Shown piece by piece: positions 1-64,000 of a stretch of 64,000 bases of DNA. Position 1 is the first letter of the stretch. The number at the start of each line of letters is the position of its first letter. The position numbers and the translations under genes were made by a program. The DNA is from Kineothrix sp. IPX-CK. Lineage in GTDB: Bacteria; Bacillota; Clostridia; Lachnospirales; Lachnospiraceae. A model generated the notes under the pieces. It worked only from the letters and a program-made list of their open reading frames with translations. It did no database searches and was not told where the DNA came from. The stretch is taken from assembly GCF_039134705.1 (NCBI RefSeq), contig NZ_CP146256.1:4402001-4466000 (forward strand), written 5' to 3'.

Positions 1-490
1 ATGCTGCGCCAGCCACCTTGATCACATAAATATCTCCGGCTATTCCCCGCCTGTCTTCTATTCTCTCTTTCGGTGCCGATGCACAGTCATCCCATACCCT
101 TACATGAGCAGTTTTTATATCATCAAATTCGCATAATTCTTCCGCCATATCGAAGTTCAGGTTATCTCCGGAATAACATCCATATATAAACAGCACACCC
201 TTTTCTTCATGAACTGCCTTTGCGGTTTCTAATATTAGCTGGGGATTAGGAGAAGCAAAGATATTACCGCAGGCAACTGCGTCTGCCAATCCCCTTCCTG
301 CAAATCCCGAAAATAAAGGTTCATGTCCGCTTCCTCCGCCTATGACAAGAGCAACCTTGTTTTTACGTCTCCCTTTATACATAAAAGCATTGTGTCCCGG
401 AATCTGTTCATAATAACGATTATATGCCTTTACATATCCCGAAAGCATTTCTTCTACTACATTGGAGTCTCTATTTAAAATTTTCTTCAT
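1..490 (-). CDS. DhaK-type dihydroxyacetone kinase subunit, 3' part cut by window edge
   Basis: The first 163 residues are visible. They contain the DhaK nucleotide/substrate motif GGGSGHEPLFSGFAG near residues 56-70 and the later SGDNLNFDMAEE motif that lines the substrate pocket in the family. DhaK binds dihydroxyacetone or related short ketoses covalently through a His that lies beyond the window. The ATG follows AAGGTTGGCAGAA. It is the last visible gene of the operon that starts with the sugar-binding protein, after SIS and TIM-barrel isomerases, so a C4/C5 ketose such as erythrulose is as plausible a substrate as dihydroxyacetone. The DhaL/ATP domain, fused or separate, would be outside the window. 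Confidence 0.85.
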   Translation of the reverse strand, partial: MKKILNRDSNVVEEMLSGYVKAYNRYYEQIPGHNAFMYKGRRKNKVALVIGGGSGHEPLFSGFAGRGLADAVACGNIFASPNPQLILETAKAVHEEKGVLFIYGCYSGDNLNFDMAEELCEFDDIKTAHVRVWDDCASAPKERIEDRRGIAGDIYVIKVAGAA

Positions 491-573
491 TTCTGCCAAC
501 CTTTCTATCACTTTGCAATCAGTTTTCTTATGAATCACTGTATTTCATTTCCAACTCATTAATTTTATCTACT

Positions 574-1137
574 TTATTCCACATTCCGATGTCTGGCTGA
601 CATCTTTTCAAAACTTAAATCCGGCGTTTCCTCCACAATTATCATAATAATCATGTCAAATAAAACAAACAGGCATTGTTCAAACAGATTTCCCATCGGC
701 TGGATGGATGAGACAACCTCATCGGTTCCGCGATATACAGCGGCAGGGACAAACAATACATTATCAGCAGCTTCTCTTGCTGTTTTACCACTTGGAGAAC
801 CTGTTACCACATAAATTCTGGCTCCCTGTGCCTTTGCACGCTCACAGATATAATGAATATGTCCGATTTGACCATCTCCCAACGTGGCAATCAGTAAATC
901 TCCTTTTCCTATACTGGGTGTAGTATCATCCCAAATCCAATGAATTTCCTTCCCCATATGCATGAGCCTCATGGCAAAGGCTTTGGTTGCCATCCCTTCA
1001 CGGCCTACTCCAATTAGAAAAATCCGGTGATAGCTTTTTACCTTTTCTATAAAATCCCTTACATTATCCTGATCTATTTTTTCAAATACCTGTTCATATT
1101 CTGACAGAATAGTTTTGTACATTACTTTCATATTCAT
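574..1137 (-). CDS. SIS-domain sugar-phosphate isomerase, 6-phospho-3-hexuloisomerase-like
   Basis: A 187-residue single SIS domain. The sugar-phosphate site motif is FLIGVGREGMATKAFAMRL (about residues 40-58), followed by a second Ser/Thr/Gly-rich strand IYVVTGSPSGKT. Length and layout match the HxlB/PHI branch, which interconverts ketose and aldose phosphates, but orthologues in sugar operons act on other phosphates. ATG preceded by GGGGGATAATC. It lies between the TIM-barrel isomerase and DhaK genes, all on one strand with gaps of about 10 and 83 bases. Inferred role: isomerisation of the phosphorylated product made by the DhaK kinase. The exact substrate cannot be read from sequence. Confidence 0.75.
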   Translation of the reverse strand: MNMKVMYKTILSEYEQVFEKIDQDNVRDFIEKVKSYHRIFLIGVGREGMATKAFAMRLMHMGKEIHWIWDDTTPSIGKGDLLIATLGDGQIGHIHYICERAKAQGARIYVVTGSPSGKTAREAADNVLFVPAAVYRGTDEVVSSIQPMGNLFEQCLFVLFDMIIMIIVEETPDLSFEKMSARHRNVE

Positions 1138-1147
1138 GATTATCCCC

Positions 1148-2035
1148 CTATATATTCAGCTCTTTGTGAAGATAGTCCATTGTTTTTTTCATACCTGCAT
1201 AAACCTCATCATCTGTAGATTCAAATGCGGTGACTACCTCCAGATACTGGGTGATATTATCCAGCCCGGATTCCTTTGTTACCTTTTTTATTAATTCCGG
1301 TGTTATAATTCCATCTGCCGTAAAGTCCCAGTGCCTATCCATCTCTCCGTCTGTCTGCTGAAGGTGGATAGAGCCTATGTAGGGCGCACATTCTTTAAAC
1401 CATAAAAGGATATCTGCCTTTTCTTTTAATAAAGGCTTATAAAGAGCATGCCCCCAGTCAATTAATAATTTAATTGGGATGGCACTTCCCTCCAGATCTT
1501 TCATCATTTGTATCGAGGTTTCCGGGTCATGAGGAAACTCTGTCGTTAAGGGCGTAGCTTCAATATGTATTTCTTTAATTCCTTTTTCTTTGCCGTAATC
1601 GGCAAGCTTACGCAGATACTTTAACATCTCCTGATATAAATAATTTCTTCTGTTATTATCCCTGGCATCATCAAAAGACATTCCGCCAACAGGGGTTCCC
1701 ATAACGTCTGCCCCCATTTCAGCTGTTAAGTCAATTGCTCTTTTAAAAAATGTAAAGGAAATCTCTCTTTGTACTTCTGTAGGCGCCAGTAACTGAGCAT
1801 AAGTATAAGAGGCCAGTCCGCCAAAGGTAGCATCAATTTTTATTCCCTCTGCTTCAAAGGCTTCGCGATATTCTTTAATTAAAATATTTCTTTGTTCATG
1901 AGGCCACCATGGGTCGATTAAGTCCCATGTGAATTGAATATGTTTTACTCCAAATTCACTTTTACACATAGCCGCCAGTTGCTTTGGTTCTATAAAACGC
2001 TTTGTCGCAAATGATAAATTTAACCCTAAAAGCAT
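1148..2035 (-). CDS. Sugar-phosphate isomerase/epimerase, xylose-isomerase-like TIM barrel
   Basis: About 295 residues of the AP-endonuclease-2 / xylose isomerase-like TIM barrel. Metal-site residues are seen in IHIEATPLTTEFP (Glu), LLIDWGHALY (Asp and His), IGSIHLQQTDGEMDRHWDFTADG (His and Asp) and QYLEVV (Glu). Related enzymes (EryH-type) isomerise tetrulose phosphates. The reading frame can begin at a TTG overlapping the permease stop, but the ATG three codons later fits the AAAGGAATTGAAG ribosome site better. It sits between the permease and the SIS gene. Together with DhaK this suggests an erythritol/threitol-type or pentulose pathway; that is inference from context. Confidence 0.75.
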   Translation of the reverse strand: MLLGLNLSFATKRFIEPKQLAAMCKSEFGVKHIQFTWDLIDPWWPHEQRNILIKEYREAFEAEGIKIDATFGGLASYTYAQLLAPTEVQREISFTFFKRAIDLTAEMGADVMGTPVGGMSFDDARDNNRRNYLYQEMLKYLRKLADYGKEKGIKEIHIEATPLTTEFPHDPETSIQMMKDLEGSAIPIKLLIDWGHALYKPLLKEKADILLWFKECAPYIGSIHLQQTDGEMDRHWDFTADGIITPELIKKVTKESGLDNITQYLEVVTAFESTDDEVYAGMKKTMDYLHKELNI

Positions 2036-2040
2036 AATCT

Positions 2041-3060
2041 TCAATTCCTTTCTACTTTACTTATTTTAATTTTTTTCTGCTTTCTTTCCCTTATGATGAC
2101 TGAAAGTGAACTAAAGGAAATAGCAATTACCACAACAAATCCACTTACTGCTGACTGCCAGTATACATTAACGCCAAACAATACAATCATATTCTGAATA
2201 ATACTGATAATAGCTGCTCCTATCAATGCTCCTGCCGGATTACCAATCCCTCCGGTTAAAGCAACACCTCCGATTACTGAGGAAGCAATAGAATTCATAG
2301 GCCAGTTTTCACCGATAGAAGACTGTGCAGAACCTAACCTGGCAACATACAAAATACCGGCTAAGGCAGAGATTAATCCTACAATGGAATAAATCATAAC
2401 GCGAATTTTATCTACCTGGATACCAAGAACCTTGGCAGCCTCTTTATTGTTTCCAATCGCATAGATATATCTTCCCGTTTTTGTTTTCTTTACTAAAAAT
2501 AAAACGAGGACAAGAACAATTAGTGTAAAAATAAAGGGAAATGGTATAGGCCCTACATTTCCTTTTCCAAAAATATGGACACTTTCCGGGATTCCCGTAA
2601 TTGCTTTTCCCTTTGTCATAACAAGGTTAATACCACCATATACGCCTTGCATACCTATAGTTGCAACCATGGCATTAAGCCTTAACTTTGTAATGATTAA
2701 TCCATTAATACATCCTAATATAAGTCCGAGAATCAAAGCACCTACAAGCGCTGCATAGGGGTTCCACCCCCAATGCATCATCATCATTCCTGAAATAATT
2801 CCACATAGAGATGCTATTTTTCCCACAGATAGATCCAATTCCCCGGTCAGTAACAATAAAGATTGTCCGATACCGATCATACCGATAAATGCCAGATCCC
2901 TAATAAGAGACTGCAAGTTATAGATATCCAAAAAATATGGCGAAAAAACACTTGCCAGTATTATCATTAGAATTAATACTGCTCCAATTGCAGTCATATT
3001 ACTCTTTTTTAATACACTAATTAATGCATTGTCTTTTTTTATTGTCTCTACATTCATCAT
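2041..3060 (-). CDS. Sugar ABC transporter permease, RbsC family
   Basis: A 339-residue hydrophobic protein with about ten predicted membrane segments and the CUT2 permease signatures TGELDLSVGKIASL and SSVIGGVALTGGIGNPAGALIGA. It forms the membrane channel of a ribose/galactose-type importer, probably as a homodimer with the tandem ATPase encoded just upstream. Two ATGs lie 5 and 8 bases after AAGGAG; either may be used. The stop overlaps the first possible start of the TIM-barrel gene, so the two are translationally coupled or nearly so. Only one permease gene is present in this operon, unlike the right-hand locus, which has two. Confidence 0.9.
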   Translation of the reverse strand: MMNVETIKKDNALISVLKKSNMTAIGAVLILMIILASVFSPYFLDIYNLQSLIRDLAFIGMIGIGQSLLLLTGELDLSVGKIASLCGIISGMMMMHWGWNPYAALVGALILGLILGCINGLIITKLRLNAMVATIGMQGVYGGINLVMTKGKAITGIPESVHIFGKGNVGPIPFPFIFTLIVLVLVLFLVKKTKTGRYIYAIGNNKEAAKVLGIQVDKIRVMIYSIVGLISALAGILYVARLGSAQSSIGENWPMNSIASSVIGGVALTGGIGNPAGALIGAAIISIIQNMIVLFGVNVYWQSAVSGFVVVIAISFSSLSVIIRERKQKKIKISKVERN

Positions 3061-3078
3061 GCTAACTCCTTCTTATTC

Positions 3079-4557
3079 TTATTTCACTCCGATAATAGCG
3101 CCTAAGATTTTCTCTTTATCAGCTTTTTCGTCATATTCTCCTGCCTGTTGTCCATTATATAAAGCAATAATTCTATTAGAGCACTTTTTTACCTCCTCCA
3201 TCTCAGAAGAAATCAGTATAATTCCAATTTGTTCTTTTTCAGCCAATTCTTTCATCATACGGTAAATTTCTGCCTTGGTTCCGACATCAATACCTTTCGT
3301 AGGTTCATCAAATATTAATACTTTAGGTTTACATGACATAGCTCTTCCAATAATTACTTTTTGCTGGTTTCCGCCACTTAAGAATTTAATTTCTTTTTCC
3401 ATATCCGGTGTCTTTACATCATACTCAGCAATTACTTTTTTTGCTAAATCTTCTTCTTTTTTCTTAGATATACCAAATACGCTTTTTAAGTCATCTAATT
3501 TTGAAACACTGATATTCTCTCTGATACTAAGTTCTTGCAAGATACCCTGCGCTTTTCGTTCTTCAGGCAGATAAATCAATCCATGATTCACCGAATAATT
3601 GGTATCTCCAAGCTTCCAATCCTCCCCATCTAGCTTTATCTGTCCTGCATATACAGGTAAATACCCAAAGATCGCCTGCATTAACTCGCTTCTTCCTGCA
3701 CCCACTAATCCTGAAAATCCAAGAATTTCACCCTTTTTCAGATGAAAGCTAATGTCTGTAAAGCGTTCTCCTGTCAGATGTTCCACTTCTAACAGAATCT
3801 CATCTGTAACTTTCTCTGAATAAAAGACCTGGTTTTGATCCACAGCACGGCCTGTCATCTGAGTAATAACCCATGGAATATCTATCTTATGAATATCAGA
3901 ATAGGCAACCTTTTCTCCATTACGAAATACAGTAATGACATCACCTATAGAAAATATTTCTTCCAGTTTATGTGATATGAAAATAATAGCTTTATTTTCC
4001 TTTTTTATCTGCCTTATGATATCAAACAAAATCTGAGCGTCTTTCGTTGTCAGACTGGTAGTTGGTTCATCCAGCATTAATACCTGATATTCTTCGTGAA
4101 CAGTCGCTCTTGCAATCTGAAGCAGCTGCTGTTCTGATACTGTTATATCCTTTACCAGGTCATCAGGCTTTACCGGAATATGAAATTTATCTAATAACGG
4201 TTTTGCTTTTTCTTCTAGTTCTCTTACATTTACCAGACCCTTAAATCCCGACTTTTCATATGGCAGGAATAGGTTTTCTGCTACCGACATATGGCCAAAC
4301 AAGTCAATTTCCTGAGGAACATAGGCAACTTTATCAAACATTTTTTTGCTTCCCATGGCATCCTTACCAGCAATGGAAAGACATCCTTCTTCCGGTTCAT
4401 ATACACCTGTTAAACATTTGATCAATGTACTTTTTCCGGCTCCATTTTCGCCTATGATGCAATGAATTTCTCCTAATTCAAAAGAAATGTCCACTGAGTT
4501 CAAGGCTACTACTCCGGGAAATATTTTTGTGATATTACGCGCCTCTAATACTTTCAT
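3079..4557 (-). CDS. Sugar ABC transporter ATP-binding protein, RbsA/MglA type with tandem ATPase domains
   Basis: About 492 residues with two nucleotide-binding domains. First: Walker A GENGAGKST, signature VSEQQLLQIARA, Walker B VLMLDEPTT. Second: GLVGAGRSE in place of a full Walker A, signature LSGGNQQKVIIGRA, Walker B VLIFDEPTKGIDVG. This is the usual CUT2 pattern. ATG with AAAGGAG seven bases upstream; a TTG codon just before it is less likely. It drives uptake of the sugar bound by the lipoprotein encoded upstream. A hairpin lies between that gene and this one, which would let the binding protein be made in excess. Confidence 0.92.
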   Translation of the reverse strand: MKVLEARNITKIFPGVVALNSVDISFELGEIHCIIGENGAGKSTLIKCLTGVYEPEEGCLSIAGKDAMGSKKMFDKVAYVPQEIDLFGHMSVAENLFLPYEKSGFKGLVNVRELEEKAKPLLDKFHIPVKPDDLVKDITVSEQQLLQIARATVHEEYQVLMLDEPTTSLTTKDAQILFDIIRQIKKENKAIIFISHKLEEIFSIGDVITVFRNGEKVAYSDIHKIDIPWVITQMTGRAVDQNQVFYSEKVTDEILLEVEHLTGERFTDISFHLKKGEILGFSGLVGAGRSELMQAIFGYLPVYAGQIKLDGEDWKLGDTNYSVNHGLIYLPEERKAQGILQELSIRENISVSKLDDLKSVFGISKKKEEDLAKKVIAEYDVKTPDMEKEIKFLSGGNQQKVIIGRAMSCKPKVLIFDEPTKGIDVGTKAEIYRMMKELAEKEQIGIILISSEMEEVKKCSNRIIALYNGQQAGEYDEKADKEKILGAIIGVK

Positions 4558-4577
4558 CAAAGTGCTCCTTTATTGCA

Positions 4578-4620
4578 CAAAAGGAGCCGACTTGTATTTC
4601 AGATGTCCAAGCTCCTTTTG
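4578..4620 (-). terminator. Intercistronic hairpin between binding-protein and ATPase genes
   Basis: CAAAAGGAGC and GCTCCTTTTG are inverted repeats around a 23-base loop. In the operon direction the T run is short (CCTTTTGTG); in the other direction it is TTTTGTTTTT. A partial terminator or mRNA-stabilising hairpin after a binding-protein gene is common in sugar ABC operons. The right-hand sugar operon has a similar hairpin in the same position. Confidence 0.6.
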
Positions 4621-4649
4621 TTTTTAATTTGTTAGTTGGTTTGTACTTC

Positions 4650-5669
4650 TTATTTCACCATTTCAATCCATTCATCAACATTTTCTGAATCTATATATGC
4701 AATTCCTGTATCAACTACTTTTGGAATGTCAATTCCTATGGATGCCTGCCACAGCATTAATACTGACATAGAGCCCTGCATCTGAGGAATGGTAGAGGAG
4801 GTAGCCGTAATAGTTCCGGATTTAACATAATTAAGGATTTCAATTAAGTTATCCATGGAAACGATTGTAACTTGTCCTGTTTTTCCTGCTTCTTCTACTG
4901 CTGCTGCAATACCTGTACCGCTGGCATCACAGTTTAGATATCCTTTTAAATCAGGATTAGCCGCTAATACTGCTGCTGCCTAAGACTGTGCTTCTTCTAC
5001 GCTATCATTATCAATACCTCCATCGATCACTTCAATATTGGGGTATTCTGCTAAAGCATCTAAATGTCCCTGATAACGTTCTGCATGGTTGGGAGCTGTT
5101 GGAACACCCTGCATGACTGCAACTTTTCCTTCTTCTCCAATCAGCTTTGCCAACTGATGCGCTGCAATACTTGCCTGCTCTGTAAAGTTATTTCCTACAC
5201 TTGTTAAATTACTTCCTTCCGGCGCGGGGGCATCAAATAAAATAACCGGAATTCCCTGTTTTTCAATTTCTTCAATAACAGCTTTATTTCCTTCATAATC
5301 CAGTGGATCCAATGCAATACCATCCGGTCTGGTTGCTGCCGCCTGCTCCAGTACGGTGTTTTGCTCCGCTACATCTGCATTTCCAGGGGCTCTGTAATCA
5401 ATCGTTACTTTAATTCCTAATTGTGCGGAAAGAGCATCCGCTTGCTTCTGGGCACCCTTGTTTACTTCATCAAACCATGGATGCACCACTTTGGGAACAA
5501 TTACAAAGGTTAAATCTTTTCCGGTTGCCGCAGGAGCACTTTCCTCTCCTGATGAATTCGAACCTGCTGCCTCTTCCCCTGCAGATGCGGGATTTGACGT
5601 TCCTGAACATCCCATCATGCTGATTGCCATAACCGCCACTAACAATACCGATATTAATTTCTTTTTCAT
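4650..5669 (-). pseudogene. Sugar ABC transporter substrate-binding lipoprotein with one in-frame TAG
   Basis: A 339-codon periplasmic-binding protein of the RbsB/CUT2 family. It starts MKKKLISVLLVAVMAIS with a lipobox around MMGCSG, then an acidic Ser/Gly linker. The frame stops at a TAG (4980-4982) after 229 codons, within ...VEEAQS, and then continues in the same frame with AAAVLAANPDLKGYLNCDASG and a normal C-terminal lobe ending in DEWIEMVK. Total length and motif order are those of an intact family member, so one base change made this stop. It is the first gene of the sugar operon. Either the strain has lost this binding protein, the amber is read through, or the base is a sequence error. 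Confidence 0.85.
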
Positions 5670-5790
5670 TCCTTTTTCTCCTTAAATATTTTTAAATATA
5701 CTTAATTTTTTGGAAGCAACTTTATTATATCTGTATTCATGGCCCCTTCCAATGCGACAGTCTTTAGAATACGTGGGATAGTTTTAATAA

Positions 5791-5823
5791 AAAAGGAGGA
5801 ATATCTTTATATTCCCCCCTTTT
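5791..5823 (-). terminator. Rho-independent terminator of the two-component operon
   Basis: On the minus strand AAAAGGGGGGAATAT, loop AAAG, ATATTCCTCCTTTTTTATT. It is a strong stem followed by a T run. It lies just beyond the MITE that follows the degenerate ATPase gene, so the element was inserted between gene end and terminator. Confidence 0.8.
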
Positions 5824-5838
5824 CATATGTCTATATTA

Positions 5839-6111
5839 CCATCGATTGACAAGGTCATACACGGTCGGATAAGGGTAAATTTTTGTTCCTGCTGCGTTAC
5901 TTTCGCTCCGCGTACGTCCAGTACGCGTCGGTCAAGTGCCTTGCAGGGACGAAAATTTGTCCCTTTCCGACTCACCGACCCTGACCATAGAGATATGCTT
6001 GGTTTTCAAGGCGGATGATTGAGGCGTACTGGACGTACGCCGATTGAAGACAACGCAGAAAACCAAGCATATCTCATGGTTCAGGGCGTGTAAGACCTTG
6101 TCAATCGATGG
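5839..6111. mobile_element. 273-bp MITE-like element with 18-bp terminal inverted repeats and TA duplication
   Basis: The ends are CCATCGATTGACAAGGTC and its exact complement, and both are flanked by TA, as for IS630/mariner-type targets. Inside are two long hairpins. One pairs GTCGGATAAGGG... with ...CCCTTTCCGAC and has an inner GCGTAC/GTACGC stem. The other pairs AGATATGCTTGGTTTTC with its complement and encloses GGCGTAC/GTACGCC. No gene is inside. Its right end supplies the last codons and the TGA of the degenerate ATPase gene. No second copy is present in this window. Confidence 0.8.
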
Positions 6112-7507
6112 TAATAATACGATCTGAAATATCTTCTATATATTCCTCTCTTGATTTTACAATAATTACCGCAGTCCCTAAATCAGTAAACTTTTTAATA
6201 TAAGATTTTATCAACGACACACCATAGACATCGCAATAGATAAAAGGCTCGAATAAGATTAGCACTTTAGGATTATAGATATACCATCTTTCCAATAAAA
6301 GAATAATATTGTCATTTACACTTTTATCCCTTATATTTACACTTTTATTTTGATTATTCACTTCTTTTTCCAACATCTTTACTACTTTATTCTGCAGAAA
6401 CATATGTTGCAGTGCGGGAATTTTTTCCAGAGAAGGCATTAACAAATTATTTCCTACAGACATACTTAAAAGAAGTTCACTTTCTCCTCCCATATCTGCA
6501 GCAGACACAATCTTGTTTTTTACAAAATCAGTAATATCATAAAAATTACAGTTCTTCTGTTCCAGCATTATCTGCGTTTTTCTATCAATAAACCTGCCGG
6601 ACAGCAATTCAAAAATCCTCTTCTTTTCTTTTACATCCAGTGCAAGGATCGTTACTACCTCACCTTTATAAAAATCAAATGTTATTGATTGATCTCCTCT
6701 TAAAATAATACCTTTGATAGAATATAAGATATCTTTTTTAGCAGCCATCCCTGCTTTATCCCTATCCAAGTCCTTCTTTTTTAAACCTGTAGAACTGCTT
6801 AATAGAAATTCTTCCAAGTGACTTCCATCCTTTATATAATCTTTGTTACACTTCTTTACAATACGCCCCTTTTTAAAAATAACATATTTATCTGACAGAA
6901 TATAAGATACATTATCTGAATGGCTGTTGATAACTGCTGCCATGCCTTCTTTCATCACCCGATTCAGTATTTCTTTAAAATACTCTATATCCTGAGTCGA
7001 GCATCCTTCAAATTCATCCTCAATCACCAGAATTTTTACATTCCTGCTGTACCCCTTCACCAGATCCACCAATCTTTTTTCCAATTCCGTTAGATTTTTA
7101 ATTTTTTTATTAACATCTATCTTTAATTTCAGCTTTTCTATATATTCTGCTGCCTGCTTTACTAACTTTTTTGTTTTTAACAAACCGAATACAGAACCGT
7201 TATTAACTAAGCATATATATTCTGCAACTGTCCAATCGTCAATATCATAATTTGAATAGGTAATCTTATATACCAGTTTTTGTATCTCTGACGAATCAAG
7301 GTTGTTTCTTCCATCTATATAAAAATTGGTATCATCCACTTCATGATTTCCACATATAATGTTTATCAGCAAATCCTTTCCCGAGTGAACCAACCCAAGA
7401 AAGCCTATGCTTTCTCCCGCTAATAAGCACAAAGAAATACCAGTTAATTTAATTGTAGTACTGTAATTTACATTGAAATTACTCATACGTACGATTTCAC
7501 TCTTCAT
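6101..7507 (-). CDS. Degenerate tandem ABC-ATPase-like protein next to a two-component system
   Basis: A 468-residue protein with the layout of an RbsA-type double ATPase but eroded motifs. The first Walker A reads GLVHSGKD (Asp in place of Ser/Thr), the first signature is replaced by NLTELEKRLVDLV, and Walker B is ILVIEDE. The second half has no P-loop (ILALDVKEKKR) and a Walker B KVLILFEP. Hydrolysis is doubtful. It overlaps no neighbour but starts three bases after the sensor kinase stop, so the three genes form one operon. A sensing or regulatory role that couples the sugar transporter to the kinase is inferred. The last three codons and stop lie in the MITE end. Confidence 0.7.
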   Translation of the reverse strand: MKSEIVRMSNFNVNYSTTIKLTGISLCLLAGESIGFLGLVHSGKDLLINIICGNHEVDDTNFYIDGRNNLDSSEIQKLVYKITYSNYDIDDWTVAEYICLVNNGSVFGLLKTKKLVKQAAEYIEKLKLKIDVNKKIKNLTELEKRLVDLVKGYSRNVKILVIEDEFEGCSTQDIEYFKEILNRVMKEGMAAVINSHSDNVSYILSDKYVIFKKGRIVKKCNKDYIKDGSHLEEFLLSSSTGLKKKDLDRDKAGMAAKKDILYSIKGIILRGDQSITFDFYKGEVVTILALDVKEKKRIFELLSGRFIDRKTQIMLEQKNCNFYDITDFVKNKIVSAADMGGESELLLSMSVGNNLLMPSLEKIPALQHMFLQNKVVKMLEKEVNNQNKSVNIRDKSVNDNIILLLERWYIYNPKVLILFEPFIYCDVYGVSLIKSYIKKFTDLGTAVIIVKSREEYIEDISDRIITID

Positions 7508-7510
7508 TTC

Positions 7511-8491
7511 TCACCTGATACTCCTTTCATAATTAGCCGGAATCGTAATCTCAATATCCGTTCCCTGATTTAAGGTACTGTAAACATATATTCCGTACTC
7601 TTCTCCAAATAGCAGCTGAATCCTTTTGTTAATATTAGGGAGTGCAATTCCCGTATTACGCTGTTTGAACCCTTTGCTGTCGTCCGGATACTCTTTAGAC
7701 ATTCTGATTCTTTCATTCAGTTCCAGCAAAGATTTGCTATCCATTCCCTTTCCATTGTCAGAAATTGTTAATATAAGGCTGTTATCAGTTACAATAACTT
7801 CTATATCCACTTTCCCACCTTCCAGGCACTCTTCCAAACCATGGAAAATAGCGTTTTCTACAATCGGCTGAAGGATCAGCTTAGGAATAAAGTAGTCATA
7901 TGCTTTTTTATCCTCTTCATCTATGTAAATATCCAAAGAAAATCTATTGTTGAACCGGTACCTTAGAATCATCATATAGTTTTGAATATTAGCCAACTCG
8001 TCCCGAAGGGTTACGAGATTATCTTTTCTGCTGATACTATATCGAAAAAAGTCTGCAAGAGCTTCTACCATTTTAGCAATTTCAATGTTATCATCAATCA
8101 GTGCCTGCCCACGTATAGACTCAAGGGTATTATATAGAAAATGAGGATTGATCTGACTCTGAAAAGCTGCCAGCTCTGCCTGCTTATAAAACATTTCAGC
8201 CGAATTTTCCCTGATTCTTTGGTTTGAATACTTTTCTACTAATGTTTTAATCTTTTCTATAAAAATTGTATCATCAGAAATGTCTTCCAGATTACTGTTC
8301 AATGCCTTTTCAAAATTTGATAATGGTTTTGCCACGCAAAAGTATAAACCACCTATTATTAAAATTTCAATTAATACAAATATGCAGATGCCGGCTACTG
8401 AGAGGTTTTTTAGAAGAGCACCTATAGAAAAAAACAGAATCAGGATACCGTTTAGTATTATCATCCCTTTTAGATTTTTTACTACTCCCAC
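7511..8491 (-). CDS. Sensor histidine kinase, YesM/LytS-like
   Basis: A 326-residue membrane histidine kinase. Two hydrophobic segments fill residues 8-55 with almost no extracellular loop, followed by a linker and the His_kinase domain QSQINPHFLYNTLESIRGQA, in which the first His is the phospho-acceptor. The ATPase has an N box PIVENAIFHGLE and G boxes DNGKGM and GIALPNI. Starts at GTG after AGGAGGGAATATGT. Because there is no large external domain, the signal may come from a partner such as a sugar-binding lipoprotein or the neighbouring degenerate ATPase. Cognate regulator is encoded 12 bases upstream. Confidence 0.9.
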   Translation of the reverse strand: MGVVKNLKGMIILNGILILFFSIGALLKNLSVAGICIFVLIEILIIGGLYFCVAKPLSNFEKALNSNLEDISDDTIFIEKIKTLVEKYSNQRIRENSAEMFYKQAELAAFQSQINPHFLYNTLESIRGQALIDDNIEIAKMVEALADFFRYSISRKDNLVTLRDELANIQNYMMILRYRFNNRFSLDIYIDEEDKKAYDYFIPKLILQPIVENAIFHGLEECLEGGKVDIEVIVTDNSLILTISDNGKGMDSKSLLELNERIRMSKEYPDDSKGFKQRNTGIALPNINKRIQLLFGEEYGIYVYSTLNQGTDIEITIPANYERSIR

Positions 8492-8503
8492 ACATATTCC
8501 CTC

Positions 8504-10120
8504 CTATGAATGCAGTTTGCGGTATAAGGCCGGCTTAACTCCTACTGTTTTAGTAAATATCTGGCTAAAGTACCTTGTATCTTTGTAACCAACTTCATCT
8601 GCAATAGCCGCTATGGTTTTATTGCTGGTGCGTATCATTTGCTTTGCCATTTCCATCCGGATATTAACCAAATAGGTGGTAAAGTTGAATCCAGTTTCTT
8701 TCTTAAAGAGAACACTGAAATAAACTGGATTTAAATCTACAATATGAGCAATATCCTCTAATACGATCTTTTCATTATAATGCTCCTCAATATACTGTTT
8801 CGCCTGACGTATTGGTTTTACAGATTCAGTTTCCAGAATTTTCAGACGAGCTTCCATATCTTCACTTAAATATTTCTTAAGTAATCCTTTTAAATTTCCA
8901 ATGGTATTACAATGGCAGCAGGCATTTTTCAAAAATTGTTTTAGCTTGTCTTCCTTTTCATTTTTAACCGATATGGTTTCAAAGTATAAATCAATAATTT
9001 CATTCGCAACATCATAGCATAAAGCAAAATCTGTATTTTCTTCAAACTGGAATTCACCATATATTTGGTTAATAACATTCTCAAATAGTTCTTTTGATAA
9101 AGTTTCAATACTCATACGTAATTGCTCTTTATACTTTATTAAATATTTCTGCATTTCCGTCCGGGGGATAAACTGTAATCGTTCTGCATAGATTAGCCGG
9201 CCCGTGCCCGCTTTAATCCTGTTCTGAACAGCCTGATAAGCTTCCTGAATAGAAAACCTGATTTCTCCGACTCCTGTCTTTTCTAATCCGATCCCTATTG
9301 TAACCTTATATTGTTCCAAGCCTAATAAATATTCTTGTATTTCAATTAAAATCCTGTTAATCACATTATTAACTTGTTTAGAATCTGTCAAATCATAGTT
9401 AATTAAACAATAGATATTTAAATTATCTTTTTCACAAATTAATTGTTCCTTTACCGTACCCTCAAAATTTTTTTCAATAATTGTCAGCAGTTTCTCTACT
9501 GTGATTCTATCCTGCCTTCTATCGCTTTTTTCATAATCCGAATAATCTAATTTAATAGTAATTCCTCTATAAGCAGCGGCATCGAACTCCAGATTATATT
9601 CTTCCTGCATTTCGTCTACTGACAAGGCATCTGTCTGTTCAATAATATTATTTAAAAGATTACTTTTTATAATTTGAACACTTGTTGTTATGGCCCTTTC
9701 TATTTTTCCTTCTTTATCTTGCTTTAAATGACTCTTGATCAATTCTTCCTGTATTCTTTTTAATACTTTGTTTAATTCTTCTTCCTTAATTGGTTTTAAT
9801 AAATAATCACTAACCCCGTATTGAAGTGCTTTATGAGCATATTCGAATTCCTTATATCCACTGATTACTATAAATTTAACCGGTTCATCCTTTTCTTTTA
9901 TCATACGAATTAAATCCAATCCGTTCACTTTAGGCATTTTAATATCTGTAATGACAATATCCGGTTTCTCTGACAAGATAATATTATATGCCGCTTCTCC
10001 ATTATCTACTACGTTTACACATTCTAGCCCTATTTCCTCCCACTTTATAAGTTTTCTGATCAACATTCCAATTCGAAACTCATCATCGACAATTAATACT
10101 CTCCATCTTTTGGCTTGCAT
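8504..10120 (-). CDS. Response regulator with AraC-type DNA-binding domain, YesN-like
   Basis: About 538 residues. The N-terminal receiver domain has the acidic pair in VLIVDDE, phospho-acceptor Asp in PDIVITDIKMP and Lys in YLLKPIKEEE. A long middle region follows, then a C-terminal AraC HTH pair (DIAHIVDLNPVYFSVLFKKETG and IAAIADEVGYKDTRYFSQIFTKTVG). Start chosen at the ATG of MQAKRWRVLIVDDE, which has GAGGGTGACAGT upstream, not at an ATG 24 codons earlier. First gene of a three-gene operon with the kinase and degenerate ATPase. The sugar operon downstream on the same strand is the likely target. Confidence 0.9.
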   Translation of the reverse strand: MQAKRWRVLIVDDEFRIGMLIRKLIKWEEIGLECVNVVDNGEAAYNIILSEKPDIVITDIKMPKVNGLDLIRMIKEKDEPVKFIVISGYKEFEYAHKALQYGVSDYLLKPIKEEELNKVLKRIQEELIKSHLKQDKEGKIERAITTSVQIIKSNLLNNIIEQTDALSVDEMQEEYNLEFDAAAYRGITIKLDYSDYEKSDRRQDRITVEKLLTIIEKNFEGTVKEQLICEKDNLNIYCLINYDLTDSKQVNNVINRILIEIQEYLLGLEQYKVTIGIGLEKTGVGEIRFSIQEAYQAVQNRIKAGTGRLIYAERLQFIPRTEMQKYLIKYKEQLRMSIETLSKELFENVINQIYGEFQFEENTDFALCYDVANEIIDLYFETISVKNEKEDKLKQFLKNACCHCNTIGNLKGLLKKYLSEDMEARLKILETESVKPIRQAKQYIEEHYNEKIVLEDIAHIVDLNPVYFSVLFKKETGFNFTTYLVNIRMEMAKQMIRTSNKTIAAIADEVGYKDTRYFSQIFTKTVGVKPALYRKLHS

Positions 10121-10290
10121 ACTGTCACCCTCTTTACACATTATTTCGTTTTTTTTAACTATACCATAGTTCCCGCCGGGGATAAAAGACATTTTGTAAA
10201 TTATCCAGCTTTAAAAAAACCTTCCACTATAACACCAGACTTTTTATAATGATATTATGATACAATAGAGAACGGTGGTGATAAAATAAA
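10121..10290. promoter_or_regulatory. Divergent intergenic region, MerR gene promoter
   Basis: The 170 bases separate the response regulator (minus) from the tandem-MerR gene (plus). A TATAAT lies near 10246. About ten bases upstream of it is CCTTCCACTATAACACCAG, which recurs as CCCTCCACTTTAACACCAG at the end of the MerR gene, before the exporter gene. The repeat could be the regulator's binding site. The start of the MerR gene follows a weak site, GGTGGTGATAAAATAAA. Confidence 0.4.
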
Positions 10291-11052
10291 ATGAATACCT
10301 ATAAGACATCCGAAATTGCACGTTATATCGGAATCCATCCTAATACGGTCCGGCTTTATGAAGAGCTTATGCTGATTCCCAAACCCGAACGAAAAGCAAA
10401 TGGATATCGGATTTTTACAGATTTTCATCTGGAACAGATGAAGCTTGTGAGAACTGCTCTCCAGATAGCGGTTCTGCAGAACGGTCTAAGGAAGCAGGCG
10501 ATTACCATTATTAAGACCTCCGCTGCCGGTGATTTCGACAAAGCAATTCATATCACAAAGCAGTATTTACAGCAAATAAAAGACGAGCAGAGAAACGCAG
10601 AGGAAGCCCTGGTCATTACCGAAAAGCTGTTGTCTCAGGACGAGCCGGAAATAGTTGATACGGTCTTGACCAGAAAGGAAGCCGCGGGGTATCTGCAAAT
10701 CACTATGGATGCTTTAAGAAATTGGGAAATGAACGGCCTGATTACCATAAAGCGAAAGCAAAATGGATATCGCATTTATGAGGAAGAGGATGTTCGGCGG
10801 TTAAAAATCATACGTTCTCTTCGCTGTGCCAATTACTCTCTTTCAGCAATTTTACGAATGCTGAATACCTTATCCAGCGATCCCGGCGCTAACATCCGGC
10901 AAGCCATCGATACCCCGAAAGAAAACGACGATATTATTTCCGTATGCGACAAGCTGATCACTTCATTGCATCACGCAGAACAAAATGCGTACGCTATGAT
11001 GGCACAGCTTAAGAAAATGAAAAAACAGTTTGGAACAAACCCTCCACTTTAA
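10291..11052 (+). CDS. Transcriptional regulator with two MerR-type DNA-binding domains
   Basis: A 253-residue protein in which two MerR HTH domains occur in tandem. The first is YKTSEIARYIGIHPNTVRLYEE...NGYRIFTDFHLEQM (residues 3-50), the second LTRKEAAGYLQITMDALRNWE...NGYRIYEEEDVRRL (about 130-175). Normal MerR proteins have one and dimerise through a coiled coil. Here one chain may bind both half-sites or two separate operators. No effector-binding domain is obvious apart from helical linkers. It is followed by a terminator-like hairpin and an ABC exporter, which it probably controls. Confidence 0.85.
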   Translation: MNTYKTSEIARYIGIHPNTVRLYEELMLIPKPERKANGYRIFTDFHLEQMKLVRTALQIAVLQNGLRKQAITIIKTSAAGDFDKAIHITKQYLQQIKDEQRNAEEALVITEKLLSQDEPEIVDTVLTRKEAAGYLQITMDALRNWEMNGLITIKRKQNGYRIYEEEDVRRLKIIRSLRCANYSLSAILRMLNTLSSDPGANIRQAIDTPKENDDIISVCDKLITSLHHAEQNAYAMMAQLKKMKKQFGTNPPL

Positions 11053-11085
11053 CACCAGTTCTTGTGCTGGTGTTATTCTTTTTTA
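11051..11085 (+). terminator. Terminator or attenuator between MerR gene and exporter
   Basis: AACACCAG, loop TTCTTGTG, CTGGTGTT, then ATTCTTTTTT. The stem begins right at the stop codon of the MerR gene. It could limit read-through into the exporter genes, so that exporter expression depends on the regulator. Confidence 0.65.
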
Positions 11086-11114
11086 TGCCAAGAAAAAAGG
11101 AGGAAATATATCAT

Positions 11115-11849
11115 ATGAAAACAGCTATAGAAGTAAAAAAACTGTGCAAATCTTATTCTGAAGTCAAAGCGGCACAAGATATCGATATTTCCATTTGCCG
11201 CGGAGAGGTGTTCGGTCTGTTAGGTGCAAACGGCGCAGGCAAAAGTACCACGATTGAATGTATCCTGGGAACAAAGAAACAGGACAGCGGAACAGTATCT
11301 ATTCTTGGAATGAACCCCCAAAAAGATCGAAAAAGACTTTTTGAGAAAATTGGTGTTCAATTTCAGGAAGCCAACTATCAAGACAAGATAAGAGTGGCTG
11401 AGCTTTGCGAGGTTACGGCTTCCCTTTACAGAAATATTCCGGATTATGCCGGTCTTCTCAAACAGTTCGGACTCTCAGATAAGCTTAAAAGTCCGGTAAG
11501 TGAACTTTCGGGAGGACAGAAGCAGCGGTTATTCATCGTTCTTTCGTTAATTCCCGATCCGGAAGTTGTATTCCTGGACGAACTTACTACCGGACTCGAC
11601 GCAAGGGCAAGACGGGATGTGTGGAAGATCCTCTTGGATCTAAAGCAAAAAGGACTGACCATTCTGTTGACCTCTCATTTCATGGATGAAGTAGAAGCCC
11701 TTTGCGACAAAATCATGATTCTGAAGAATGGGAAAGCTATTTTCCACGGAACGGTACAAGACGCCGTTGCCGCCAGCCCCTATGAAAGATTAGAGGAAGC
11801 GTATCTTTGGTACACAGACGAGGAGGAAAAAGAAAATGAAAGCATTTAA
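11115..11849 (+). CDS. ABC exporter ATP-binding protein
   Basis: About 244 residues with Walker A GANGAGKST, Q-loop region GVQFQEANYQ, signature LSGGQKQRL, Walker B PEVVFLDELTTGLD and switch His in LLTSHFMDEVEAL. The Walker B Glu is shifted (DELTTG), as in several drug/antibiotic exporters of the CcmA/DrrA group. Start chosen at the ATG after AGGAGGAAATATATC; an upstream ATG in the terminator region is unlikely. It overlaps the permease gene by 14 bases. Together they form a two-gene ABC-2 exporter, perhaps for a drug or peptide recognised by the MerR regulator upstream. Confidence 0.9.
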   Translation: MKTAIEVKKLCKSYSEVKAAQDIDISICRGEVFGLLGANGAGKSTTIECILGTKKQDSGTVSILGMNPQKDRKRLFEKIGVQFQEANYQDKIRVAELCEVTASLYRNIPDYAGLLKQFGLSDKLKSPVSELSGGQKQRLFIVLSLIPDPEVVFLDELTTGLDARARRDVWKILLDLKQKGLTILLTSHFMDEVEALCDKIMILKNGKAIFHGTVQDAVAASPYERLEEAYLWYTDEEEKENESI

Positions 11850-12579
11850 AACACTTTTAAAAACAGAAATCCGGCTGTCTCTGCGGGGAATGGATATGTT
11901 TATTTTTGCTATCTGCATGCCTATTGTAGTTGTGGTCATCTTAGGTGCTCTGTTTGGAGATAAGCCGGCCTTTGAGGGGGCAGAATACACCTTTTTGGAG
12001 CAGTCCTTCGGCGCGGTAGCAACGATCGCTATTTGTGCCGGAGGAGTAATGGGTCTTCCCCTGGTCGTATCCGATTACCGGAGCAGGAAAATATTAAAGC
12101 GGCTCAAGGTGACTCCTACCAGCCCCGCCCTTATATTAGCGGTACAGGTTGTTATTTATGCGCTTTACTCCATTACTTCCCTCATCCTTGTTTATATGAT
12201 AAGCACACTGTTCTTCGGCTATCAGCTGCGCGGTTCATGGCCTCAATTCTTAGAGGCTTACCTACTTGTTATGCTGTCTATGTTCAGTATCGGGCTGTTA
12301 GTGGGCGGACTCGCGCCTAACATAAAAATAGCCGGCGTTGCCGCCAGCCTGCTGTATTTTCCAATGCTTATTTTTTCAGGCGCCACTCTGCCTTACGAGG
12401 TCATGCCTGCCGGACTTCAAAAAGCTGCAGATATGCTGCCATTGACACAAGGAATCAAGCTTCTCAAGGCTGCTTCACTCGGTCTGCCAATAGACAGCGT
12501 TTTCATTCCAGCTATAGTGATGATTGTAATTGCCGTAATATGCGTTACTATTTCCCTGCGCTTTTTTAAATGGGAGTGA
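11836..12579 (+). CDS. ABC-2 type exporter permease
   Basis: A 247-residue membrane protein with about six hydrophobic segments. The ABC-2 pattern is clear: cytoplasmic start, helix at residues 20-40, RSRKILKRLKVTPTSPALI before the second membrane block, and a conserved FPMLIFSGATLPYEVMP near residue 175. It is encoded in an overlapping frame with the ATPase upstream. The substrate is unknown. The gene is convergent with the AAA-VWA gene, with about 60 bases between the stops and no clear terminator. Confidence 0.88.
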   Translation: MKAFKTLLKTEIRLSLRGMDMFIFAICMPIVVVVILGALFGDKPAFEGAEYTFLEQSFGAVATIAICAGGVMGLPLVVSDYRSRKILKRLKVTPTSPALILAVQVVIYALYSITSLILVYMISTLFFGYQLRGSWPQFLEAYLLVMLSMFSIGLLVGGLAPNIKIAGVAASLLYFPMLIFSGATLPYEVMPAGLQKAADMLPLTQGIKLLKAASLGLPIDSVFIPAIVMIVIAVICVTISLRFFKWE

Positions 12580-12639
12580 TAAAGGAGCCTGCGAGAATAC
12601 TACGATTATAATACTGCTGATGTTAATGGGTTTTGCAGC

Positions 12640-14673
12640 TTACAGGTACTTGGCAATGATCTGGACCAAACGGGTCGGAAGCTGTTCCAGATTGGTAATA
12701 TCTATAAATCGCTCCTGCCCATATATATCGCAAATCATTTCCTTGTCCTGTCCAATCGCAGCCGCAAGAAACAGCACACCTTTTCGACTGTAGTCATGGA
12801 TCACCTGCTTCATATCGTCCTTAGCATGAGTGCCGGTATAATCCGGCATCGCTTTGGGCTGACCGTCACTCAGGCTAATCAACAGCTTGGTCGTCTGGGG
12901 AGCATTTGCCAGTTTCTCCGCTAAAATCCGAAGCGCCATTCCATCTCGGTTGTTACTCATGCTCTGAATCGCCATGAGCGAATATTTGTCGTTAAGCTTC
13001 GGTTCCTCCCAGTCAATATAAGAATACATAGACATTTTCTCTTTTGGCGAACGGTCAGCGGTATCTCCGTAAATCAGCACAGGGATACCACAGCTTTCAC
13101 AAAATTCATAGACTGCCAGAGCGGCTTGCTTCGCTGCTGTCAGCCGTCCGAATGCGTGCATGGATGCTGATTGGTCAATACGCAGGGCAACGGCCAGCGA
13201 AGGTTCTTCTTCCGGCGGACGTTTTTTGGAAAAGTAACAAAAATCAGGGGATACCACTTTTTCAGCGTGAAATTTTGTGCCAAAGACACGATTGCCTGAA
13301 AGCTCCACAGAAATTTCATGTTCCAAAAGCGGTTCGGTTTTTCTTGTCAATTCCCGGATGACCGGCATGAGTGCGGAAGCCATCTGACGGTACTCCTGCC
13401 GGTGGGCGGCTGTAGATTCCGGGCGATGGACAATCATGCCTACTTTTTCGTGAACGGAACTTTTAACAGCCGCCCTTGCCTGTTGGTTCAAGTGCTTGCG
13501 AAAAGTGCTCTTATCCTGCTCCGGATCTGCTTGTTCCTCCGTCCGTAACTCATGGTACATGGGAGCGCCATCGTCACCGGTATCCGAACTCCGTGTTTGT
13601 GCAGGGTTTTCTGACGAACTATTGGATTCTCCCTCACTATCTGAAGACCTTCGAAGAACTACCTCAGGAGGAGAATCTTTGTCAGGCGCAGGAGACAGTG
13701 CCTCAACATCCCCATCCGCCCGAAGCTCCAGAACCTCGCCGCCTGTTCTTCCGTGTCGGGAAACAACCGCTTCCAATGCTTCCATTGTTCCATGATTGGA
13801 CAACGCCTGTTCTAACAGAACGATTTCATCCGGGTCGGTGGTAATTTTATAAACGACCTTGTGATAAAGAGATTCTGCCGCATCGTTGCCTTGCAGAACC
13901 GCATCCACCCAAAAGAAATAAGAACGCATACCAGACACGCCTTTCATTGCATTGGCCTTGGCTGTCCGGTCGAGCATAACGATAATTTGAGCAAAAATAC
14001 GCAGCAACTCGACGTCGCAACAGCCTGTTTTTGCCGCTGCCCGCTCTACCATGACCTCGATCGGCGGTAAATCCATTTTCTCTGCGTGCTGCACCCGGTC
14101 ACGCAGTGCCTCATTCAGCGGACGGCAGCCGTTATATCCTCTGTTTGTTGTAATAACCGCAATAAAATCCGGGTGACGATGAACGATGCGGCTTGGCAGA
14201 TTAATACTGCCATCCGGCTCCAGAGCAGAGCCTACGGCCATCAATACTGCTGCATCACGGATGACCGTAGGTTCCTGAATTTCCAGAATCCAGCCATTTT
14301 CATAAGCCCTTACGATTTCAGACGGATAATATTGATACTCTATATTGTTATCTTTTCTATCCGACTGCAATACCGGCAAAATGGTTCCGAGTATATCAGA
14401 TTTATCCATATCCGCAAAGCAGGTGATCTTGGTGTAGGGCAGTCCAAAATCGGCGGAAAGTGCCTTGGTCAGCTGGGTTTTACCGGAACCGGCATCGCCT
14501 TCCAATAAAATATTTGTGATTTTCATTTCGCCCATTTCCCAGTTGTGCTTAACTGACTCGCAAATGCGCCGCTCCGCATCGCTTTCAATATGAGAAGAGC
14601 TTTTCTTCCAGACAAGAGTCTGTTCTTCTTCTGTCAACTGTCTGTTAGGTGACAGAAGCCATTTGTTTTCCAT
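12640..14673 (-). CDS. Fused MoxR-type AAA ATPase and VWA-domain protein
   Basis: About 677 residues. The N-terminal AAA domain has Walker A EGDAGSGKT and a Walker-B-like segment LEIQEPTVIRD followed by a sensor segment VITTNRGYNG. An acidic, Ser-rich linker covers roughly residues 330-400. The C-terminal VWA domain has the MIDAS motif DQSAS, the Thr/Asp-bearing loops and SDGQPKAM. AAA and VWA partners are usually separate genes (RavA/ViaA, CobS/CobT, MoxR); here they are joined. ATG chosen with GGAG 11 bases upstream, two bases after the preceding stop; a GTG slightly upstream is less likely. Third gene of a compact operon; role unknown, perhaps chaperone-like remodelling. Confidence 0.85.
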   Translation of the reverse strand: MENKWLLSPNRQLTEEEQTLVWKKSSSHIESDAERRICESVKHNWEMGEMKITNILLEGDAGSGKTQLTKALSADFGLPYTKITCFADMDKSDILGTILPVLQSDRKDNNIEYQYYPSEIVRAYENGWILEIQEPTVIRDAAVLMAVGSALEPDGSINLPSRIVHRHPDFIAVITTNRGYNGCRPLNEALRDRVQHAEKMDLPPIEVMVERAAAKTGCCDVELLRIFAQIIVMLDRTAKANAMKGVSGMRSYFFWVDAVLQGNDAAESLYHKVVYKITTDPDEIVLLEQALSNHGTMEALEAVVSRHGRTGGEVLELRADGDVEALSPAPDKDSPPEVVLRRSSDSEGESNSSSENPAQTRSSDTGDDGAPMYHELRTEEQADPEQDKSTFRKHLNQQARAAVKSSVHEKVGMIVHRPESTAAHRQEYRQMASALMPVIRELTRKTEPLLEHEISVELSGNRVFGTKFHAEKVVSPDFCYFSKKRPPEEEPSLAVALRIDQSASMHAFGRLTAAKQAALAVYEFCESCGIPVLIYGDTADRSPKEKMSMYSYIDWEEPKLNDKYSLMAIQSMSNNRDGMALRILAEKLANAPQTTKLLISLSDGQPKAMPDYTGTHAKDDMKQVIHDYSRKGVLFLAAAIGQDKEMICDIYGQERFIDITNLEQLPTRLVQIIAKYL

Positions 14674-14675
14674 TG

Positions 14676-15140
14676 TTAATAACACTCCAATTCTTCAATA
14701 ATACGAGTGAGCGTTCGAAGCCGCTCGCCGGTTAGTTCTCCCAAATCGTTTAAGGCTTGGGAAAAGCTTTGTATATCGTTGTTGATGTTCGGGTTTTCCG
14801 TACAAACTGTTACCGGAAGTACGCCGCCTTGCAGCCCGAGGCGCTCCACCGTTGGGTTTTCGGGATCGTAGAGCAGGGGCATCCGATAAGCTTCTTTAAA
14901 GTATAGCAGAGTACGGCTTAGAAAGATCATCAGGTCGAATATCTGATGAACAGGAAGTTCGATACTTACTTCAGGCGTTCCTTCTGTATTTTCTTTCCAA
15001 ATCTGTACGGCAATCTGCATTTTCTTGTTTTCTTCCATTACGGGAGCGCCTATGGTCAGCCGTTTAATATCTGAACGGTAGGCGCTGCGTCCATCAATAC
15101 GATCATAATTATCTGCAATCATTACAATGTCTTCATTCAT
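14676..15140 (-). CDS. Conserved hypothetical protein, partner of AAA-VWA protein
   Basis: About 154 residues. No recognised domain. It is acidic, without membrane segment or signal, and has a hydrophobic helix pair around DLMIFLSRTLLYFKEAYRMPLLYD and a C-terminal helix ending in RTLTRIIEELECY. Start chosen at the ATG with AGGAGGATTTGGCG upstream; it overlaps the preceding stop as ATGA, so it is translationally coupled. Two bases separate its stop from the AAA-VWA start. The tight coupling suggests it works with that ATPase, as an adaptor or substrate; this is inference. Confidence 0.65.
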   Translation of the reverse strand: MNEDIVMIADNYDRIDGRSAYRSDIKRLTIGAPVMEENKKMQIAVQIWKENTEGTPEVSIELPVHQIFDLMIFLSRTLLYFKEAYRMPLLYDPENPTVERLGLQGGVLPVTVCTENPNINNDIQSFSQALNDLGELTGERLRTLTRIIEELECY

Positions 15141-15481
15141 CGCCAAATCCTCCTCGCCTGCGGAGCTTTTGCCAGACATTGCTTCAGCAAATCCTCTAAT
15201 TCAACGGTGTGATCGTCCTGCGGGTTCTCATATTTCAAAAATTTCATCACAGAGCTTTCAAATCCGCTTTCTCCATATTGGTCCCAAAGTTCCTGCATCC
15301 GTTTGTTAGGATGTCCACCGGCAGACAACTTAAAGCGGTTGCTGTTAAAATCTGCTCTTGTATCTTTGGATATCCCCACGAATTCTTCGCCGGTCACTAC
15401 GCATTTAAAAGCGATGACTCCCATTTCAGGATGACGATTTTTCCATTCATCCAAAAGTTCACGTTTTCTTTTTATATCCAT
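15137..15481 (-). CDS. GIY-YIG-nuclease-like small protein
   Basis: About 114 residues resembling the small GIY-YIG family: GVIAFKCVVTGEEFVGISKDTRADFNSNRF, where the usual GIY and YIG appear as GVI and FVG, then an Arg-containing helix and HPNKRMQELWDQYG. The eroded tyrosines make nuclease activity uncertain. Start chosen at the ATG preceded by GAGGTGATTATT. It is the first gene of the operon with the unknown protein and AAA-VWA protein. A hairpin terminator separates it from the hydrolase gene upstream. Confidence 0.6.
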   Translation of the reverse strand: MDIKRKRELLDEWKNRHPEMGVIAFKCVVTGEEFVGISKDTRADFNSNRFKLSAGGHPNKRMQELWDQYGESGFESSVMKFLKYENPQDDHTVELEDLLKQCLAKAPQARRIWR

Positions 15482-15527
15482 AATAATCACCTCGTGTTTC
15501 ATTGTAAGGTAGTTAGTCTGCGAAAAC

Positions 15528-15562
15528 AATCCACGCTCCGTAGACTAAACGGAGCGTGGATT
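15528..15562 (-). terminator. Strong hairpin terminator after the hydrolase gene
   Basis: AATCCACGCTCCGT and its exact complement form a 14-bp stem with a 7-base loop; the minus-strand end reads GTTTTC. It lies 22 bases after the alpha/beta hydrolase stop and about 46 bases before the next start. Confidence 0.7.
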
Positions 15563-15584
15563 AAAGAAGTTAAACTTTTGAATT

Positions 15585-16457
15585 TTATTTAGAATCTTGC
15601 TGTAATTTTCTGTCAAGATACAATTGCAGGGCATCTGAGAATTCTTCCGGGCGTTCCTTCTGAGGCCAATGTTTACATCCTCTCATTAAGTATATTTCGC
15701 AATCGGGAATCCTTTTCCCGGCAAGAATAGTACCTTTTACAGGAACTGCCTTGTCAAGAGTGCCATGTATAAGCAGTGTAGGGGAATTTATTTCTTCAAG
15801 TCTACCAAACAAATCTGTTGTAAGGCCTGTAGATGTAATCTCACTTCTTTGAAATGACATGAAAGGCTTGCCTGCACCAGGCTCCTGCATAACTTTTTGT
15901 ATCTCAGCGACTAAATCATCGCTTATCTTTGATTTATCTCCAAACAAACTGTATTTTAAGGACCATCTGATGATGGATGGATATTTATTTGTCCATGAGT
16001 ACAAATTGTCGTTGAGCTTTGAACGAATAAACCAATGGGTTAACCTATGCCATGACAATTTATCGAATAACCCCCATGCGTCAACCGGCACAAGAATCTT
16101 AATAAGCTCCGGGTATGTCAGTGCCATATTCAGGCATATACCGCCTCCCAGGGACAGCCCGGTCAGGATGACCGGTCTACCCCCCAGTTCTTCGATTATG
16201 CCCTTTACTATATCCGTATAGAACGACAAAGTGTATTCGCCGTTTATCCGGTCGCTCGTTCCGTATCCAGGTAGATCCGGCGCAATGACTTGATACTGAT
16301 CGGACAGCAACGGAATCACCCCGGCCCAGGAAAGCATTGCCGAATCCACACCGGCGCCGTGCAATAATACGATAGTATCGTTACCGTCTCCGGCACAATA
16401 GCATGTTATGCCTACTCCATTTACACGGATATGTTTTTTCTCAATTAGGTTAGTCAT
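15585..16457 (-). CDS. Alpha/beta hydrolase
   Basis: A 290-residue alpha/beta hydrolase fold enzyme. The oxyanion motif is LLHGAGVDSAM, the nucleophile elbow GLSLGGG (Ser about 101), the acid Asp in LIHGTLDKAVP and the His in MRGCKHWPQKE. There is no signal peptide, so it is cytoplasmic. The substrate is unknown; this group includes esterases and C-C hydrolases. ATG preceded by GGAGGTAATCTAA. It lies downstream of a TetR regulator on the same strand with about 70 bases between, so the TetR protein probably controls it. Confidence 0.85.
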   Translation of the reverse strand: MTNLIEKKHIRVNGVGITCYCAGDGNDTIVLLHGAGVDSAMLSWAGVIPLLSDQYQVIAPDLPGYGTSDRINGEYTLSFYTDIVKGIIEELGGRPVILTGLSLGGGICLNMALTYPELIKILVPVDAWGLFDKLSWHRLTHWFIRSKLNDNLYSWTNKYPSIIRWSLKYSLFGDKSKISDDLVAEIQKVMQEPGAGKPFMSFQRSEITSTGLTTDLFGRLEEINSPTLLIHGTLDKAVPVKGTILAGKRIPDCEIYLMRGCKHWPQKERPEEFSDALQLYLDRKLQQDSK

Positions 16458-16530
16458 TTAGATTACCTCCACCATTGCTTTCAACAATCATCTTAATGCA
16501 TGTCCCGGTTTCTAATAATAAACATACCAG

Positions 16531-17139
16531 CTATGCGTTGCCGAGTAAGTTCATAATCATAGGGACAGCCAGAAATTTAATCTTGTTTAACTCGCCATCA
16601 CTTGTCTTGCCTTGGATATAGTCATGGCATAACTGCTCGATGATGCCATAACTAATACGGAGCTTTTCTATTAAAAACTCTTCTGAATAGCCGACTTCAA
16701 TAAGTATTTTATATAGCTTTTCGAGCATTTGATATTCAAAACCATTAAAAAGGTCCTGAATATCATTGTTAAGCAGTGCCAAGGCCAGAAACTCGTTATG
16801 TGCATCCCTGTTCATCTTATGGGAGGAGATAGATAAATCAATAAATTCCCCAATTACAAAAGCAAGTTTTTCCCTTTCAGCGATTTGATCCAGTATTATT
16901 TTGAATTGTTCTTCCAGTTGAAAAATATATAGCTTAACTACTTCTATTAAAATATCTTTTTTGTCATGAAAATAGCTATATACTATTCCGGTAGAGACAC
17001 CGGCCTCTTTTGCGATCTCTGCCGTATTTGTCTTATAATATCCTTTTTCGCAAAATAAGCCGTAACTGGCCTTAATAATGGCATCCTTTTTTTCTATAGA
17101 TCGCTTTTGTTTTGGGATACGAATTTCATTAGCAGACAT
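16531..17139 (-). CDS. TetR-family transcriptional repressor
   Basis: About 202 residues. N-terminal HTH SIEKKDAIIKASYGLFCEKGYYKTNTAEIAKEAGVSTGIVYSYFHDKKDIL (about residues 15-60) followed by an all-helical ligand domain. Start chosen at the ATG with AGGAGG eight bases upstream; a GTG three codons earlier overlaps the ribosome site. It is divergent from a small membrane protein gene. Two identical-core palindromes in the shared promoter region are probably its operators. It probably represses itself with the hydrolase and the membrane protein. Confidence 0.9.
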   Translation of the reverse strand: MSANEIRIPKQKRSIEKKDAIIKASYGLFCEKGYYKTNTAEIAKEAGVSTGIVYSYFHDKKDILIEVVKLYIFQLEEQFKIILDQIAEREKLAFVIGEFIDLSISSHKMNRDAHNEFLALALLNNDIQDLFNGFEYQMLEKLYKILIEVGYSEEFLIEKLRISYGIIEQLCHDYIQGKTSDGELNKIKFLAVPMIMNLLGNA

Positions 17140-17168
17140 CTTCCTCACCTCCTGATGCTTACAGAATG

Positions 17169-17197
17169 ATTATATACTCTGTAATGATAAAAATCAA
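17169..17197 (-). promoter_or_regulatory. Sigma-A-type promoter of the TetR gene
   Basis: On the minus strand TTGATT, 17-base spacer, TATAAT, about 30 bases ahead of the TetR start. The first palindromic operator abuts the -35 side. Confidence 0.65.
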
Positions 17198-17199
17198 TT

Positions 17200-17221
17200 A
17201 ATATGAAATAAATTTCATATT
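17200..17221. promoter_or_regulatory. Palindromic operator 1 for the TetR protein
   Basis: Core TATGAAATAAATTTCATA, an inverted repeat with 8-bp arms around AA, extended by AA/TT. It lies between the divergent TetR and membrane-protein promoters. A second copy with one changed base lies 59 bases away. Confidence 0.65.
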
Positions 17222-17258
17222 AATACTTGACATCCGGGAACATATCGTTTACGGTAAT

Positions 17259-17280
17259 AATATGAAATAAATTTCATGTT
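17259..17280. promoter_or_regulatory. Palindromic operator 2 for the TetR protein
   Basis: Same core as operator 1 with the end changed to CATGTT. It lies between a plus-strand -35 TTGACA (17227-17232) and the ribosome site of the membrane protein gene, where binding would block that promoter. Confidence 0.65.
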
Positions 17281-17295
17281 TAGGAGGATAATAAT

Positions 17296-17703
17296 GTGAA
17301 TAATAGAGAAAACCCTACCCTCAGACAATATATATGTTACCTCGTCTTTATGCTCATCGCTTGCAGTGGTGCGTTGATCTGGCAACTCTGCATACCACAT
17401 TTAGCGGGAACATTTACCAGCTGGGGAATTGCTTATGGATGGCAACGAGAAATTGCCTTATGGAATATTGGCATTATAATATCAATTATCTATGCATTAG
17501 TAAAAAGAAATTTGGAATTTATGAAGATATTGACAATACAATCAGCCGTGTTATGCTGGGTATTGGGTATCAATCATTTGGTAGCTCTCCTGATAAATTT
17601 TTCATTTACTTATATAATACACATTTTGGGCATATTTGAGGTTATGCTTTTAGGTGGTATCTGGGGGGCTGTTTTGCTAATTAAATCAAAAGACAGACAT
17701 TGA
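17296..17703 (+). CDS. Small four-helix membrane protein under TetR control
   Basis: A 135-residue protein with four hydrophobic segments (about 13-30, 53-68, 77-98, 104-128) and a charged C-terminus KSKDRH. No family recognised with confidence. Starts at GTG preceded by AGGAGGATAATAAT. The promoter contains two probable TetR operators, and a hairpin terminator follows the gene, so it is a single-gene unit. TetR-controlled small membrane proteins often act in efflux or envelope stress, but no such function can be assigned here. Confidence 0.7.
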   Translation: MNNRENPTLRQYICYLVFMLIACSGALIWQLCIPHLAGTFTSWGIAYGWQREIALWNIGIIISIIYALVKRNLEFMKILTIQSAVLCWVLGINHLVALLINFSFTYIIHILGIFEVMLLGGIWGAVLLIKSKDRH

Positions 17704-17756
17704 TTCTTTTCATTTTTTTTTATGATCGCACTCTATCGGGAAACCAGCGGAATACA

Positions 17757-17787
17757 AAAAAACCAAAGCCTGATCGCTTTGGTTTTG
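17757..17787 (+). terminator. Rho-independent terminator after the small membrane protein gene
   Basis: AAAACCAAAGC, loop CTGATC, GCTTTGGTTTTG. It can work in both directions because an A run precedes it. Confidence 0.7.
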
Positions 17788-17865
17788 TCTGCATGTATGG
17801 TTGTCGTGACGAGACTGAATCATTTTCTATACTTGACCGTTATTGCAATTTTGTTCTTCATAGAG

Positions 17866-18075
17866 CTATCCCTTCTTCATCCGAGAGAAGGTAACTATAG
17901 CTAAGCACAACGTAATTACCGAAAAAACAACAGCCGCTATTCCGCAGTTCACATGAAAATCAAAGGAACCGGGATCACTTATATTATTTGCCCTTAACCA
18001 TAGCCCGCATATCATTGTTGACAGCAGGAGTAAGACCGTAATGACGGCGCTGATGATGGTTGCTTTTTTCATCTT
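17866..18075 (-). CDS. Small two-helix membrane protein downstream of TetR gene
   Basis: About 69 residues: MKKATIISAVITVLLLLSTMICGLWLRA forms one membrane segment and a second is GIAAVVFSVITLCLAIVTF, ending SRMKKG. No family recognised. ATG has AAGGAGGTTAGAAAG upstream; the ribosome site lies in the last bases of, and just after, the TetR gene. It is co-transcribed with that TetR gene and is a likely target of it. Confidence 0.7.
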   Translation of the reverse strand, partial: KMKKATIISAVITVLLLLSTMICGLWLRANNISDPGSFDFHVNCGIAAVVFSVITLCLAIVTFSRMKKG

Positions 18076-18085
18076 TCTAACCTCC

Positions 18086-18661
18086 TTATTCATGGTTACC
18101 GATTAAATTGTTTATCAGGTTATCTATGAAGCGGCTGCGCTGTTCCTTGTCAGATACGTCGATACCGCTGTACATATAGAAGGCCTTTCTGTTAAGCCCT
18201 GTCACTTGAATAGGATAAAGGATTTGCAATGCCAGTATTCTCAACTGGATTTCGTCTTTTTTATCCCCAAATATCTGTTTTAGCAGCGGAGTGAGATATA
18301 ACGGCGTTTGCATATTTCCATTCATGATGTCATGAGATAAAATAAAGCGCATCAGCTTTTCTTTTTTGTCTGACAGAGCATAAAGCTCTTTCAGCATTGC
18401 CTTTAATTTTTCAATGGGTGTTAAATCTGCATAGCTATCGGATTCAGAAAAATTTGAAATAATTTTAGCCATTGTATCGCCAATGGCGATACTCAACAGA
18501 GCATCTTTACTTTTAAAATGATAATTAATGAGGCCAGTCCCTACATTGGCACGTTCCGCAATTTGGCGGACAGTAATCTTCTCTATATCCTCGGTTTCCT
18601 CCAACAAGGCTTTGGTCGTATCAATAATTAACTTCTGTGTAATTTGTTCATTGGTATTCAT
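18086..18661 (-). CDS. TetR-family transcriptional regulator
   Basis: A 191-residue TetR protein. HTH is KLIIDTTKALLEETEDIEKITVRQIAERANVGTGLINYHFKSKDALL (about residues 10-56), then a helical domain. It is followed by a small membrane protein gene in the same transcript. Its promoter (TTGACA, 17 bases, TATACT) overlaps the palindrome TGAACATGTTCA, which suggests autorepression. Ligand unknown. Confidence 0.88.
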   Translation of the reverse strand: MNTNEQITQKLIIDTTKALLEETEDIEKITVRQIAERANVGTGLINYHFKSKDALLSIAIGDTMAKIISNFSESDSYADLTPIEKLKAMLKELYALSDKKEKLMRFILSHDIMNGNMQTPLYLTPLLKQIFGDKKDEIQLRILALQILYPIQVTGLNRKAFYMYSGIDVSDKEQRSRFIDNLINNLIGNHE

Positions 18662-18691
18662 GTAAAATTCCCATCCTAACTGAACTGTATT

Positions 18692-18731
18692 TGAACATGT
18701 TCAGTATAGCTTACTTGCTTATTAATGTCAA
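18692..18731 (-). promoter_or_regulatory. Promoter and operator of the second TetR gene
   Basis: On the minus strand TTGACA (18731-18726), 17-base spacer, TATACT (18708-18703), followed at once by the perfect palindrome TGAACATGTTCA (18692-18703). This is the layout of an autorepressed TetR promoter. Confidence 0.65.
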
Positions 18732-18841
18732 ATATTTTTTAGAAGTTGGTGAAATTATTATAGTACTATAAAAAAGGCATTCACAGTCAAGCGGTATATG
18801 TCCCTGGCATGGTATTCTGATAGAAAAGGAGGTGCTTATAT

Positions 18842-19063
18842 ATGCACGCATGGGAACAAATACAACAAACTATAGAATTTATTGAGTATCATCTGGATGA
18901 GGAAATTGACATTGAGAGCCTCGCAAAAATGGCTTCTTTATCACCTTTTTACTATCAGAGGCTGTTTAGCCGACTGGTCAAAAAACCGGTTGCCGAGTAT
19001 ATAAAACTCCGTCGTATGGCAAAGGCAACTGAGGCAGTACTCCAAAAGTGTGATTGTCAATAA
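18842..19063 (+). pseudogene. AraC-family regulator, 5' part, split by IS21-type element
   Basis: Codes the first 69 residues of an AraC/XylS regulator with N-terminal HTH: MHAWEQIQQTIEFIEYHLDEEI, then ESLAKMASLSPFYYQRLFSRLVKKPVAEYIKLRRMAKATEAVLQK. The frame then runs a few codons into the insertion sequence and stops. Strong site AAAAGGAGGTGCTTAT upstream. Removing the insertion and one 7-bp target copy joins this part in frame to the downstream part, giving an intact 300-residue protein. The first HTH survives here, but without its second HTH the fragment is unlikely to regulate normally. Confidence 0.9.
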
Positions 19064-19156
19064 AAAAGTCCCAAAAATAGCGGAGAAAATTCCCCACTTT
19101 ATTTACCCGGGAAAAAGCACCGCTATGGATGCTTTTTCCAGTTTTTTACTGTCTTT

Positions 19157-19348
19157 TTACACCATGGGTAATACGCCATGCCATAATTCATAATCAGGAA
19201 TTGCGATATCATTCTTCATAAGCAATAATTCCAGCTCTTTATTACGCTGTTTGAGCAGTTCAGCTTTTCTTTGCTCATCATCAAGCATATCTCTCAGTAT
19301 ATCCGCCGCTTCTATCGCTTCGTTTCGTGTCAGCCTGTTTTCTTTCAT
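19157..19348 (-). CDS. Short coiled-coil protein, third frame of the IS21 element
   Basis: A 63-residue acidic protein, mostly a coiled coil (NEAIEAADILRDMLDDEQRK, ELLKQRNKELELLL), ending AIPDYELWHGVLPMV. The ATG lies one base after the istB stop (TGAGATG), so translation is coupled. No family recognised. It may be a small accessory protein of this IS21 lineage. Confidence 0.5.
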   Translation of the reverse strand: MKENRLTRNEAIEAADILRDMLDDEQRKAELLKQRNKELELLLMKNDIAIPDYELWHGVLPMV

Positions 19349-19349
19349 C

Positions 19350-20186
19350 TCATAAATCCCCGCTTTCTTCGGTCTCTTCCATTTCGCTCAAACCTTCCTT
19401 TGTTCCATTTCCTGAACTCTCTTTTTTCGGTCTGCCCCGCCGTTTCACAGCGCTGATCCGTTCCCGTTCTTTCATCCGGTAGCTTTCACCTTCTATAGTT
19501 ATAAAGCTGCAGTGGTGCACAAAACGGTCAAGAATGGCCGTTGCCAGTACCGGGTCAAAAAGAATGCTCCCCCATTCATCAAACTGCTTATTGGAAGTAA
19601 TGATGGTAGAGGCTGTCTCGTATCTTTTGGAAATCACTTCATAAAGATCGTCCACATTTGTCTGGCCCAGCTTCTTGAGCCCAAACTCATCAATTACCAG
19701 CAGATCCGGTGAAATGTATTTCTTCAGTTTCTGGCGGAAAGAGTTGTCCGCACGGGATATGTATAAATCCTCCATCATTTCCGAAAGCGTGGTGAACAGC
19801 ACCGTGTACCCCTGTTCAATCGCTTTTATGCCAAGTGCGATGGAGAGATGAGTCTTACCGGTTCCGGGAAGTCCGATAAAAGCTATATTTTCTTTTTTCC
19901 GGATAAACTCGCAGGTCCCAAGGGCATAGATGACCTGACGGTTCAGGCAGGGCTGCCATGAAAAGTTGAATTCTTCCATTGTTTTATGCTGGGGCATGCG
20001 CGAACGCTTCATCCGATCGTTACGTCTGTTTCTTGAGCGGTTAAGATTTTCATCATTTATGAGCAGTTCAAGAAATTCGATATAGGACATCTGTTCCTTT
20101 GCTGCCTGTTGGGCCCGCATATCCGCTGTTTGGAGAATTCCGGCAAGATGGAGCTTTTTTATCTTTTCCTGTAAGGAATCATTCAT
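19350..20186 (-). CDS. istB: IS21 helper ATPase
   Basis: A 278-residue DnaC-like AAA+ ATPase with Walker A GLPGTGKTH, Walker B LLVIDEFG and sensor IITSNK. IstB assembles on target DNA and helps the IstA transposase choose the site. The start overlaps the last codons of istA by 8 bases. The tail KRRGRPKKESSGNGTKEG is basic and could bind DNA. Confidence 0.93.
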   Translation of the reverse strand: MNDSLQEKIKKLHLAGILQTADMRAQQAAKEQMSYIEFLELLINDENLNRSRNRRNDRMKRSRMPQHKTMEEFNFSWQPCLNRQVIYALGTCEFIRKKENIAFIGLPGTGKTHLSIALGIKAIEQGYTVLFTTLSEMMEDLYISRADNSFRQKLKKYISPDLLVIDEFGLKKLGQTNVDDLYEVISKRYETASTIITSNKQFDEWGSILFDPVLATAILDRFVHHCSFITIEGESYRMKERERISAVKRRGRPKKESSGNGTKEGLSEMEETEESGDL

Positions 20187-21660
20187 GGGAGATCACCCCC
20201 AGTCCTGTCATTTGACGGTAATCCGACAGTTTCCTGATTTTGCTTCTTCCTTCCATGGACAGTTCCTGTTCATCCTCCAGTGGAAGATGGTACAGACCGC
20301 TTTCACAGATCTTTTTTACTGCCCGGTAGGTAATGTTTCCATAATGGCATGCCCTTTGGCAGGCCTTGTCTACGGCATCCTCCCCATATTTTTTTCGGAG
20401 TGCCAGGATACCGGAAATGCTCCGGTAATGATGGCACTGGTACATCTCCGTATCCTTAAATGCTTCCAGAAATGCCAGCGCGCCTGTCCCCACCTGTGCC
20501 ATTTTTTCGCGATAGCTTGACAAAAGCTCCTCCTGTGTTATTGTTTTGGTAGATGGGTAATGACTCTTATCCGTCACATGTTCGCCCTTTGCATTCCCGC
20601 ACAGACTGTGGAGGGCGATCTCTTTTCCGGCATGGTAGATTTTCAATAAATGATTCACTTCGATGACATCCACTTCCATTCCGATATAAGTGTAAGGCAC
20701 GGAATAATAATTGCCGTCATGAACGATATGGCAGTCTGTCCTTACGGTGGCGGCCCCGGATTTTGAAAAGAGAAAGTCCTGCGCAGGAAGCGGCTTTAAA
20801 TATGCTTTTTCTGTCTCAAGATATACGGTTTCCGGTTTTCGGCTTGTAGTCCCGTGTATCCGACGGTTTGCCGTTTCTTTCAGCCATGACAGGAGAAACC
20901 GCTTTGCTTCTTCGATTTCTTTAAAATCCCGTCCCTTAAAGCAGTTTTCTTTTACGTATCTCACGTTCGATTCTACTTTCCCTTTATCGGTTGGTGTGTA
21001 TACCCGGCACGGATTGGGAAGGAAGCCATAGTGCCCGGCAAAAGCGGCATAGGTGCGCTGCACGGTCGGCTCATAAAAGTCTGCCTCAACGATAGCAGCC
21101 TTTAAGTTGTCGATCTTTACGGTCTGGGGAACTCCGCCAAAGTACCGGAATGCCTCTGTGTGGCACCGGATGAAGGTCTGCACGCTCTGATCCAGAGTAA
21201 CAGCAACGTACATGTAGCGGGAGTAGCTCAAAGACATGACAAAGATCCATGCTTTGCGCGGTGTTCCATTTACTCTCAAGGTTCCGATATAACCGAAATC
21301 TACCTGTGCCTCTTCGCCCGGCAGGGAATGCAGCACCATGTAGGCGTGAGGCTGGGATTTCCTTATTTTTTTCACATAATCGCGCAGGGTGGTATAACCG
21401 CAGGCAACGCCGAACTCTTTTTGCAGATCCTGGTGGATGCGGGTAATGGACAATTCCTTGGATAACTGGATTTCTATGTATTCCTTGTATTCATCCAGCA
21501 TGGACGGCCAGGTTCCCTCCTGTGTTTCCTGTGGCAGCTCCTTTCCCTGCGTTTCTTCTCTGAGCACTTTGCGTACTGTTTTTCTGTCAATGCTAAGCAT
21601 CTTCCCAATCTGGGTTTTGTTGTATCCTTTCTGATACAGAGTCATGATTGTAGTTTTCAT
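20179..21660 (-). CDS. istA: IS21 transposase
   Basis: About 493 residues. N-terminal HTH KGYNKTQIGKMLSIDRKTVRKVLREE, and a DDE catalytic core with Asp in EEAQVDFGYIG, Asp in VKIDNLKAAI and Glu in TDKGKVESNVRYVK. A C-terminal beta-barrel region includes HIVHDGNYYSVPYTYIG. Start chosen at the ATG after GGAGGTAGAC. All three acidic residues are present, so the enzyme should be active. Confidence 0.94.
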   Translation of the reverse strand: MKTTIMTLYQKGYNKTQIGKMLSIDRKTVRKVLREETQGKELPQETQEGTWPSMLDEYKEYIEIQLSKELSITRIHQDLQKEFGVACGYTTLRDYVKKIRKSQPHAYMVLHSLPGEEAQVDFGYIGTLRVNGTPRKAWIFVMSLSYSRYMYVAVTLDQSVQTFIRCHTEAFRYFGGVPQTVKIDNLKAAIVEADFYEPTVQRTYAAFAGHYGFLPNPCRVYTPTDKGKVESNVRYVKENCFKGRDFKEIEEAKRFLLSWLKETANRRIHGTTSRKPETVYLETEKAYLKPLPAQDFLFSKSGAATVRTDCHIVHDGNYYSVPYTYIGMEVDVIEVNHLLKIYHAGKEIALHSLCGNAKGEHVTDKSHYPSTKTITQEELLSSYREKMAQVGTGALAFLEAFKDTEMYQCHHYRSISGILALRKKYGEDAVDKACQRACHYGNITYRAVKKICESGLYHLPLEDEQELSMEGRSKIRKLSDYRQMTGLGVISHE

Positions 21661-21804
21661 GTCTACCTCCAGCATAATAAAATTTTCCTCCTTATGGGGA
21701 GAGTCCTTTGTTACGCTTTCAGTATAACTTGGTCTTTACGTTAGGCATAACAAGGTGGGGAATTTTCTCCGCCAAAAGTGGGTATTTTTATTATGCCATT
21801 CACA

Positions 21805-22507
21805 CCAAAAGGACAAGCGCATTTTGGACATAGCATTAAATCTCGGATTTTCCTCCCATGAACACTTCTCCCGCACCTTTAAAGATACTTTTGGGATGAC
21901 ACCGGATGAGTACCGCAAAAATCCACAAACACTTAACCATATGACAAAACCCGAGCTTTTGCTTCACTACACTCTGATTGATGAAGGGGTGCCGCTGATC
22001 ACCGATGGTATCGTTCTGGAAGTAAACAGGAGGGAAATTGCGGAGCCGGTTTATTTTACCGGTGTTAAAAAGGATATGCCTATACAGTTTATTGACGGAC
22101 TTGGAATCGAATCTGGAATTGATCCGCTTGGAACTCTTTGGCAAAACTTCCATGAGCAGAAACAAACAATACTTGGTCTTGCTGAGAATAATGAAGAAAT
22201 TGGTGTGGCATACCCATGCTTAGAGGATGGGCTTTTTAGCTATTTTGCGGGTGCAAAGTCTGGTCACACAGAAGTACCGAACGGTTTTATGCTCTGGGAA
22301 CTACCACCAGGCAAGTACCTCGTTTGTTCCTTTGAAGCTGAGAATTTCCAGGCACTCGTGATGGATGCCCTATACAAAGCACAGCGATATGTCTACAACG
22401 CATGGCTGCCGAATCACAAGCTGCAAACGGAAGCGTTTTGTGCAGAGCGATATGCGAGCCATTCCCCTGAAACCACAAACATGGAAATATGGCTCAAACT
22501 GATATAA
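21805..22507 (+). pseudogene. AraC-family regulator, 3' part with GyrI-like effector domain
   Basis: Begins with the duplicated target CCAAAAG and continues the AraC HTH: DKRILDIALNLGFSSHEHFSRTFKDTFGMTPDEYRKNP. Then comes a GyrI-like/AraC effector-binding domain (REIAEPVYFTGVKKDMP, FHEQKQ, GFMLWELPPGKYLVCSFEA) that binds small ligands in relatives. 231 codons from the junction to the stop. Together with the 5' part it would form a 300-residue regulator of the usual AraC-GyrI layout. Cut off from its start, this part has no good start codon. Confidence 0.9.
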
Positions 22508-22511
22508 TAGA

Positions 22512-22927
22512 TTACTGTACAAAAAGCGTTTCAATATTTTCGTCAAAATTATATTCTTTATCAATTAGAATATAGCTGCATTCATTTTCTTTACAATCAT
22601 TCAGACTCCGCCTGTTATCAGCTATCATCAATTCTATATCGTAATCATCTTCTAAACGGTTTTCTATGGCCTTTGCGTTTCTCATGATGATTTCATAGTT
22701 GTTTCTAATGTAACTTTCACTAAAAATCAGGCAGATGTATTTTATTGAATCAAAATACTCTTTTGTAAAATCATTTTGGTAGTTAAAAGAGATATAGCAA
22801 CCCTCAACAATTAGATTTTGTTTATTTTCTATGGCAGTTTTAATTATTTCACGCACAATTGGCCATAGATAATCAGTGAGTTTGTCACCATCAACTTTAT
22901 GTCTGCTGAATATCGTGTATATTTAGG
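22512..22927 (-). pseudogene. Small P-loop kinase, N-terminally truncated
   Basis: The frame is open from a TAA near 22928 and reads ...FSRHKVDGDKLTDYLWPIVREIIKTA, then NLIVEGCYISFNY and a helical C-terminus ending ENIETLFVQ. This looks like the C-terminal two thirds of a small nucleoside-kinase/zeta-toxin-like P-loop protein. The P-loop that should precede it is missing, replaced by a hairpin. A GTG 114 codons from the end is the only likely start. Probably dead. It converges with the AraC fragment, 4 bases between the stops. Confidence 0.6.
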
Positions 22928-22930
22928 CAT

Positions 22931-22980
22931 AAAAACCCCCTTAGGTAGATTTTGGTTATTTACCTTGTCTACTTAAGGGG
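22931..22980 (-). terminator. Long hairpin with T run
   Basis: Minus strand CCCCTTAAGTAGA ... TCTACCTAAGGGG then GTTTTT. It lies exactly at the point where the kinase gene is cut off. It could end transcription from the hydrolase gene upstream, or be the end of a lost element. Confidence 0.6.
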
Positions 22981-22990
22981 AATCATATCA

Positions 22991-23133
22991 CAAACCTCAT
23001 ACATGACTTTTTTATGCGAGCCATGTCCATTCTGGATATCATCCTATTTTCAAATGTGGATTTGAACTATTACTTCAGCAAACAATATAATCAAGAATTC
23101 AAAATATTATGGTGCTTCGGGTTATGCTCATAA
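22991..23133. repeat. Repeat unit, copy 1
   Basis: Starts with a 26-bp segment (22991-23016) found exactly again at 24427-24452. The next about 119 bases, from TGCGAGCC to GTTATGCTCATAA, match copy 2 (23671-23790) at roughly 75 percent with the same length. On the plus strand it reads RAMSILDIILFSN...YNQEFK without a full gene. It lies just past the stop of the hydrolase gene. The rest of this intergenic stretch, to 23168, is AT-rich and shows nothing further. Confidence 0.65.
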
Positions 23134-23168
23134 TTGGCAATTCAAGTATGAGCCATCATTGAGTTTTT

Positions 23169-23621
23169 TTATTCCCAAATGACTATACCGGATTTCCGCA
23201 ACTGTTCTTTCTTTTGTAAAAATCTTTCCTTATTTTTCGCTCCAATGTAACTGCAAGGAAGTATAGTCGTATATCCATTTTTATAGCCTTCGACGGCGCT
23301 AATAGCAACACAGCTATTTCCATCAACACCTAACAGTTCTATTTCTGTGATTTTGTTATCTTTTAAGTATGTTTCAAGATTATTATTCGTGAACATACTG
23401 GCGGCTTCCTTACAGAAAATATTTGATGATAGTATTTGAAGTCCTGTTGCAAATTCAGGAGTATAAGTTCCGCTCCTTAATATTTTTGTATTTTTTATAT
23501 AGATAATATGCTCGTTATTTTTCTTAGCTTGCATAATACGTTTATTTACTCTATTAAGTAAATCAAGCTCATATTGCTTTACATAATCTTCTTGCATGTC
23601 GATAACAATGATAGCTTTCAT
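23169..23621 (-). CDS. Isochorismatase-family cysteine hydrolase
   Basis: A 150-residue cysteine hydrolase. The triad is visible: Asp in VIDMQEDYV (residue 8), Lys in the middle strand region IYIKNTK, and Cys in LLGVDGNSCVAISA. The family cleaves amides or enol ethers such as nicotinamide or isochorismate. It is shorter than most (180-200), so the lid region is reduced. ATG with GAGGGG upstream. It stands alone on the minus strand between two copies of a 120-bp repeat, which makes it look like an acquired single-gene unit. Confidence 0.75.
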   Translation of the reverse strand: MKAIIVIDMQEDYVKQYELDLLNRVNKRIMQAKKNNEHIIYIKNTKILRSGTYTPEFATGLQILSSNIFCKEAASMFTNNNLETYLKDNKITEIELLGVDGNSCVAISAVEGYKNGYTTILPCSYIGAKNKERFLQKKEQLRKSGIVIWE

Positions 23622-23670
23622 TTTCCCCTCGTCTTTCTGCTCATTATATAAATAATGAGTATTTTTAATT

Positions 23671-23790
23671 TGCGAGCCACGTCAATACTGGATATCGTAC
23701 TATTTTTAAATAGGAACGTGAACTATCACGCTTTCAAACGATATAATCAAAAATTCAAAACCAATATATTTCTTCCGGTTATGCTCATAA
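23671..23790. repeat. Repeat unit, copy 2
   Basis: Matches copy 1 over about 120 bases, same orientation, 656 bases apart. It encodes the related plus-strand peptide RATSILDIVLFLN...YNQKFK; most changes between the copies are conservative in this frame. It ends six bases before the stop of the RmlC-like gene, so it follows that gene directly in the minus direction. Confidence 0.65.
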
Positions 23791-23796
23791 CCAGCA

Positions 23797-24342
23797 TTAA
23801 AGATTCAAATCGCTGTCCACCAGTAAAGGGGCATGAATATCATGAGGTGCCAATATTGGGGTGTCAATGGGATATTTGATAGCTATGTCAGGATCATTGT
23901 AGGCTATTTGTCTCGAATAATGCGAATCAAATGGTTCGTCAATGCGCATAACATTTTTTGTATTGTCTTGTAGCGAAATGAACACATGACCGAATCCTTT
24001 TGGGATATAGATTTGCTTTCGATTATCAGCACTTAATTCCACACTAATCCATTTCAAAAAAGTTGGAGAGCCATTTCGTAGGTCAATTGCATAATCAATT
24101 CCTCTTCCTTCTATGCAGTAGAGCAGCTTTGCCTGTGCTTTTGGAGCATTCTGAAAATGTATTCCATAAAGCGTACCTGCTTTCTCGGAGAAATATGCAA
24201 TCTCTTCCGTATATTCAAAAAAGATTCCTGCTTTAACTAATTCATTTTTGCTATATATCGGATACGAAAAACCTCTGTTGTCGGTTTTCTTCTCATATTC
24301 AATAATTTTTACCTCTTGAAAATCTGTATTCTCAACCCTCAT
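23797..24342 (-). CDS. dTDP-4-dehydrorhamnose 3,5-epimerase-like protein
   Basis: About 181 residues of the RmlC cupin family: FFEYTEEIAYFSEKAGTLYGIHFQNAPKAQAKLLYCIEGRGIDYAIDLRNGSPTF with the catalytic His in GIHFQ, then VELSADNRKQIYIPKGFGHVFISL. RmlC makes dTDP-4-keto-L-rhamnose. No other rhamnose genes are nearby, so it may act on another nucleotide sugar or be a stray acquired gene. Start chosen at the ATG of MRVENTDFQEV after GGAGGGAAGCTGCTTC; an ATG six codons upstream is possible. Confidence 0.8.
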   Translation of the reverse strand: MRVENTDFQEVKIIEYEKKTDNRGFSYPIYSKNELVKAGIFFEYTEEIAYFSEKAGTLYGIHFQNAPKAQAKLLYCIEGRGIDYAIDLRNGSPTFLKWISVELSADNRKQIYIPKGFGHVFISLQDNTKNVMRIDEPFDSHYSRQIAYNDPDIAIKYPIDTPILAPHDIHAPLLVDSDLNL

Positions 24343-24407
24343 GAAGCAGCTTCCCTCCATAGAATATAACTAATATGTATTTTTCTTGATTTTAGCATAG
24401 ATAAAAC

Positions 24408-24449
24408 AAAAAGTCATGTATGGGTTCAAACCTCATACATGACTTTTTT
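24408..24449. terminator. Bidirectional rho-independent terminator
   Basis: AAAAAGTCATGTATG, loop GGTTCAAAC, CTCATACATGACTTTTTT. The right arm belongs to the 26-bp segment repeated at 22991, where the left arm is missing. It lies upstream of the RmlC-like gene and downstream of the GyrI-like gene. Confidence 0.75.
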
Positions 24450-24535
24450 ATGTGTCATTAGGTCAAAATAGATGCCATAGCTATTTTACATTATAAAAAG
24501 AACGCGTTATAATCAGACTGCATATTATGCTCATT
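24427..24535. repeat. Repeat unit, degenerate copy 3
   Basis: Starts with the same 26-bp segment as copy 1. It continues TGTGTCATTAGGTCAAAATA and GATG (also at 25180-25203) and later shows TATAATCA and TTATGCTCAT, which match the inner part and end of copies 1 and 2. Similarity to those is weak between these landmarks. It ends at the stop of the GyrI-like gene. Confidence 0.45.
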
Positions 24536-25037
24536 TTGAACGGAATTTTAATGGTAAGTATATTTGCTGTTGAGCAATACCAAGCGCCTTATCAAAAGCA
24601 CCACCAGGGTTTGGCATATTGCACATTCCACTTTTAGGGAAGTCGCCATATTCAAAAATGTTGCTGTTTTTTATCCATGCCATCATACAATTAACAGTTT
24701 CGTTTAGGTCATCATTGTTGTTTTCATCCCCTGTGGCAACTAAGAACATACCCCCTGGAAATTCAATTATTTCGTAAGGGGCAACGTTCGCTTCAGTAAC
24801 ATCGTCCTTGATTGCTGATATAAAAATATTTTGCCCACACCCCCATGTTTCTTTAGCGCCCTCATGCCATAAAAAGTCTGTAGGTTCATAGATATGCTCT
24901 TGTACTAAATGGCGGTGAGCCTCTAACCATTCACTAAAACCATCTTTACCAAAGAGTTCATCAAATGTTTTCAAACCTGATGAAACCGCACGAAATTTCT
25001 TGATTTCAACACCTCGCATATTTTGAAGTTTGCTCAT
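24531..25037 (-). CDS. GyrI-like / AraC effector-binding domain protein
   Basis: A 168-residue protein that resembles the small-molecule-binding GyrI-like domain: N-terminal VEIKKFRAVSSGLKTF, middle NIFISAIKDD, then VAPYEIIEFPGGMFLVATGDENNNDDLNETVNCMMAWIKNS. No DNA-binding domain is attached. Stand-alone GyrI-like proteins bind or hydrolyse small toxic compounds or act as decoys. ATG follows CGGAGGGAATTATCAAT. It is flanked by direct repeats of about 24 bases (24451 and 25180), again as a single-gene unit. Confidence 0.65.
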   Translation of the reverse strand: MSKLQNMRGVEIKKFRAVSSGLKTFDELFGKDGFSEWLEAHRHLVQEHIYEPTDFLWHEGAKETWGCGQNIFISAIKDDVTEANVAPYEIIEFPGGMFLVATGDENNNDDLNETVNCMMAWIKNSNIFEYGDFPKSGMCNMPNPGGAFDKALGIAQQQIYLPLKFRSK

Positions 25038-25179
25038 ATTGATAATTCCCTCCGACTATATAAAATTTCCACTTCGCACTTCTATACTTATACACTATAC
25101 TAATTACCATCTACATTTTACCATGCAAACGCAAAGAAGCCAACTGCAACAGCAATCGACTTCTTTCGACAAAACTTTT

Positions 25180-25203
25180 TGTGTCATTAGGTCAAAATAG
25201 ATG
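25180..25203. repeat. Direct repeat of 24 bases, second copy
   Basis: TGTGTCATTAGGTCAAAATA plus GATG, identical to 24451-24474 and in the same orientation, both preceded by ACTTTTT. The pair brackets the GyrI-like gene. The remainder of the stretch 25038-25231 holds only a weak AAAGAAG/CTTCTTT stem and nothing coding. Confidence 0.75.
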
Positions 25204-25231
25204 TAGGGAAAATTACGCTCACATCTGTTGC

Positions 25232-26767
25232 TTATTGCTCTTTTGCCCACTTTGATAATACATCCATAAACGGACGCGAAAAACCACATCTATTAATGAA
25301 ATATTTTCTCTCTTCATCTGGAAGGTTAGAAACGCTGTAAATATACGCCATTTGTTGCCACGACTCCATATTGATGTAGTTTTCCTTTTGTTCGCGCAAC
25401 CAATCTGTTGCTTGATTCTGTTTAGCAGCCAATATAATTTCCCTACGTACAAAAGATTCCGAGCGAGGATAGGCATGTATTAACGAGGCAAAATGATTTA
25501 TATAAGGATTCTTGGTAAACAGACTTAGGAGTAGTAGCCTGAAGTATTCGCTACTTTGAACGATATCTGTGCTCAGTAACCGCAATATATGCTCCCCAAT
25601 TTCCTTCCATTTTTCATTGGGGATTTTTTGAACAGAACCCAGATACATGCACACATTAGCAAAACACGGAGTTAGTTTATCAATATTTTCAAGAGTTACA
25701 TCAATCCCACCCGGATGGCCAATTTGGGTTAGTCTGCGATAAAACCAACGAAGACGATCAAACTCGATAGTAGGGCTACTCAGGTACTCGGAAATAATAT
25801 TCCGTACAATATCATCGGTTATACTACTCCAATCCTCATCACTGATATCTCCATAAAAAACTAATCTATATGGATCTCCGTGTGAGTATTTATTAATTAG
25901 TTTTAGAACCGAGTCCTCTTGCTTACTTATAGGCCTATCTTCAATCATGTCAGCGCATAAAGATTTAAACTCACCAGCTTTGTACAATTTTGTTTTATGC
26001 CGCTGCAGCATTAATCGCTGTTGTTTATCTAATGTTGCTGCAACCTTAGACAATGTTATTTTTGCCTCCAGTTCATTTTCACAAAATACAATAATATCAT
26101 CCACATATCTGATGAAATCCATGCCTTGAGCACATAGACTATTGTCGATTGGAATCATTGCAGCCTCTGCAATTAAGTGAACAGGATGCGGACCAACTGG
26201 TATGCCACGAGATACGCCTGCGGTCGTACTTTCAAGAAGCTTTATTATCCATTTAGTTTCTTGGTTAGGTAAGCCTGATTCGATTAGTTGGTTTTCTACG
26301 GTGTGGTGGTATATTTGATTATAATAATCTGCAATATCGCAATATAAAATTGTTTTACGTGGACTACTTTTCTTGTTAGCAGTACGCCAAAACTTGTTCC
26401 ACATATCACGATCTTGATAAAAACCGTGTTGCATATCTGGATTAAAGCGATAACTGAAAACAATATTACTTGAAAGCCGACGTTGTTCAATTAAAGCACC
26501 ATATTGATAAATGATGGAAGATAATACAATACTGTCCTGAGGATCTAACTGCGTAGCTTGTCTATATGATACTTCATCTTTTGGAACAATAAAGCGGCGA
26601 TGAGCTCCTACTTCAAGTTGCGACAAATCAGCCGTAGATAGCTTGTCAGCTAACAAATCCGCTTTATCTTTTACGGCATCAAACTCCAAAATTCGCGGAA
26701 ACAAATCTCCGTCAGAATGTTTTTGAATAAACTCTATAGCCCAAACCAAACTATCTTTTGTGATCAT
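25232..26767 (-). CDS. Reverse transcriptase of the defence-associated (UG/Abi-like) type
   Basis: A 511-residue protein. RT motifs in order: ILYCDIADYYNQIYHHTVE (140-158, catalytic Asp 144), RGIPVGPHPVHLIAEAAMIPIDNSL (187-211), FIRYVDDIIVFC (218-229, catalytic YVDD), then LMLQRHKTKLYKA. There is no group II maturase domain or endonuclease. The last about 230 residues look like stacked alpha helices, as in AbiA/DRT-type RTs that defend against phage. Third gene of an operon with TcmP and a radical-SAM-like protein; ATG after GAGGAGCGACT, 21 bases past the radical-SAM stop. The role is inferred; no repeat template pair or retron RNA was seen. Confidence 0.8.
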   Translation of the reverse strand: MITKDSLVWAIEFIQKHSDGDLFPRILEFDAVKDKADLLADKLSTADLSQLEVGAHRRFIVPKDEVSYRQATQLDPQDSIVLSSIIYQYGALIEQRRLSSNIVFSYRFNPDMQHGFYQDRDMWNKFWRTANKKSSPRKTILYCDIADYYNQIYHHTVENQLIESGLPNQETKWIIKLLESTTAGVSRGIPVGPHPVHLIAEAAMIPIDNSLCAQGMDFIRYVDDIIVFCENELEAKITLSKVAATLDKQQRLMLQRHKTKLYKAGEFKSLCADMIEDRPISKQEDSVLKLINKYSHGDPYRLVFYGDISDEDWSSITDDIVRNIISEYLSSPTIEFDRLRWFYRRLTQIGHPGGIDVTLENIDKLTPCFANVCMYLGSVQKIPNEKWKEIGEHILRLLSTDIVQSSEYFRLLLLSLFTKNPYINHFASLIHAYPRSESFVRREIILAAKQNQATDWLREQKENYINMESWQQMAYIYSVSNLPDEERKYFINRCGFSRPFMDVLSKWAKEQ

Positions 26768-26788
26768 AGTCGCTCCTCATAAATTATA

Positions 26789-27553
26789 TCATTTCTCTGT
26801 TATTGTGCCATCTTTAATGTGAAAAGCGATATTTCTTTCTTCGCAAAATTTAACCACTATCGCCGCCTGCTCATTATAGAACTGTTTGTGCTGTTTATAG
26901 GAGCTAATTTCTTTGCTATAGTTTGTTCGACCAAAAATAATCCTATCTGTAAAAGCAATAGCTTCTAAAATAACATTCAAGTTTTGTTCTATCAAGTTCG
27001 GAGTAGGATATGGCTCCACACTAACCCACGTTTTGCACCCCTGATCATGTAATGCTTTTAATGCTGCAAGGCGCTCTGTATATGGAGCGGCGCCGGGTTC
27101 AATACGTTCGCGATATGCTTCATCCAGCGAAATAAACGTTATCCCATACTCATTGTTTTTAGAATAACCTGCTAATGCAATAGGAAGTAAGCCTTTAGTG
27201 AGGACGGTACACTTTATCCCAGCATCGTTCAATTTTTTTATAGCTGCAAGACTCATTTGCTCTACTTCCTCATAGCCGTACATGAACGGGTCTGTTGTAA
27301 AGCAAAGGTGAACAGATTTAATTTTTGATTTCATCCTTGGAATTTCTCTGTCAAGAATTTCAAGTGTGTTACTTACCAAATATGGCTCTAACCATTCCTC
27401 ATATGAAGCAACCTTTCCAAATCGCTTCTTTTGTAAGAATGCATAACACGGGTACTTGCAACCGTGTGAACATCCCTGCACATGGTTCATGGTATAATCA
27501 CCATATTCTACACCCGTTTTATAAAGCATAGTTTTTCTTAAGATTGTATTCAT
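26789..27553 (-). CDS. Radical-SAM-like protein of the three-Cys-motif (Gp37/Gp68, SPL-like) group
   Basis: A 254-residue protein. Cysteines 28, 32 and 36 (GCSHGCKYPCYAF) form a CX3CX3C cluster motif, followed by VHLCFTTDPFM, CTVLTKGL, YGITFISLDEAYRERIEPGAAPYTERLAALKALHDQGCKTWVSVEPYP, the typical beta/alpha blocks of radical SAM enzymes near spore photoproduct lyase. Phage Gp37/Gp68-type relatives are found with TcmP partners. Gene lies 4 bases after the tcmP-like stop and 21 before the RT. The chemistry is unknown: nucleic-acid or protein modification is possible. Confidence 0.8.
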   Translation of the reverse strand: MNTILRKTMLYKTGVEYGDYTMNHVQGCSHGCKYPCYAFLQKKRFGKVASYEEWLEPYLVSNTLEILDREIPRMKSKIKSVHLCFTTDPFMYGYEEVEQMSLAAIKKLNDAGIKCTVLTKGLLPIALAGYSKNNEYGITFISLDEAYRERIEPGAAPYTERLAALKALHDQGCKTWVSVEPYPTPNLIEQNLNVILEAIAFTDRIIFGRTNYSKEISSYKQHKQFYNEQAAIVVKFCEERNIAFHIKDGTITEK

Positions 27554-27557
27554 AGCT

Positions 27558-28397
27558 TTACAGCTTCTCCTTTAAGATGTGATTGGCTATTCTCAATGCC
27601 AACCGTTGGGCAGCTTCATTTTTGCTGGCTACTGCAAAGCAGAACAGAAAAATAGGCGATTGCTTGGTATTGCGAAATACCCTTGGCTTTGGTGCAACGG
27701 CGGGAAATACCTTTTGAAGGCGTTGAAAGATATACTCTTTGAGCCCCTCGGTATTGATATCCTTCACAATTGATGTAGTCCCGAACAAATTAAGTTGTGG
27801 ATCTTCTTTGTAAAATTCGGTTTGCCACTCATGATCCCCTAACAAACGGTCAATACATTCAACCCAAGTGCTATCTAATTGACCGTCTTTTCGAAGTAAT
27901 CGTTGTAATGCTTGAAAAGGGAATAAGTACCAGACATCAATTGCTTCAGTTTTAGCAACGTTTTCTAAGGTTATCCATGCTACTTGTGTAGCATATGGAT
28001 CCAAAAAAAGCAGTGCTCGATTATATCTCCAATCAATTGATCTGCAAATTTTTGAAAGCTCATTGTTGGCATCGCCTGCGAGAATAGTGACTTTGTGCTT
28101 TAGGAACGTAAATTCAGTATCAACCATCTTTTGTAAAGCCGCTGCTTTGTCGGTATCGGCCTCAATAAAATAGTATTTGTCAAATTGCAATTGCGAAGAG
28201 AGTGCGATCCTTGCTGATCCGGCTATCATCTGGGCTCCATCTCGTGAAGTAATATTTCCTGTCCCAGCAAAAGCGTCAATATAGACTTTTTTAAATTTGA
28301 AATTTTTAAGAGCCTTCAGATACGCTTCAAGATAACTTGAAAATATGTCTAACTTCTCAATTGTCCAATCTCCGCCGAATTTTTGCTCGCTCCCCAT
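27558..28397 (-). CDS. Three-Cys-motif partner protein TcmP-like
   Basis: A 279-residue protein. The N-terminal motif WTIEKLDIFSSYLEAYLKAL and VYIDAFAGTGNI (about 41-52), then YYFIEADTDKAAAL, and RALLFLDPYATQVAW with DPY, give a Rossmann methyltransferase-like fold. It matches the family named for its link with the CX3C-type radical SAM protein encoded next to it. ATG with GAGGTGGAGGA upstream. First gene of the three-gene operon, 42 bases after the recombinase-domain gene. Whether it binds SAM is not known; the FAGTG loop would allow it. Confidence 0.8.
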   Translation of the reverse strand: MGSEQKFGGDWTIEKLDIFSSYLEAYLKALKNFKFKKVYIDAFAGTGNITSRDGAQMIAGSARIALSSQLQFDKYYFIEADTDKAAALQKMVDTEFTFLKHKVTILAGDANNELSKICRSIDWRYNRALLFLDPYATQVAWITLENVAKTEAIDVWYLFPFQALQRLLRKDGQLDSTWVECIDRLLGDHEWQTEFYKEDPQLNLFGTTSIVKDINTEGLKEYIFQRLQKVFPAVAPKPRVFRNTKQSPIFLFCFAVASKNEAAQRLALRIANHILKEKL

Positions 28398-28439
28398 TCC
28401 TCCACCTCACAATTGCACTTATTTGAATATACATTTTTA

Positions 28440-28742
28440 TTATAGCATTAAAATTCCAGAATGAATAGATTTTAAATGCAGATTTATATCCAGTCCATGC
28501 ATAATGTCAATACAATTATTACTTTTTATCAAGATTTTTGAAATTCCCTGCGATACAACCTGTTCTTTAAATTCAGCTAATCCCAACTCCATACAAATTA
28601 AATCCTTAATGTCAATATCGGTAATAGTCTCAGAACATTTACATACTGACTGCTTACCCCTCTCTACCCGGTCAGCACAGCGCCAGACTATCTCGCCGCT
28701 CGATCTTGTAATACGTCGATAGTTGCTACCGTATTCAGCACA
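28440..28742 (-). pseudogene. Serine-recombinase domain protein, 3' exon
   Basis: 101 codons after the group II intron: CAEYGSNYRRITRSSGEIVWRCADRVERGKQSVCKCSETITD, the zinc beta ribbon of large serine recombinases, then a helical tail to ILML. Its first codon TGT joins the upstream exon ...SGLLV exactly at the intron ends. The complete protein would be a recombinase/zinc-ribbon protein without a catalytic resolvase domain. Confidence 0.75.
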
Positions 28743-30645
28743 ATCGAGTAGGAGGCGGTGATTAACCGCCGTCCTCTCACAGCACCGTGCGTACCGTTCG
28801 GTACACGGCGCTTTCAATAGTTGATGTGCACAGACTGATAGCCTGGGGCTAAGTCATAAAAGCCACTGTTTATCAGTCTTTCTTTTGTTAATGCTCTGTT
28901 GACCGCACCCATACCCGATACATACCAGTATTTCCTTCGACTATTGGCCGCTTGGTGTGCAAAATATTCGGGTATACCAAGCTTCATCAGATTGCGTTTC
29001 TTGGTTTTCGGTTTCTTCCATTGTTTCCAAATACACATACGTATCCGATGGTAGAGCCATCCATTGAGGTCCTCGATGGGGTTCTTCATGTCTGCCATTC
29101 CGTAATAGTTAAGCCATCCTCTGGCATATACCTTTATCTTTTCGAGTGCCGGCCGTATGCTCTGAACAGTCCTTCGGGAAGAAAGTTCTCTCAGTTTGGA
29201 TTTAAACTTCTTCCATGACTTCGGATGAACTCGGACATATATGCCCTTTCCATTCCTTCCCAATGCGAAGCCAAGGAATTTAAAATTTCGGATTGCAAAC
29301 ACACTGACCACACGACTTTTCTCTTTGTTTACGGTCAGCTTTAGCTTTCCTTCCAGATAATCCGTGCTTGTCTCCAAAAGTCTCTTTGCGGCTCTTTCGC
29401 TCTTAGCTAACAGGACGATATCGTCTGCATAGCGTACGAACGGAACTCCTCTCTTTTGGAACTCTTGGTCAAACTCATTAAGGTAGACATTTGCCAATAG
29501 TGGCGACAGATTGCCGCCCTGTGGCGAACCTTCCTCCGTGTCTACGACTACTCCATCTTCCATGACACCACTCTTAAGATACCTCTTAATCCACTGTATC
29601 ACCCTTTCATCCTTCACATTTCTCCGAAGAATGTTCAGCAGTAATTCGTGGTTCAAGGTGTCAAAGTACTTCGAAAGGTCAACTGATACTCCATAGCGAT
29701 AACCCTCTTCTGCATACTCTTTCACCTTAATGATGGCATCTTTCGCACTTCTTCCCGGGCGGTAACCGAAGCTTCCATCCGAGAATCGCGCTTCGTAAAT
29801 CGGCATCACTTGTTGTGCAATGGCTTGTTGAAAAATGCGGTCTTTGACTGTTGGAATACCAAGCTTTCGCATTCCACCTTCTGCTTTCGGGATTTCTTTG
29901 CGTCTTACCGGGTCGGGTGTATATTTCCCTTTGTATATCCTCTCAATAATGACTTCTTGATTATCCCTTAGGTATACACCAATCTCATCAACGGTTATTT
30001 CGTCAATTCCCGGCGCTCCCTTGTTTGCCTTTACCCTTTTATAAGCTCTGTTTAGGTTATCCTTAAACAGTATCTTCTCCAAGAGTTCTGGCGGTTCCAT
30101 GTATGGAACTATGCACCTGTCCTTTTCTTTCCATATCGAGCGGAATGACCTCCGCACTTCCGCATACCCTTCATGTTCCGCACTATCTCTTTGCGGACAG
30201 TCTCTGTTACCAGAGTTTTCTGCCTTCATCAGCCATTCCTCCTTTCTCGGTCATACTAGGGACTCCTACTGATTCGGTCCTTCACCTCTCGGCTAATACG
30301 ACCTCTGCTGACTTCTGTATGTTCAGTATTACCTTGCGATAATAGTTACCTTTTTTCCAAGGCGTTCCATACAGATCTCCCCGGGTACTCGCACGTTGCT
30401 TCTCTCCATCCATCTGCCATATTTACCACAATCAGTTCTGTGTAGTTATTGGGCTTCGACTTGTGATGCAGCCTTACCCCTGATTATAGCCTGATATGAT
30501 TTCTGTGCGTCAGACCAGAGATTTGCCATCCAGCTTCCTTCAGATTCGCAGTCACCCACGACACCCTTGCCATTGGCTATGTCCTTCCCACTACCGGGCG
30601 GACTCGGGACTTTCACCCGTTGAAACGTGCGCCCGCCGGGCGCAC
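28743..30645 (-). mobile_element. Group II intron, 1903 bp
   Basis: The 5' end is GTGCGCCCGG, followed by CAACGGGTGAAAGTCCCG. The 3' end has a domain V hairpin (AGCGCCGTGTACCG / CGGTACGCACGGTGCT) and a domain VI hairpin with GGACGGCGGTTAATC and a tail CTCCTACTCGAT. It encodes its own maturase on the same strand. The flanking exons join in frame as GTT/TGT in the recombinase gene, so the limits are exact to the base. Splicing would restore that mRNA. Confidence 0.92.
28814..30229 (-). CDS. ltrA: Group II intron reverse transcriptase/maturase
   Basis: A 471-residue intron-encoded protein. RT motifs include GSFGYRPGRSAKDAI, GVSVDLSKYFDTLNHELL, EGSPQGGNLSPLLANVYLNEFD and RYADDIVLL (catalytic YADD), followed by a maturase (X) domain with GWLNYYG and a short DNA-binding tail. 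No HNH endonuclease domain is seen. It promotes splicing and reverse-splicing of the intron RNA. All catalytic residues are intact, so the intron is potentially mobile. Confidence 0.95.
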   Translation of the reverse strand: MKAENSGNRDCPQRDSAEHEGYAEVRRSFRSIWKEKDRCIVPYMEPPELLEKILFKDNLNRAYKRVKANKGAPGIDEITVDEIGVYLRDNQEVIIERIYKGKYTPDPVRRKEIPKAEGGMRKLGIPTVKDRIFQQAIAQQVMPIYEARFSDGSFGYRPGRSAKDAIIKVKEYAEEGYRYGVSVDLSKYFDTLNHELLLNILRRNVKDERVIQWIKRYLKSGVMEDGVVVDTEEGSPQGGNLSPLLANVYLNEFDQEFQKRGVPFVRYADDIVLLAKSERAAKRLLETSTDYLEGKLKLTVNKEKSRVVSVFAIRNFKFLGFALGRNGKGIYVRVHPKSWKKFKSKLRELSSRRTVQSIRPALEKIKVYARGWLNYYGMADMKNPIEDLNGWLYHRIRMCIWKQWKKPKTKKRNLMKLGIPEYFAHQAANSRRKYWYVSGMGAVNRALTKERLINSGFYDLAPGYQSVHINY

Positions 30646-31010
30646 AACTAAAAGACCACTTAGTACGTTCTGCGAACTGTACCGGGTGGTCTTTCTCTGT
30701 GTGAAGCCATCGCTATTCGTTTGTGCGTTAGTGCGGGTATCTTTTTCAAATTGAGCTGCTACGAATATTTCCATTGAAATAGCATAAGGCACATACTTGC
30801 CGTTGCTCAGTATTTTATCAATTACAGATCGTGACCATTTTAGATTGCCAGACGGAGCGGTTACTTGGTCAGATTCGAGCTTGTTGGCAATTACACCCAA
30901 GCTGGCGCCATCAATATAGTATTGATATATTCTTTGCACCACCTTAATATGTGAGGCAATCGTCCTCACCATACCATCAGGTGTTTTACAAAGCCATAAG
31001 GTATTGCCAT
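30646..31010 (-). pseudogene. Serine-recombinase domain protein, 5' exon with frameshift
   Basis: Starts MAIPYGF after GAAAGGACGGAACAACG, but the frame is lost after VKH. The expected K-T-P-D-G-M is in the next frame, near the GTAAAACAC run about 30983-30992. Then IASHIKVVQRIYQYYIDGASLGVIANKLESDQVTAPSGNLKWSRSVIDKILSNGKYV is a clear Recombinase domain. There is no resolvase catalytic domain, as in the small accessory recombinases of Clostridia mobile elements. The frameshift means that even after intron splicing no full protein is made. Confidence 0.75.
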
Positions 31011-31144
31011 CGTTGTTCCGTCCTTTCTTTAAAGTTAAAAATAGTTAGGTTTATAAGCAAAGACGAACATAAAACCCGTGCATATATAAGTTTATACTTG
31101 ACGCTATGCCGAAATATACAGTGAAAAGCCACTTTTGAGCATAG

Positions 31145-31186
31145 AAAAAGACAGCCCCGTCTATTAAAAAACAGGTCTGTCTTTTT
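31145..31186 (-). terminator. Terminator of the tRNA transcript
   Basis: Minus strand AAAAAGACAG ... CTGTCTTTTT with an inner CCTG/CGGG pairing, three bases past the tRNA-Leu 3' end. Confidence 0.8.
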
Positions 31187-31188
31187 GC

Positions 31189-31272
31189 TGCTGGTGGCCG
31201 GACTTGAACCGGCACGGGATTGCTCCCGAAGGATTTTAAGTCCTTTGCGTCTGCCTATTCCGCCACACCAGC
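31189..31272 (-). tRNA. tRNA-Leu (UAA)
   Basis: Minus strand starts GCTGGTGTGGCGGAATAG, anticodon loop CTTAAAA (anticodon TAA), long variable arm (CTTCGGGAGCAATCCCG), T arm GGTTCAAGTCC, acceptor CACCAGC plus discriminator A. CCA is not encoded. Confidence 0.95.
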
Positions 31273-31291
31273 AAGGTGTGCCGATACCAAA

Positions 31292-31373
31292 TGGATGGAG
31301 GTGGATTCGAACCACCGAAGCAATTTGCAGCAGATTTACAGTCTGTCCCCTTTGGCCACTCGGGAATCCATCC
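31292..31373 (-). tRNA. tRNA-Tyr (GUA)
   Basis: Minus strand starts GGATGGATTCCCGAGTGG, anticodon loop CTGTAAA (anticodon GTA), T arm GGTTCGAATCC, acceptor TCCATCC plus discriminator A. It lies 19 bases upstream of tRNA-Leu in the same transcript. Confidence 0.95.
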
Positions 31374-31409
31374 ACATTTCATGTGGTTCCTGTCAGTTAT
31401 ATCATATCG

Positions 31410-33539
31410 CTATTTAAATTGCAAGAACTTTTTCATCGTCTTTTTAGGGGATTTAAGGACAATACATGCCGTTGGAGGCAGTGTTACTTTGACCTTGCCG
31501 GAAATAATAGGATATTCCTTCTGCTCCGTATTATAGCCTGTTTTCGACGTCAGAATCAAACGTGTCATTACTCCCTCTTTGGGCGTGCCTAAGTACCATA
31601 CCGGAATCTCCTGTGTCACCTCATGGTCATTGTTGTTGATTAAGATAAGTGATTGTTCCTGCCTGTTGAAACGTCCGTATGCGAGGACGTTTCTCTCTGT
31701 ATCCGGGTACCATTTAATGGAGCCGGTCAGAAATTCCTTATTCTTCTTATGTATCTGAATCATTTCCTTATGAAAAGCGATCAGCTCTTCGTCCTCGCTG
31801 CCCCACGGATAAGTTCTCCGGTTATCCGGATCGGTAAAGCCTGCCACACCTGCTTCATCCCCGTAATATATGGTTGGAGCGCCGGGCCACGTCATCTGGA
31901 TAACTACCGCTTCCCGCAAAACAGCTTTGTCCACGCCCTCATTTGCAGCCTCAGGACCATGGGTGCTGGTTCTTCCCACCTTTTTATTCGTCCGGGTAAG
32001 AAACCTGGAATGGTCGTGATTGGACAATTCGTTCATCGCGATATACGCAGAGGGCATCGTCATATTAGCACCGTTATAAATCATAGCTCCCCAAAAGCTG
32101 TCAACGTCTCCAAGCATATCTTCTCTATAATCATCACTGTGCTTCTGCATTCCCGTCAAAAACCATGTTACAGGCTCCATAAAGGCATCGTAGTTCATAA
32201 TGGTATCCCATTCATCACCGTGCAGCCATTCTTTCGGATTGCCGTAATGCTCAGCAAGCACTATGGCGTTAGGATTCGCTTCCTTTACGACCTTATGAAA
32301 CTGTTTCCAGAAATAATGGTTATATTCCTGCGAGTGTCCCAGATCCGCGGCCACATCCAGACGCCAGCCATCTACATTGTAAGGTGCAGAAACCCATTTT
32401 TTCGCAATATACATGACGTAATCAAACAAGTCCCTGGAACCCTCGAAATTAAGCTTAGGAAGGGTATCATGTCCCCACCAGCCGTCATATGTACTGTTAT
32501 AGGGCCATGCGTTCTTATCCTGAAATGAGAAATAATTGCGGTATGGGCTTTCCTTGGATACATATGCTCCCTTTTCATAACCCTCGGCATTCTCATAAAT
32601 TCTCTCTCTGTCCATCCACTTATTGAAAGAACCGCAGTGGTTGAACACCCCGTCCAGTATGACCTTCATACCTCGCCGGTGCGCCTCCTCCACCACTTGA
32701 ACAAACAGCTGGTTGCTGGCCTCCAAATTGGCCTTGTTGGTCACCCTGTTAATGTATCTGGAAGCAATCCGGTTCTCCTGACCCGGGTCCAGCAAGCTTC
32801 CTCCATCCTCTACAATTCTTCCGAAATGGGGATCGATGTAATCGTAGTCCTGAATATCGTATTTATGATTCGAAGGGGATACGAACAACGGATTAAAATA
32901 AATGACATCCACTCCCAAATCCTGCAAATAGTCCATTTTGTCCAAGACTCCCTGTAAGTCGCCGCCGTAGAATTCTCTCATCCCTACTTTCGCCGGATAC
33001 TTGTTCCAGTCTTCTACCTTTACCGAGTTCTCCCCGATATAGCAATATTCATTGGTCAGAACATCGTTAGAAGTATCTCCGTTATAGAAACGATCCACAT
33101 ATATCTGATACATGACCGCCCCCTTAGCCCAGTCCGGAGTCTTATAACCGGGTATTAGCCGGAACTCAAAATGCTTATCCATATTCTTCATGGCCCCGCC
33201 GCAGTTATAATAACAGACAAGCTTTCCTGCCTGAATCTCGAAATGATATGCTATTTCTCTGTCTTCCAACTGTACTGTATGGATGTAATAATCAAAACAA
33301 TCATCGGATTCAGCTTTGACCATCATATGCTTTTCATTGTTGCATACGAAAAAAACCTTATCCACATTATTTTTTTCCGTTCGAAATTTTACAGTGATCT
33401 CTCCATAAGCACTGGGTTCCGGAGGATATACATAATCCTCGCTCATATCGCTGAATAAAGCTCTTCTATTAAAAACAGGACGCATTCTGGATATATAATG
33501 CTGGTCATATTCGATTTTAGAAAATCCATTTAAGTCCAT
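31410..33539 (-). CDS. GH13 alpha-amylase family enzyme, neopullulanase/cyclomaltodextrinase type
   Basis: A 709-residue cytoplasmic enzyme without signal peptide. An N-terminal beta-sandwich (CBM34-like, residues 1-130) precedes the GH13 barrel: conserved region I GVFNHCG, region II GWRLDVAADL with nucleophile Asp, region III IVLAEHYG with acid/base Glu, region IV ELSNHDHSRF with the transition-state Asp. A C-terminal beta domain carries TACIVLKS. This layout cleaves imported maltodextrins or cyclodextrins. It stands alone between the tRNAs and the ftsH block. Confidence 0.9.
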   Translation of the reverse strand: MDLNGFSKIEYDQHYISRMRPVFNRRALFSDMSEDYVYPPEPSAYGEITVKFRTEKNNVDKVFFVCNNEKHMMVKAESDDCFDYYIHTVQLEDREIAYHFEIQAGKLVCYYNCGGAMKNMDKHFEFRLIPGYKTPDWAKGAVMYQIYVDRFYNGDTSNDVLTNEYCYIGENSVKVEDWNKYPAKVGMREFYGGDLQGVLDKMDYLQDLGVDVIYFNPLFVSPSNHKYDIQDYDYIDPHFGRIVEDGGSLLDPGQENRIASRYINRVTNKANLEASNQLFVQVVEEAHRRGMKVILDGVFNHCGSFNKWMDRERIYENAEGYEKGAYVSKESPYRNYFSFQDKNAWPYNSTYDGWWGHDTLPKLNFEGSRDLFDYVMYIAKKWVSAPYNVDGWRLDVAADLGHSQEYNHYFWKQFHKVVKEANPNAIVLAEHYGNPKEWLHGDEWDTIMNYDAFMEPVTWFLTGMQKHSDDYREDMLGDVDSFWGAMIYNGANMTMPSAYIAMNELSNHDHSRFLTRTNKKVGRTSTHGPEAANEGVDKAVLREAVVIQMTWPGAPTIYYGDEAGVAGFTDPDNRRTYPWGSEDEELIAFHKEMIQIHKKNKEFLTGSIKWYPDTERNVLAYGRFNRQEQSLILINNNDHEVTQEIPVWYLGTPKEGVMTRLILTSKTGYNTEQKEYPIISGKVKVTLPPTACIVLKSPKKTMKKFLQFK

Positions 33540-33627
33540 AGTTGTTCTCCTACTACACTTGCTAAAAACTATTCTATACTATATATTGTGGATATTCAAG
33601 CAATTCTATACCTGTTATTATTTCAGA

Positions 33628-33722
33628 ACAAAAGTGTGCTTCAGCAGTACAGCTTTTGTTCCGCGCGCGTAGCTGCGCATCTATCGGTTCTATAATAGGA
33701 TACTTTCCTATTATAGAACAGT
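33628..33722. repeat. Dispersed palindromic repeat, copy A
   Basis: GAACAAAAGTGTGCTTC ... GTACAGCTTTTGTTC folds on itself and is followed by CGCGCGCGTAGCTGCGCAT, then by the hairpin TTCTATAATAGGA / TCCTATTATAGAA. The first part recurs at 53634-53720 upstream of proS. It lies in the 420-base gap between the amylase and ftsH genes. Apart from this and the ftsH terminator the gap shows only AT-rich sequence. Confidence 0.75.
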
Positions 33723-33723
33723 A

Positions 33724-33757
33724 AAAAAGACAGCCTGTCGATCTGCTGCCTTTTTTA
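33724..33757 (-). terminator. Rho-independent terminator downstream of ftsH
   Basis: Minus strand AAAAAAGGCAGC, loop AGATCGACAG, GCTGTCTTTTTT. About 200 bases past the ftsH stop. Confidence 0.75.
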
Positions 33758-33959
33758 GAGAAGGTATTTCTTTCTTATGGGGTATAGCAAAAAACTATAT
33801 AATGTATTGGGGGGGTTACAAGTAGTATAATAGCATAGCCTACATTATGCGTAAATACCAAGGATTCACAAATATTACAAAAACAAAGTCGCATTTTTGT
33901 ATATTTTCCACAATGGCATCGTTTCCTCACACTTCTCCGCCCCATTTCGTACATTTTTA

Positions 33960-35801
33960 CTATTCTGCGGTAAGTTCCTCTGCTACAGAAGTCTGTATAT
34001 GAAACAGCGCTTCGAACTCATCTCTGGAAATCTTCTCCTTTTCCAAAAGCAGATCTGCACACTTATGGAGAACACTCAGATTCTCCACAATAATCGCCTT
34101 CGCCTTCTGATAACAGCTGATGATGATTTCCTTTACTTCTTTGTCGATTTCACCTGAAACAAGCTCACTATGATTCTTCGCATGTGCCAGATCCCGCCCG
34201 ATAAATACTTCGTCATCGTCGTCGTCATAATTTATTACGCCGATATTGTCCGACATGCCGTATCGGGTCACCATTTTTCTCGCGACCTTAGTGGCCTTTT
34301 TAATATCGCTGGAAGCTCCCGTAGTAATATCATCGAAAATAATCTCTTCAGCTATCCGGCCGCCCAGGGATACCATAATATCCTGCATCATTTTTCCTTT
34401 GGTCAGGAACATCTCGTCTTTTTCCGGCAAAGGCATTGTGTAGCCGGCCGCGCCTAAGCCTGTAGGGATGATGGATACCGTGTATACCGGTCCCACATCC
34501 GGAAGTACATGGAATAAAATCGCATGGCCCGCCTCGTGATATGCGGTAATCCTTTTCTCTTTATCCGAAATGACACGGCTTCGTTTCTCCGAGCCGATGC
34601 CCACCTTAATAAAGGATTTCTTAATGTCGTCCTGCTTTACGAAAGCACGGTTATCCATCGCCGCATTGATAGCCGCCTCGTTCATAAGGTTTTCCAGATC
34701 CGCACCGGTAAAACCTGCCGTAGTCTGCGCGATCTGCTCCAGATTGACGTCCTCGGAAAGAGGCTTGTTTTTGGAATGTACCTTTAAGATCTCATTTCTT
34801 CCCTTCACATCGGGTGGGCTTACCGTAATCTTTCTATCGAAACGTCCGGGTCTTAAAATAGCCGGATCTAGAATATCTACGCGGTTTGTGGCCGCCATGA
34901 CAATAATACCTTCATTGGCGCCAAAGCCGTCCATTTCCACCAGCAGCTGATTGAGTGTCTGCTCCCTTTCATCATGACCGCCGCCCATACCGGTACCGCG
35001 TCGTCTCGCTACGGCATCGATTTCATCGATAAATACGATACATGGAGAATGCTTCTTAGCATCCGCGAACAAGTCACGCACTCTGGAAGCACCTACACCG
35101 ACGAACATTTCTACGAAGTCAGAACCCGAAATGCTGAAAAACGGCACGTTAGCTTCTCCTGCAATAGCTTTTGCAAGCAAGGTCTTACCGGTTCCCGGAG
35201 CACCCTCCAATAGCACGCCCTTGGGAATCCTTGCTCCTACCTTTGTGAACTTGCCCGGCTCCTTTAAGAAATTAATGATTTCTTCCAGCTCTTCTTTCTC
35301 CTCCTGAAGCCCGGCCACATCCTTAAGCGTGACCTTACTGTCCATAGAAAGTCTGGCGCGGCTCTTTCCGAAATTCATCATCTTGCCGCCGCTGCCGCTG
35401 TTAGCGTTCTGCGCGTTCATCATGACAAAAAAGAAAACACCCACTACCAGCACGAGCAGCAGAGGGAACATACTCGTCATAAACCAATTTTCCCTCGGAA
35501 TATCCTTCACCTCCGGGTCCAGCCCATAGGATACCAGTTCTTTTTCTATTTCATTTACGTCCGTAGCGTATAACGTCTTTTCCTCTCCGCTGTTAAGCGC
35601 AACTCTGACAATTCCGGTAGGAGTTTCCTTATTAGGCTGAATCACCGCCTCAAGCACCGATCCCGCTTCCAAATCCTTTGTCATCTCTCCTCTGGTATAA
35701 TCGGTCTCTTGTCCGTTCAAACTTCTGAACATCCATGCCGCGAGGAAGAGAAGACTTAAGATAACTAAAAAATACGTATTTAAATTCTTCTTATTATTCA
35801 A
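33960..35801 (-). CDS. ftsH: ATP-dependent zinc metalloprotease FtsH
   Basis: About 613 residues. Two membrane segments flank a small external domain ([16 protein letters not shown] and [18 protein letters not shown]). The AAA domain has [18 protein letters not shown] and a second region of homology GRFDRKI. The protease motif is HEAGH. FtsH degrades misfolded and regulatory membrane proteins. Start chosen at a TTG six bases after AGGAGG, giving [11 protein letters not shown]; the frame is open to an ATG at 35852 with a poor site. Last gene of the tilS-hpt-ftsH run. Confidence 0.95.
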
Positions 35802-35874
35802 AATCAACCTCCTGTCCGCATCCGTCCGCCTATCCGGCATGCCCGTTTTCATGCGAACATTTATAAACTATATG

Positions 35875-36417
35875 TTAATCTATTACTTCTTCATCTTCAA
35901 ACTCCACAACGCCGATATATGGAAGATTCCTATATCTCTGGTCATAATCCAGACCATAGCCCACTACGAATTCATCGGGAATCTGGAAACAGGTATAATC
36001 CACATGAACATCCACGACCCTCCGCTCCGGCTTGTCTAACAGCGTACAGAGCTTCAGGCTCTTAGGACCTCTGTCCCTGAGCATCTCAAGCAGATAGCTG
36101 AGCGTTCTGCCCGAATCGATAATATCCTCCACCACGAGCACATCCTTGTCCTTCAGGGGCTCGTCCAAATCCTTCACAATTCTGACGACACCGCTGGATT
36201 TCGTCTCACTTCCGTAGCTGGATACGGACATGAAGTCCAAAGATACGGGAACAGTGATCCTCTTGGCTAATTCACACATGAAGAAGCTGCCGCCCTTCAA
36301 AACGCAAACAAGGTGAACCTGCTTTCCTTCATAATCCCTGCTGATCTGCTCGCCAATTTCCTGGATTTTTTTATCTACCGCTTCCTCGGATAGCATAACT
36401 CTTACTTTCTCTGACAT
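35875..36417 (-). CDS. hpt: Hypoxanthine phosphoribosyltransferase
   Basis: A 180-residue purine salvage enzyme with the PRPP-binding motif VLVVEDIIDSGRTLSYLL, catalytic Asp within it, and FVVGYGLDYDQRYRNLPYIGVV at the purine pocket. It converts hypoxanthine or guanine to IMP/GMP. ATG with AAGAGGAGGACATTAA. In Firmicutes it forms a conserved tilS-hpt-ftsH order, which is kept here with a 58-base gap to tilS. Confidence 0.95.
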   Translation of the reverse strand: MSEKVRVMLSEEAVDKKIQEIGEQISRDYEGKQVHLVCVLKGGSFFMCELAKRITVPVSLDFMSVSSYGSETKSSGVVRIVKDLDEPLKDKDVLVVEDIIDSGRTLSYLLEMLRDRGPKSLKLCTLLDKPERRVVDVHVDYTCFQIPDEFVVGYGLDYDQRYRNLPYIGVVEFEDEEVID

Positions 36418-36475
36418 TTAATGTCCTCCTCTTAATAAATTGTATCTGCAATGTTACAGCGCGCCCCAACTGTCG

Positions 36476-37921
36476 CTATGAAGCCGAAGGCTGAACAGTG
36501 ACCTGCAAGATACATTTTGTATATTCTGTCACTTTATAATATTGACTGATGCGATGCCCCGGCACCCATAAGATATGACTGCCGTCCGCTAATACATAAA
36601 GTTCCCCTCTTTTGTTTTTCGGAATTTTTTCTCCTATCATATAATCTTTTAAAGTTTTTCTCGATAAACCTTCGTTAATGGTAAGATAATCTCCGGTTTC
36701 TCGCGTTCGAAACAGTAAAGACCTAGTTATTCTATCATAATCAAACCATTTCGTATATGATTTTTCGGGAATAATTTGAGTTTTTTCATGGGAAAATAAG
36801 GAAAATTCTACCATTCCAAGTCCTGGAACGAATATACATCCGGGAATGGAAACCGGCACAGCTTCTATCTCCTTTTGCCCCTGAGACAGACTTCTTTGGA
36901 GGTTTCCATCGAATAGTATCAGACGGTCATATTCCTTCATCGCCGTCAGCCCGTAAGGTAAAGATATCTGCTTGCTTCCCTGTTTATCCAGCAGCTTTCT
37001 TATTTCTTCTACATGGACAGATGTGATATCCTTTCTGCTTTCCGTAAGCTCCTCCAGAGCTTTTAACAGCACCTGCTTTTGCATAAAAGGCTCCTTCGAG
37101 GCGAGCCTGTCCGCCTGAAGTACGATTTTCAAAGGCTGCGTCCTGCAAGATTCATCCTCCTTAGCCAGACATTCGTTGTATACCTCTAGAGCCTGCTTTT
37201 TAATATATTCTTCTGTTTCCAGAAGCATATCGGCAGCTTCCCACATGTGCGCGGCCGCTCCGCTGCATATTTCCTTCTCCGCAAAAGGAAGAATATAATT
37301 GCGAATCCGGTTTCTTGTATAAGTATCTTCCAAGTTCGTATGGTCTATGCAAAAGGAAACTTGATTTTCATTCAAGTATTCCTCAATTTCTTCCCTCTCC
37401 AAACACAATAAAGGACGAATGATATTTCCTCTCACCGGTTTTATTCCGCTTACTCCTGAAAGGCCCGTTCCGCGAAATAAGTGAAACAGCATCGTTTCTA
37501 CTCTATCGCCCGCATTGTGCGCAACAGCAATTTTGCCGCTCATAGTTTCGTTTTTTACATTTTCTTCCAGAATATGTGCAAAGGCTCTATAACGCACCAT
37601 GCGTCCGGCTTCTTCCTCCGAAAGCTTTTCGTCTTTCGCAAGCTCCTTCACATCCTCTTCGATGAGAAAAAACGGCAGGTTCCGCTCTTTACACAACTCT
37701 TCCACATATGCTGCATCCCTTTTTCCCTCTTCGCGTATGCCATGGTTCACATGTACGACGATAAGCTTCAAGGGCATCTCCTTCGCCAATTCACAAAGCA
37801 TCAGCAAAAGGCATACGGAATCAGCGCCGCCCGATACCCCCAGAACAACGGTATCACCCGACACTATCATCCGATATTTTTCTATATATGCTTTTACCTT
37901 CGAAAAAATTCTTTCGTTCAT
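36476..37921 (-). CDS. tilS: tRNA(Ile)-lysidine synthase
   Basis: A 481-residue enzyme with the ATP-pyrophosphatase loop GVSGGADSVCLLLML near residue 28, HVNHGIRE, and the catalytic domain motif VAHNAGDRVETMLFHLFRG, plus C-terminal TilS domain (YMIGEKIPKNKRGELYVLADGSHILWVPGHRIS). It modifies C34 of tRNA-Ile(CAU) so it reads AUA, and is essential. ATG after AAAAGGAATCCA. Confidence 0.95.
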   Translation of the reverse strand: MNERIFSKVKAYIEKYRMIVSGDTVVLGVSGGADSVCLLLMLCELAKEMPLKLIVVHVNHGIREEGKRDAAYVEELCKERNLPFFLIEEDVKELAKDEKLSEEEAGRMVRYRAFAHILEENVKNETMSGKIAVAHNAGDRVETMLFHLFRGTGLSGVSGIKPVRGNIIRPLLCLEREEIEEYLNENQVSFCIDHTNLEDTYTRNRIRNYILPFAEKEICSGAAAHMWEAADMLLETEEYIKKQALEVYNECLAKEDESCRTQPLKIVLQADRLASKEPFMQKQVLLKALEELTESRKDITSVHVEEIRKLLDKQGSKQISLPYGLTAMKEYDRLILFDGNLQRSLSQGQKEIEAVPVSIPGCIFVPGLGMVEFSLFSHEKTQIIPEKSYTKWFDYDRITRSLLFRTRETGDYLTINEGLSRKTLKDYMIGEKIPKNKRGELYVLADGSHILWVPGHRISQYYKVTEYTKCILQVTVQPSAS

Positions 37922-38045
37922 TGGATTCCTTTTACGCAGATATAAATTAGGGTATTCTATACACCAAATTCCACATTTTAGTCTTATTATCTATATTAGT
38001 CAATTTAACGAAAAAAATCAATGCTTATATAACCCCACCCAGCCA

Positions 38046-38182
38046 TTGTTACTGTTCACTCCGTTCACAGTAACTCATGATTTCCGCATTTAAATTCGCT
38101 TCGCGAAGCGGAAATCATCTCTCGAATCACGTTCTTACGCAGCTTAACAGCGAGTGTTAAGCTGCTGTGTGAACAGTAACCA
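38046..38182. repeat. Cluster of palindromes between spoIIE-like gene and tilS (REP-like)
   Basis: Within 137 bases: GTTACTGTTCAC ... GTTCACAGTAAC, GATTTCCGC ... GCGGAAATC with inner CGCTTCGCGAAGCG, and GCAGCTTAACA ... TGTTAAGCTGC; the right edge is GTGAACAGTAAC. The outer motif recurs as the palindrome GTTACTGTGAACAGTAAC at 48054-48071. The whole can fold into a branched structure. The rest of the gap, to the tilS start, shows nothing. Confidence 0.7.
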
Positions 38183-38186
38183 GCCA

Positions 38187-39386
38187 TCAACAATTCTCCC
38201 ATATCCCTGTCACCATCACTGTCATATCGTCCCGAATCCTTCCTTTGCTTTGATGCAGACAAAAGTTCAGTATATAATTTGCCATTTCTCCCGGGTTTTT
38301 TAACGCGGCCTTTCCGATGACCTCAGGTAAAATATCTTCGCCGATTCCCTGTGCGAGCGCATCCGTTATGCCGTCCGAGAGCATGATGATATAATCTCCG
38401 TCCACCAGTCTGCGCCTCGTCGTCTCCATATCCATTTCATAGAAAACTCCAAGCGGAAGATTTCTCGCCGATATTTGGTCCACCAAGTGTTCCCTTTTGA
38501 TATAAGAAGGTGCAGAGCCTATCTTGATGAATTCACATACGCCAGTATATAAGTCGATCTGACACAAATCCAGTGTGGACATATTCTGTGCCTCGCCTAC
38601 CGCGATAAGGGAACCGTTGATCATCTGCACAGCAGTCTCCTTGCAAAATCCAGCCTCTAAAAATTTCTCAATTAAATCCACTACAAATTCGCTGTCCTTG
38701 CATGCTTTTTCGCCGGACCCCATTCCGTCAGACAGAATTGCGGTCAGGCTTCCTTCCTTTTCCTCTACAAAGGCGTAATTATCTCCGGATACGCTCTCCG
38801 TCTCCTTTACCGCCTTCGCCACTCCGGTAAGCACATGGAACTTCGGTTCATCCATATATTGATAGCTGTCCCATTCCTTTCCCACGAAAATAGAACAGTT
38901 TTTTGCCGGCATAAGCCGACAGTTTAACAGTACGGACAGAAGGTTTCCCACCTCGTCCACGCCGGGAGCCGTTCCTTTCAGGGCACGCATGACAATGTTC
39001 AGTTCCTTGCGCCCATCCTCCTTTTCCAGCATACAAATATCCTTTAACAGCACATCTTCTTCTTTCAGTGCATGAGCCAGTTGCTTGATCTTACGATCGC
39101 TTATATGTACCGGCTTGTAAGCCTCTTCTGCCACTTGCGTCATAATCTGAGCCATTTCATTTAAATGATCCGCCATCAGATCGCGGTTTTCCACAAGCCT
39201 CCTTTTCCACAAGAACTCCTGCCTGTCATCTACCAGTGCCTGCTCGTCCTCTTCCTCTTTTTGCATATCGGTAAATGTATTCGCCAAATCCCGAAAAGAA
39301 TCTGCATACATTAAAAGTTTCCTTTTTCCATATTCCGGCAATACGCTGTCAAAGGGCGCCTCCCCGTTCACAAGCTGTTTCTTCAC
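38187..39386 (-). CDS. SpoIIE-like PP2C serine phosphatase without membrane domain
   Basis: About 399 residues: a regulatory region (residues 1-170) and a PP2C phosphatase domain with LTAILSDGMGSGEKA, YIIMLSDGITDAL and RDDMTVMV metal-binding Asp residues. It matches the C-terminal half of stage II sporulation protein E, which activates sigma F in the forespore. The ten-helix membrane domain (about 320 residues in B. subtilis) is absent, and there is no room for it upstream: the next gene's terminator is within 170 bases. Start chosen at a GTG after GGAGGGATGCGGA; a GTG nine codons earlier is possible. Position next to divIC and tilS is that of spoIIE. Confidence 0.85.
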   Translation of the reverse strand: MKKQLVNGEAPFDSVLPEYGKRKLLMYADSFRDLANTFTDMQKEEEDEQALVDDRQEFLWKRRLVENRDLMADHLNEMAQIMTQVAEEAYKPVHISDRKIKQLAHALKEEDVLLKDICMLEKEDGRKELNIVMRALKGTAPGVDEVGNLLSVLLNCRLMPAKNCSIFVGKEWDSYQYMDEPKFHVLTGVAKAVKETESVSGDNYAFVEEKEGSLTAILSDGMGSGEKACKDSEFVVDLIEKFLEAGFCKETAVQMINGSLIAVGEAQNMSTLDLCQIDLYTGVCEFIKIGSAPSYIKREHLVDQISARNLPLGVFYEMDMETTRRRLVDGDYIIMLSDGITDALAQGIGEDILPEVIGKAALKNPGEMANYILNFCLHQSKGRIRDDMTVMVTGIWENC

Positions 39387-39550
39387 TCCGCATCCCTCCA
39401 CTATAATCTTCACCTGCCGCCTTCAAACCCGGACGCCAGTACAAACTGCCGTGTGAAACTTTCACACTACTCTTGTAAGGGAATATTATACAAGATGTGC
39501 TTTGCCGTATTTGTCAAAACCGGGGCAGGAATCTGATTTTTATTGCGACA

Positions 39551-39590
39551 AAAAATGCAGATACCGCTAAATCCGGTTACCTGCATTTAT
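39551..39590 (-). terminator. Terminator between divIC-like and spoIIE-like genes
   Basis: Minus strand AAATGCAGGTAACCG, loop, CGGTATCTGCATTTTTTG. A near-perfect stem with T run. The spoIIE-like gene therefore probably has its own promoter in 39387-39550. Confidence 0.8.
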
Positions 39591-39626
39591 TATAAGCGTT
39601 CTTTATTCATTATGAGTGTTTTTTAC

Positions 39627-39932
39627 TTATTCATCATCCTTAAAAATAATCTCGCCTTCGTGTACAAGGCCAAGTTTATCCTTTGCCACTTCCTCTATGT
39701 ACTTTTTGGTCTGGGTATATTTCTCGTATTCAGCAATTTCCTCAGTCCGCTTCTGCTCATCGGCAAGCTGCTCGGTAAGCACCTGCTCCCTCACCTCGTA
39801 TATGGCAATCTTCTGTTTCAGCTCAATGCTGTTTATAGCTACCACAACCAGCATCATAACGACTACCGTTGTAACCAGAAACATGCCGAACTTATTCTGA
39901 TTTCTCTTACGGTAAGCTGCCCGTCTCGCCAT
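39627..39932 (-). CDS. DivIC/FtsB-like septum protein
   Basis: About 101 residues: basic N-terminus RRAAYRKRNQNKF, one membrane helix GMFLVTTVVVMMLVVVAI, then a leucine-zipper coiled coil IELKQKIAIYEVREQVLTEQLADEQKRTEEIAEYEKY and an acidic tail. It joins FtsL/DivIB in cell division. Start chosen at the ATG preceded by GGCAGGGAGGCTATT. Its place between yabQ and spoIIE is the usual one. Confidence 0.88.
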   Translation of the reverse strand: MARRAAYRKRNQNKFGMFLVTTVVVMMLVVVAINSIELKQKIAIYEVREQVLTEQLADEQKRTEEIAEYEKYTQTKKYIEEVAKDKLGLVHEGEIIFKDDE

Positions 39933-40024
39933 AATAGCCTCCCTGCCTTTCTTCTCCGACTGCAAACCTCAAGATGAGTGTGTTTTACTCAAGATAAGTA
40001 TCCTGCTTATTGCGTATAAACGCC

Positions 40025-40513
40025 TTAATGTTTACATAATGTTATTTTAAGCATTTTTATGCAAACCGTCAACTTATTTTTTGTATATTTTACCAGTTTA
40101 CGCTTCTTTCTAAGCAAAACCACACTGAATTTCTTTATTTTTTTTAACAGCCAAACTATCGGTCTAAATATAAAACCGAATATTTTCCTAACCACATATA
40201 TCTCTTTTTCTATGCAGACAGATATAATTTTTACGAAATGATCACCGATGATTTTTTTATATATGAGCATTCCCATAGCCGCTCCGAAAACCGCAAACCA
40301 CCTGAGTATACCGTTATTCTCTTCATATAGCATATAAAACACTGCGATAGCGCAGGCTACCCAGAATACAAAGTCCTCCAGGGACACAAAAAAAGGTCTG
40401 TGCCGAAAAAGTCTCCGCCAAATGAGCAGAAAATCGTATACAAAGGTAATGAAGATTCCCATTAAAATAGAACTGAGCAGAAAGTACACCTCGTTTATAA
40501 TGTCCTGACTCAT
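40025..40513 (-). CDS. yabQ: Spore cortex biosynthesis protein YabQ
   Basis: A 162-residue membrane protein with three to four helices (YFLLSSILMGIFITFVYDFLLIWRR at the start, then FWVACAIAVFYMLY) and a very basic C-terminal tail. Matches YabQ, needed for cortex formation during sporulation. It lies 7 bases after yabP, in the standard yabP-yabQ pair. ATG follows AGGTGAGGC. Confidence 0.88.
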   Translation of the reverse strand: MSQDIINEVYFLLSSILMGIFITFVYDFLLIWRRLFRHRPFFVSLEDFVFWVACAIAVFYMLYEENNGILRWFAVFGAAMGMLIYKKIIGDHFVKIISVCIEKEIYVVRKIFGFIFRPIVWLLKKIKKFSVVLLRKKRKLVKYTKNKLTVCIKMLKITLCKH

Positions 40514-40520
40514 GCCTCAC

Positions 40521-40811
40521 CTATTTAAACAGCCTTGAAAAAAGGGATTCTCCCTTGCCGCCGTAACCCGTTACCTCCGAATAGGTTAAGCTGTCAATCT
40601 TACCATCGATATCCACCTCTCCCTTATCCAGCGTCAGCCGGCTGACATGCAGATCCCCGCCCTTGATCATCAGCATCCCCTGGTCGGTCTCCAAAAGTAC
40701 CTCTTTGATATCGAAGGACAGCACGTCGCTTACGCCACTGATAGTACATGTCCTCCTATTTGTAAGCATCAATTTATGTGTACGCTGCTTCGCAGTATTT
40801 AAATCCTCCAT
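40521..40811 (-). CDS. yabP: Sporulation protein YabP
   Basis: About 96 residues of the YabP/YqfC fold: RRTCTISGVSDVLSFDIKEVLLETDQGMLMIKGGDLHVSRLTLDKGEVDIDGKIDSLTYSE, ending SLFSRLFK. Acts in spore assembly; made in the mother cell. Start chosen at the ATG preceded by GAGGGGGTTTCTT. Confidence 0.9.
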   Translation of the reverse strand: MEDLNTAKQRTHKLMLTNRRTCTISGVSDVLSFDIKEVLLETDQGMLMIKGGDLHVSRLTLDKGEVDIDGKIDSLTYSEVTGYGGKGESLFSRLFK

Positions 40812-40916
40812 AAGAAACCCCCTCATATGTGAGTTCCTGAAATTATCAGGCAATGTACTTTACCGCCTTAGAATTTCTTCTCACAGTTCTCTTATAGATT
40901 ATATGAGAGGCTCTTT

Positions 40917-41156
40917 TTAAATATACCGAAACAATTCCTTCGCTTCATCTTTTTTCACGGTTTCCTGTACGTCCAGCACTTCCACCTTTACATCCTTGTT
41001 GCCGAACTGAATCGTAATGACATCCCCTTGCTTCACATTGGAGGAGGCCTTTGCCGGCCTGTCGTTGATCAGCACCCTTCCGGCATCACACGCTTCGTTC
41101 GCTACTGTACGCCTCTTGATAAGGCGCGAAACCTTTAAATATTTATCCAGACGCAT
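40917..41156 (-). CDS. rqcP: S4-domain RNA-binding protein RqcP (YlmH/HslR-like)
   Basis: A 79-residue single S4 domain: MRLDKYLKVSRLIKRRTVANEACDAGRVLINDRPAKASSNVKQGDVITIQFGNKDVKVEVL. RqcP (YabO) helps ribosome quality control add alanine tails to stalled peptides. ATG after GGAGAATAAGCG. Its place beside yabP is conserved. Confidence 0.92.
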   Translation of the reverse strand: MRLDKYLKVSRLIKRRTVANEACDAGRVLINDRPAKASSNVKQGDVITIQFGNKDVKVEVLDVQETVKKDEAKELFRYI

Positions 41157-41185
41157 CGCTTATTCTCCTTTATTGTAGTATAGCG

Positions 41186-41530
41186 TTAGGTAATTGCGAA
41201 ACTCGTTACCTTCACCAATTTTATGTGCCATTTCATAACTTAGCTAAAACTTTCCACGGTGTGTTTGTTTTTGCCTCCTTTAGTGAGCGGCTTGTATTTT
41301 CTTAAGGAAACCGACGCTCTCAGGGAAAACGCCGCAAGGATGAGGCGTTTAGGCAGCGCGCACATGGAGGTGCTTTGCTGCCGACCCGTCCGCTTATGAC
41401 TGCTTCAAGGTTTCCTTTAAAAATACAGCCGCAAACGCCGGAGGAAAAAACAAATCCACCGTGAAAAGTTGTCGATAAATATAATCTGGCACATAAAATT
41501 TGCATAATATAATAGTTTCGCAAATGACTA
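41186..41530. repeat. 345-bp long inverted-repeat element flanked by 12-bp direct repeats
   Basis: Arms of about 115 bases: the left begins TTAGGTAATTGCGAAACT and includes AATTTTATGTGCCA and TTTCCACGGTG; the right, read in complement, begins TAGTCATTTGCGAAACT and includes AAATTTTATGTGCCA and TTTTCACGGTG. TGTAGTATAGCG occurs on both outer sides (41174-41185 and 41531-41542). No credible gene is inside. The 500-base gap between rqcP and hup holds this, a fragment of a dispersed repeat (41545-41613) and the hup terminator. Confidence 0.75.
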
Positions 41531-41544
41531 TGTAGTATAGCGAA

Positions 41545-41613
41545 ATCATTTCTATAGAGATTAGTGTCTCAAAAGTCCTTTTTACCAACTTTCACAGGCA
41601 ATAGGAACAAAAA
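41545..41613. repeat. Dispersed repeat segment related to the proS upstream repeat
   Basis: TTTCTATAGAGATTAGTGTC, then TCAAAAGTCCTTTTTACCAA and CAGGCAATA. It aligns with CCTACAGAGATTAGGATGTC, TCAAAATTCCTTTCTATCAA and CTGGCAATA at 53743-53805, roughly 70 percent identical over about 60 bases in the same orientation. No coding sense was found. Confidence 0.6.
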
Positions 41614-41639
41614 AGAGAACCTGTCTCCAGATTCTCTTA
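41608..41639 (-). terminator. Terminator of hup
   Basis: Minus strand AAGAGAATCTGGAGACAGGT then TCTCTTTTTTG: stem AGAGAA/TTCTCT with CTG/CAG extension, T run. 18 bases past the stop. Confidence 0.8.
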
Positions 41640-41656
41640 ACATTCAGCATTCGCTA

Positions 41657-41932
41657 TTATGCGTTAACACTATCCTTTAAAGCTTTTCCTGCTTTGAATT
41701 TAGGAGCCTTGGAAGCTGCAATTTTCATAACTTCGCCGCTCTGAGGATTTCTACCTTCTCTTGCTGCTCTCTTGGAAACTTCAAACGTACCGAAGCCTAC
41801 TAACTGCACTTTACCGTCTTTCTTTAATTCGTCTGCTACTACATCCGTAAAAGCCTTTAAAGCCTTCTCTGCGTCTTTTTTGGATAATCCAGCCTGATCA
41901 GCCATAGCTGCAACCAATTCTGTTTTGTTCAT
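41657..41932 (-). CDS. hup: DNA-binding protein HU
   Basis: A 91-residue histone-like protein: MNKTELVAAMADQAGLSKKDAEKALKAF, then VQLVGFGTFEVSKRAAREGRNPQSGEVMKIAASKAPKFKAGKAL. It bends and compacts DNA as a dimer. ATG after AGGAGGAGTTCATC. It lies between mazG and rqcP, as in other Clostridia. Confidence 0.96.
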   Translation of the reverse strand: MNKTELVAAMADQAGLSKKDAEKALKAFTDVVADELKKDGKVQLVGFGTFEVSKRAAREGRNPQSGEVMKIAASKAPKFKAGKALKDSVNA

Positions 41933-42124
41933 GATGAACTCCTCCTGTTATAATCAGTTTTCGTATTATTCTTCTTAGCAATCCCCTCTTGGAAACGCCT
42001 ATACATATTTATAGACGTTTTTCGCCGGTTTGTCAAGGGAAATCTAGCTTTTTTGCCCTATTTTTCAAGCTTTTTCCAGTGGTTCGTATTTATCTATAAG
42101 ATCTTCTATCCTATCGGTTAAAAT

Positions 42125-42781
42125 CTATTCCCCCGATGTGTTGAATTGCCTCGCTATATCACATATATTTATGAGCATATCACCGATTATTTTCTCCGCC
42201 TCGCCGCCTTCTTCCTCAGGGCGGCATTGTGCCATTTTTTTAACGGCCTCCTCCAATGCATTTACGCTTGAAGCATAAGTGTTTCCCGCTCCGTATAGCT
42301 TGTCCACCTTTTTCAACACCTTTGAAGCCCGCGTAAGCGCGGGGAGTTCCATAGGAATCTCACGTAACGGGGACTCTATCCACGTCCTGCCCTCTTTTTC
42401 TTTCTTCTTTATCTCATCCCAGCTGCTGCGGATGCTTTCCTCATCCTTCGTCCCGCTCTCTCCGAAGACGTGGGGATGTCTCCTTATCATCTTACGGCTT
42501 ATTTCATCAATGACATCCTCAAGCGCAAAGAGGTTTTCCTCCTTGGCTATCTGTGAATGCATTACTACCTGCAGGAGAATATCTCCTAATTCCTCCCGCA
42601 TATTTTCCACATCGCCGGTCTTATCATAAATACGGATGGAGGCAACGAGCTCCGCTGCCTCCTCCATCATACAAGGCTTTAAGCTTGCGTGGGTCTGCAC
42701 TCTATCCCAAGGGCATCCCTCTTCGCTTCTCAAAGTCTCCACTATCCGGATAAAATCTTCCATAGAATATTGTCTGTCCAT
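42125..42781 (-). CDS. mazG: Nucleoside triphosphate pyrophosphohydrolase MazG
   Basis: A 218-residue protein with one MazG domain: RSEEGCPWDRVQTHASLKPCMMEEAAELVASI and EELGDILLQVVMHSQIAKEE provide the EXXE...EXXD metal site. Hydrolyses noncanonical or excess NTPs. It is shorter than the two-domain B. subtilis protein and the second half (RASKVLKKVDKLYG) is a degenerate MazG-like helix bundle. ATG after GGGAGAAAT. Confidence 0.92.
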   Translation of the reverse strand: MDRQYSMEDFIRIVETLRSEEGCPWDRVQTHASLKPCMMEEAAELVASIRIYDKTGDVENMREELGDILLQVVMHSQIAKEENLFALEDVIDEISRKMIRRHPHVFGESGTKDEESIRSSWDEIKKKEKEGRTWIESPLREIPMELPALTRASKVLKKVDKLYGAGNTYASSVNALEEAVKKMAQCRPEEEGGEAEKIIGDMLINICDIARQFNTSGE

Positions 42782-42791
42782 ATTTCTCCCG

Positions 42792-44207
42792 TTAATTGCC
42801 GCTTACAGAGTTATCACTTACGGAATTACCGCTTACCGTACTGCTGGAGGAGCTATTGCTGCTCACTGTCGTGCCGGTGCCATCCTCCTTCACTAAGTCC
42901 GTAAAGGAATAGGTCACGTCCTTCTCCTCATCATCAATCTGAACCGTATAGCTCTTTGTTACATATCCGGTCTTTCTGAAGGTTATCGTATGGGTACCCG
43001 CCTCTTTCTTGAAGTTAACAGGTGACATTCCTACATAAATGCCATCCAGATATACTTCCACATCGGAAGGCGAATCGATATATACTCTGTATGAGCTGGT
43101 CAGTTCATTGGAGGATACGCTGGAAGAGTCATCTGTTTCCTCCGCTTCTCCCTCCTCTAAGGTGACGCTTATGCTGGCTAATTCCTGACCCATTTTAATA
43201 TACTGGGTAACCGTCTCATAGCCGTCCGCCTTGGCAATCATCTGATGTACACCATACTCCAGTTCTACCGGCCCGGTGATATCCACCTCACTGCCATCGA
43301 TGTAAACAGTGGCCTCACTGGGGGTTACGGCGAAGATGATCTTACCGGTTTTAGGCGCTTGTGCCTTTACGTCGCTGACATCTAAGGTAACCTCTTGATT
43401 TCTATAAATAGTAACCTTTTTCGTCTCATCGATACCCGCTGCTGTCAGATGCACGTCATAGGTTCCCTCCGGCACTGCCAGAAGCATATCCTCCGCAATC
43501 TGACAGATGACGCTCTGACCTACCTCTATCCACCCGTCCTTTAGATATTCATCGTCACTGAGGCGCAGATAACCATGCCCCTGCTCCACCAATACGCTGT
43601 ACACCGTATTGCCTACGCCGCTTATTGTTACAATATCTCCCTTTACAATATCCTCGAATTGAGCTTCTTTATCTTCAGAGGTAACCACTACGTCATTTCT
43701 CAGGCTATAAACACTGCCGCCGATTGCCGCACTTCTATTTATGGTATCAAAATCATACTTCTCTACATTTTCGAAAATCCATGCATTTGCGGACAAATTC
43801 ATCTGCGCCAGCTTCTTCTTTGCTTTCAAAAAGGTCACATCTACGATATCTCCGCTCTTCATCTGAGTCATCGCCAGCGCGCCGCCGTACTTATCCGTAA
43901 TAACGGTGGTTCCGTCATAGGTAAGCGTGTAATCCTTTCCCGTCTCTATATTCATAAAGGTAATGCTGCCACTTTCTAAGTCCAGCTTCCTTATGACAGC
44001 CGTATCCGCTGAATCATAGCTTCCGGGCTTCGCAATGACAAATCCTGAATCATAGCTTTCATCCGTGGCTTCATGCGCCATACCTACCTTACCTTCGATG
44101 GGAATACCTCCTGCCGCAACCATGCCCGCAGTCAATATCAAAAGCACCGCCGCCGTAAAAACAATCGGCCTGCCCTTTCCAGTCCTCTTTCCAAAATTAC
44201 CGCGCAT
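42792..44207 (-). CDS. Membrane-anchored PEGA-domain protein
   Basis: A 471-residue protein with an N-terminal membrane anchor/signal (RPIVFTAAVLLILTAGMVAAGG), beta-rich middle part, and two PEGA domains: GKIIFAVTPSEATVYIDGSEV...ELEYGVHQMIAKADGYETV and YRVYIDSPSDVEVYLDGIYVGMSPVNFKKEAGTHTITFRKTGYVTK. The tail is Ser/Asn/Gly-rich (TVSGNSVSDNSVSGN). PEGA proteins are cell-surface; some bind the wall or envelope. ATG after GAGGAGGTGTATTC. 10 bases upstream of mazG, so probably co-transcribed with it. Function unknown. Confidence 0.8.
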   Translation of the reverse strand: MRGNFGKRTGKGRPIVFTAAVLLILTAGMVAAGGIPIEGKVGMAHEATDESYDSGFVIAKPGSYDSADTAVIRKLDLESGSITFMNIETGKDYTLTYDGTTVITDKYGGALAMTQMKSGDIVDVTFLKAKKKLAQMNLSANAWIFENVEKYDFDTINRSAAIGGSVYSLRNDVVVTSEDKEAQFEDIVKGDIVTISGVGNTVYSVLVEQGHGYLRLSDDEYLKDGWIEVGQSVICQIAEDMLLAVPEGTYDVHLTAAGIDETKKVTIYRNQEVTLDVSDVKAQAPKTGKIIFAVTPSEATVYIDGSEVDITGPVELEYGVHQMIAKADGYETVTQYIKMGQELASISVTLEEGEAEETDDSSSVSSNELTSSYRVYIDSPSDVEVYLDGIYVGMSPVNFKKEAGTHTITFRKTGYVTKSYTVQIDDEEKDVTYSFTDLVKEDGTGTTVSSNSSSSSTVSGNSVSDNSVSGN

Positions 44208-44262
44208 GAATACACCTCCTCATTTGTTGTGTTACCGTTCCTTATATCCTTGTTATTATATA

Positions 44263-45303
44263 CTAATCTGCCTCAAAAGAAAAGCATGCGTAAGTACTTT
44301 TATAATTTTCCAGGAAACTGATTTTAGCTTGCTCCTGCTCCAAAAGCTTCTCCAGCTTTTCCAGATTGCGCCCCGGAATCCATGCCTTTCCCGAATTATA
44401 ATAGAAATTCACGATCTTCCAGAATTTCTCAGGATATATGAAGCGGTAATACAGATGGGTATAATCCACAGGCGACATAGCTCTCTCGCCGCTGTACGCC
44501 TCCAGTAAAGTTATTCCAAGCTCCTTCGACCAGTCGCTCTTTTCTAACAGCTTACGCATAAAAAGGTACAGATCCCGCACAGGGCTATCTTTAATACATT
44601 TCTCGAAGTTGATGACTGCGAAGGTCTGCTCGTCGTTATTCCATGCAGCATTGCCGGAGGGTACAAGGATATTATGATACTGGTAGTCGCCGTGGCATAT
44701 GACGCAGGAACTTTTCTCCTGTCCGGAAGCCGTTTCCCTCAAATAAAATCGAACCTCTTCCGTTACCTGAAGTGCAAGGTCGAAGAAATAGTCGTAATGC
44801 TTTAACAGAAATATTTCGAAGTTGGTCTTCTGGCTTTTCTCCCTAAGAAATTTTCTTACCTTGCGCAATTCTTTATTATGCTTCTCATATTCCTTATCAA
44901 TTTTAAAACCTACATCCTCGTAGCTTCCCTGAAAACCGGATATATTGGAGGCATTATGAAGGAGGGCCAATGTTTTTACAGCTTGTATACATTCCTTGGT
45001 GTCACGAATGTTACATTCCCTGCCGTCAAAGTAGGTCTTTAATATGTATGGCACCTTATCCTGATCGTATACGATCAGCTCCCCGTCCTTAGACTTCAGA
45101 ATGGACTCTACCATATTAAAACCCTGCTTTTTTATGAAATTAAGCAGCGCATCCTGAAAAAATATCTTATCCCTGGGGCCTGCATATTCCTTTAAAATAA
45201 GCAGACCCTTGTCGGAGTCGCATAAAATCGCTCCTCTTCCTTTCCACGTTCGAAGCACGTCTATATCATAATTTTCAAGCACGCCGACTGCCCTGTCATT
45301 CAC
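44263..45303 (-). CDS. CotS-family spore coat protein, kinase-like
   Basis: About 346 residues of the CotS/YtaA group, a protein-kinase-like fold related to aminoglycoside phosphotransferases: LLILKEY at the ATP-binding Lys, CVICHGDYQYHNILV at the catalytic loop (HGDYQYHN) and FAVINFEKC in place of the usual DFD metal motif. In spore formers these proteins lie in the coat. Start chosen at a GTG after GGGGGGTATTCAC; an ATG five codons upstream has a weaker site. Asn in place of Asp in VINFE suggests weak or no kinase activity. Confidence 0.8.
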   Translation of the reverse strand: MNDRAVGVLENYDIDVLRTWKGRGAILCDSDKGLLILKEYAGPRDKIFFQDALLNFIKKQGFNMVESILKSKDGELIVYDQDKVPYILKTYFDGRECNIRDTKECIQAVKTLALLHNASNISGFQGSYEDVGFKIDKEYEKHNKELRKVRKFLREKSQKTNFEIFLLKHYDYFFDLALQVTEEVRFYLRETASGQEKSSCVICHGDYQYHNILVPSGNAAWNNDEQTFAVINFEKCIKDSPVRDLYLFMRKLLEKSDWSKELGITLLEAYSGERAMSPVDYTHLYYRFIYPEKFWKIVNFYYNSGKAWIPGRNLEKLEKLLEQEQAKISFLENYKSTYACFSFEAD

Positions 45304-45390
45304 GTGAATACCCCCCATATCGTAGTTCTATCCTATCTTATGAGATGATATAGAAAAGTATTCATCTATTGTTTTTCACATAATTGGAAT

Positions 45391-46728
45391 TCAATCAGGC
45401 CGCTTTATCTCTCGGGCGTACTTCAGGAGTTCTTCTTTGTTATTACGTTCAGGCTCCTCTAATACTACTTCAAGCAGCTGCTTCAGGACCTCTCCCAGTT
45501 CTCTTCCCGGCGCCATTCCGTCAGCAATGAGGTCACTGCCTGTTACAGCGAGAGTTTTAAGGGAAACGCACTCCTTCGCCGCTAATACTTTCTCATAGAT
45601 CCCGCGAAGCTGAGAAAGGGCATTAAGCTTTTCTTCCCTTTCATAATCGCTCTGCGCCAAGGCATCCGCAAGCTTAACGGCAAAGAGATAAGGGAAAATA
45701 TCTTCTCCTATTTTATAAATGGCTCTTCGCACGCCTCTGGCAGACAAATGCACGTCACAATCGTGATAGCGCACCAGCCTGGACACCTTATAAATCGTAT
45801 CGTTATCGAATTTCAGCCGGCGCAGCACTGCTTTAGAGATATCCTCACCCACCGTCCCGTGATTATAAAAATGGTCCACGCCAGTATCGTCCGTAGTTCT
45901 CGTCTCCGGCTTTCCCACATCGTGAAACAGCATTGTCAGCCGCAGCACTTTATCCGCCTCTATCTCCTGCATGGAATACAGGGTATGCTCTCCTACCGAA
46001 TAGACATGATGAGGATTATTCTGGGGAGTCGCCATACAACGGTCGAACTCCGGCAGGATAACCCTCGTGATCCCCGTCTCATAGCAAACCCTGAGATAAT
46101 CCGGATGAGGGGACAGAAGCAGCTTTACTAACTCTGTCTGAATCCGCTCCGCGCTGATATTTTTCAGATTCTCCGCCATCTCACCGATTGCCTTCTTCGT
46201 CTCTTCATGGATGATATATCCTAATTGCGCCGAGAAGCGGACCGCCCGCATCATGCGTAAGGCATCCTCGGAAAAACGTTCCTTGGGATTCCCTACACAG
46301 CGTATGACCTTCCTTCCAATATCCTGAATTCCTCCGAATACGTCGATCAGGCCACGGCTGTCGTTATATGCCATAGCGTTGACAGTAAAATCCCGGCGTT
46401 TCAAGTCCTCCACAACATCGGAGGTGAAAGTGACCTCCCTTGGATGCCTGCTGTCCTCATATTCCCCATCGATACGATACGTCGTTACCTCAAAGCCGTC
46501 CTTATCGATAAGAACGGTAACCGTACCGTGCTTGATCCCTGTATCCACGGTTCTTCTAAAAAGCTTCTTGATTTTATCCGGCTTGGCCGATGTGGTGATA
46601 TCCCAATCGTCCGGCTTTCGCCCAAGAATCGAATCTCTCACACAGCCGCCTACCGCATAGGCCTCGTATCCGGCATTCTCAATAACCGCTATAATCTCTC
46701 TTACCTTTTCCGGCAGCTCAATATACAT
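45391..46728 (-). CDS. cca: CCA-adding tRNA nucleotidyltransferase
   Basis: About 445 residues. Head domain AYAVGGCVRDSILGRKPDDWDITTSAKP gives the class II nucleotidyltransferase motif with DxD; RRDFTVNAMAYN, RFSEDALRMMRAVRFSAQLGY and the RNA-binding region follow. A C-terminal HD domain is present (LFHDVGKPETRTTDDTGVDHFYNHG). It builds or repairs the CCA end; neither tRNA gene seen here encodes CCA. Start chosen at the ATG of MYIELPEKVREI; an ATG 17 codons upstream lacks a better site. 65 bases downstream of ackA, same strand. Confidence 0.92.
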   Translation of the reverse strand: MYIELPEKVREIIAVIENAGYEAYAVGGCVRDSILGRKPDDWDITTSAKPDKIKKLFRRTVDTGIKHGTVTVLIDKDGFEVTTYRIDGEYEDSRHPREVTFTSDVVEDLKRRDFTVNAMAYNDSRGLIDVFGGIQDIGRKVIRCVGNPKERFSEDALRMMRAVRFSAQLGYIIHEETKKAIGEMAENLKNISAERIQTELVKLLLSPHPDYLRVCYETGITRVILPEFDRCMATPQNNPHHVYSVGEHTLYSMQEIEADKVLRLTMLFHDVGKPETRTTDDTGVDHFYNHGTVGEDISKAVLRRLKFDNDTIYKVSRLVRYHDCDVHLSARGVRRAIYKIGEDIFPYLFAVKLADALAQSDYEREEKLNALSQLRGIYEKVLAAKECVSLKTLAVTGSDLIADGMAPGRELGEVLKQLLEVVLEEPERNNKEELLKYAREIKRPD

Positions 46729-46792
46729 AAAAATAACTATGCCCTTTCCAAATACCCGCAGCCTCCCTGCCGCAGACACAAATTTGCGTCAG

Positions 46793-47995
46793 TTACATGC
46801 CCTTTATCAGCCTTACCGTTTCCCTCGCTATCGCCAGTTCTTCGTCTGTAGGCACTACCATCGTGACCACCCTCGCACCCTCATCGGATAGAATCACTTC
46901 TTTTCCCCGAAGCTTATTTTTCTCCTCATCGATATTGGTTCCGAGAAACCCAATATATTGTCCGATCAATTTACGCACCTGGGCATTATTTTCCCCCGCT
47001 CCTGCGGTAAAAGCGATGACGTCGACACCGTTCATCGCTGCCGCATAGGCACCGATATACTTTCCTACACGGTAAGCATAGGTTTCCAGTGCTGTCTGCG
47101 CGCTTTCGTTCCCAGCCTCAGCAGCCTCCGCCAAATCCCTGAAATCGCTGGAAAAGCCTCCTGATAAGCCCAGGACTCCCGATTTTTTATTGCATATATC
47201 GATTACCTCTTCCGCAGAGATATTTTCTTTTTTACTGATGAAAGTGATGATCGCAGGATCGATATCTCCGCTTCTCGTTCCCATAATCAAGCCTTCCAGA
47301 GGAGTCAATCCCATTGAGGTATCCACGGACTGTCCGTTCTTGACAGCGGATACACTGGCGCCGTTTCCCAAGTGGCAAACGATGATTTTTAACTCTTTCC
47401 TGTCTTTCCCAAGGATTTCTGCCGCTCTCCCTGAAACGAAATCGTGGCTTGTCCCGTGGAAGCCGTAGCGTCTTACCTTGTAATTTTCATAGTATTCATA
47501 AGGAAGGCCGTACATATACGCCTTCTTCGGCATAGTCTGATGAAAAGCAGTATCGAATACTCCTACCATCGGTACAGCCGGCATTACTTCCTTACAGGAG
47601 CGAATGCCGATCAAGTTGGCCGGGTTGTGAAGAGGTGCTAAATCATTGCATTCCTCCACCTGCTTTTGTACTTCCGCAGTAATGATAACGGAGGAAGCAA
47701 ATCTCTCCCCGCCATGAACGATACGGTGACCCACAGCGTCTATTTCGTCGAGAGAGTGGATGACTCCCACTTCTTTATCCGTCAATGTTTCTATCACCAG
47801 CTTCACAGCCGCCGTGTGGTCAGGCATGTCCACCTCTTTTTTCCATTTTTCCTTATCCGCAGGCTGATGAATGATAGAACTTGCATCTATGCCTATCCTC
47901 TCACAAAGTCCTTTTGCAAGGACTTTCTCGCTTTCGCTGTCGATCAATTGATATTTCAGAGATGAACTTCCACAGTTAATAACTAATATATTCAT
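46793..47995 (-). CDS. ackA: Acetate kinase
   Basis: 400 residues, the standard length. Motifs: MNILVINCGSSSLKYQ (phosphate 1), FDTAFHQTMP, YGFHGTSHDFV, CHLGNGASVSAV and FTAGAGEN. It makes ATP and acetate from acetyl phosphate. Start at the ATG after GGAGGAATAGATAGA. No pta gene is adjacent in the window; the gene is divergent from nifJ, which supplies acetyl-CoA. Confidence 0.95.
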   Translation of the reverse strand: MNILVINCGSSSLKYQLIDSESEKVLAKGLCERIGIDASSIIHQPADKEKWKKEVDMPDHTAAVKLVIETLTDKEVGVIHSLDEIDAVGHRIVHGGERFASSVIITAEVQKQVEECNDLAPLHNPANLIGIRSCKEVMPAVPMVGVFDTAFHQTMPKKAYMYGLPYEYYENYKVRRYGFHGTSHDFVSGRAAEILGKDRKELKIIVCHLGNGASVSAVKNGQSVDTSMGLTPLEGLIMGTRSGDIDPAIITFISKKENISAEEVIDICNKKSGVLGLSGGFSSDFRDLAEAAEAGNESAQTALETYAYRVGKYIGAYAAAMNGVDVIAFTAGAGENNAQVRKLIGQYIGFLGTNIDEEKNKLRGKEVILSDEGARVVTMVVPTDEELAIARETVRLIKGM

Positions 47996-48260
47996 TCTAT
48001 CTATTCCTCCATGTTTTCGCACTAATCCTCTTATTCTATGCCGGTACTAAAAGCGTTACTGTGAACAGTAACCTTTGTTAAATATTTTACAATAATATGG
48101 GCTTTATTTCTACCCTAATTTGTTTTATAATTTGTATTATAAAAAGTACACAAACTGCAAAAAATCCTATAGTAATAAAAAATTTAGTGTGATACTATGA
48201 TAATTATAGTAATCATTACTGTAATGTCTACTTTTTATACAAACAGAAGGAGGTTTCAAC
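47996..48260. promoter_or_regulatory. Divergent control region of ackA and nifJ
   Basis: 265 AT-rich bases. GTTACTGTGAACAGTAAC (48054-48071) is a palindrome related to the cluster at 38046. AGTAATCATTACT (48208-48220) is a second palindrome, 30-40 bases ahead of the nifJ ribosome site AGAAGGAGG. The latter could be an operator for nifJ. Clear -35/-10 pairs were not identified. Confidence 0.4.
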
Positions 48261-51200
48261 ATGGCACGAACAAAGAAAACAATGGATGGTAACCAAGCTG
48301 CTGCACATGTGTCCTATGCTTATAGCGATGTGGCTGCAATTTACCCAATTACCCCATCTTCCACTATGGCGGAAGTAACAGATGAATGGGCTACCGAAGG
48401 AAGAAAAAATATCTTTGGACAGACTGTCAAAGTGACGGAAATGCAATCAGAAGCCGGCGCTGCCGGTGCTGTTCACGGTTCCTTAGCTGCTGGTGCACTG
48501 ACTACTACATTTACCGCATCTCAGGGCCTTTTGCTTATGATACCCAACTTATATAAAATTGCCGGCGAGCTTTTACCCGGCGTCTTTAACGTTGCGGCAA
48601 GAACCATAGCAACCCATGCTCTTTCCATTTTCGGAGATCACTCCGACATTTATTCCTGTCGTCAGACCGGTGTGGCAATGCTGGCCAGCGGCAGCGTACA
48701 GGAGGTTATGGACTTAACACCCATCGCCCACCTTACCGCGATCAAAGGAAAGGTTCCCTTCATCAACTTCTTCGACGGCTTCCGTACGTCTCATGAGATG
48801 CAGAAAATCGACGTATGGGATTATGAAGACTTAAAGAACCTTTTGGATATGGATGCTGTTATGGCATTCAGAAAGAATTCTTTGAATCCCAATCATGCAA
48901 GAATGATGGGCTCCGCGCAGAATCCCGACATCTATTTCCAGGCGAGGGAGGCAAGCAACAGCTTTTACATCGCGCTGCCTGAGCTTGTAGAGTCCTATAT
49001 GCAGAAAATCAATGAAAAGATCGGAACCAACTACGGTCTGTTCAATTACTATGGAGCACAGGATGCAACTCATATTATCGTTGCTATGGGTTCCGTATGC
49101 GAGACAGTTAAAGAGACGATCGACTACTTAAATAAGAGCGGCCAGAAGACCGGTCTGGTCGAAGTACACCTTTATCGTCCTTTCAGCCCAAAGCATCTGC
49201 TTAGCGTTATTCCCGATTCCGTAAGCCAGATAACCGTACTGGACCGTACAAAGGAACCCGGCGCTATCGGCGAGCCTCTTTACCTGGATGTTATCGCTGC
49301 GCTACGCGACACGAAGTTCCACAATGTCCCTGTCCTCTCGGGAAGATACGGACTGGGTTCCAAGAATACCACGCCCGACCAGATTAACGCGGTATTCAAG
49401 AATAATGCGGAAAATGGCAAGAAGGTATTTACCATCGGTATCGTTGACGATTTGACTCACTTGTCTCTGAATATCGACGAGAATCTTCATACTGCTCCTG
49501 AAGGAACTATAGGATGCAAATTCTGGGGTCTGGGCGGCGACGGAACTGTCAGCGCCAACAAGAGCTCCATTAAGATCATAGGAAACCACACGAACAAATA
49601 TGTTCAGGCGTATTTCGATTATGACTCCAAGAAATCCAGAGGTATTACTGTATCACACTTAAGATTCGGCGATAAGCCTATCCGCTCCACTTATTTAATT
49701 AACCGGGCTGATTTCGTTGCTTGTCACAATCCGACCTATCTCCATAAATACAACATGGTTCAGGATGTGAAAGACGGCGGTACATTCCTGCTTAACTGCT
49801 ACTGGAAGGAAAAAGATTTAGAAGATAACATTCCCGGACAAGTAAAGCGTTATATCGCGGAGCATAATATTAATTTCTATATTATCGACGCTATCGAAAT
49901 CGGTAAAGAAATAGGCTTGAACGATAAAATAAGCACGATTTTGCAGGCAGCATTTTTCCGCCTTGCGAATATTATGCCAATCGATGAGGTCAGACAGCTC
50001 ATGAAGGACGCTGCCGAAGTCAGCTACCGCAAGAAAGGCGACAAGATCGTTCAGATGAACTTCGACGCTATCGACAGAGGTATTCAGGATGTAGTGAAGG
50101 TTAACGTTCCTAAGGAATGGCTGAATGCAGAGTACGAGCCTCTGGATGCGAAGCTGCTTCCCGATCGTCCGGAAGTTATCGATTTTGTAGAGCATGTTCA
50201 GAAAATAGTAAATGCACAGGAAGGAAATTCTCTTCCGGTATCTACTTTTGCTAAATATGTGGATGGTTCCACTCCCTCCGGCTCCGCCGCACATGAGAGA
50301 AGATATGTAACGACGGAAGTACCGGAATGGATACCGGAAAATTGTATTCAGTGTAATCGTTGTGCTTTCGTTTGTCCTCATGCGGTTATCCGTCCTGCAG
50401 CTATGACCGAGGAAGAAATAGCGAATGCTCCCGAAGGCATGATGTCCATCCCTATGCTCGGTATGCCCGGATATGTATTCTCTATCAACGTTTCCGAAGT
50501 GGATTGTACCGGCTGCGGCTCCTGTGCCGGCGTATGCCCGGGTAAGCAGGGACAGAAAGCTCTCACTATGTGCCCGATCAATGACCACGAACCGAGACAG
50601 CAGTACTTCGATTATGCGAAATCTCTTCCCGTAAAGACGGAAGCTGTAGAAAAATTCAAAGAAACTACCGTAAAGGGCAGCCAGTTCAAACGTCCGCTTC
50701 TGGAGTTCTCCGGCGCATGTGCGGGCTGTGGTGAAACCCCTTATGCAAGATTGGTAACTCAGTTGTTCGGAGACAGAATGTATATTGCAAACGCTACCGG
50801 ATGCTCTTCTATCTGGGGCAACTCTTCTCCTTCCACTCCGTATACGGTGAACGAACTGGGACAGGGCCCGGCATGGTCTAACTCCCTCTTTGAGGATGCT
50901 GCTGAATTCGGTTACGGCATGACTCTCGCTCAGAAAGCAATCCGCGGACGTCTCAAGGAAGAAATCGAGACATTAGCGGACAACGCGTCAGGCGACCTGA
51001 AAGATGCTGCTAACGGATGGCTGGATACCTTTGCTGACGGAGCATTAAACGGCGCTGCTACCGATAAATTGATTAACGCTCTGGAAGACAATACTTCCTC
51101 CGAAGCAAAAGAACTGTTGAAAGAGAAGGATTTCTTCTCCAAGAAGTCTCAGTGGATCTTCGGCGGAGACGGATGGGCATACGATATCGGCTTCGGCGGT

Positions 51201-51806
51201 CTCGACCATGTGATTGCCAGCGGCCAGGATATCAATATTATGGTATTCGATACGGAGGTATACTCCAATACGGGCGGACAGTCCTCAAAGGCTACTCCTA
51301 CCGGCTCTACCGCTAAGTTCGCCTCTGGCGGTAAGATAATGAAAAAGAAGGATCTGGCAAGCATCGCTATGAGCTATGGCTATGTATATGTAGCACAGAT
51401 CGCTATGGGCGCTGACTACAGTCAGACTGTAAAGGTTATCTCAGAAGCAGAGAAATATGACGGTCCTTCCTTGATCATCGCTTATGCACCTTGTATCAGC
51501 CATGGAATTCGTTCCGGCATGGGCAGCTCACAGCACGAAGAGGCTAAGGCTGTGGAGTCAGGCTACTGGCATTTGTTCCGTTACAATCCTGCTCTGAAAG
51601 AAGAAGGCAAGAATCCCTTTATTCTGGATAGCAAAGAGCCCACTCTTGCATACGAAGAATTCCTTGCGGGAGAAAACAGATATGATGTACTGAGGAGATC
51701 CAATCCCGAGAAGGCTGCGGAACTGTTCAGTGCAGCAGCAGAAAATGCGAAGGAACGGTTCGAATATTTGAACAGACTCGTCAAGCTGCACAGTACCGAA
51801 GGATAA
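48261..51806 (+). CDS. nifJ: Pyruvate:ferredoxin (flavodoxin) oxidoreductase
   Basis: A 1181-residue one-chain PFOR. Order: N-terminal domain ITPSSTMAEVTDEW, transketolase-like domains, gamma domain, two 4Fe-4S ferredoxin motifs (CIQCNRCAFVCPHAV and CTGCGSCAGVCPGK), and TPP domain with CAGCGETPYA and GDGWAYDIGFGGLDHV. It oxidises pyruvate to acetyl-CoA and reduces ferredoxin, the main energy step in anaerobes. ATG after AGAAGGAGGTTTCAAC. Followed by a rubredoxin gene; divergent from ackA. Confidence 0.97.
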   Translation: MARTKKTMDGNQAAAHVSYAYSDVAAIYPITPSSTMAEVTDEWATEGRKNIFGQTVKVTEMQSEAGAAGAVHGSLAAGALTTTFTASQGLLLMIPNLYKIAGELLPGVFNVAARTIATHALSIFGDHSDIYSCRQTGVAMLASGSVQEVMDLTPIAHLTAIKGKVPFINFFDGFRTSHEMQKIDVWDYEDLKNLLDMDAVMAFRKNSLNPNHARMMGSAQNPDIYFQAREASNSFYIALPELVESYMQKINEKIGTNYGLFNYYGAQDATHIIVAMGSVCETVKETIDYLNKSGQKTGLVEVHLYRPFSPKHLLSVIPDSVSQITVLDRTKEPGAIGEPLYLDVIAALRDTKFHNVPVLSGRYGLGSKNTTPDQINAVFKNNAENGKKVFTIGIVDDLTHLSLNIDENLHTAPEGTIGCKFWGLGGDGTVSANKSSIKIIGNHTNKYVQAYFDYDSKKSRGITVSHLRFGDKPIRSTYLINRADFVACHNPTYLHKYNMVQDVKDGGTFLLNCYWKEKDLEDNIPGQVKRYIAEHNINFYIIDAIEIGKEIGLNDKISTILQAAFFRLANIMPIDEVRQLMKDAAEVSYRKKGDKIVQMNFDAIDRGIQDVVKVNVPKEWLNAEYEPLDAKLLPDRPEVIDFVEHVQKIVNAQEGNSLPVSTFAKYVDGSTPSGSAAHERRYVTTEVPEWIPENCIQCNRCAFVCPHAVIRPAAMTEEEIANAPEGMMSIPMLGMPGYVFSINVSEVDCTGCGSCAGVCPGKQGQKALTMCPINDHEPRQQYFDYAKSLPVKTEAVEKFKETTVKGSQFKRPLLEFSGACAGCGETPYARLVTQLFGDRMYIANATGCSSIWGNSSPSTPYTVNELGQGPAWSNSLFEDAAEFGYGMTLAQKAIRGRLKEEIETLADNASGDLKDAANGWLDTFADGALNGAATDKLINALEDNTSSEAKELLKEKDFFSKKSQWIFGGDGWAYDIGFGGLDHVIASGQDINIMVFDTEVYSNTGGQSSKATPTGSTAKFASGGKIMKKKDLASIAMSYGYVYVAQIAMGADYSQTVKVISEAEKYDGPSLIIAYAPCISHGIRSGMGSSQHEEAKAVESGYWHLFRYNPALKEEGKNPFILDSKEPTLAYEEFLAGENRYDVLRRSNPEKAAELFSAAAENAKERFEYLNRLVKLHSTEG

Positions 51807-51891
51807 TTAATAACTTAATCATCAATAAAGATAGGAAAATCAGAAATATTTCCTATTTATATAAAAATCTTAAAGAAAGGATCAATAAATT

Positions 51892-52050
51892 ATGAAAAAG
51901 TATGTATGTACTGCATGTGGTTACATCTATGACCCTGAAATTGGAGATTCTGATGGAGATATCGCTCCCGGCACAGCTTTCGAAGACCTTCCCGACGACT
52001 GGACCTGTCCTCTCTGCGGTGTTGGAAAAGACTCTTTCGAAGAAGCATAA
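51892..52050 (+). CDS. Rubredoxin
   Basis: A 52-residue protein, [18 protein letters not shown]...[21 protein letters not shown]. The two CXXC knuckles (CTACG and CPLCG) bind one iron. It carries electrons in anaerobes, often for oxygen or peroxide detoxification. Starts after AAAGAAAGGATCAATAAATT, 85 bases past nifJ, and ends in a strong terminator. Probably co-transcribed with nifJ. Confidence 0.95.
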
Positions 52051-52063
52051 TTAAAAAAGCATG

Positions 52064-52105
52064 AAAACTGCCGGGGACGGGAATCGTCTCCGGCAGTTTA
52101 TTTTG
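52064..52105 (+). terminator. Terminator of the nifJ-rubredoxin unit
   Basis: AAACTGCCGGGGACG, GGAAT, CGTCTCCGGCAGTTT then ATTTTG: a 15-bp stem. An A run on the other side makes it usable for proS from the opposite strand too. Confidence 0.85.
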
Positions 52106-52146
52106 TATAAATAGGAAAGTGTGTAAAGCACCCTTTTGTTCTGAAA

Positions 52147-53577
52147 TTAATATGCTCTTCCCCAGTAAACCATTTTCTTTGCAGGCTTTCCGCAGTATAC
52201 ACATGTATCCGACAGACATTCCTGCTCGAAAGGCATACAGCGGCTGGTTACACTCATATCCTCTTTAATCTTTTCCTCACATTCTCTTTCCCCGCACCAC
52301 ATCGCTTTCACGAAGCCGGATTTTTCAGCGAATATCTTCACGAACTCCTCCTTCGTCCTCGCTTCGTAGATGTGAGATGACAAATGCGCTTTCGCTTTGT
52401 TGTACATGCCTTCCTGAATATCCTGAAGAATATCGGCTACCGCCTTTTCCAAGTCCTCCAGACCTACCTCGGTCTTTTCTCCGTTATCGCGCCGGCAGAT
52501 CACGCACTTGCCCGCTTCGATATCCTTAGGCCCGATTTCTATTCGAATAGGAATACCCCTCATCTCCTGCTCGGAGAATTTCCAGCCGGGACTCTTATCG
52601 GAATCGTCAACCTTCACACGGAAGCTTCCAAGCTTTCCTTTCAGCTCACAGGCTTTGTCCAGCACTCCTTCCTTTTTCTGCTGAATAGGAATAATCATCA
52701 CCTGAGTAGGTGCAACCTTAGGAGGCAGTACCAGACCGGAGTTGTCACCGTGAACCATGATGATGGCGCCGATGATTCTTGTAGACATTCCCCAAGAGGT
52801 CTGATTAACATATTTAAGAGTATTGTCTTTATCCGTGAACTGGATTCCGAAGGCTTTCGCGAAGCCGTCTCCGAAATTATGGCTGGTTCCCGATTGAAGC
52901 GCTTTACCGTCGTGCATAAGCGCTTCGATGGTATAGGTGGCCTCAGCTCCGGCAAATTTTTCTTTATCGGTCTTACGTCCCTTTACTACAGGAATCGCCA
53001 GCACCTCCTCGCAGAACTGTGCATATACGTTAAGCATCTGCTCCGTTCTCTCCTGCGCCTCTTTCGCGGTGCTGTGTGCAGTATGTCCCTCCTGCCACAA
53101 GAATTCTCTGGAACGAAGGAAGGGTCTTGTCTCCTTCTCCCAGCGCACTACGCTGCACCACTGGTTATAAATTCTTGGCAAATCTCTGTAGGAGTGAATA
53201 TCTCCTTTATAAAAATCACAGAAAAGCGTCTCAGAGGTAGGTCTCACGCACATTCTTTCCTGCAGGGGATTAAGACCTCCGTGAGTTACCCAGGCTACTT
53301 CGGGAGCAAAACCTTCTACATGATCCTTTTCTTTTTCCAAAAGACTCTCCGGAATGAACATGGGCATATACACATTCTCCACTCCCGTCGCCTTGAACAT
53401 ATCGTCAAGCTGTCTTTGAATCAACTCCCAGATCGCATAGCCTGCCGGTTTGAAAACCATGCAGCCCTTTACATTGGAATAGTCGATCAACTCTGCTTTT
53501 TTAACTACGTCCGTATACCACTGAGCAAAGTCCTCATCCATGGACGTTATTGCTTCTACTAATTTCTTGTCAGCCAT
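52147..53577 (-). CDS. proS: Prolyl-tRNA synthetase, archaeal/eukaryote-like short type
   Basis: 476 residues of class II aaRS. Motif 2 region [26 protein letters not shown], motif 3 region [22 protein letters not shown], and a C-terminal domain ending [24 protein letters not shown] with zinc-type cysteines and a terminal Tyr. There is no inserted editing domain, unlike the usual bacterial ProRS of about 570 residues. It charges tRNA-Pro. Start at the ATG after GAGAGGAGAAAGAAA. It is preceded by a T-box leader. Confidence 0.95.
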
Positions 53578-53633
53578 TTTCTTTCTCCTCTCACTACTAT
53601 ACATTTCATTTTAGGACAAGGTGTATCCTATTA

Positions 53634-53810
53634 CGGAACAAAAGTGTGCTTCGCACACCCACGCGGCCCAATACTTCGGCAGCACAGCTTTTGTTCCGCG
53701 CGCGCAGCTGCACATAAAACTTTATTCTATAGGAGTGTTTTCCTACAGAGATTAGGATGTCAAAATTCCTTTCTATCAACCTTACCTGGCAATATGACCA
53801 AAACAAAAAG
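53634..53810. repeat. Dispersed palindromic repeat, copy B, between T-box and proS
   Basis: GGAACAAAAGTGTGCTTCGC ... GCAGCACAGCTTTTGTTCC folds on itself and continues CGCGCGCGCAGCTGCACAT, as in copy A at 33628. The next segment (53743-53805) matches that at 41545-41613. All lies between the T-box terminator and the proS start, so it would be part of the proS mRNA 5' region. Confidence 0.75.
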
Positions 53811-53940
53811 AACGACTGCGCCTATGGAAATAGTTAGAAGTTCTTATCTATTGGAATCGGTGCAGGAGTCTTTTTGTTTTGAGCATTTTGCCTCACAACC
53901 TTTAAAGAAGAAAACTTTCGACATCTCAATCCTACAGAAT

Positions 53941-54235
53941 AAAAAAACGCCTGAGTCTCATCCCAACAGGGACCGAAAACTCGGCGTTACCACCCTTATT
54001 AATGCATCTGCGGGCTCCGGGCTTTCTATCTCCTTCGTGCCGCATTTAAACTGCATTCCTCTTATCCTGCCGTTAACGCCGGTGCTACGCCGTACTTGTT
54101 TTCATACGGAGCTCCAAGGCCGGTTCGGGATACATTCGTAAGAACCTCACACCAAACGGTTCTCTCTCTGATACGCTTGCTTATCCGTACTATTCCTCTT
54201 CCTCGCTGCTTTTTATTCGTTATTAGAGATTTTAG
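53941..54235 (-). ncRNA. T-box riboswitch leader of proS
   Basis: Minus strand. The T-box AAGGGTGGTAACGCCG lies at 53998-53983, and its TGGT can pair with the NCCA end of tRNA-Pro (discriminator A). The terminator AACGCCGAGT ... ACTCAGGCGTTTTTTT is at 53990-53941. Stem I features are AGGAATAGTACGGAT, CAGAGAGAGAACC and GGTGTGAGGTTC. The likely specifier is the CCG Pro codon (54123-54121) after GAA in the Stem I internal loop, opposite AGTA. Uncharged tRNA-Pro would let transcription enter proS. Confidence 0.88.
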
Positions 54236-54543
54236 GAGATAAATATGGATTTGTCAACTGTTTGTTCCAATATTCCCTCTATAGTCTATCTTCATATATA
54301 TTTTTTATTTTACTAAATATAGCTAAAATATTTTATTTGTACTTTTATTTAATTGATTATTTATATAGTTACTTTGACCAAATTTATCTGCATAATAGTT
54401 CAATTATAAGTTAATTTTATATTTTTTATTCTTGACCAAGCCTATATTCAGTGTTATAATTTAGCTACATTAACAAAATAATTACTAAATAATAACTAAT
54501 TTATAACTAAATTACTATTTGGTAAATACAAGGAGGAGAAGGA
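54236..54543 (+). promoter_or_regulatory. AT-rich promoter region of the right-hand sugar operon with phased ACTAAAT repeats
   Basis: 308 bases, very AT-rich. At the operon-proximal end ACTAAAT, ACTAATT, ACTAAAT and ACTATTT start at 54484, 54495, 54506 and 54514, so three are spaced 11 bases. Similar repeats at 10-base spacing lie upstream of the LacI gene (62573-62599). They are candidate binding sites for the LacI protein. The AAGGAGGAGAAGG ribosome site follows. Confidence 0.5.
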
Positions 54544-55650
54544 ATGAAACGTAAATTAATTAGTGTGTTATTGTGTTTGGCTATGACAGTATCTTTGACA
54601 GCATGCGGTTCAGCAGGAAATGAAGCAGCAAGTACGGTACCCGCAGAAGAAAGCTCAGAAGGTGCGGCTTCCGCCGGGGAGACGACGGCACCTGCGCAAG
54701 AAACTCAGACCTCTACAGAGGAAACGGCAGGAAATAATGATTATAAAATTGCTGTAGTTCCTAAATTGACGAGCATTGCATGGTTCCAAAGAATGGAAGA
54801 AGGCGTGAAGGAATATGCTTCTGAAACGGGCGTGGATGCATTCTATACCAGTCCTTCCGAAGGAGACGGCGCCCTTCAGGCACAGGTAATCGAAGATCTG
54901 ATTTCTCAGGGTGTGGACGCTATTTGTGTAGTTCCTTTCTCAACAGAATCATTAGAGCCTGTTCTTAAAAAAGCAAGGGAAGCAGGAATCGTAGTAATCG
55001 CTCACGAAGCATCCGGTATGCAAAATATTGATTATGATATAGAAGCTTTTGATAATGCCGCTTACGGCGAGCACTTTATGAAGGTGCTCGGAGAGGCTAC
55101 TGGAGGCACTGGCGAGTATTTGTTCGAGGTAGGTTCTCTTACATCAGAATCCCATAATCAATGGGTTGACGCTGCCAAAACATATCAGGAAACCAATTTC
55201 CCCGATATGAAACAGTATGGAGACAAAATAGAAACGGCGGACGATCAGTCCAAATCTTATGACAAAGTGAAAGAAGCATTGACAGCTAATCCAGGTATAG
55301 CTGCAATTCAAGGCTCTGCAATGCCCGATGTTGCCGGTGCGGCACTGGCAGTTGAAGAACTGGGCCTTAGCGGAAAGGTTAAAATTGCAGGAACTTCTCT
55401 CGTATCTGTTTCCGGCAAATATGTAAAAGACGGAACGATCGAAATGATCTCCTTCTGGGATCCTGCTTTAGCAGGAAAAGCTATGATCCAGTTAGCAATT
55501 AAAGTTTTAAACGGAGAAACGATTGAAAATGGTTTAGATTTAGGCGTAGAAGGTTACGACAGTTTAACTCTTGACGGCAAAGTTCTGTACGGCCAGGCAT
55601 GGATTGATGTTACGAAAGATAATGTGGGCGATCCTGCATATGATTTTTAA
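54544..55650 (+). CDS. Sugar ABC transporter substrate-binding lipoprotein, RhaS/LsrB-like
   Basis: A 368-residue protein. Signal MKRKLISVLLCLAMTVSLTACGSAG with lipobox LTAC, then an acidic Ser/Thr linker, and the two-lobe fold: KIAVVPKLTSIAWFQRMEEGVKEYA, ISQGVDAICVVPFSTESLEPVLKKAREAGIVVIAHEA. Matches the rhamnose/AI-2 branch of CUT2 binding proteins. First gene of the operon and separated by a hairpin from the ATPase gene. Inferred to feed the AllA-like, DhaK and DhaL enzymes encoded downstream. Confidence 0.92.
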   Translation: MKRKLISVLLCLAMTVSLTACGSAGNEAASTVPAEESSEGAASAGETTAPAQETQTSTEETAGNNDYKIAVVPKLTSIAWFQRMEEGVKEYASETGVDAFYTSPSEGDGALQAQVIEDLISQGVDAICVVPFSTESLEPVLKKAREAGIVVIAHEASGMQNIDYDIEAFDNAAYGEHFMKVLGEATGGTGEYLFEVGSLTSESHNQWVDAAKTYQETNFPDMKQYGDKIETADDQSKSYDKVKEALTANPGIAAIQGSAMPDVAGAALAVEELGLSGKVKIAGTSLVSVSGKYVKDGTIEMISFWDPALAGKAMIQLAIKVLNGETIENGLDLGVEGYDSLTLDGKVLYGQAWIDVTKDNVGDPAYDF

Positions 55651-55706
55651 ATAACATAGTTTTTTATTCCAATACATAATATCATCGATGAAATAATCTC
55701 ACTTAT

Positions 55707-55757
55707 AAAATGCGAACCTTTTATAGATTCCAAGCGGATATATGAGGTTCGCATTTT
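55707..55757 (+). terminator. Intercistronic hairpin after the binding-protein gene
   Basis: AAAATGCGAACCT and AGGTTCGCATTTT form a 13-bp perfect stem around a 25-base loop. It lies between the binding protein and the ATPase, where partial termination or mRNA protection raises binding-protein output. Confidence 0.75.
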
Positions 55758-55780
55758 AAGAAAAGAACGGATGTGAAAAT

Positions 55781-57265
55781 ATGGCGGATGCTTTTTTACG
55801 ACTTGAAAATATAAAAAAATCATTTGGCGGAGTACACGCCTTAAAAGGCATAGACCTTACTATAAATTCGGGAGAAATACACTGTCTGGCCGGAGAAAAT
55901 GGCTGCGGAAAATCCACTTTAATTAAAGTCATTTCCGGCGCGCACGATGCAACTGAAGGCTGCATATACATAGAGGGCAAAAAGATAAGCCACTTGAATC
56001 CTATCGATTCCATACGCATGGGAATTCAAGTCATTTACCAGGATTTTGCCGTATTTCCCAATCTTTCCGTAGCGGAAAATATAGCTATGAACAGAGCTCT
56101 CATGACGGGAGCCAAAAGAATGCAATGGAACAAAGCAAGGCAGTTAGCCTTGGAAGCAATGGAACAAATCGGAGCCCATATGGACCCTGATATTCTGGTG
56201 GAACAGCTGTCCGTCGCCAATAAACAAATGGTAGCTATATGCAGAGCAATTATCAACGATGCCAAGCTACTGATATTGGACGAACCGACAACGGCCCTGA
56301 CGGCAAAGGAAGTAGCGAAATTGAATGTCATTATCCGAAGACTGAAAGAAAAGGGAATGGCAGTTGTAATAGTAAACCACAAACTAAATGAAATATACGA
56401 GATTGCGGATCGATTAACAGTTCTGAGGAACGGCGAAAATGTCGCAACCGGATTAATAGAAGAATTTGACAAGATACGATTCATAAAATGTCTGACAGGC
56501 CGGGATTTGGATGAAATTACCTATCGGCCGGAGAAATCGGAAAAAGAAATATTAAAGGTCAGAAATCTTACGAAAGAAGGCTCCTTTGAGGATGTAAGCT
56601 TCACTTTAAACAAGGGTGATGTTCTCGGCATAACAGGATTGCTCGGTTCAGGACGCGGTGAAATCGGTGATGCGCTATTCGGCATTGCACCTGCGGACAA
56701 GGGTTCTATAACGTTAAACGGGAAAAAGCTGGAAATAAAGTCGGTAATGGATGCCGTAAAGCACAAAATCGGTTATGTTCCCGAAGACAGGCTTACTCAA
56801 GGCCTATTCTTAGACCGTTCCATTCAGGACAACACCGTCTCCGCCTCCATACAAAAATATCTCGTAAAGGGAAAGCTCGATTACGCGGAAATGTATAAGG
56901 TGACGGAGGAATGGATTCGTAAAATCGGATGTGCCGCCCCGTCTCCCACTCCCGATATCAGAACATTGTCAGGCGGAAATGCACAAAAAATGGTTATCGC
57001 GAAGTGGCTGAATACTAATCCCGATCTGCTGATTCTAAACGGTCCTACCGTAGGTGTAGATGTGGGTTCTAAGTCGGATATTCATAAAATACTGCACGAC
57101 TTAGCTTCAAAAGGAGTAGGCATTATTATTATTTCCGACGACCTGCAAGAGTTAATACAAAATTGCAATAAAATTGTAGTAATGAAAAACGGAAAGCCCT
57201 CAGGAGAGTTGGAGGCCAGCGACTTAGACGAGATAACTTTGACCAAATTACTGAGCGGAAAGTAA
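55781..57265 (+). CDS. Sugar ABC transporter ATP-binding protein, tandem domains
   Basis: 494 residues. First domain Walker A GENGCGKST, signature LSVANKQMVAICRA, Walker B LLILDEPTT. Second: GLLGSGRGE instead of a P-loop, signature LSGGNAQKMVIAKW, and Walker B LLILNGPTVGVDVG where the usual DE is NG. The second site is therefore probably non-hydrolytic, as in some CUT2 relatives. It powers uptake with the two permeases encoded next. Confidence 0.9.
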   Translation: MADAFLRLENIKKSFGGVHALKGIDLTINSGEIHCLAGENGCGKSTLIKVISGAHDATEGCIYIEGKKISHLNPIDSIRMGIQVIYQDFAVFPNLSVAENIAMNRALMTGAKRMQWNKARQLALEAMEQIGAHMDPDILVEQLSVANKQMVAICRAIINDAKLLILDEPTTALTAKEVAKLNVIIRRLKEKGMAVVIVNHKLNEIYEIADRLTVLRNGENVATGLIEEFDKIRFIKCLTGRDLDEITYRPEKSEKEILKVRNLTKEGSFEDVSFTLNKGDVLGITGLLGSGRGEIGDALFGIAPADKGSITLNGKKLEIKSVMDAVKHKIGYVPEDRLTQGLFLDRSIQDNTVSASIQKYLVKGKLDYAEMYKVTEEWIRKIGCAAPSPTPDIRTLSGGNAQKMVIAKWLNTNPDLLILNGPTVGVDVGSKSDIHKILHDLASKGVGIIIISDDLQELIQNCNKIVVMKNGKPSGELEASDLDEITLTKLLSGK

Positions 57266-57277
57266 CGGAGGACGGAC

Positions 57278-58276
57278 ATGAGAAAAAAGATTAAAAATAA
57301 TTTATCATCAAATGAAATGATTGTTGTTTACATCATCTTTGGTCTTTCCATGCTGATAGGAACTGTAAACCCCGTTTTCTTTGGAACATCGACGCTTATA
57401 TCATTATCTCGCTCCATGCTGGTAACTCTTATATTTGCGATCTGCGAAATGATTGTTATCATTTCCGGCGGAATTGATGTATCTTTTCCTGCAATATCAT
57501 GTATATCCTTATACGCTACCATAAAATTTTTATTGCTCACAGGAATAGACAATCCTCTTTTTGCGTTTATCATGGCAGGCCTGATTGGCATGATCTTCGG
57601 TGCACTGAATGCCTTTTTGATCGTAAAGTTTAAAATCGCGCCTTTAATTGCAACGCTCGGTGTAAGTTCTGTGGCAAACGGCGGGACTCTCGCTTTTCTC
57701 GGCACCGATGAGATTTCGAATATACCGGATAACATCGACCGATTATCAAAAGTGTTTATTTATACCTATACGAGCTCCGGGGGAATCACCTATCAGCTTA
57801 CAGCGTTAATACTCATTCCGATAGCGGTATGTGTGGCTGCTTATATCGTCCTAAAATTTACAATGCTGGGAAGAGGCATTTATGCCATAGGCGGCGATAA
57901 AAATGCAGCCCGGATAGCAGGCTTTAATGTGACCAGGATCCAGTTCATCATATATATGACTTCTGGTTTTTTTGCCGGCATCGGCGGCATCACTTATATG
58001 ATATTGATGCGTCAGGCAAGCCCGCAGGTATTAATGGGAAGCGAAATGATGGTTATTGCAGCTGTCGTAGTCGGCGGAACGAGAATAACAGGCGGCCATG
58101 GCACGGTTATCGGCACCATCTTAGGAGTAAGTCTTATAACACTCGTTCAGAATAATCTGATTATGCTCGGTATTCCTACCCATGTTCAAACCTTTGTTGT
58201 GGGTATGATTATAGTGATCGGAACATCGATAACGTCCATCCGAGCGAAAAAAATCGCTAACAGTGCGAAGGTTTAG
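57278..58276 (+). CDS. Sugar ABC transporter permease 1
   Basis: 332 residues with about nine membrane segments and CUT2 signatures: MIVIISGGIDVSFPAISCIS and VVVGGTRITGGHGTVIGTILG. ATG follows AACGGAGGACGGAC. Works as a heterodimer with the next permease, the arrangement known from rhamnose and AI-2 importers. Confidence 0.92.
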   Translation: MRKKIKNNLSSNEMIVVYIIFGLSMLIGTVNPVFFGTSTLISLSRSMLVTLIFAICEMIVIISGGIDVSFPAISCISLYATIKFLLLTGIDNPLFAFIMAGLIGMIFGALNAFLIVKFKIAPLIATLGVSSVANGGTLAFLGTDEISNIPDNIDRLSKVFIYTYTSSGGITYQLTALILIPIAVCVAAYIVLKFTMLGRGIYAIGGDKNAARIAGFNVTRIQFIIYMTSGFFAGIGGITYMILMRQASPQVLMGSEMMVIAAVVVGGTRITGGHGTVIGTILGVSLITLVQNNLIMLGIPTHVQTFVVGMIIVIGTSITSIRAKKIANSAKV

Positions 58277-58288
58277 GGAGGAATCTGT

Positions 58289-59281
58289 GTGAAAAATATT
58301 ATATTAAGGTTAAAGACTTCAGATAAAAATACAATGGCCCTATTCTTCATAGCAGTATTTATCTTTATAGTTATGGGGATCCTGTCGCCAAAGCAATTCT
58401 TAAGCTTAACTAATTTGCAGGGTATGGGAATACAATTTCCGGAATTCGGCATTCTTTCCTTCGGAATGATGCTTGCCATGATTTCCGGCGGTATCGACCT
58501 GTCCTTAGTCGGAATTGCAAATCTGTCCGGTATTGTAGGTACGGTAGTCATGCTTAGGATGGGCGGAGGCATCGAATCCATTCCTTTTGGTATATTAGCT
58601 GCTCTTCTGACCGGATTATTGTGCGGGATATTTAATGGTATTTTAATAGGATATCTTAAAATCCCCCCTATGCTGGTCACTTTATGCGGGTTGCAGCTAT
58701 TTACGGGATTGGGTCTCGCCATTACAAAAGGTCCTGCATTGACAGGACTTCCTGAAGAATTCGGCAATATCGCCAACGGCACCATATTAGGCATTCCCAT
58801 AACCGTAATATTATTTGTTATAGTAGCAATTGTTATATCCTATTTGCTGAAATCCACCGTCTACGGACAGCATCTGAGCTTTAAGGGAACGAACGAGATA
58901 GCCTCCCGTTATTCCGGCATCAATAATCTGAAAGTCATTATAATAACTTATGGTATTTCTGGCATATTGGGGTCTATCAGCGGAATCCTGATGGCATCCC
59001 ATTACAATTCAGCGAAATCCGATTATGGAACTTCCTTTACCTTGCTAAGCTTGTTGATCGTTGTTCTGGGAGGTACGAATCCGGATGGCGGAAAAGGAAA
59101 AGTAATAGGCGTTACTTTATCCGTTATCGTATTACAGTTGGTTTCCAGTGCTTTCAATATTATGCGGGTGAATTCATTCGTTAAAACTTTTGTATGGGGT
59201 CTGATTTTAATCTTCATTATGGTCATTACTTCATTAATAGACAATAAGCATACGCAAAGAAAGGTGAAAAAACAATGTTGA
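58289..59281 (+). CDS. Sugar ABC transporter permease 2
   Basis: 330 residues, about nine membrane segments, with MLAMISGGIDLSLVGIANLSG and LIVVLGGTNPDGGKGKVIGVTLS. GTG start after GGAGGAATCTGT. It overlaps the next gene by seven bases (ATGTTGA). About as divergent from permease 1 as expected for a heterodimer pair. Confidence 0.92.
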   Translation: MKNIILRLKTSDKNTMALFFIAVFIFIVMGILSPKQFLSLTNLQGMGIQFPEFGILSFGMMLAMISGGIDLSLVGIANLSGIVGTVVMLRMGGGIESIPFGILAALLTGLLCGIFNGILIGYLKIPPMLVTLCGLQLFTGLGLAITKGPALTGLPEEFGNIANGTILGIPITVILFVIVAIVISYLLKSTVYGQHLSFKGTNEIASRYSGINNLKVIIITYGISGILGSISGILMASHYNSAKSDYGTSFTLLSLLIVVLGGTNPDGGKGKVIGVTLSVIVLQLVSSAFNIMRVNSFVKTFVWGLILIFIMVITSLIDNKHTQRKVKKQC

Positions 59282-59754
59282 AAATATCAGCAAAAAAATT
59301 AAGTAAAGAAGAATTTGAGCCATATGGCAGCTATTTCGATATGCTCCATCCGGCCAGCAGTAATCTAGGCGCTTTCTTCCATGACCATGTACTTTTTCCC
59401 GTATCGGGTTCCATGCCCATAGGCTTTTCTACACTGGTATCTGAAAGAATAAGTCCTATGATCATAAAATCCAGCGAATACCATAATTCGACAGGCGAAG
59501 GAATGATGGCACTGGACGGAGATATGATTCTATATGTTGCACCACCCTCCAACAAACCGGTACCCGAGCTGACAGAGGCTTTTATTGTTCCCAAGGGAAC
59601 CTTTGTAGCTATTCGCACCGGTGTATGGCATATGGCACCGTTTCCTTTAAACGAAAATAGAATTCATATTATGATAGCGCTTCCCGAGCGAACCTATTTT
59701 AACGACTGTACAGTTATTGATTATAAAGAAGAAGATTACATACAGATAATTTGA
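59275..59754 (+). CDS. AllA-like (ureidoglycolate lyase family) cupin protein
   Basis: A 159-residue protein like the ureidoglycolate lyase/AllA fold: ISAKKLSKEEFEPYGSYFD at the start, EYHNSTGEGMMALDGDMILYVAPPS in the middle, and FIVPKGTFVAIRTGVWHMAPFPLNENRIHIMIALPERTYFNDC at the end. No other allantoin genes are near. In a sugar operon it may act on the keto sugar or its phosphate as an isomerase or lyase; the reaction is unknown. Translation is coupled to permease 2 by overlap. Confidence 0.75.
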   Translation: MLKISAKKLSKEEFEPYGSYFDMLHPASSNLGAFFHDHVLFPVSGSMPIGFSTLVSERISPMIIKSSEYHNSTGEGMMALDGDMILYVAPPSNKPVPELTEAFIVPKGTFVAIRTGVWHMAPFPLNENRIHIMIALPERTYFNDCTVIDYKEEDYIQII

Positions 59755-59803
59755 TTTTGAATCCCGATATTCTAAAGACAATATAACCACAGGAGGAAGA
59801 GAA

Positions 59804-60814
59804 ATGAAAAAAATTATTAACAAACCTGAGAATTATGTAAACGAAATGCTGGAGGGACTATACATCGCACATCCCGATTTAATCACGTATACGGCGGATG
59901 ACGTAAGATGCCTGGTAACCGCCAACAAAAAAGAGGGGAAGGTAGGCATTGCAACCGGCGGCGGTTCCGGACATTTACCTCTATTTCTGGGATACGTAGG
60001 GCTAGGAATGCTTGATGGGTGTTCTGTTGGAGATGTCTTTCAATCTCCCAGCGCAGAGCAGATGTTAGCTGTAACGAAGGAAATTGACAGCGGATCCGGT
60101 GTTCTCTATATCTACGGAAATTATAACGGAGATATATTTAATTTCGATATGGCTGCTGAAATGGCAGATTTCGAAGAAGGCATCCGTGTTGAGAGCGTAG
60201 TTGCAGGGGAAGACGTCGCTTCCGCAGGCCCGGCCTCTCCCAATGAGAAAAATACCCGAAGAGGCGTTGCAGGTATTATATTTGTTTATAAATGCGCGGG
60301 AGCTGCCGCTGATGCTATGCTGGATTTGGATGAAGTGAAAAGAATTGCTCAAAAAGCAGCCGAAAACGTAAGGACTATGGGAGTTGCATTGAGCCCGTGT
60401 ATCGTTCCCAGAGTCGGAAAACCGGGATTTGAAATCGGAGAGGATGAAATGGAAATCGGTATGGGAATCCATGGCGAAACGGGCATACGTCGCGGAAAAC
60501 TGGAACCGGCGGATCAAATTGTAACCGAAATGCTCGATAAAATTGTAGCAGACATTCCCTATGTAAGCGGAGATGAGGTGGCAGTGCTAGTAAATGGGCT
60601 AGGCTCCACTCCCTTAGACGAGCAATATATCGTAACAAGAAAAATCGACCAATATTTAAAAGAAAAAGGCATCAAGGTGCATCGCTATTACGTAGGGGAA
60701 TACGCAACGGCAATCGAGATGGCAGGCTTCTCCATATCATTGCTGAAGCTGGATGATGAACTTAAAAAATATTTGGAAGCGCCCGCAAGGACACCCTTCT
60801 TTACTCAAGTATAA
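59804..60814 (+). CDS. Dihydroxyacetone kinase family protein, DhaK subunit
   Basis: 336 residues. TGGGSGHLPLFLGYVG near residue 51, GNYNGDIFNFDMAAEM near 105 with the pocket Asp, and GMGIHGETGIRRG with His 223, which forms the covalent hemiaminal with the ketose in the family. ATG after CAGGAGGAAGAGAAA. It works with DhaL encoded 16 bases downstream. No PTS DhaM is in the window, so it probably uses ATP. The substrate may be dihydroxyacetone, erythrulose or another short ketose; context favours a sugar brought in by the ABC system. Confidence 0.9.
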   Translation: MKKIINKPENYVNEMLEGLYIAHPDLITYTADDVRCLVTANKKEGKVGIATGGGSGHLPLFLGYVGLGMLDGCSVGDVFQSPSAEQMLAVTKEIDSGSGVLYIYGNYNGDIFNFDMAAEMADFEEGIRVESVVAGEDVASAGPASPNEKNTRRGVAGIIFVYKCAGAAADAMLDLDEVKRIAQKAAENVRTMGVALSPCIVPRVGKPGFEIGEDEMEIGMGIHGETGIRRGKLEPADQIVTEMLDKIVADIPYVSGDEVAVLVNGLGSTPLDEQYIVTRKIDQYLKEKGIKVHRYYVGEYATAIEMAGFSISLLKLDDELKKYLEAPARTPFFTQV

Positions 60815-60830
60815 AACGGGAGGCATTGCA

Positions 60831-61457
60831 ATGAACAATACCTATTTAATTAAACTGCTCGGCGAAATAAAAGAAATTATGGCCGAAAACAGAGATTATC
60901 TTATACAACTCGACAGTATTGTCGGCGACGGAGATTTGGGCCTGACCATGTCGGACGGATATTTAGCAGCATACGACGCCGTTGCCGGCGGGCAGGAAAC
61001 CGATGCCGGAAAACTATTATATATGGCAGGCAAAGCCATGTCCATCGCCGTTCCTTCCACCATGGGGACTCTAATGGCCTCCGGTTTCATGCAAGCCGGA
61101 AAGGTTCTAAGGGGTAAGACAGAGCTGAGTGACCAAGATATTATAGCGTTATTTACCGCTTATATGGATGGCGTTATGAATCGAGGAAAGGCGGAAATCG
61201 GAGATAAGACATTTTTGGATGGGCTGAATCCCGCATTGATCGTTCTAAAAGAAAAAATTGCCTCGGGAGACTCCTTACAATCCGCTGCAATCGCAGCAGC
61301 AGAAGCCGCCGCAAAAGGCTTTGAAAACACGGCCACAATGATCGCCGTACACGGAAGAGCAGCAACCAGAGGCGAACAATCCCGAAACCTAAAGGATCCG
61401 GGAGCCGCAGTAGCTATGTTCCTGATGAGAGCATTTGCAAAATCGGTCTCCGGTTAA
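60831..61457 (+). CDS. Dihydroxyacetone kinase family protein, DhaL subunit
   Basis: 208 residues, an eight-helix DhaL domain. The Mg/ADP motif LDSIVGDGDLGLTMSDG carries the clustered Asp residues, and GKAMSIAVPSTMGTLMASGFM is the loop over the nucleotide. Start at the ATG after GGGAGGCATTGCA. The His of the usual GDGDHG motif is Leu here, so fine details may differ. It holds the nucleotide that phosphorylates the ketose in DhaK. Confidence 0.9.
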   Translation: MNNTYLIKLLGEIKEIMAENRDYLIQLDSIVGDGDLGLTMSDGYLAAYDAVAGGQETDAGKLLYMAGKAMSIAVPSTMGTLMASGFMQAGKVLRGKTELSDQDIIALFTAYMDGVMNRGKAEIGDKTFLDGLNPALIVLKEKIASGDSLQSAAIAAAEAAAKGFENTATMIAVHGRAATRGEQSRNLKDPGAAVAMFLMRAFAKSVSG

Positions 61458-61508
61458 CACCTCTTAAGATTTTACATTTTATCAGCTTATCCCTTTTCCA
61501 TTAAGCTT

Positions 61509-61543
61509 GGACCCGTTATGTTTTATAACGGGTCCTTTATTTG
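61509..61543 (+). terminator. Terminator of the right-hand sugar operon
   Basis: GGACCCGTTAT, loop GTTTT, ATAACGGGTCC then TTTATTTG. It lies between the convergent dhaL and lacI-type genes. Confidence 0.85.
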
Positions 61544-61550
61544 TGTGATA

Positions 61551-62552
61551 TTAAGTTGAACAGGGCTGTGTGCTAAGACGGACAATGATTTCTCCGCCTA
61601 TTTTAGTTTTAACGTTGCAGAAATCCTTGTTTTCAATAGCCATATGCAAATGCTTCAAGGCCGTAAAACCGATTAATTTCTTGGGGACACTCATGGTCGA
61701 TAACGAAGGAGAATTAATTTCTGCAAAATGAATATCGTCAAAGCCCATAACACTCACATTCTCCGGAATCTTATATTTATATTCCTTCAATGCCTTTATT
61801 GCACCTATAGCTATGGTGTCGTTATCTGCAAAAAAGCAGTTCGGGAGAGAAACCCCTTTTTTCAGATATTCCTTCATATCATGATAAGAATGAAGCAAAG
61901 TGGGTTCCAGTAAAAATTCATGTGCCTCATCGAAATCAAGTCCCAGCTCTAATGCCGTATTACGAAATGAAAATGCACGTTCATCAAAGTTCTGTGATTT
62001 TGCACTGCTCTTTAAATACCCGATGCTTTTATGCCCCATCGCAGCAAGATGGCATAATGCCCGATGTACCATTTCTTCATTGGACATAGAAATCGCATTG
62101 CAATTAAAGCCCGGCATAATATTATCAATTACAATATAAGGAATAGGAATCTTACTTAAAAGCGGATACGAAGTAGCATCTAACTCCGTTCCCAATACAA
62201 ACAATCCGCTAAACTTGGTAAAATCTATATTCTGCAAGGTATTCTCCAAACAATTTTCTGAAATAATTATACTAAGATTATACCCTTCATTTCTGCACTC
62301 AGCCTCGATCGAATCCATGATAGTGGAGATAAAGCCTGCGTTTTCTTCTACGATCATACCATGCCTTATATACTTTAAGAACATGAGATTCTTATCGAAT
62401 CCACTCTTTTTAGGTATATTAAAATTATATTTTTCTAATAAATCGAGTATTTCTCTTCTCTTTGCATCACCTACGCCTACTCTATTGTTTAGGACTAAGG
62501 ATACTGTGGAGGGGGATACTCCTGCAATCTTAGCCAATTCCTTTAATGTCAC
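61551..62552 (-). CDS. LacI-family transcriptional regulator
   Basis: 333 residues. HTH MTLKELAKIAGVSPSTVSLVLNNRVGVGDAKRREILDLLEKY, then a periplasmic-binding-type ligand domain (YNLSIIISENCLEN, GLFVLGTELDATSYPLL, CFFADNDTIAIGAIKALKEY, VSVMGFDDIHFAEINSPSLSTM). Starts at GTG after AAGAGGTTGTTTGT. Convergent with the sugar operon and very likely its repressor. Its upstream region has ACTAAAT repeats like those before the operon. Confidence 0.9.
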   Translation of the reverse strand: MTLKELAKIAGVSPSTVSLVLNNRVGVGDAKRREILDLLEKYNFNIPKKSGFDKNLMFLKYIRHGMIVEENAGFISTIMDSIEAECRNEGYNLSIIISENCLENTLQNIDFTKFSGLFVLGTELDATSYPLLSKIPIPYIVIDNIMPGFNCNAISMSNEEMVHRALCHLAAMGHKSIGYLKSSAKSQNFDERAFSFRNTALELGLDFDEAHEFLLEPTLLHSYHDMKEYLKKGVSLPNCFFADNDTIAIGAIKALKEYKYKIPENVSVMGFDDIHFAEINSPSLSTMSVPKKLIGFTALKHLHMAIENKDFCNVKTKIGGEIIVRLSTQPCST

Positions 62553-62572
62553 ACAAACAACCTCTTTTCTAT

Positions 62573-62599
62573 ACTAAAATAAACTAAATCTTACTAAAT
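62573..62599. promoter_or_regulatory. Phased ACTAAAT repeats upstream of the LacI gene
   Basis: ACTAAAAT, ACTAAAT and ACTAAAT start at 62573, 62583 and 62593, one helical turn apart. They match in type the repeats before the sugar operon. Probable operator for autoregulation. Confidence 0.5.
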
Positions 62600-62671
62600 A
62601 TCATACCATATGTTTGAGTAGACAACAACTGATTTTCTCTCAGAATCCGCTTGTATCCGCGTTTTTCACTT

Positions 62672-64000
62672 TTAAGGATTTTCTCTCTTCTTCTTCATCA
62701 ACCGCTCTCCCATCCCCAGTAAAAGGAATATAAAGGGCGTGCTAAGAATCTGCTGGAAGCTCACTATATTATGAGCAGTATAAGCAATCGCACTAGCCGC
62801 GAAAGCATATAAAAGCAGCTGTCTGCTATCATCCAACAGCTTATTCTTCAATTCTGCAGTCACCTTCTCCGCCCGGTAAATAAAACGGAGCCATACGCTT
62901 AGGAATATCCCTGCATATCCTATAAGCCCGAGTATTCCATTGTTTACCAAAACAGTAAGCCACTCGTTATGGGCATTTGTGAGCCTTGAAGTACCAAATT
63001 GATCCATGACCTTTTCCGTCACATCAGGCAAAGTGTACAGATAGGAGGCAAAGCAGTCCGGTCCGGCACCTACGAGCTTCCTAAGTCCGGGCATTTCCTG
63101 GAATACGCCTATTCCAGCGGACCACGTTCCGCCTCTGGAGCTTCCCCAATATTCACTGAAGATAAGTATCTGCTGCCCCCCCATGAAACGTATGCCGTCC
63201 CGTGCTCTTGTGTTGAATATCAAAAGCATCACATAGACTCCAGCCGCTATGATGAGCACAAGAAGGATTATCTGTCTAAGCATCTTATATCTGGTGATAT
63301 CCATATGCTTTTTCTTCTCCGCCAGAAGCATCAGCAGATAGACCACTGCCAAAGGAACCATTGCATATAAGGTAGCATGGCTCATGGTAATCCAGTCACT
63401 TAGACTTCCGTCGTAATAATCAAAGCTTTCCGGCAAATACAGCCGCCAAATCCGCAGCGCCTGACAAGCTGCACAAAACAGAAAGGCCAGCTCGAAAAGG
63501 CTCTTCATCCTTTTCAGGCTGCGGAAGGATAGGCAAAAGAGTAAAAGGTATAAGGCCGGGATAACAATGAATGCGCTGCTACTGCCCTGCGATACCCCCG
63601 TCGCTATTCCCAGCAGCACATAGAATGCACCCGCCGCCTTAATCCATTTCTTATCCGTAATCCAATACCATACAAAGCCTATAGGGAAAAGAACGGCAAA
63701 ATAGCCGCAGTACCAGTTAATATTTCCCATCGTTGATATGAATTCTCTGTTCGCACCTTCTATCACAATGGGATAGACAGAGAAACGGTTCAATAGTCCC
63801 AGCAGAAAGATTCCCGCCGATGCAGCCATAAATGCAAGCAGTAACTTCTCCTCGTACTCCCAGAACCGGGAAACAAGAAAATAAGAAAGGATAAAAAGCA
63901 GCTGAGTGGCAAGTCCCATATACCACCCCTTCTCTCCCCAAAAGGCTTCCTGCTTAAACTCGGAAAAAAAATAGGAAAGTACCACCGCCACGCCATAGAA
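62672..64000 (-). CDS. O-antigen ligase/polymerase-type membrane protein, 5' end outside the window
   Basis: At least 443 residues with about ten membrane helices; the frame is open to the window edge, so the start is missing. The Wzy/WaaL signature region GAGPDCFASYLYTLPDV...TNAHNEWLTVLVNNGILGLIGYAGIFLSVWLRF near residues 320-370 shows the conserved NEWL and large external loop. Such proteins join or polymerise surface polysaccharides. No other polysaccharide genes are visible, so the substrate is unknown. Confidence 0.85.
   Translation of the reverse strand, partial: FYGVAVVLSYFFSEFKQEAFWGEKGWYMGLATQLLFILSYFLVSRFWEYEEKLLLAFMAASAGIFLLGLLNRFSVYPIVIEGANREFISTMGNINWYCGYFAVLFPIGFVWYWITDKKWIKAAGAFYVLLGIATGVSQGSSSAFIVIPALYLLLFCLSFRSLKRMKSLFELAFLFCAACQALRIWRLYLPESFDYYDGSLSDWITMSHATLYAMVPLAVVYLLMLLAEKKKHMDITRYKMLRQIILLVLIIAAGVYVMLLIFNTRARDGIRFMGGQQILIFSEYWGSSRGGTWSAGIGVFQEMPGLRKLVGAGPDCFASYLYTLPDVTEKVMDQFGTSRLTNAHNEWLTVLVNNGILGLIGYAGIFLSVWLRFIYRAEKVTAELKNKLLDDSRQLLLYAFAASAIAYTAHNIVSFQQILSTPFIFLLLGMGERLMKKKRENP

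Follow-up and report, generated by a model that had tools for sequence, protein, structure and literature searches.

The window, by which we mean the whole stretch of 64,000 nucleotides analysed here, carries on its minus strand three genes in the order TcmP, radical-SAM protein and reverse transcriptase (RT), with gaps of 4 bases (TcmP/radical SAM) and 21 bases (radical SAM/RT); this is the three-gene operon layout that an earlier note on this DNA had described, found again here. The gene identities given there are likewise borne out by profile matches above cut-off: TIGR04474 for TcmP (193 bits, cut-off 53), PF04055 for the radical-SAM protein (45.2 bits, gathering cut-off 29.5) and PF00078 (RVT_1) for the RT (52.2 bits, cut-off 29.6). 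Runs of GGAG stand ahead of the start codons of the radical-SAM and RT genes, as judged by eye. The TATAAT of the candidate operon promoter is absent from the promoter scan, whose nearest listed site is a 9-of-12 match at 28497-28469, just upstream; for the whole stretch the scan counts 16 sites that resemble promoters, and shuffles give 12.7 (sd 3.8). A TATAAT at 26788-26783 (10 of 12) was dropped as an internal promoter of the RT, being no more than chance yields.

Table 1. Features of the operon and its upstream flank (window coordinates)
Feature	Position	Strand	Remarks
UG/DRT-type RT, 511 aa	25232..26767	-	motifs YCDIAD, YVDD; maturase domain absent
Radical-SAM protein, 254 aa	26789..27553	-	CX3CX3C cluster motif; fold nearest to spore photoproduct lyase
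TcmP, 279 aa	27558..28397	-	predicted class I SAM-dependent methyltransferase fold; DAFAGTG and FLDPY motifs
Candidate operon promoter stretch	28398..28470	-	TATAAT 28444-28439 by eye; GGAGG ribosome site before TcmP; weak
Group II intron with maturase RT (28814-30229)	28743..30561	-	Rfam group-II-D1D4-3, D1D4-1, Intron_gpII; GIIM, TIGR04416
Serine recombinase remnant, part before intron	30613..30972	-	PF07508, 38 bits; Recombinase domain only
tRNA-Leu (taa)	31187..31273	-	3′ end probably bounds the variable stretch

The group II intron lies just upstream of the operon and outside it, inserted in a recombinase gene; the recombinase remnant resumes at 28742-28440, where a Zn-ribbon match stays below threshold (23 bits versus a cut-off of 25.3), and between the remnant and the tRNA gene there are about 210 bases, too few for a resolvase domain. 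Genes for tRNA-Leu and tRNA-Tyr occupy 31187-31374, and similarity to three genomes of the same genus stops at 31183-31189, the 3′ end of tRNA-Leu. The variable stretch that probably begins there also holds istA/istB-like ORFs (19350-21675, named by eye). The defence-island context proposed earlier stands in part: the intron-split recombinase and the tRNA neighbours are present, but the island itself does not emerge, since a PADLOC scan of 9 of the 14 other ORFs (at least 90 aa, 12.6-25.0 kb) gave no clear match (best 16.7 bits). The operon could also be decayed cargo without a current role, a leftover beside the broken recombinase, with insertion sequences and a group II intron; the reduction of the recombinase to its Recombinase domain and the istA/istB-like ORFs fit such decay. 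Against it, all three reading frames are intact and their catalytic or cluster residues present, and RT cluster P0001 (98%) and radical-SAM cluster P0122 (99%) have the same longest contig size, 498037 bases, indicating that a near-copy persists elsewhere; we give decay little credence.

The RT matches the PADLOC Drt8 model (PDLC03783) with 521.6 bits over residues 2-510, far ahead of the runner-up RT_UG21 (133.2 bits), and a domain profile search found no GIIM match in it; the full-length Drt8 match identifies it as a defence-type (UG/DRT) RT and not a group II maturase, in agreement with the Abi/UG-type assignment of the earlier note. Residues D144, D223 and D224 are invariant in 17 out of 17 aligned sequences, the window RT included, and 962 out of 7997 scored candidates are homologues with E ≤ 0.001. 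The family is already catalogued, as PADLOC Drt8, and we take DRT8 to be the same as UG7. Scanned against viral sequence, the RT alignment produced 9 pattern matches, none of them a relative; a search of phage records gave one weak partial match, and among plasmid records close RTs occur only in Rhizobium leguminosarum (3 of the 12 matching records, about 56% identity).

The neighbours of the RT change from genome to genome. None of the 11 fetched loci of RT relatives has the TcmP/radical-SAM pair beside the RT; in five of these loci the RT is a distant one, at about 30% identity or less to that of the window. The Eisenbergiella RT (L004), 79% identical to that of the window, has a Fic gene upstream and no pair on its contig, which is only 5.1 kb long; an RT with 56% identity (L005) has a DUF1612-HTH gene upstream; SIR2-like and HerA-like genes, named by eye, stand further upstream in L015; and in L016 the closest same-strand ORF is about 960 bases upstream. 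We rejected a regular partnership of Fic with the RT: BLASTP finds no match between the L004 Fic and the DUF1612 protein of L005, so the count is 2 out of 11 (upstream in L004, a fragment downstream in L014), which is too few.

Some DRT systems, namely DRT2, DRT3 and DRT9, depend on a conserved ncRNA beside the RT gene. Here the RT gene DNA is 72% identical between the window and L004 while the flanking DNA is not shared, so no adjacent conserved ncRNA is seen. Comparison with L004, with six other loci downstream and with four upstream revealed no shared flanking DNA beyond a single match of 19 bases to L017 (E 0.03-0.04), a kind of comparison that a divergent RNA could escape, and the 21-base gap upstream of the RT has no gathering-threshold match in Rfam.

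The Drt8 match raises the question of whether this is a strict DRT8 system in which TcmP and the radical-SAM protein replace the usual PD-(D/E)XK partner. PMC12596737 gives the PD-(D/E)XK domain as characterising DRT8, and the mechanism of DRT8 is listed as open in two papers of 2026. One distant member, L066, does carry a PADLOC RTasPDDEXK gene directly after its RT; that RT, however, scores 127 bits to the window RT and sits on a long branch of the tree. A search with the L066 PD-(D/E)XK protein as its one query, which could miss remote members, covered the window ORFs that start between 15000 and 36000 as well as the other 10 loci and found no relative; we regard a strict DRT8 system as very unlikely.

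TcmP matches the PADLOC candidate model PDC-M41A with 313.8 bits, and its predicted methyltransferase fold is nearest to RlmJ and Trm1; a PDB sequence search returned no useful relative (best E 0.59), and the open-licence literature yielded no paper on TcmP function. The cluster motif of the radical-SAM protein, C28-x3-C32-x3-C36, is invariant in 27 out of 27 aligned sequences; the usual motif is CX3CX2C, and other atypical cluster spacings are known among radical-SAM enzymes. Its matches to DUF5131 (19.9 bits) and PDC-M41B (18.7 bits) are weak, which places it in a distinct CX3CX3C subfamily, and a PDB sequence search with it returned nothing. On the earlier caveat that the trio might already be catalogued, PADLOC lists the TcmP family as PDC-M41A and the RT family as Drt8, and the radical-SAM protein is covered only by its weak PDC-M41B match. 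The predicted folds suggest that both proteins of the pair lean to nucleic acid.

TcmP and the CX3CX3C radical-SAM protein are a recurrent pair, as the earlier note had it. TcmP lies near the radical-SAM gene in 34 out of 40 radical-SAM loci, and a restriction-modification gene is next or next-but-one downstream of the pair in 16 out of 39; neither count is blind, since these same loci supplied the restriction queries and some of the TcmP profile, and two pairs of loci (L034/L036 and L085/L086) are near-duplicates. Of the 16, 8 have a type III mod gene, 3 HsdM, 1 an Eco57I-like gene, 2 a HindIII-like gene and 2 GmrSD together with a type II restriction enzyme; in the other 23, nothing downstream was recognised as a restriction-modification gene. 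Pair relatives often stand just ahead of restriction-modification genes both on viral contigs and in bacterial genomes, and in the window the RT occupies the slot where those genes stand elsewhere. We also considered whether the pair is the methyltransferase that a lone HindIII-like enzyme lacks, and dropped this because in L037 and L045 a DUF1156/N6_N4 methyltransferase adjoins that enzyme on the opposite strand. The nucleic-acid role suggested for the pair thus gains some support from the predicted folds and the restriction-modification neighbours; its action on RT-made DNA stays speculative.

The earlier note had treated the trio as a system, and had set as its refutation the case that RT homologues almost never adjoin the pair. 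The trio fails this test: besides the absence of the pair from all 11 RT loci, no RT is present among the ORFs picked in the 40 radical-SAM loci. Longest-contig sizes, compared among the 120 matches listed for each protein, coincide between RT and radical SAM at 498037, 4220 and 2084 bases. The 2084-base contigs come from different sources and are too short for both genes; the 4220-base contigs of RT cluster P0002 (94%) and radical-SAM cluster P0129 (90%) come from one source and may represent another instance of radical SAM together with RT, although no TcmP of that contig size is among the 120 TcmP matches listed. Radical SAM and TcmP have five sizes in common and RT and TcmP none, so contig sizes yield no evidence of the full trio elsewhere. 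The trio has the look of a local join and not of an established system, and, in line with the earlier note, we found no paper in the open-licence literature in which the pair and a defence RT form one system.

The tight intergenic spacing could nonetheless reflect a functional unit, and coupling of the pair with the RT is possible. In an integrated system the pair would modify nucleic acid (host or phage DNA, or the RT template or product), and the mark would license or restrain an RT seated in the restriction-enzyme slot. The 4- and 21-base gaps, the RT's position where 16 of 39 pair loci have restriction-modification genes, the folds predicted for both pair proteins and the possible second copy on the 4220-base contig are consistent with this; the failure of pair and RT to meet in either set of loci and the pairless Eisenbergiella RT, short as its contig is, make it unlikely. 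A related idea, which we consider unlikely, is that the pair is a portable modification or demodification module whose antiviral effectors are interchangeable, with restriction enzymes of types I, II and III and GmrSD filling that role elsewhere and the RT filling it here. Such a module would either label DNA as self or remove the base modifications that phages use against restriction, and in the window its chemistry would gate or edit RT-made DNA. Were this true, it would be the first DRT tied to base modification.

We consider it probable that the operon stacks two separate defence-type modules and lies on a variable stretch starting at the 3′ end of tRNA-Leu. From fold and conserved motifs we infer that, in the first module, TcmP would methylate nucleic acid in a SAM-dependent reaction, while its partner would be a radical enzyme resembling spore photoproduct lyase, with DNA or RNA bases as its substrate. 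The second would be the Drt8-model RT, which appears to move as a single gene among varied neighbours and is probably autonomous. During infection it might polymerise DNA that harms or distracts phage or cell, as described for single-gene DRT4 (commentary PMC13213688). If the pair also serves the RT, DNA modification would be linked to DNA-synthesis immunity; if it does not, an RT of the Drt8 model for which no PD-(D/E)XK partner is detectable still bears on the definition of DRT8. In addition, the position of the pair ahead of restriction-modification genes offers a testable place to seek the base change that it may make or undo.

Among known systems, the RT resembles its neighbour in the group II intron in having an RVT_1 domain (25 bits between the two), whereas the intron enzyme has GIIM and intron RNA and the operon RT has neither, the Rfam intron matches being confined to 28743-30561, outside the RT gene. 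With DRT8 it has in common the fit to the Drt8 model over its whole length, with RVT_1 present and the maturase domain absent; the DRT8 PD-(D/E)XK partner was not found beside it with the one query used, and the adjoining genes are TcmP and radical SAM. TcmP agrees with the known candidate arrangement (TIGR04474; PADLOC PDC-M41A/B) in having a three-Cys partner gene directly adjacent, but that partner differs from PDC-M41B as a separate subfamily. The partner passes the PF04055 threshold of the radical-SAM superfamily and has CX3CX3C in place of the usual CX3CX2C, a spacing compatible with membership; its predicted fold is that of spore photoproduct lyase, its nearest, at 12% identity, although the cluster motif differs from the usual one and no family profile names it a spore photoproduct lyase. 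Each part belongs to a known family, and the window joins them as a defence-type RT with a putative nucleic-acid-modifying pair.

The three genes that the earlier note had described as one operon are borne out in strand, coordinates and gaps (4 and 21 bases) by an ORF reading of the window; their GC content is 0.38-0.40 versus 0.42 in the whole window. In the PADLOC model that the TcmP gene matches, PDC-M41A, we take PDC to stand for phage defence candidate. The CX3CX3C spacing of the middle gene is identical in all 27 aligned radical-SAM sequences, at identities as low as 47%.

Features of the trio and its surroundings, in window coordinates
Feature	Coordinates	Strand	Evidence
TcmP	28397-27558	-	TIGR04474 193 bits (cut-off 53); PADLOC PDC-M41A 313.8 bits
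Radical-SAM protein, middle gene	27553-26789	-	PF04055 45.2 bits (cut-off 29.5); CSHGCKYPC = CX3CX3C
CX3CX3C motif	27472-27446	-	Conserved spacing
Reverse transcriptase (RT), third gene	26767-25232	-	PF00078 52.2 bits; YCDIAD and YVDD
Serine recombinase remnant	28440-30972		Upstream of the trio
End of same-genus alignment	31183-31189		tRNA-Leu 3' end
Second collinear match	15604-16504		0.9 kb, with locus L079

PADLOC Drt8 is the best model for the RT (521.6 bits, residues 2-510), with UG21 the runner-up at 133.2 bits; the NCBIfam models Drt5 (73.7 bits, cut-off 550) and Drt4 (58.4 bits, cut-off 450) both fall far short. UG15, presumably DRT4, is among the solved chains nearest to the RT by sequence. 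Of 7997 candidates scored in the protein search, 962 are homologues at E <= 0.001; the 120 matches listed are 56-98% identical and, in all but four, 498-522 aa long. All 17 sequences of an alignment keep residues D144, D223 and D224. Named relatives span Paenibacillus, cyanobacteria, Halomonas, Methanococcus and others, so the family has a broad distribution. Few genomes carry it: with E <= 1e-50 as threshold, the carriers number 1 among 391 genomes from the class, 2 among 397 from the family and 6 among 398 from the phylum (overlapping samples, each including the window's own genome), and 3 of 45 and 2 of 63 genomes around two carriers, these included. A tree of 28 rows places the window RT with the homologue cluster P0003 (95/88), and next with the RT of Eisenbergiella porci (locus L004) and cluster P0006 (93/96).

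The earlier note had made its operon depend on RT relatives adjoining the TcmP/radical-SAM pair, and this association is missing from the loci compared: neither protein occurs in any of the 11 RT loci read (L004, L005, L013-L018 and L066-L068, with L006, another Rhizobium record, left out of the count). In E. porci (RT 79% identical, 5.1 kb contig) the RT starts where a Fic gene ends; on a Rhizobium plasmid (L005, 56%) a DUF1612-HTH gene stands ahead of it; in L016 (63%) a same-strand ORF was not found within about 960 bases upstream; and in L067 an acetyltransferase-like ORF, named by eye, lies upstream. Among distant RTs, that of L013 is preceded by a DUF3427 helicase and a NUDIX gene, and that of L018 is followed by a GmrSD_N gene. 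In L066 a PADLOC RT-associated PD-(D/E)XK gene (189 bits) follows an RT that matches the window RT at only 127 bits and forms a long branch in the tree. Because the neighbours change, and because DNA in common was not found in the RT flanks of the window and L004, though the RT gene itself is 72% identical in DNA, the RT appears from these comparisons to move as one gene. After the distant Drt8-type RT of L068, an HRDC-domain ORF (5757-6536) resembles the end of DpdF.

At E <= 1e-60, 14 of 398 phylum genomes, counting that of the window, hold a radical-SAM relative; the 13 others and 27 viral contigs from two scans make up 40 pair loci, with a radical-SAM ORF picked in 39. TcmP lies near the radical-SAM gene in 34 of the 40 (43 to 405 bits), as judged by a profile that was built in this analysis and drew in part on these loci. 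In two of the 34, L046 and L052, the profile hits a short ORF that does not directly adjoin that gene. The profile search did not find TcmP in L055, L060, L061, L062, L083 and L091, and the sequences of L055 and L083 start at the radical-SAM gene. The 27 RT query rows, with the window entered twice, match none of the picked ORFs across the 40 loci. L060 holds a 590-aa ORF (4021-5793) whose C-terminal part contains the radical-SAM domain, a possible fusion.

A restriction-modification gene stands next or next but one downstream of the radical-SAM gene in 16 of 39 loci, a pattern and not a rate, because the restriction queries were drawn from these very loci and two locus pairs are near-copies. 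It is a type III mod gene in L033, L041, L042, L043, L048, L050, L082 and L083, HsdM in L035, L051 and L054, Eco57I-like in L047, HindIII-like in L037 and L045, and GmrSD with a type II restriction enzyme in L038 and L044. None was recognised in the other 23, where the downstream genes include phage terminase (L084, L089), a sigma-54 regulator (L056), conjugation genes (L057), a transposase (L061), a resolvase (L049), ABC transporter genes (L053) and surface-type proteins (L059), with unknown proteins or contig ends in further loci. Four viral contigs (L033, L041, L042, L043) carry in one row a small ORF (HTH_26 in L041), two TcmP paralogues, the long one of ~380 aa and the short one of ~287-313 aa, then the radical-SAM gene and a type III mod gene, accompanied by res in three.

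The alignment of three same-genus genomes with the window ends at the tRNA-Leu 3' end, with different DNA beyond; in one of them (L081) an integrase-like ORF, named by eye, lies at the divergence point, and this tRNA end may be an integration hot spot. Similarity resumes collinearly with L079, which suggests a variable stretch of ~14.7 kb. Given this divergence, the variable stretch and the recombinase remnant, the trio likely sits on mobile cargo. A group II intron with its maturase is inserted between the Recombinase domain and Zn-ribbon parts of the remnant. The defence island proposed in the earlier note is not borne out, the 9 ORFs scanned of 14 further ones in the region giving no clear PADLOC match.

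Clusters P0001 (RT 98%) and P0122 (radical SAM 99%) have the same longest contig, of 498037 bases and probably from a close relative, and P0002 (RT 94%) and P0129 (radical SAM 90%) each have one of 4220 bases from the same source. The 120 x 120 RT and radical-SAM rows listed hold one further coincidence, of 2084 bases, a length that cannot accommodate both genes and that belongs to contigs of different sources. No longest contig is common to RT and TcmP clusters among the matches listed. On this showing the radical-SAM protein and RT have at best stayed together among close relatives, and within the searches made no full trio was seen outside the window. The observation of the trio was sound; its parts are known families and their join is local.

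The open-licence literature yielded no paper in which a defense-associated reverse transcriptase and radical SAM are both named, which leaves its absence in print unproven. Three papers there name the three-Cys-motif partner, and the available portion of PMC8934634 does not mention partners like TcmP/radical SAM. Cap17 effectors are listed together with DRT8 in an excerpt of PMC10952713, and excerpts of PMC13213688 and PMC13314766 give the DRT8 mechanism as unresolved. Lasting interest lies in the pair with its restriction-modification company and in a Drt8-model RT without a detected nuclease partner: the excerpt of PMC12596737 gives a PD-(D/E)XK domain as the mark of DRT8, whereas the window RT, beside which such a partner was not found, matches the Drt8 model.
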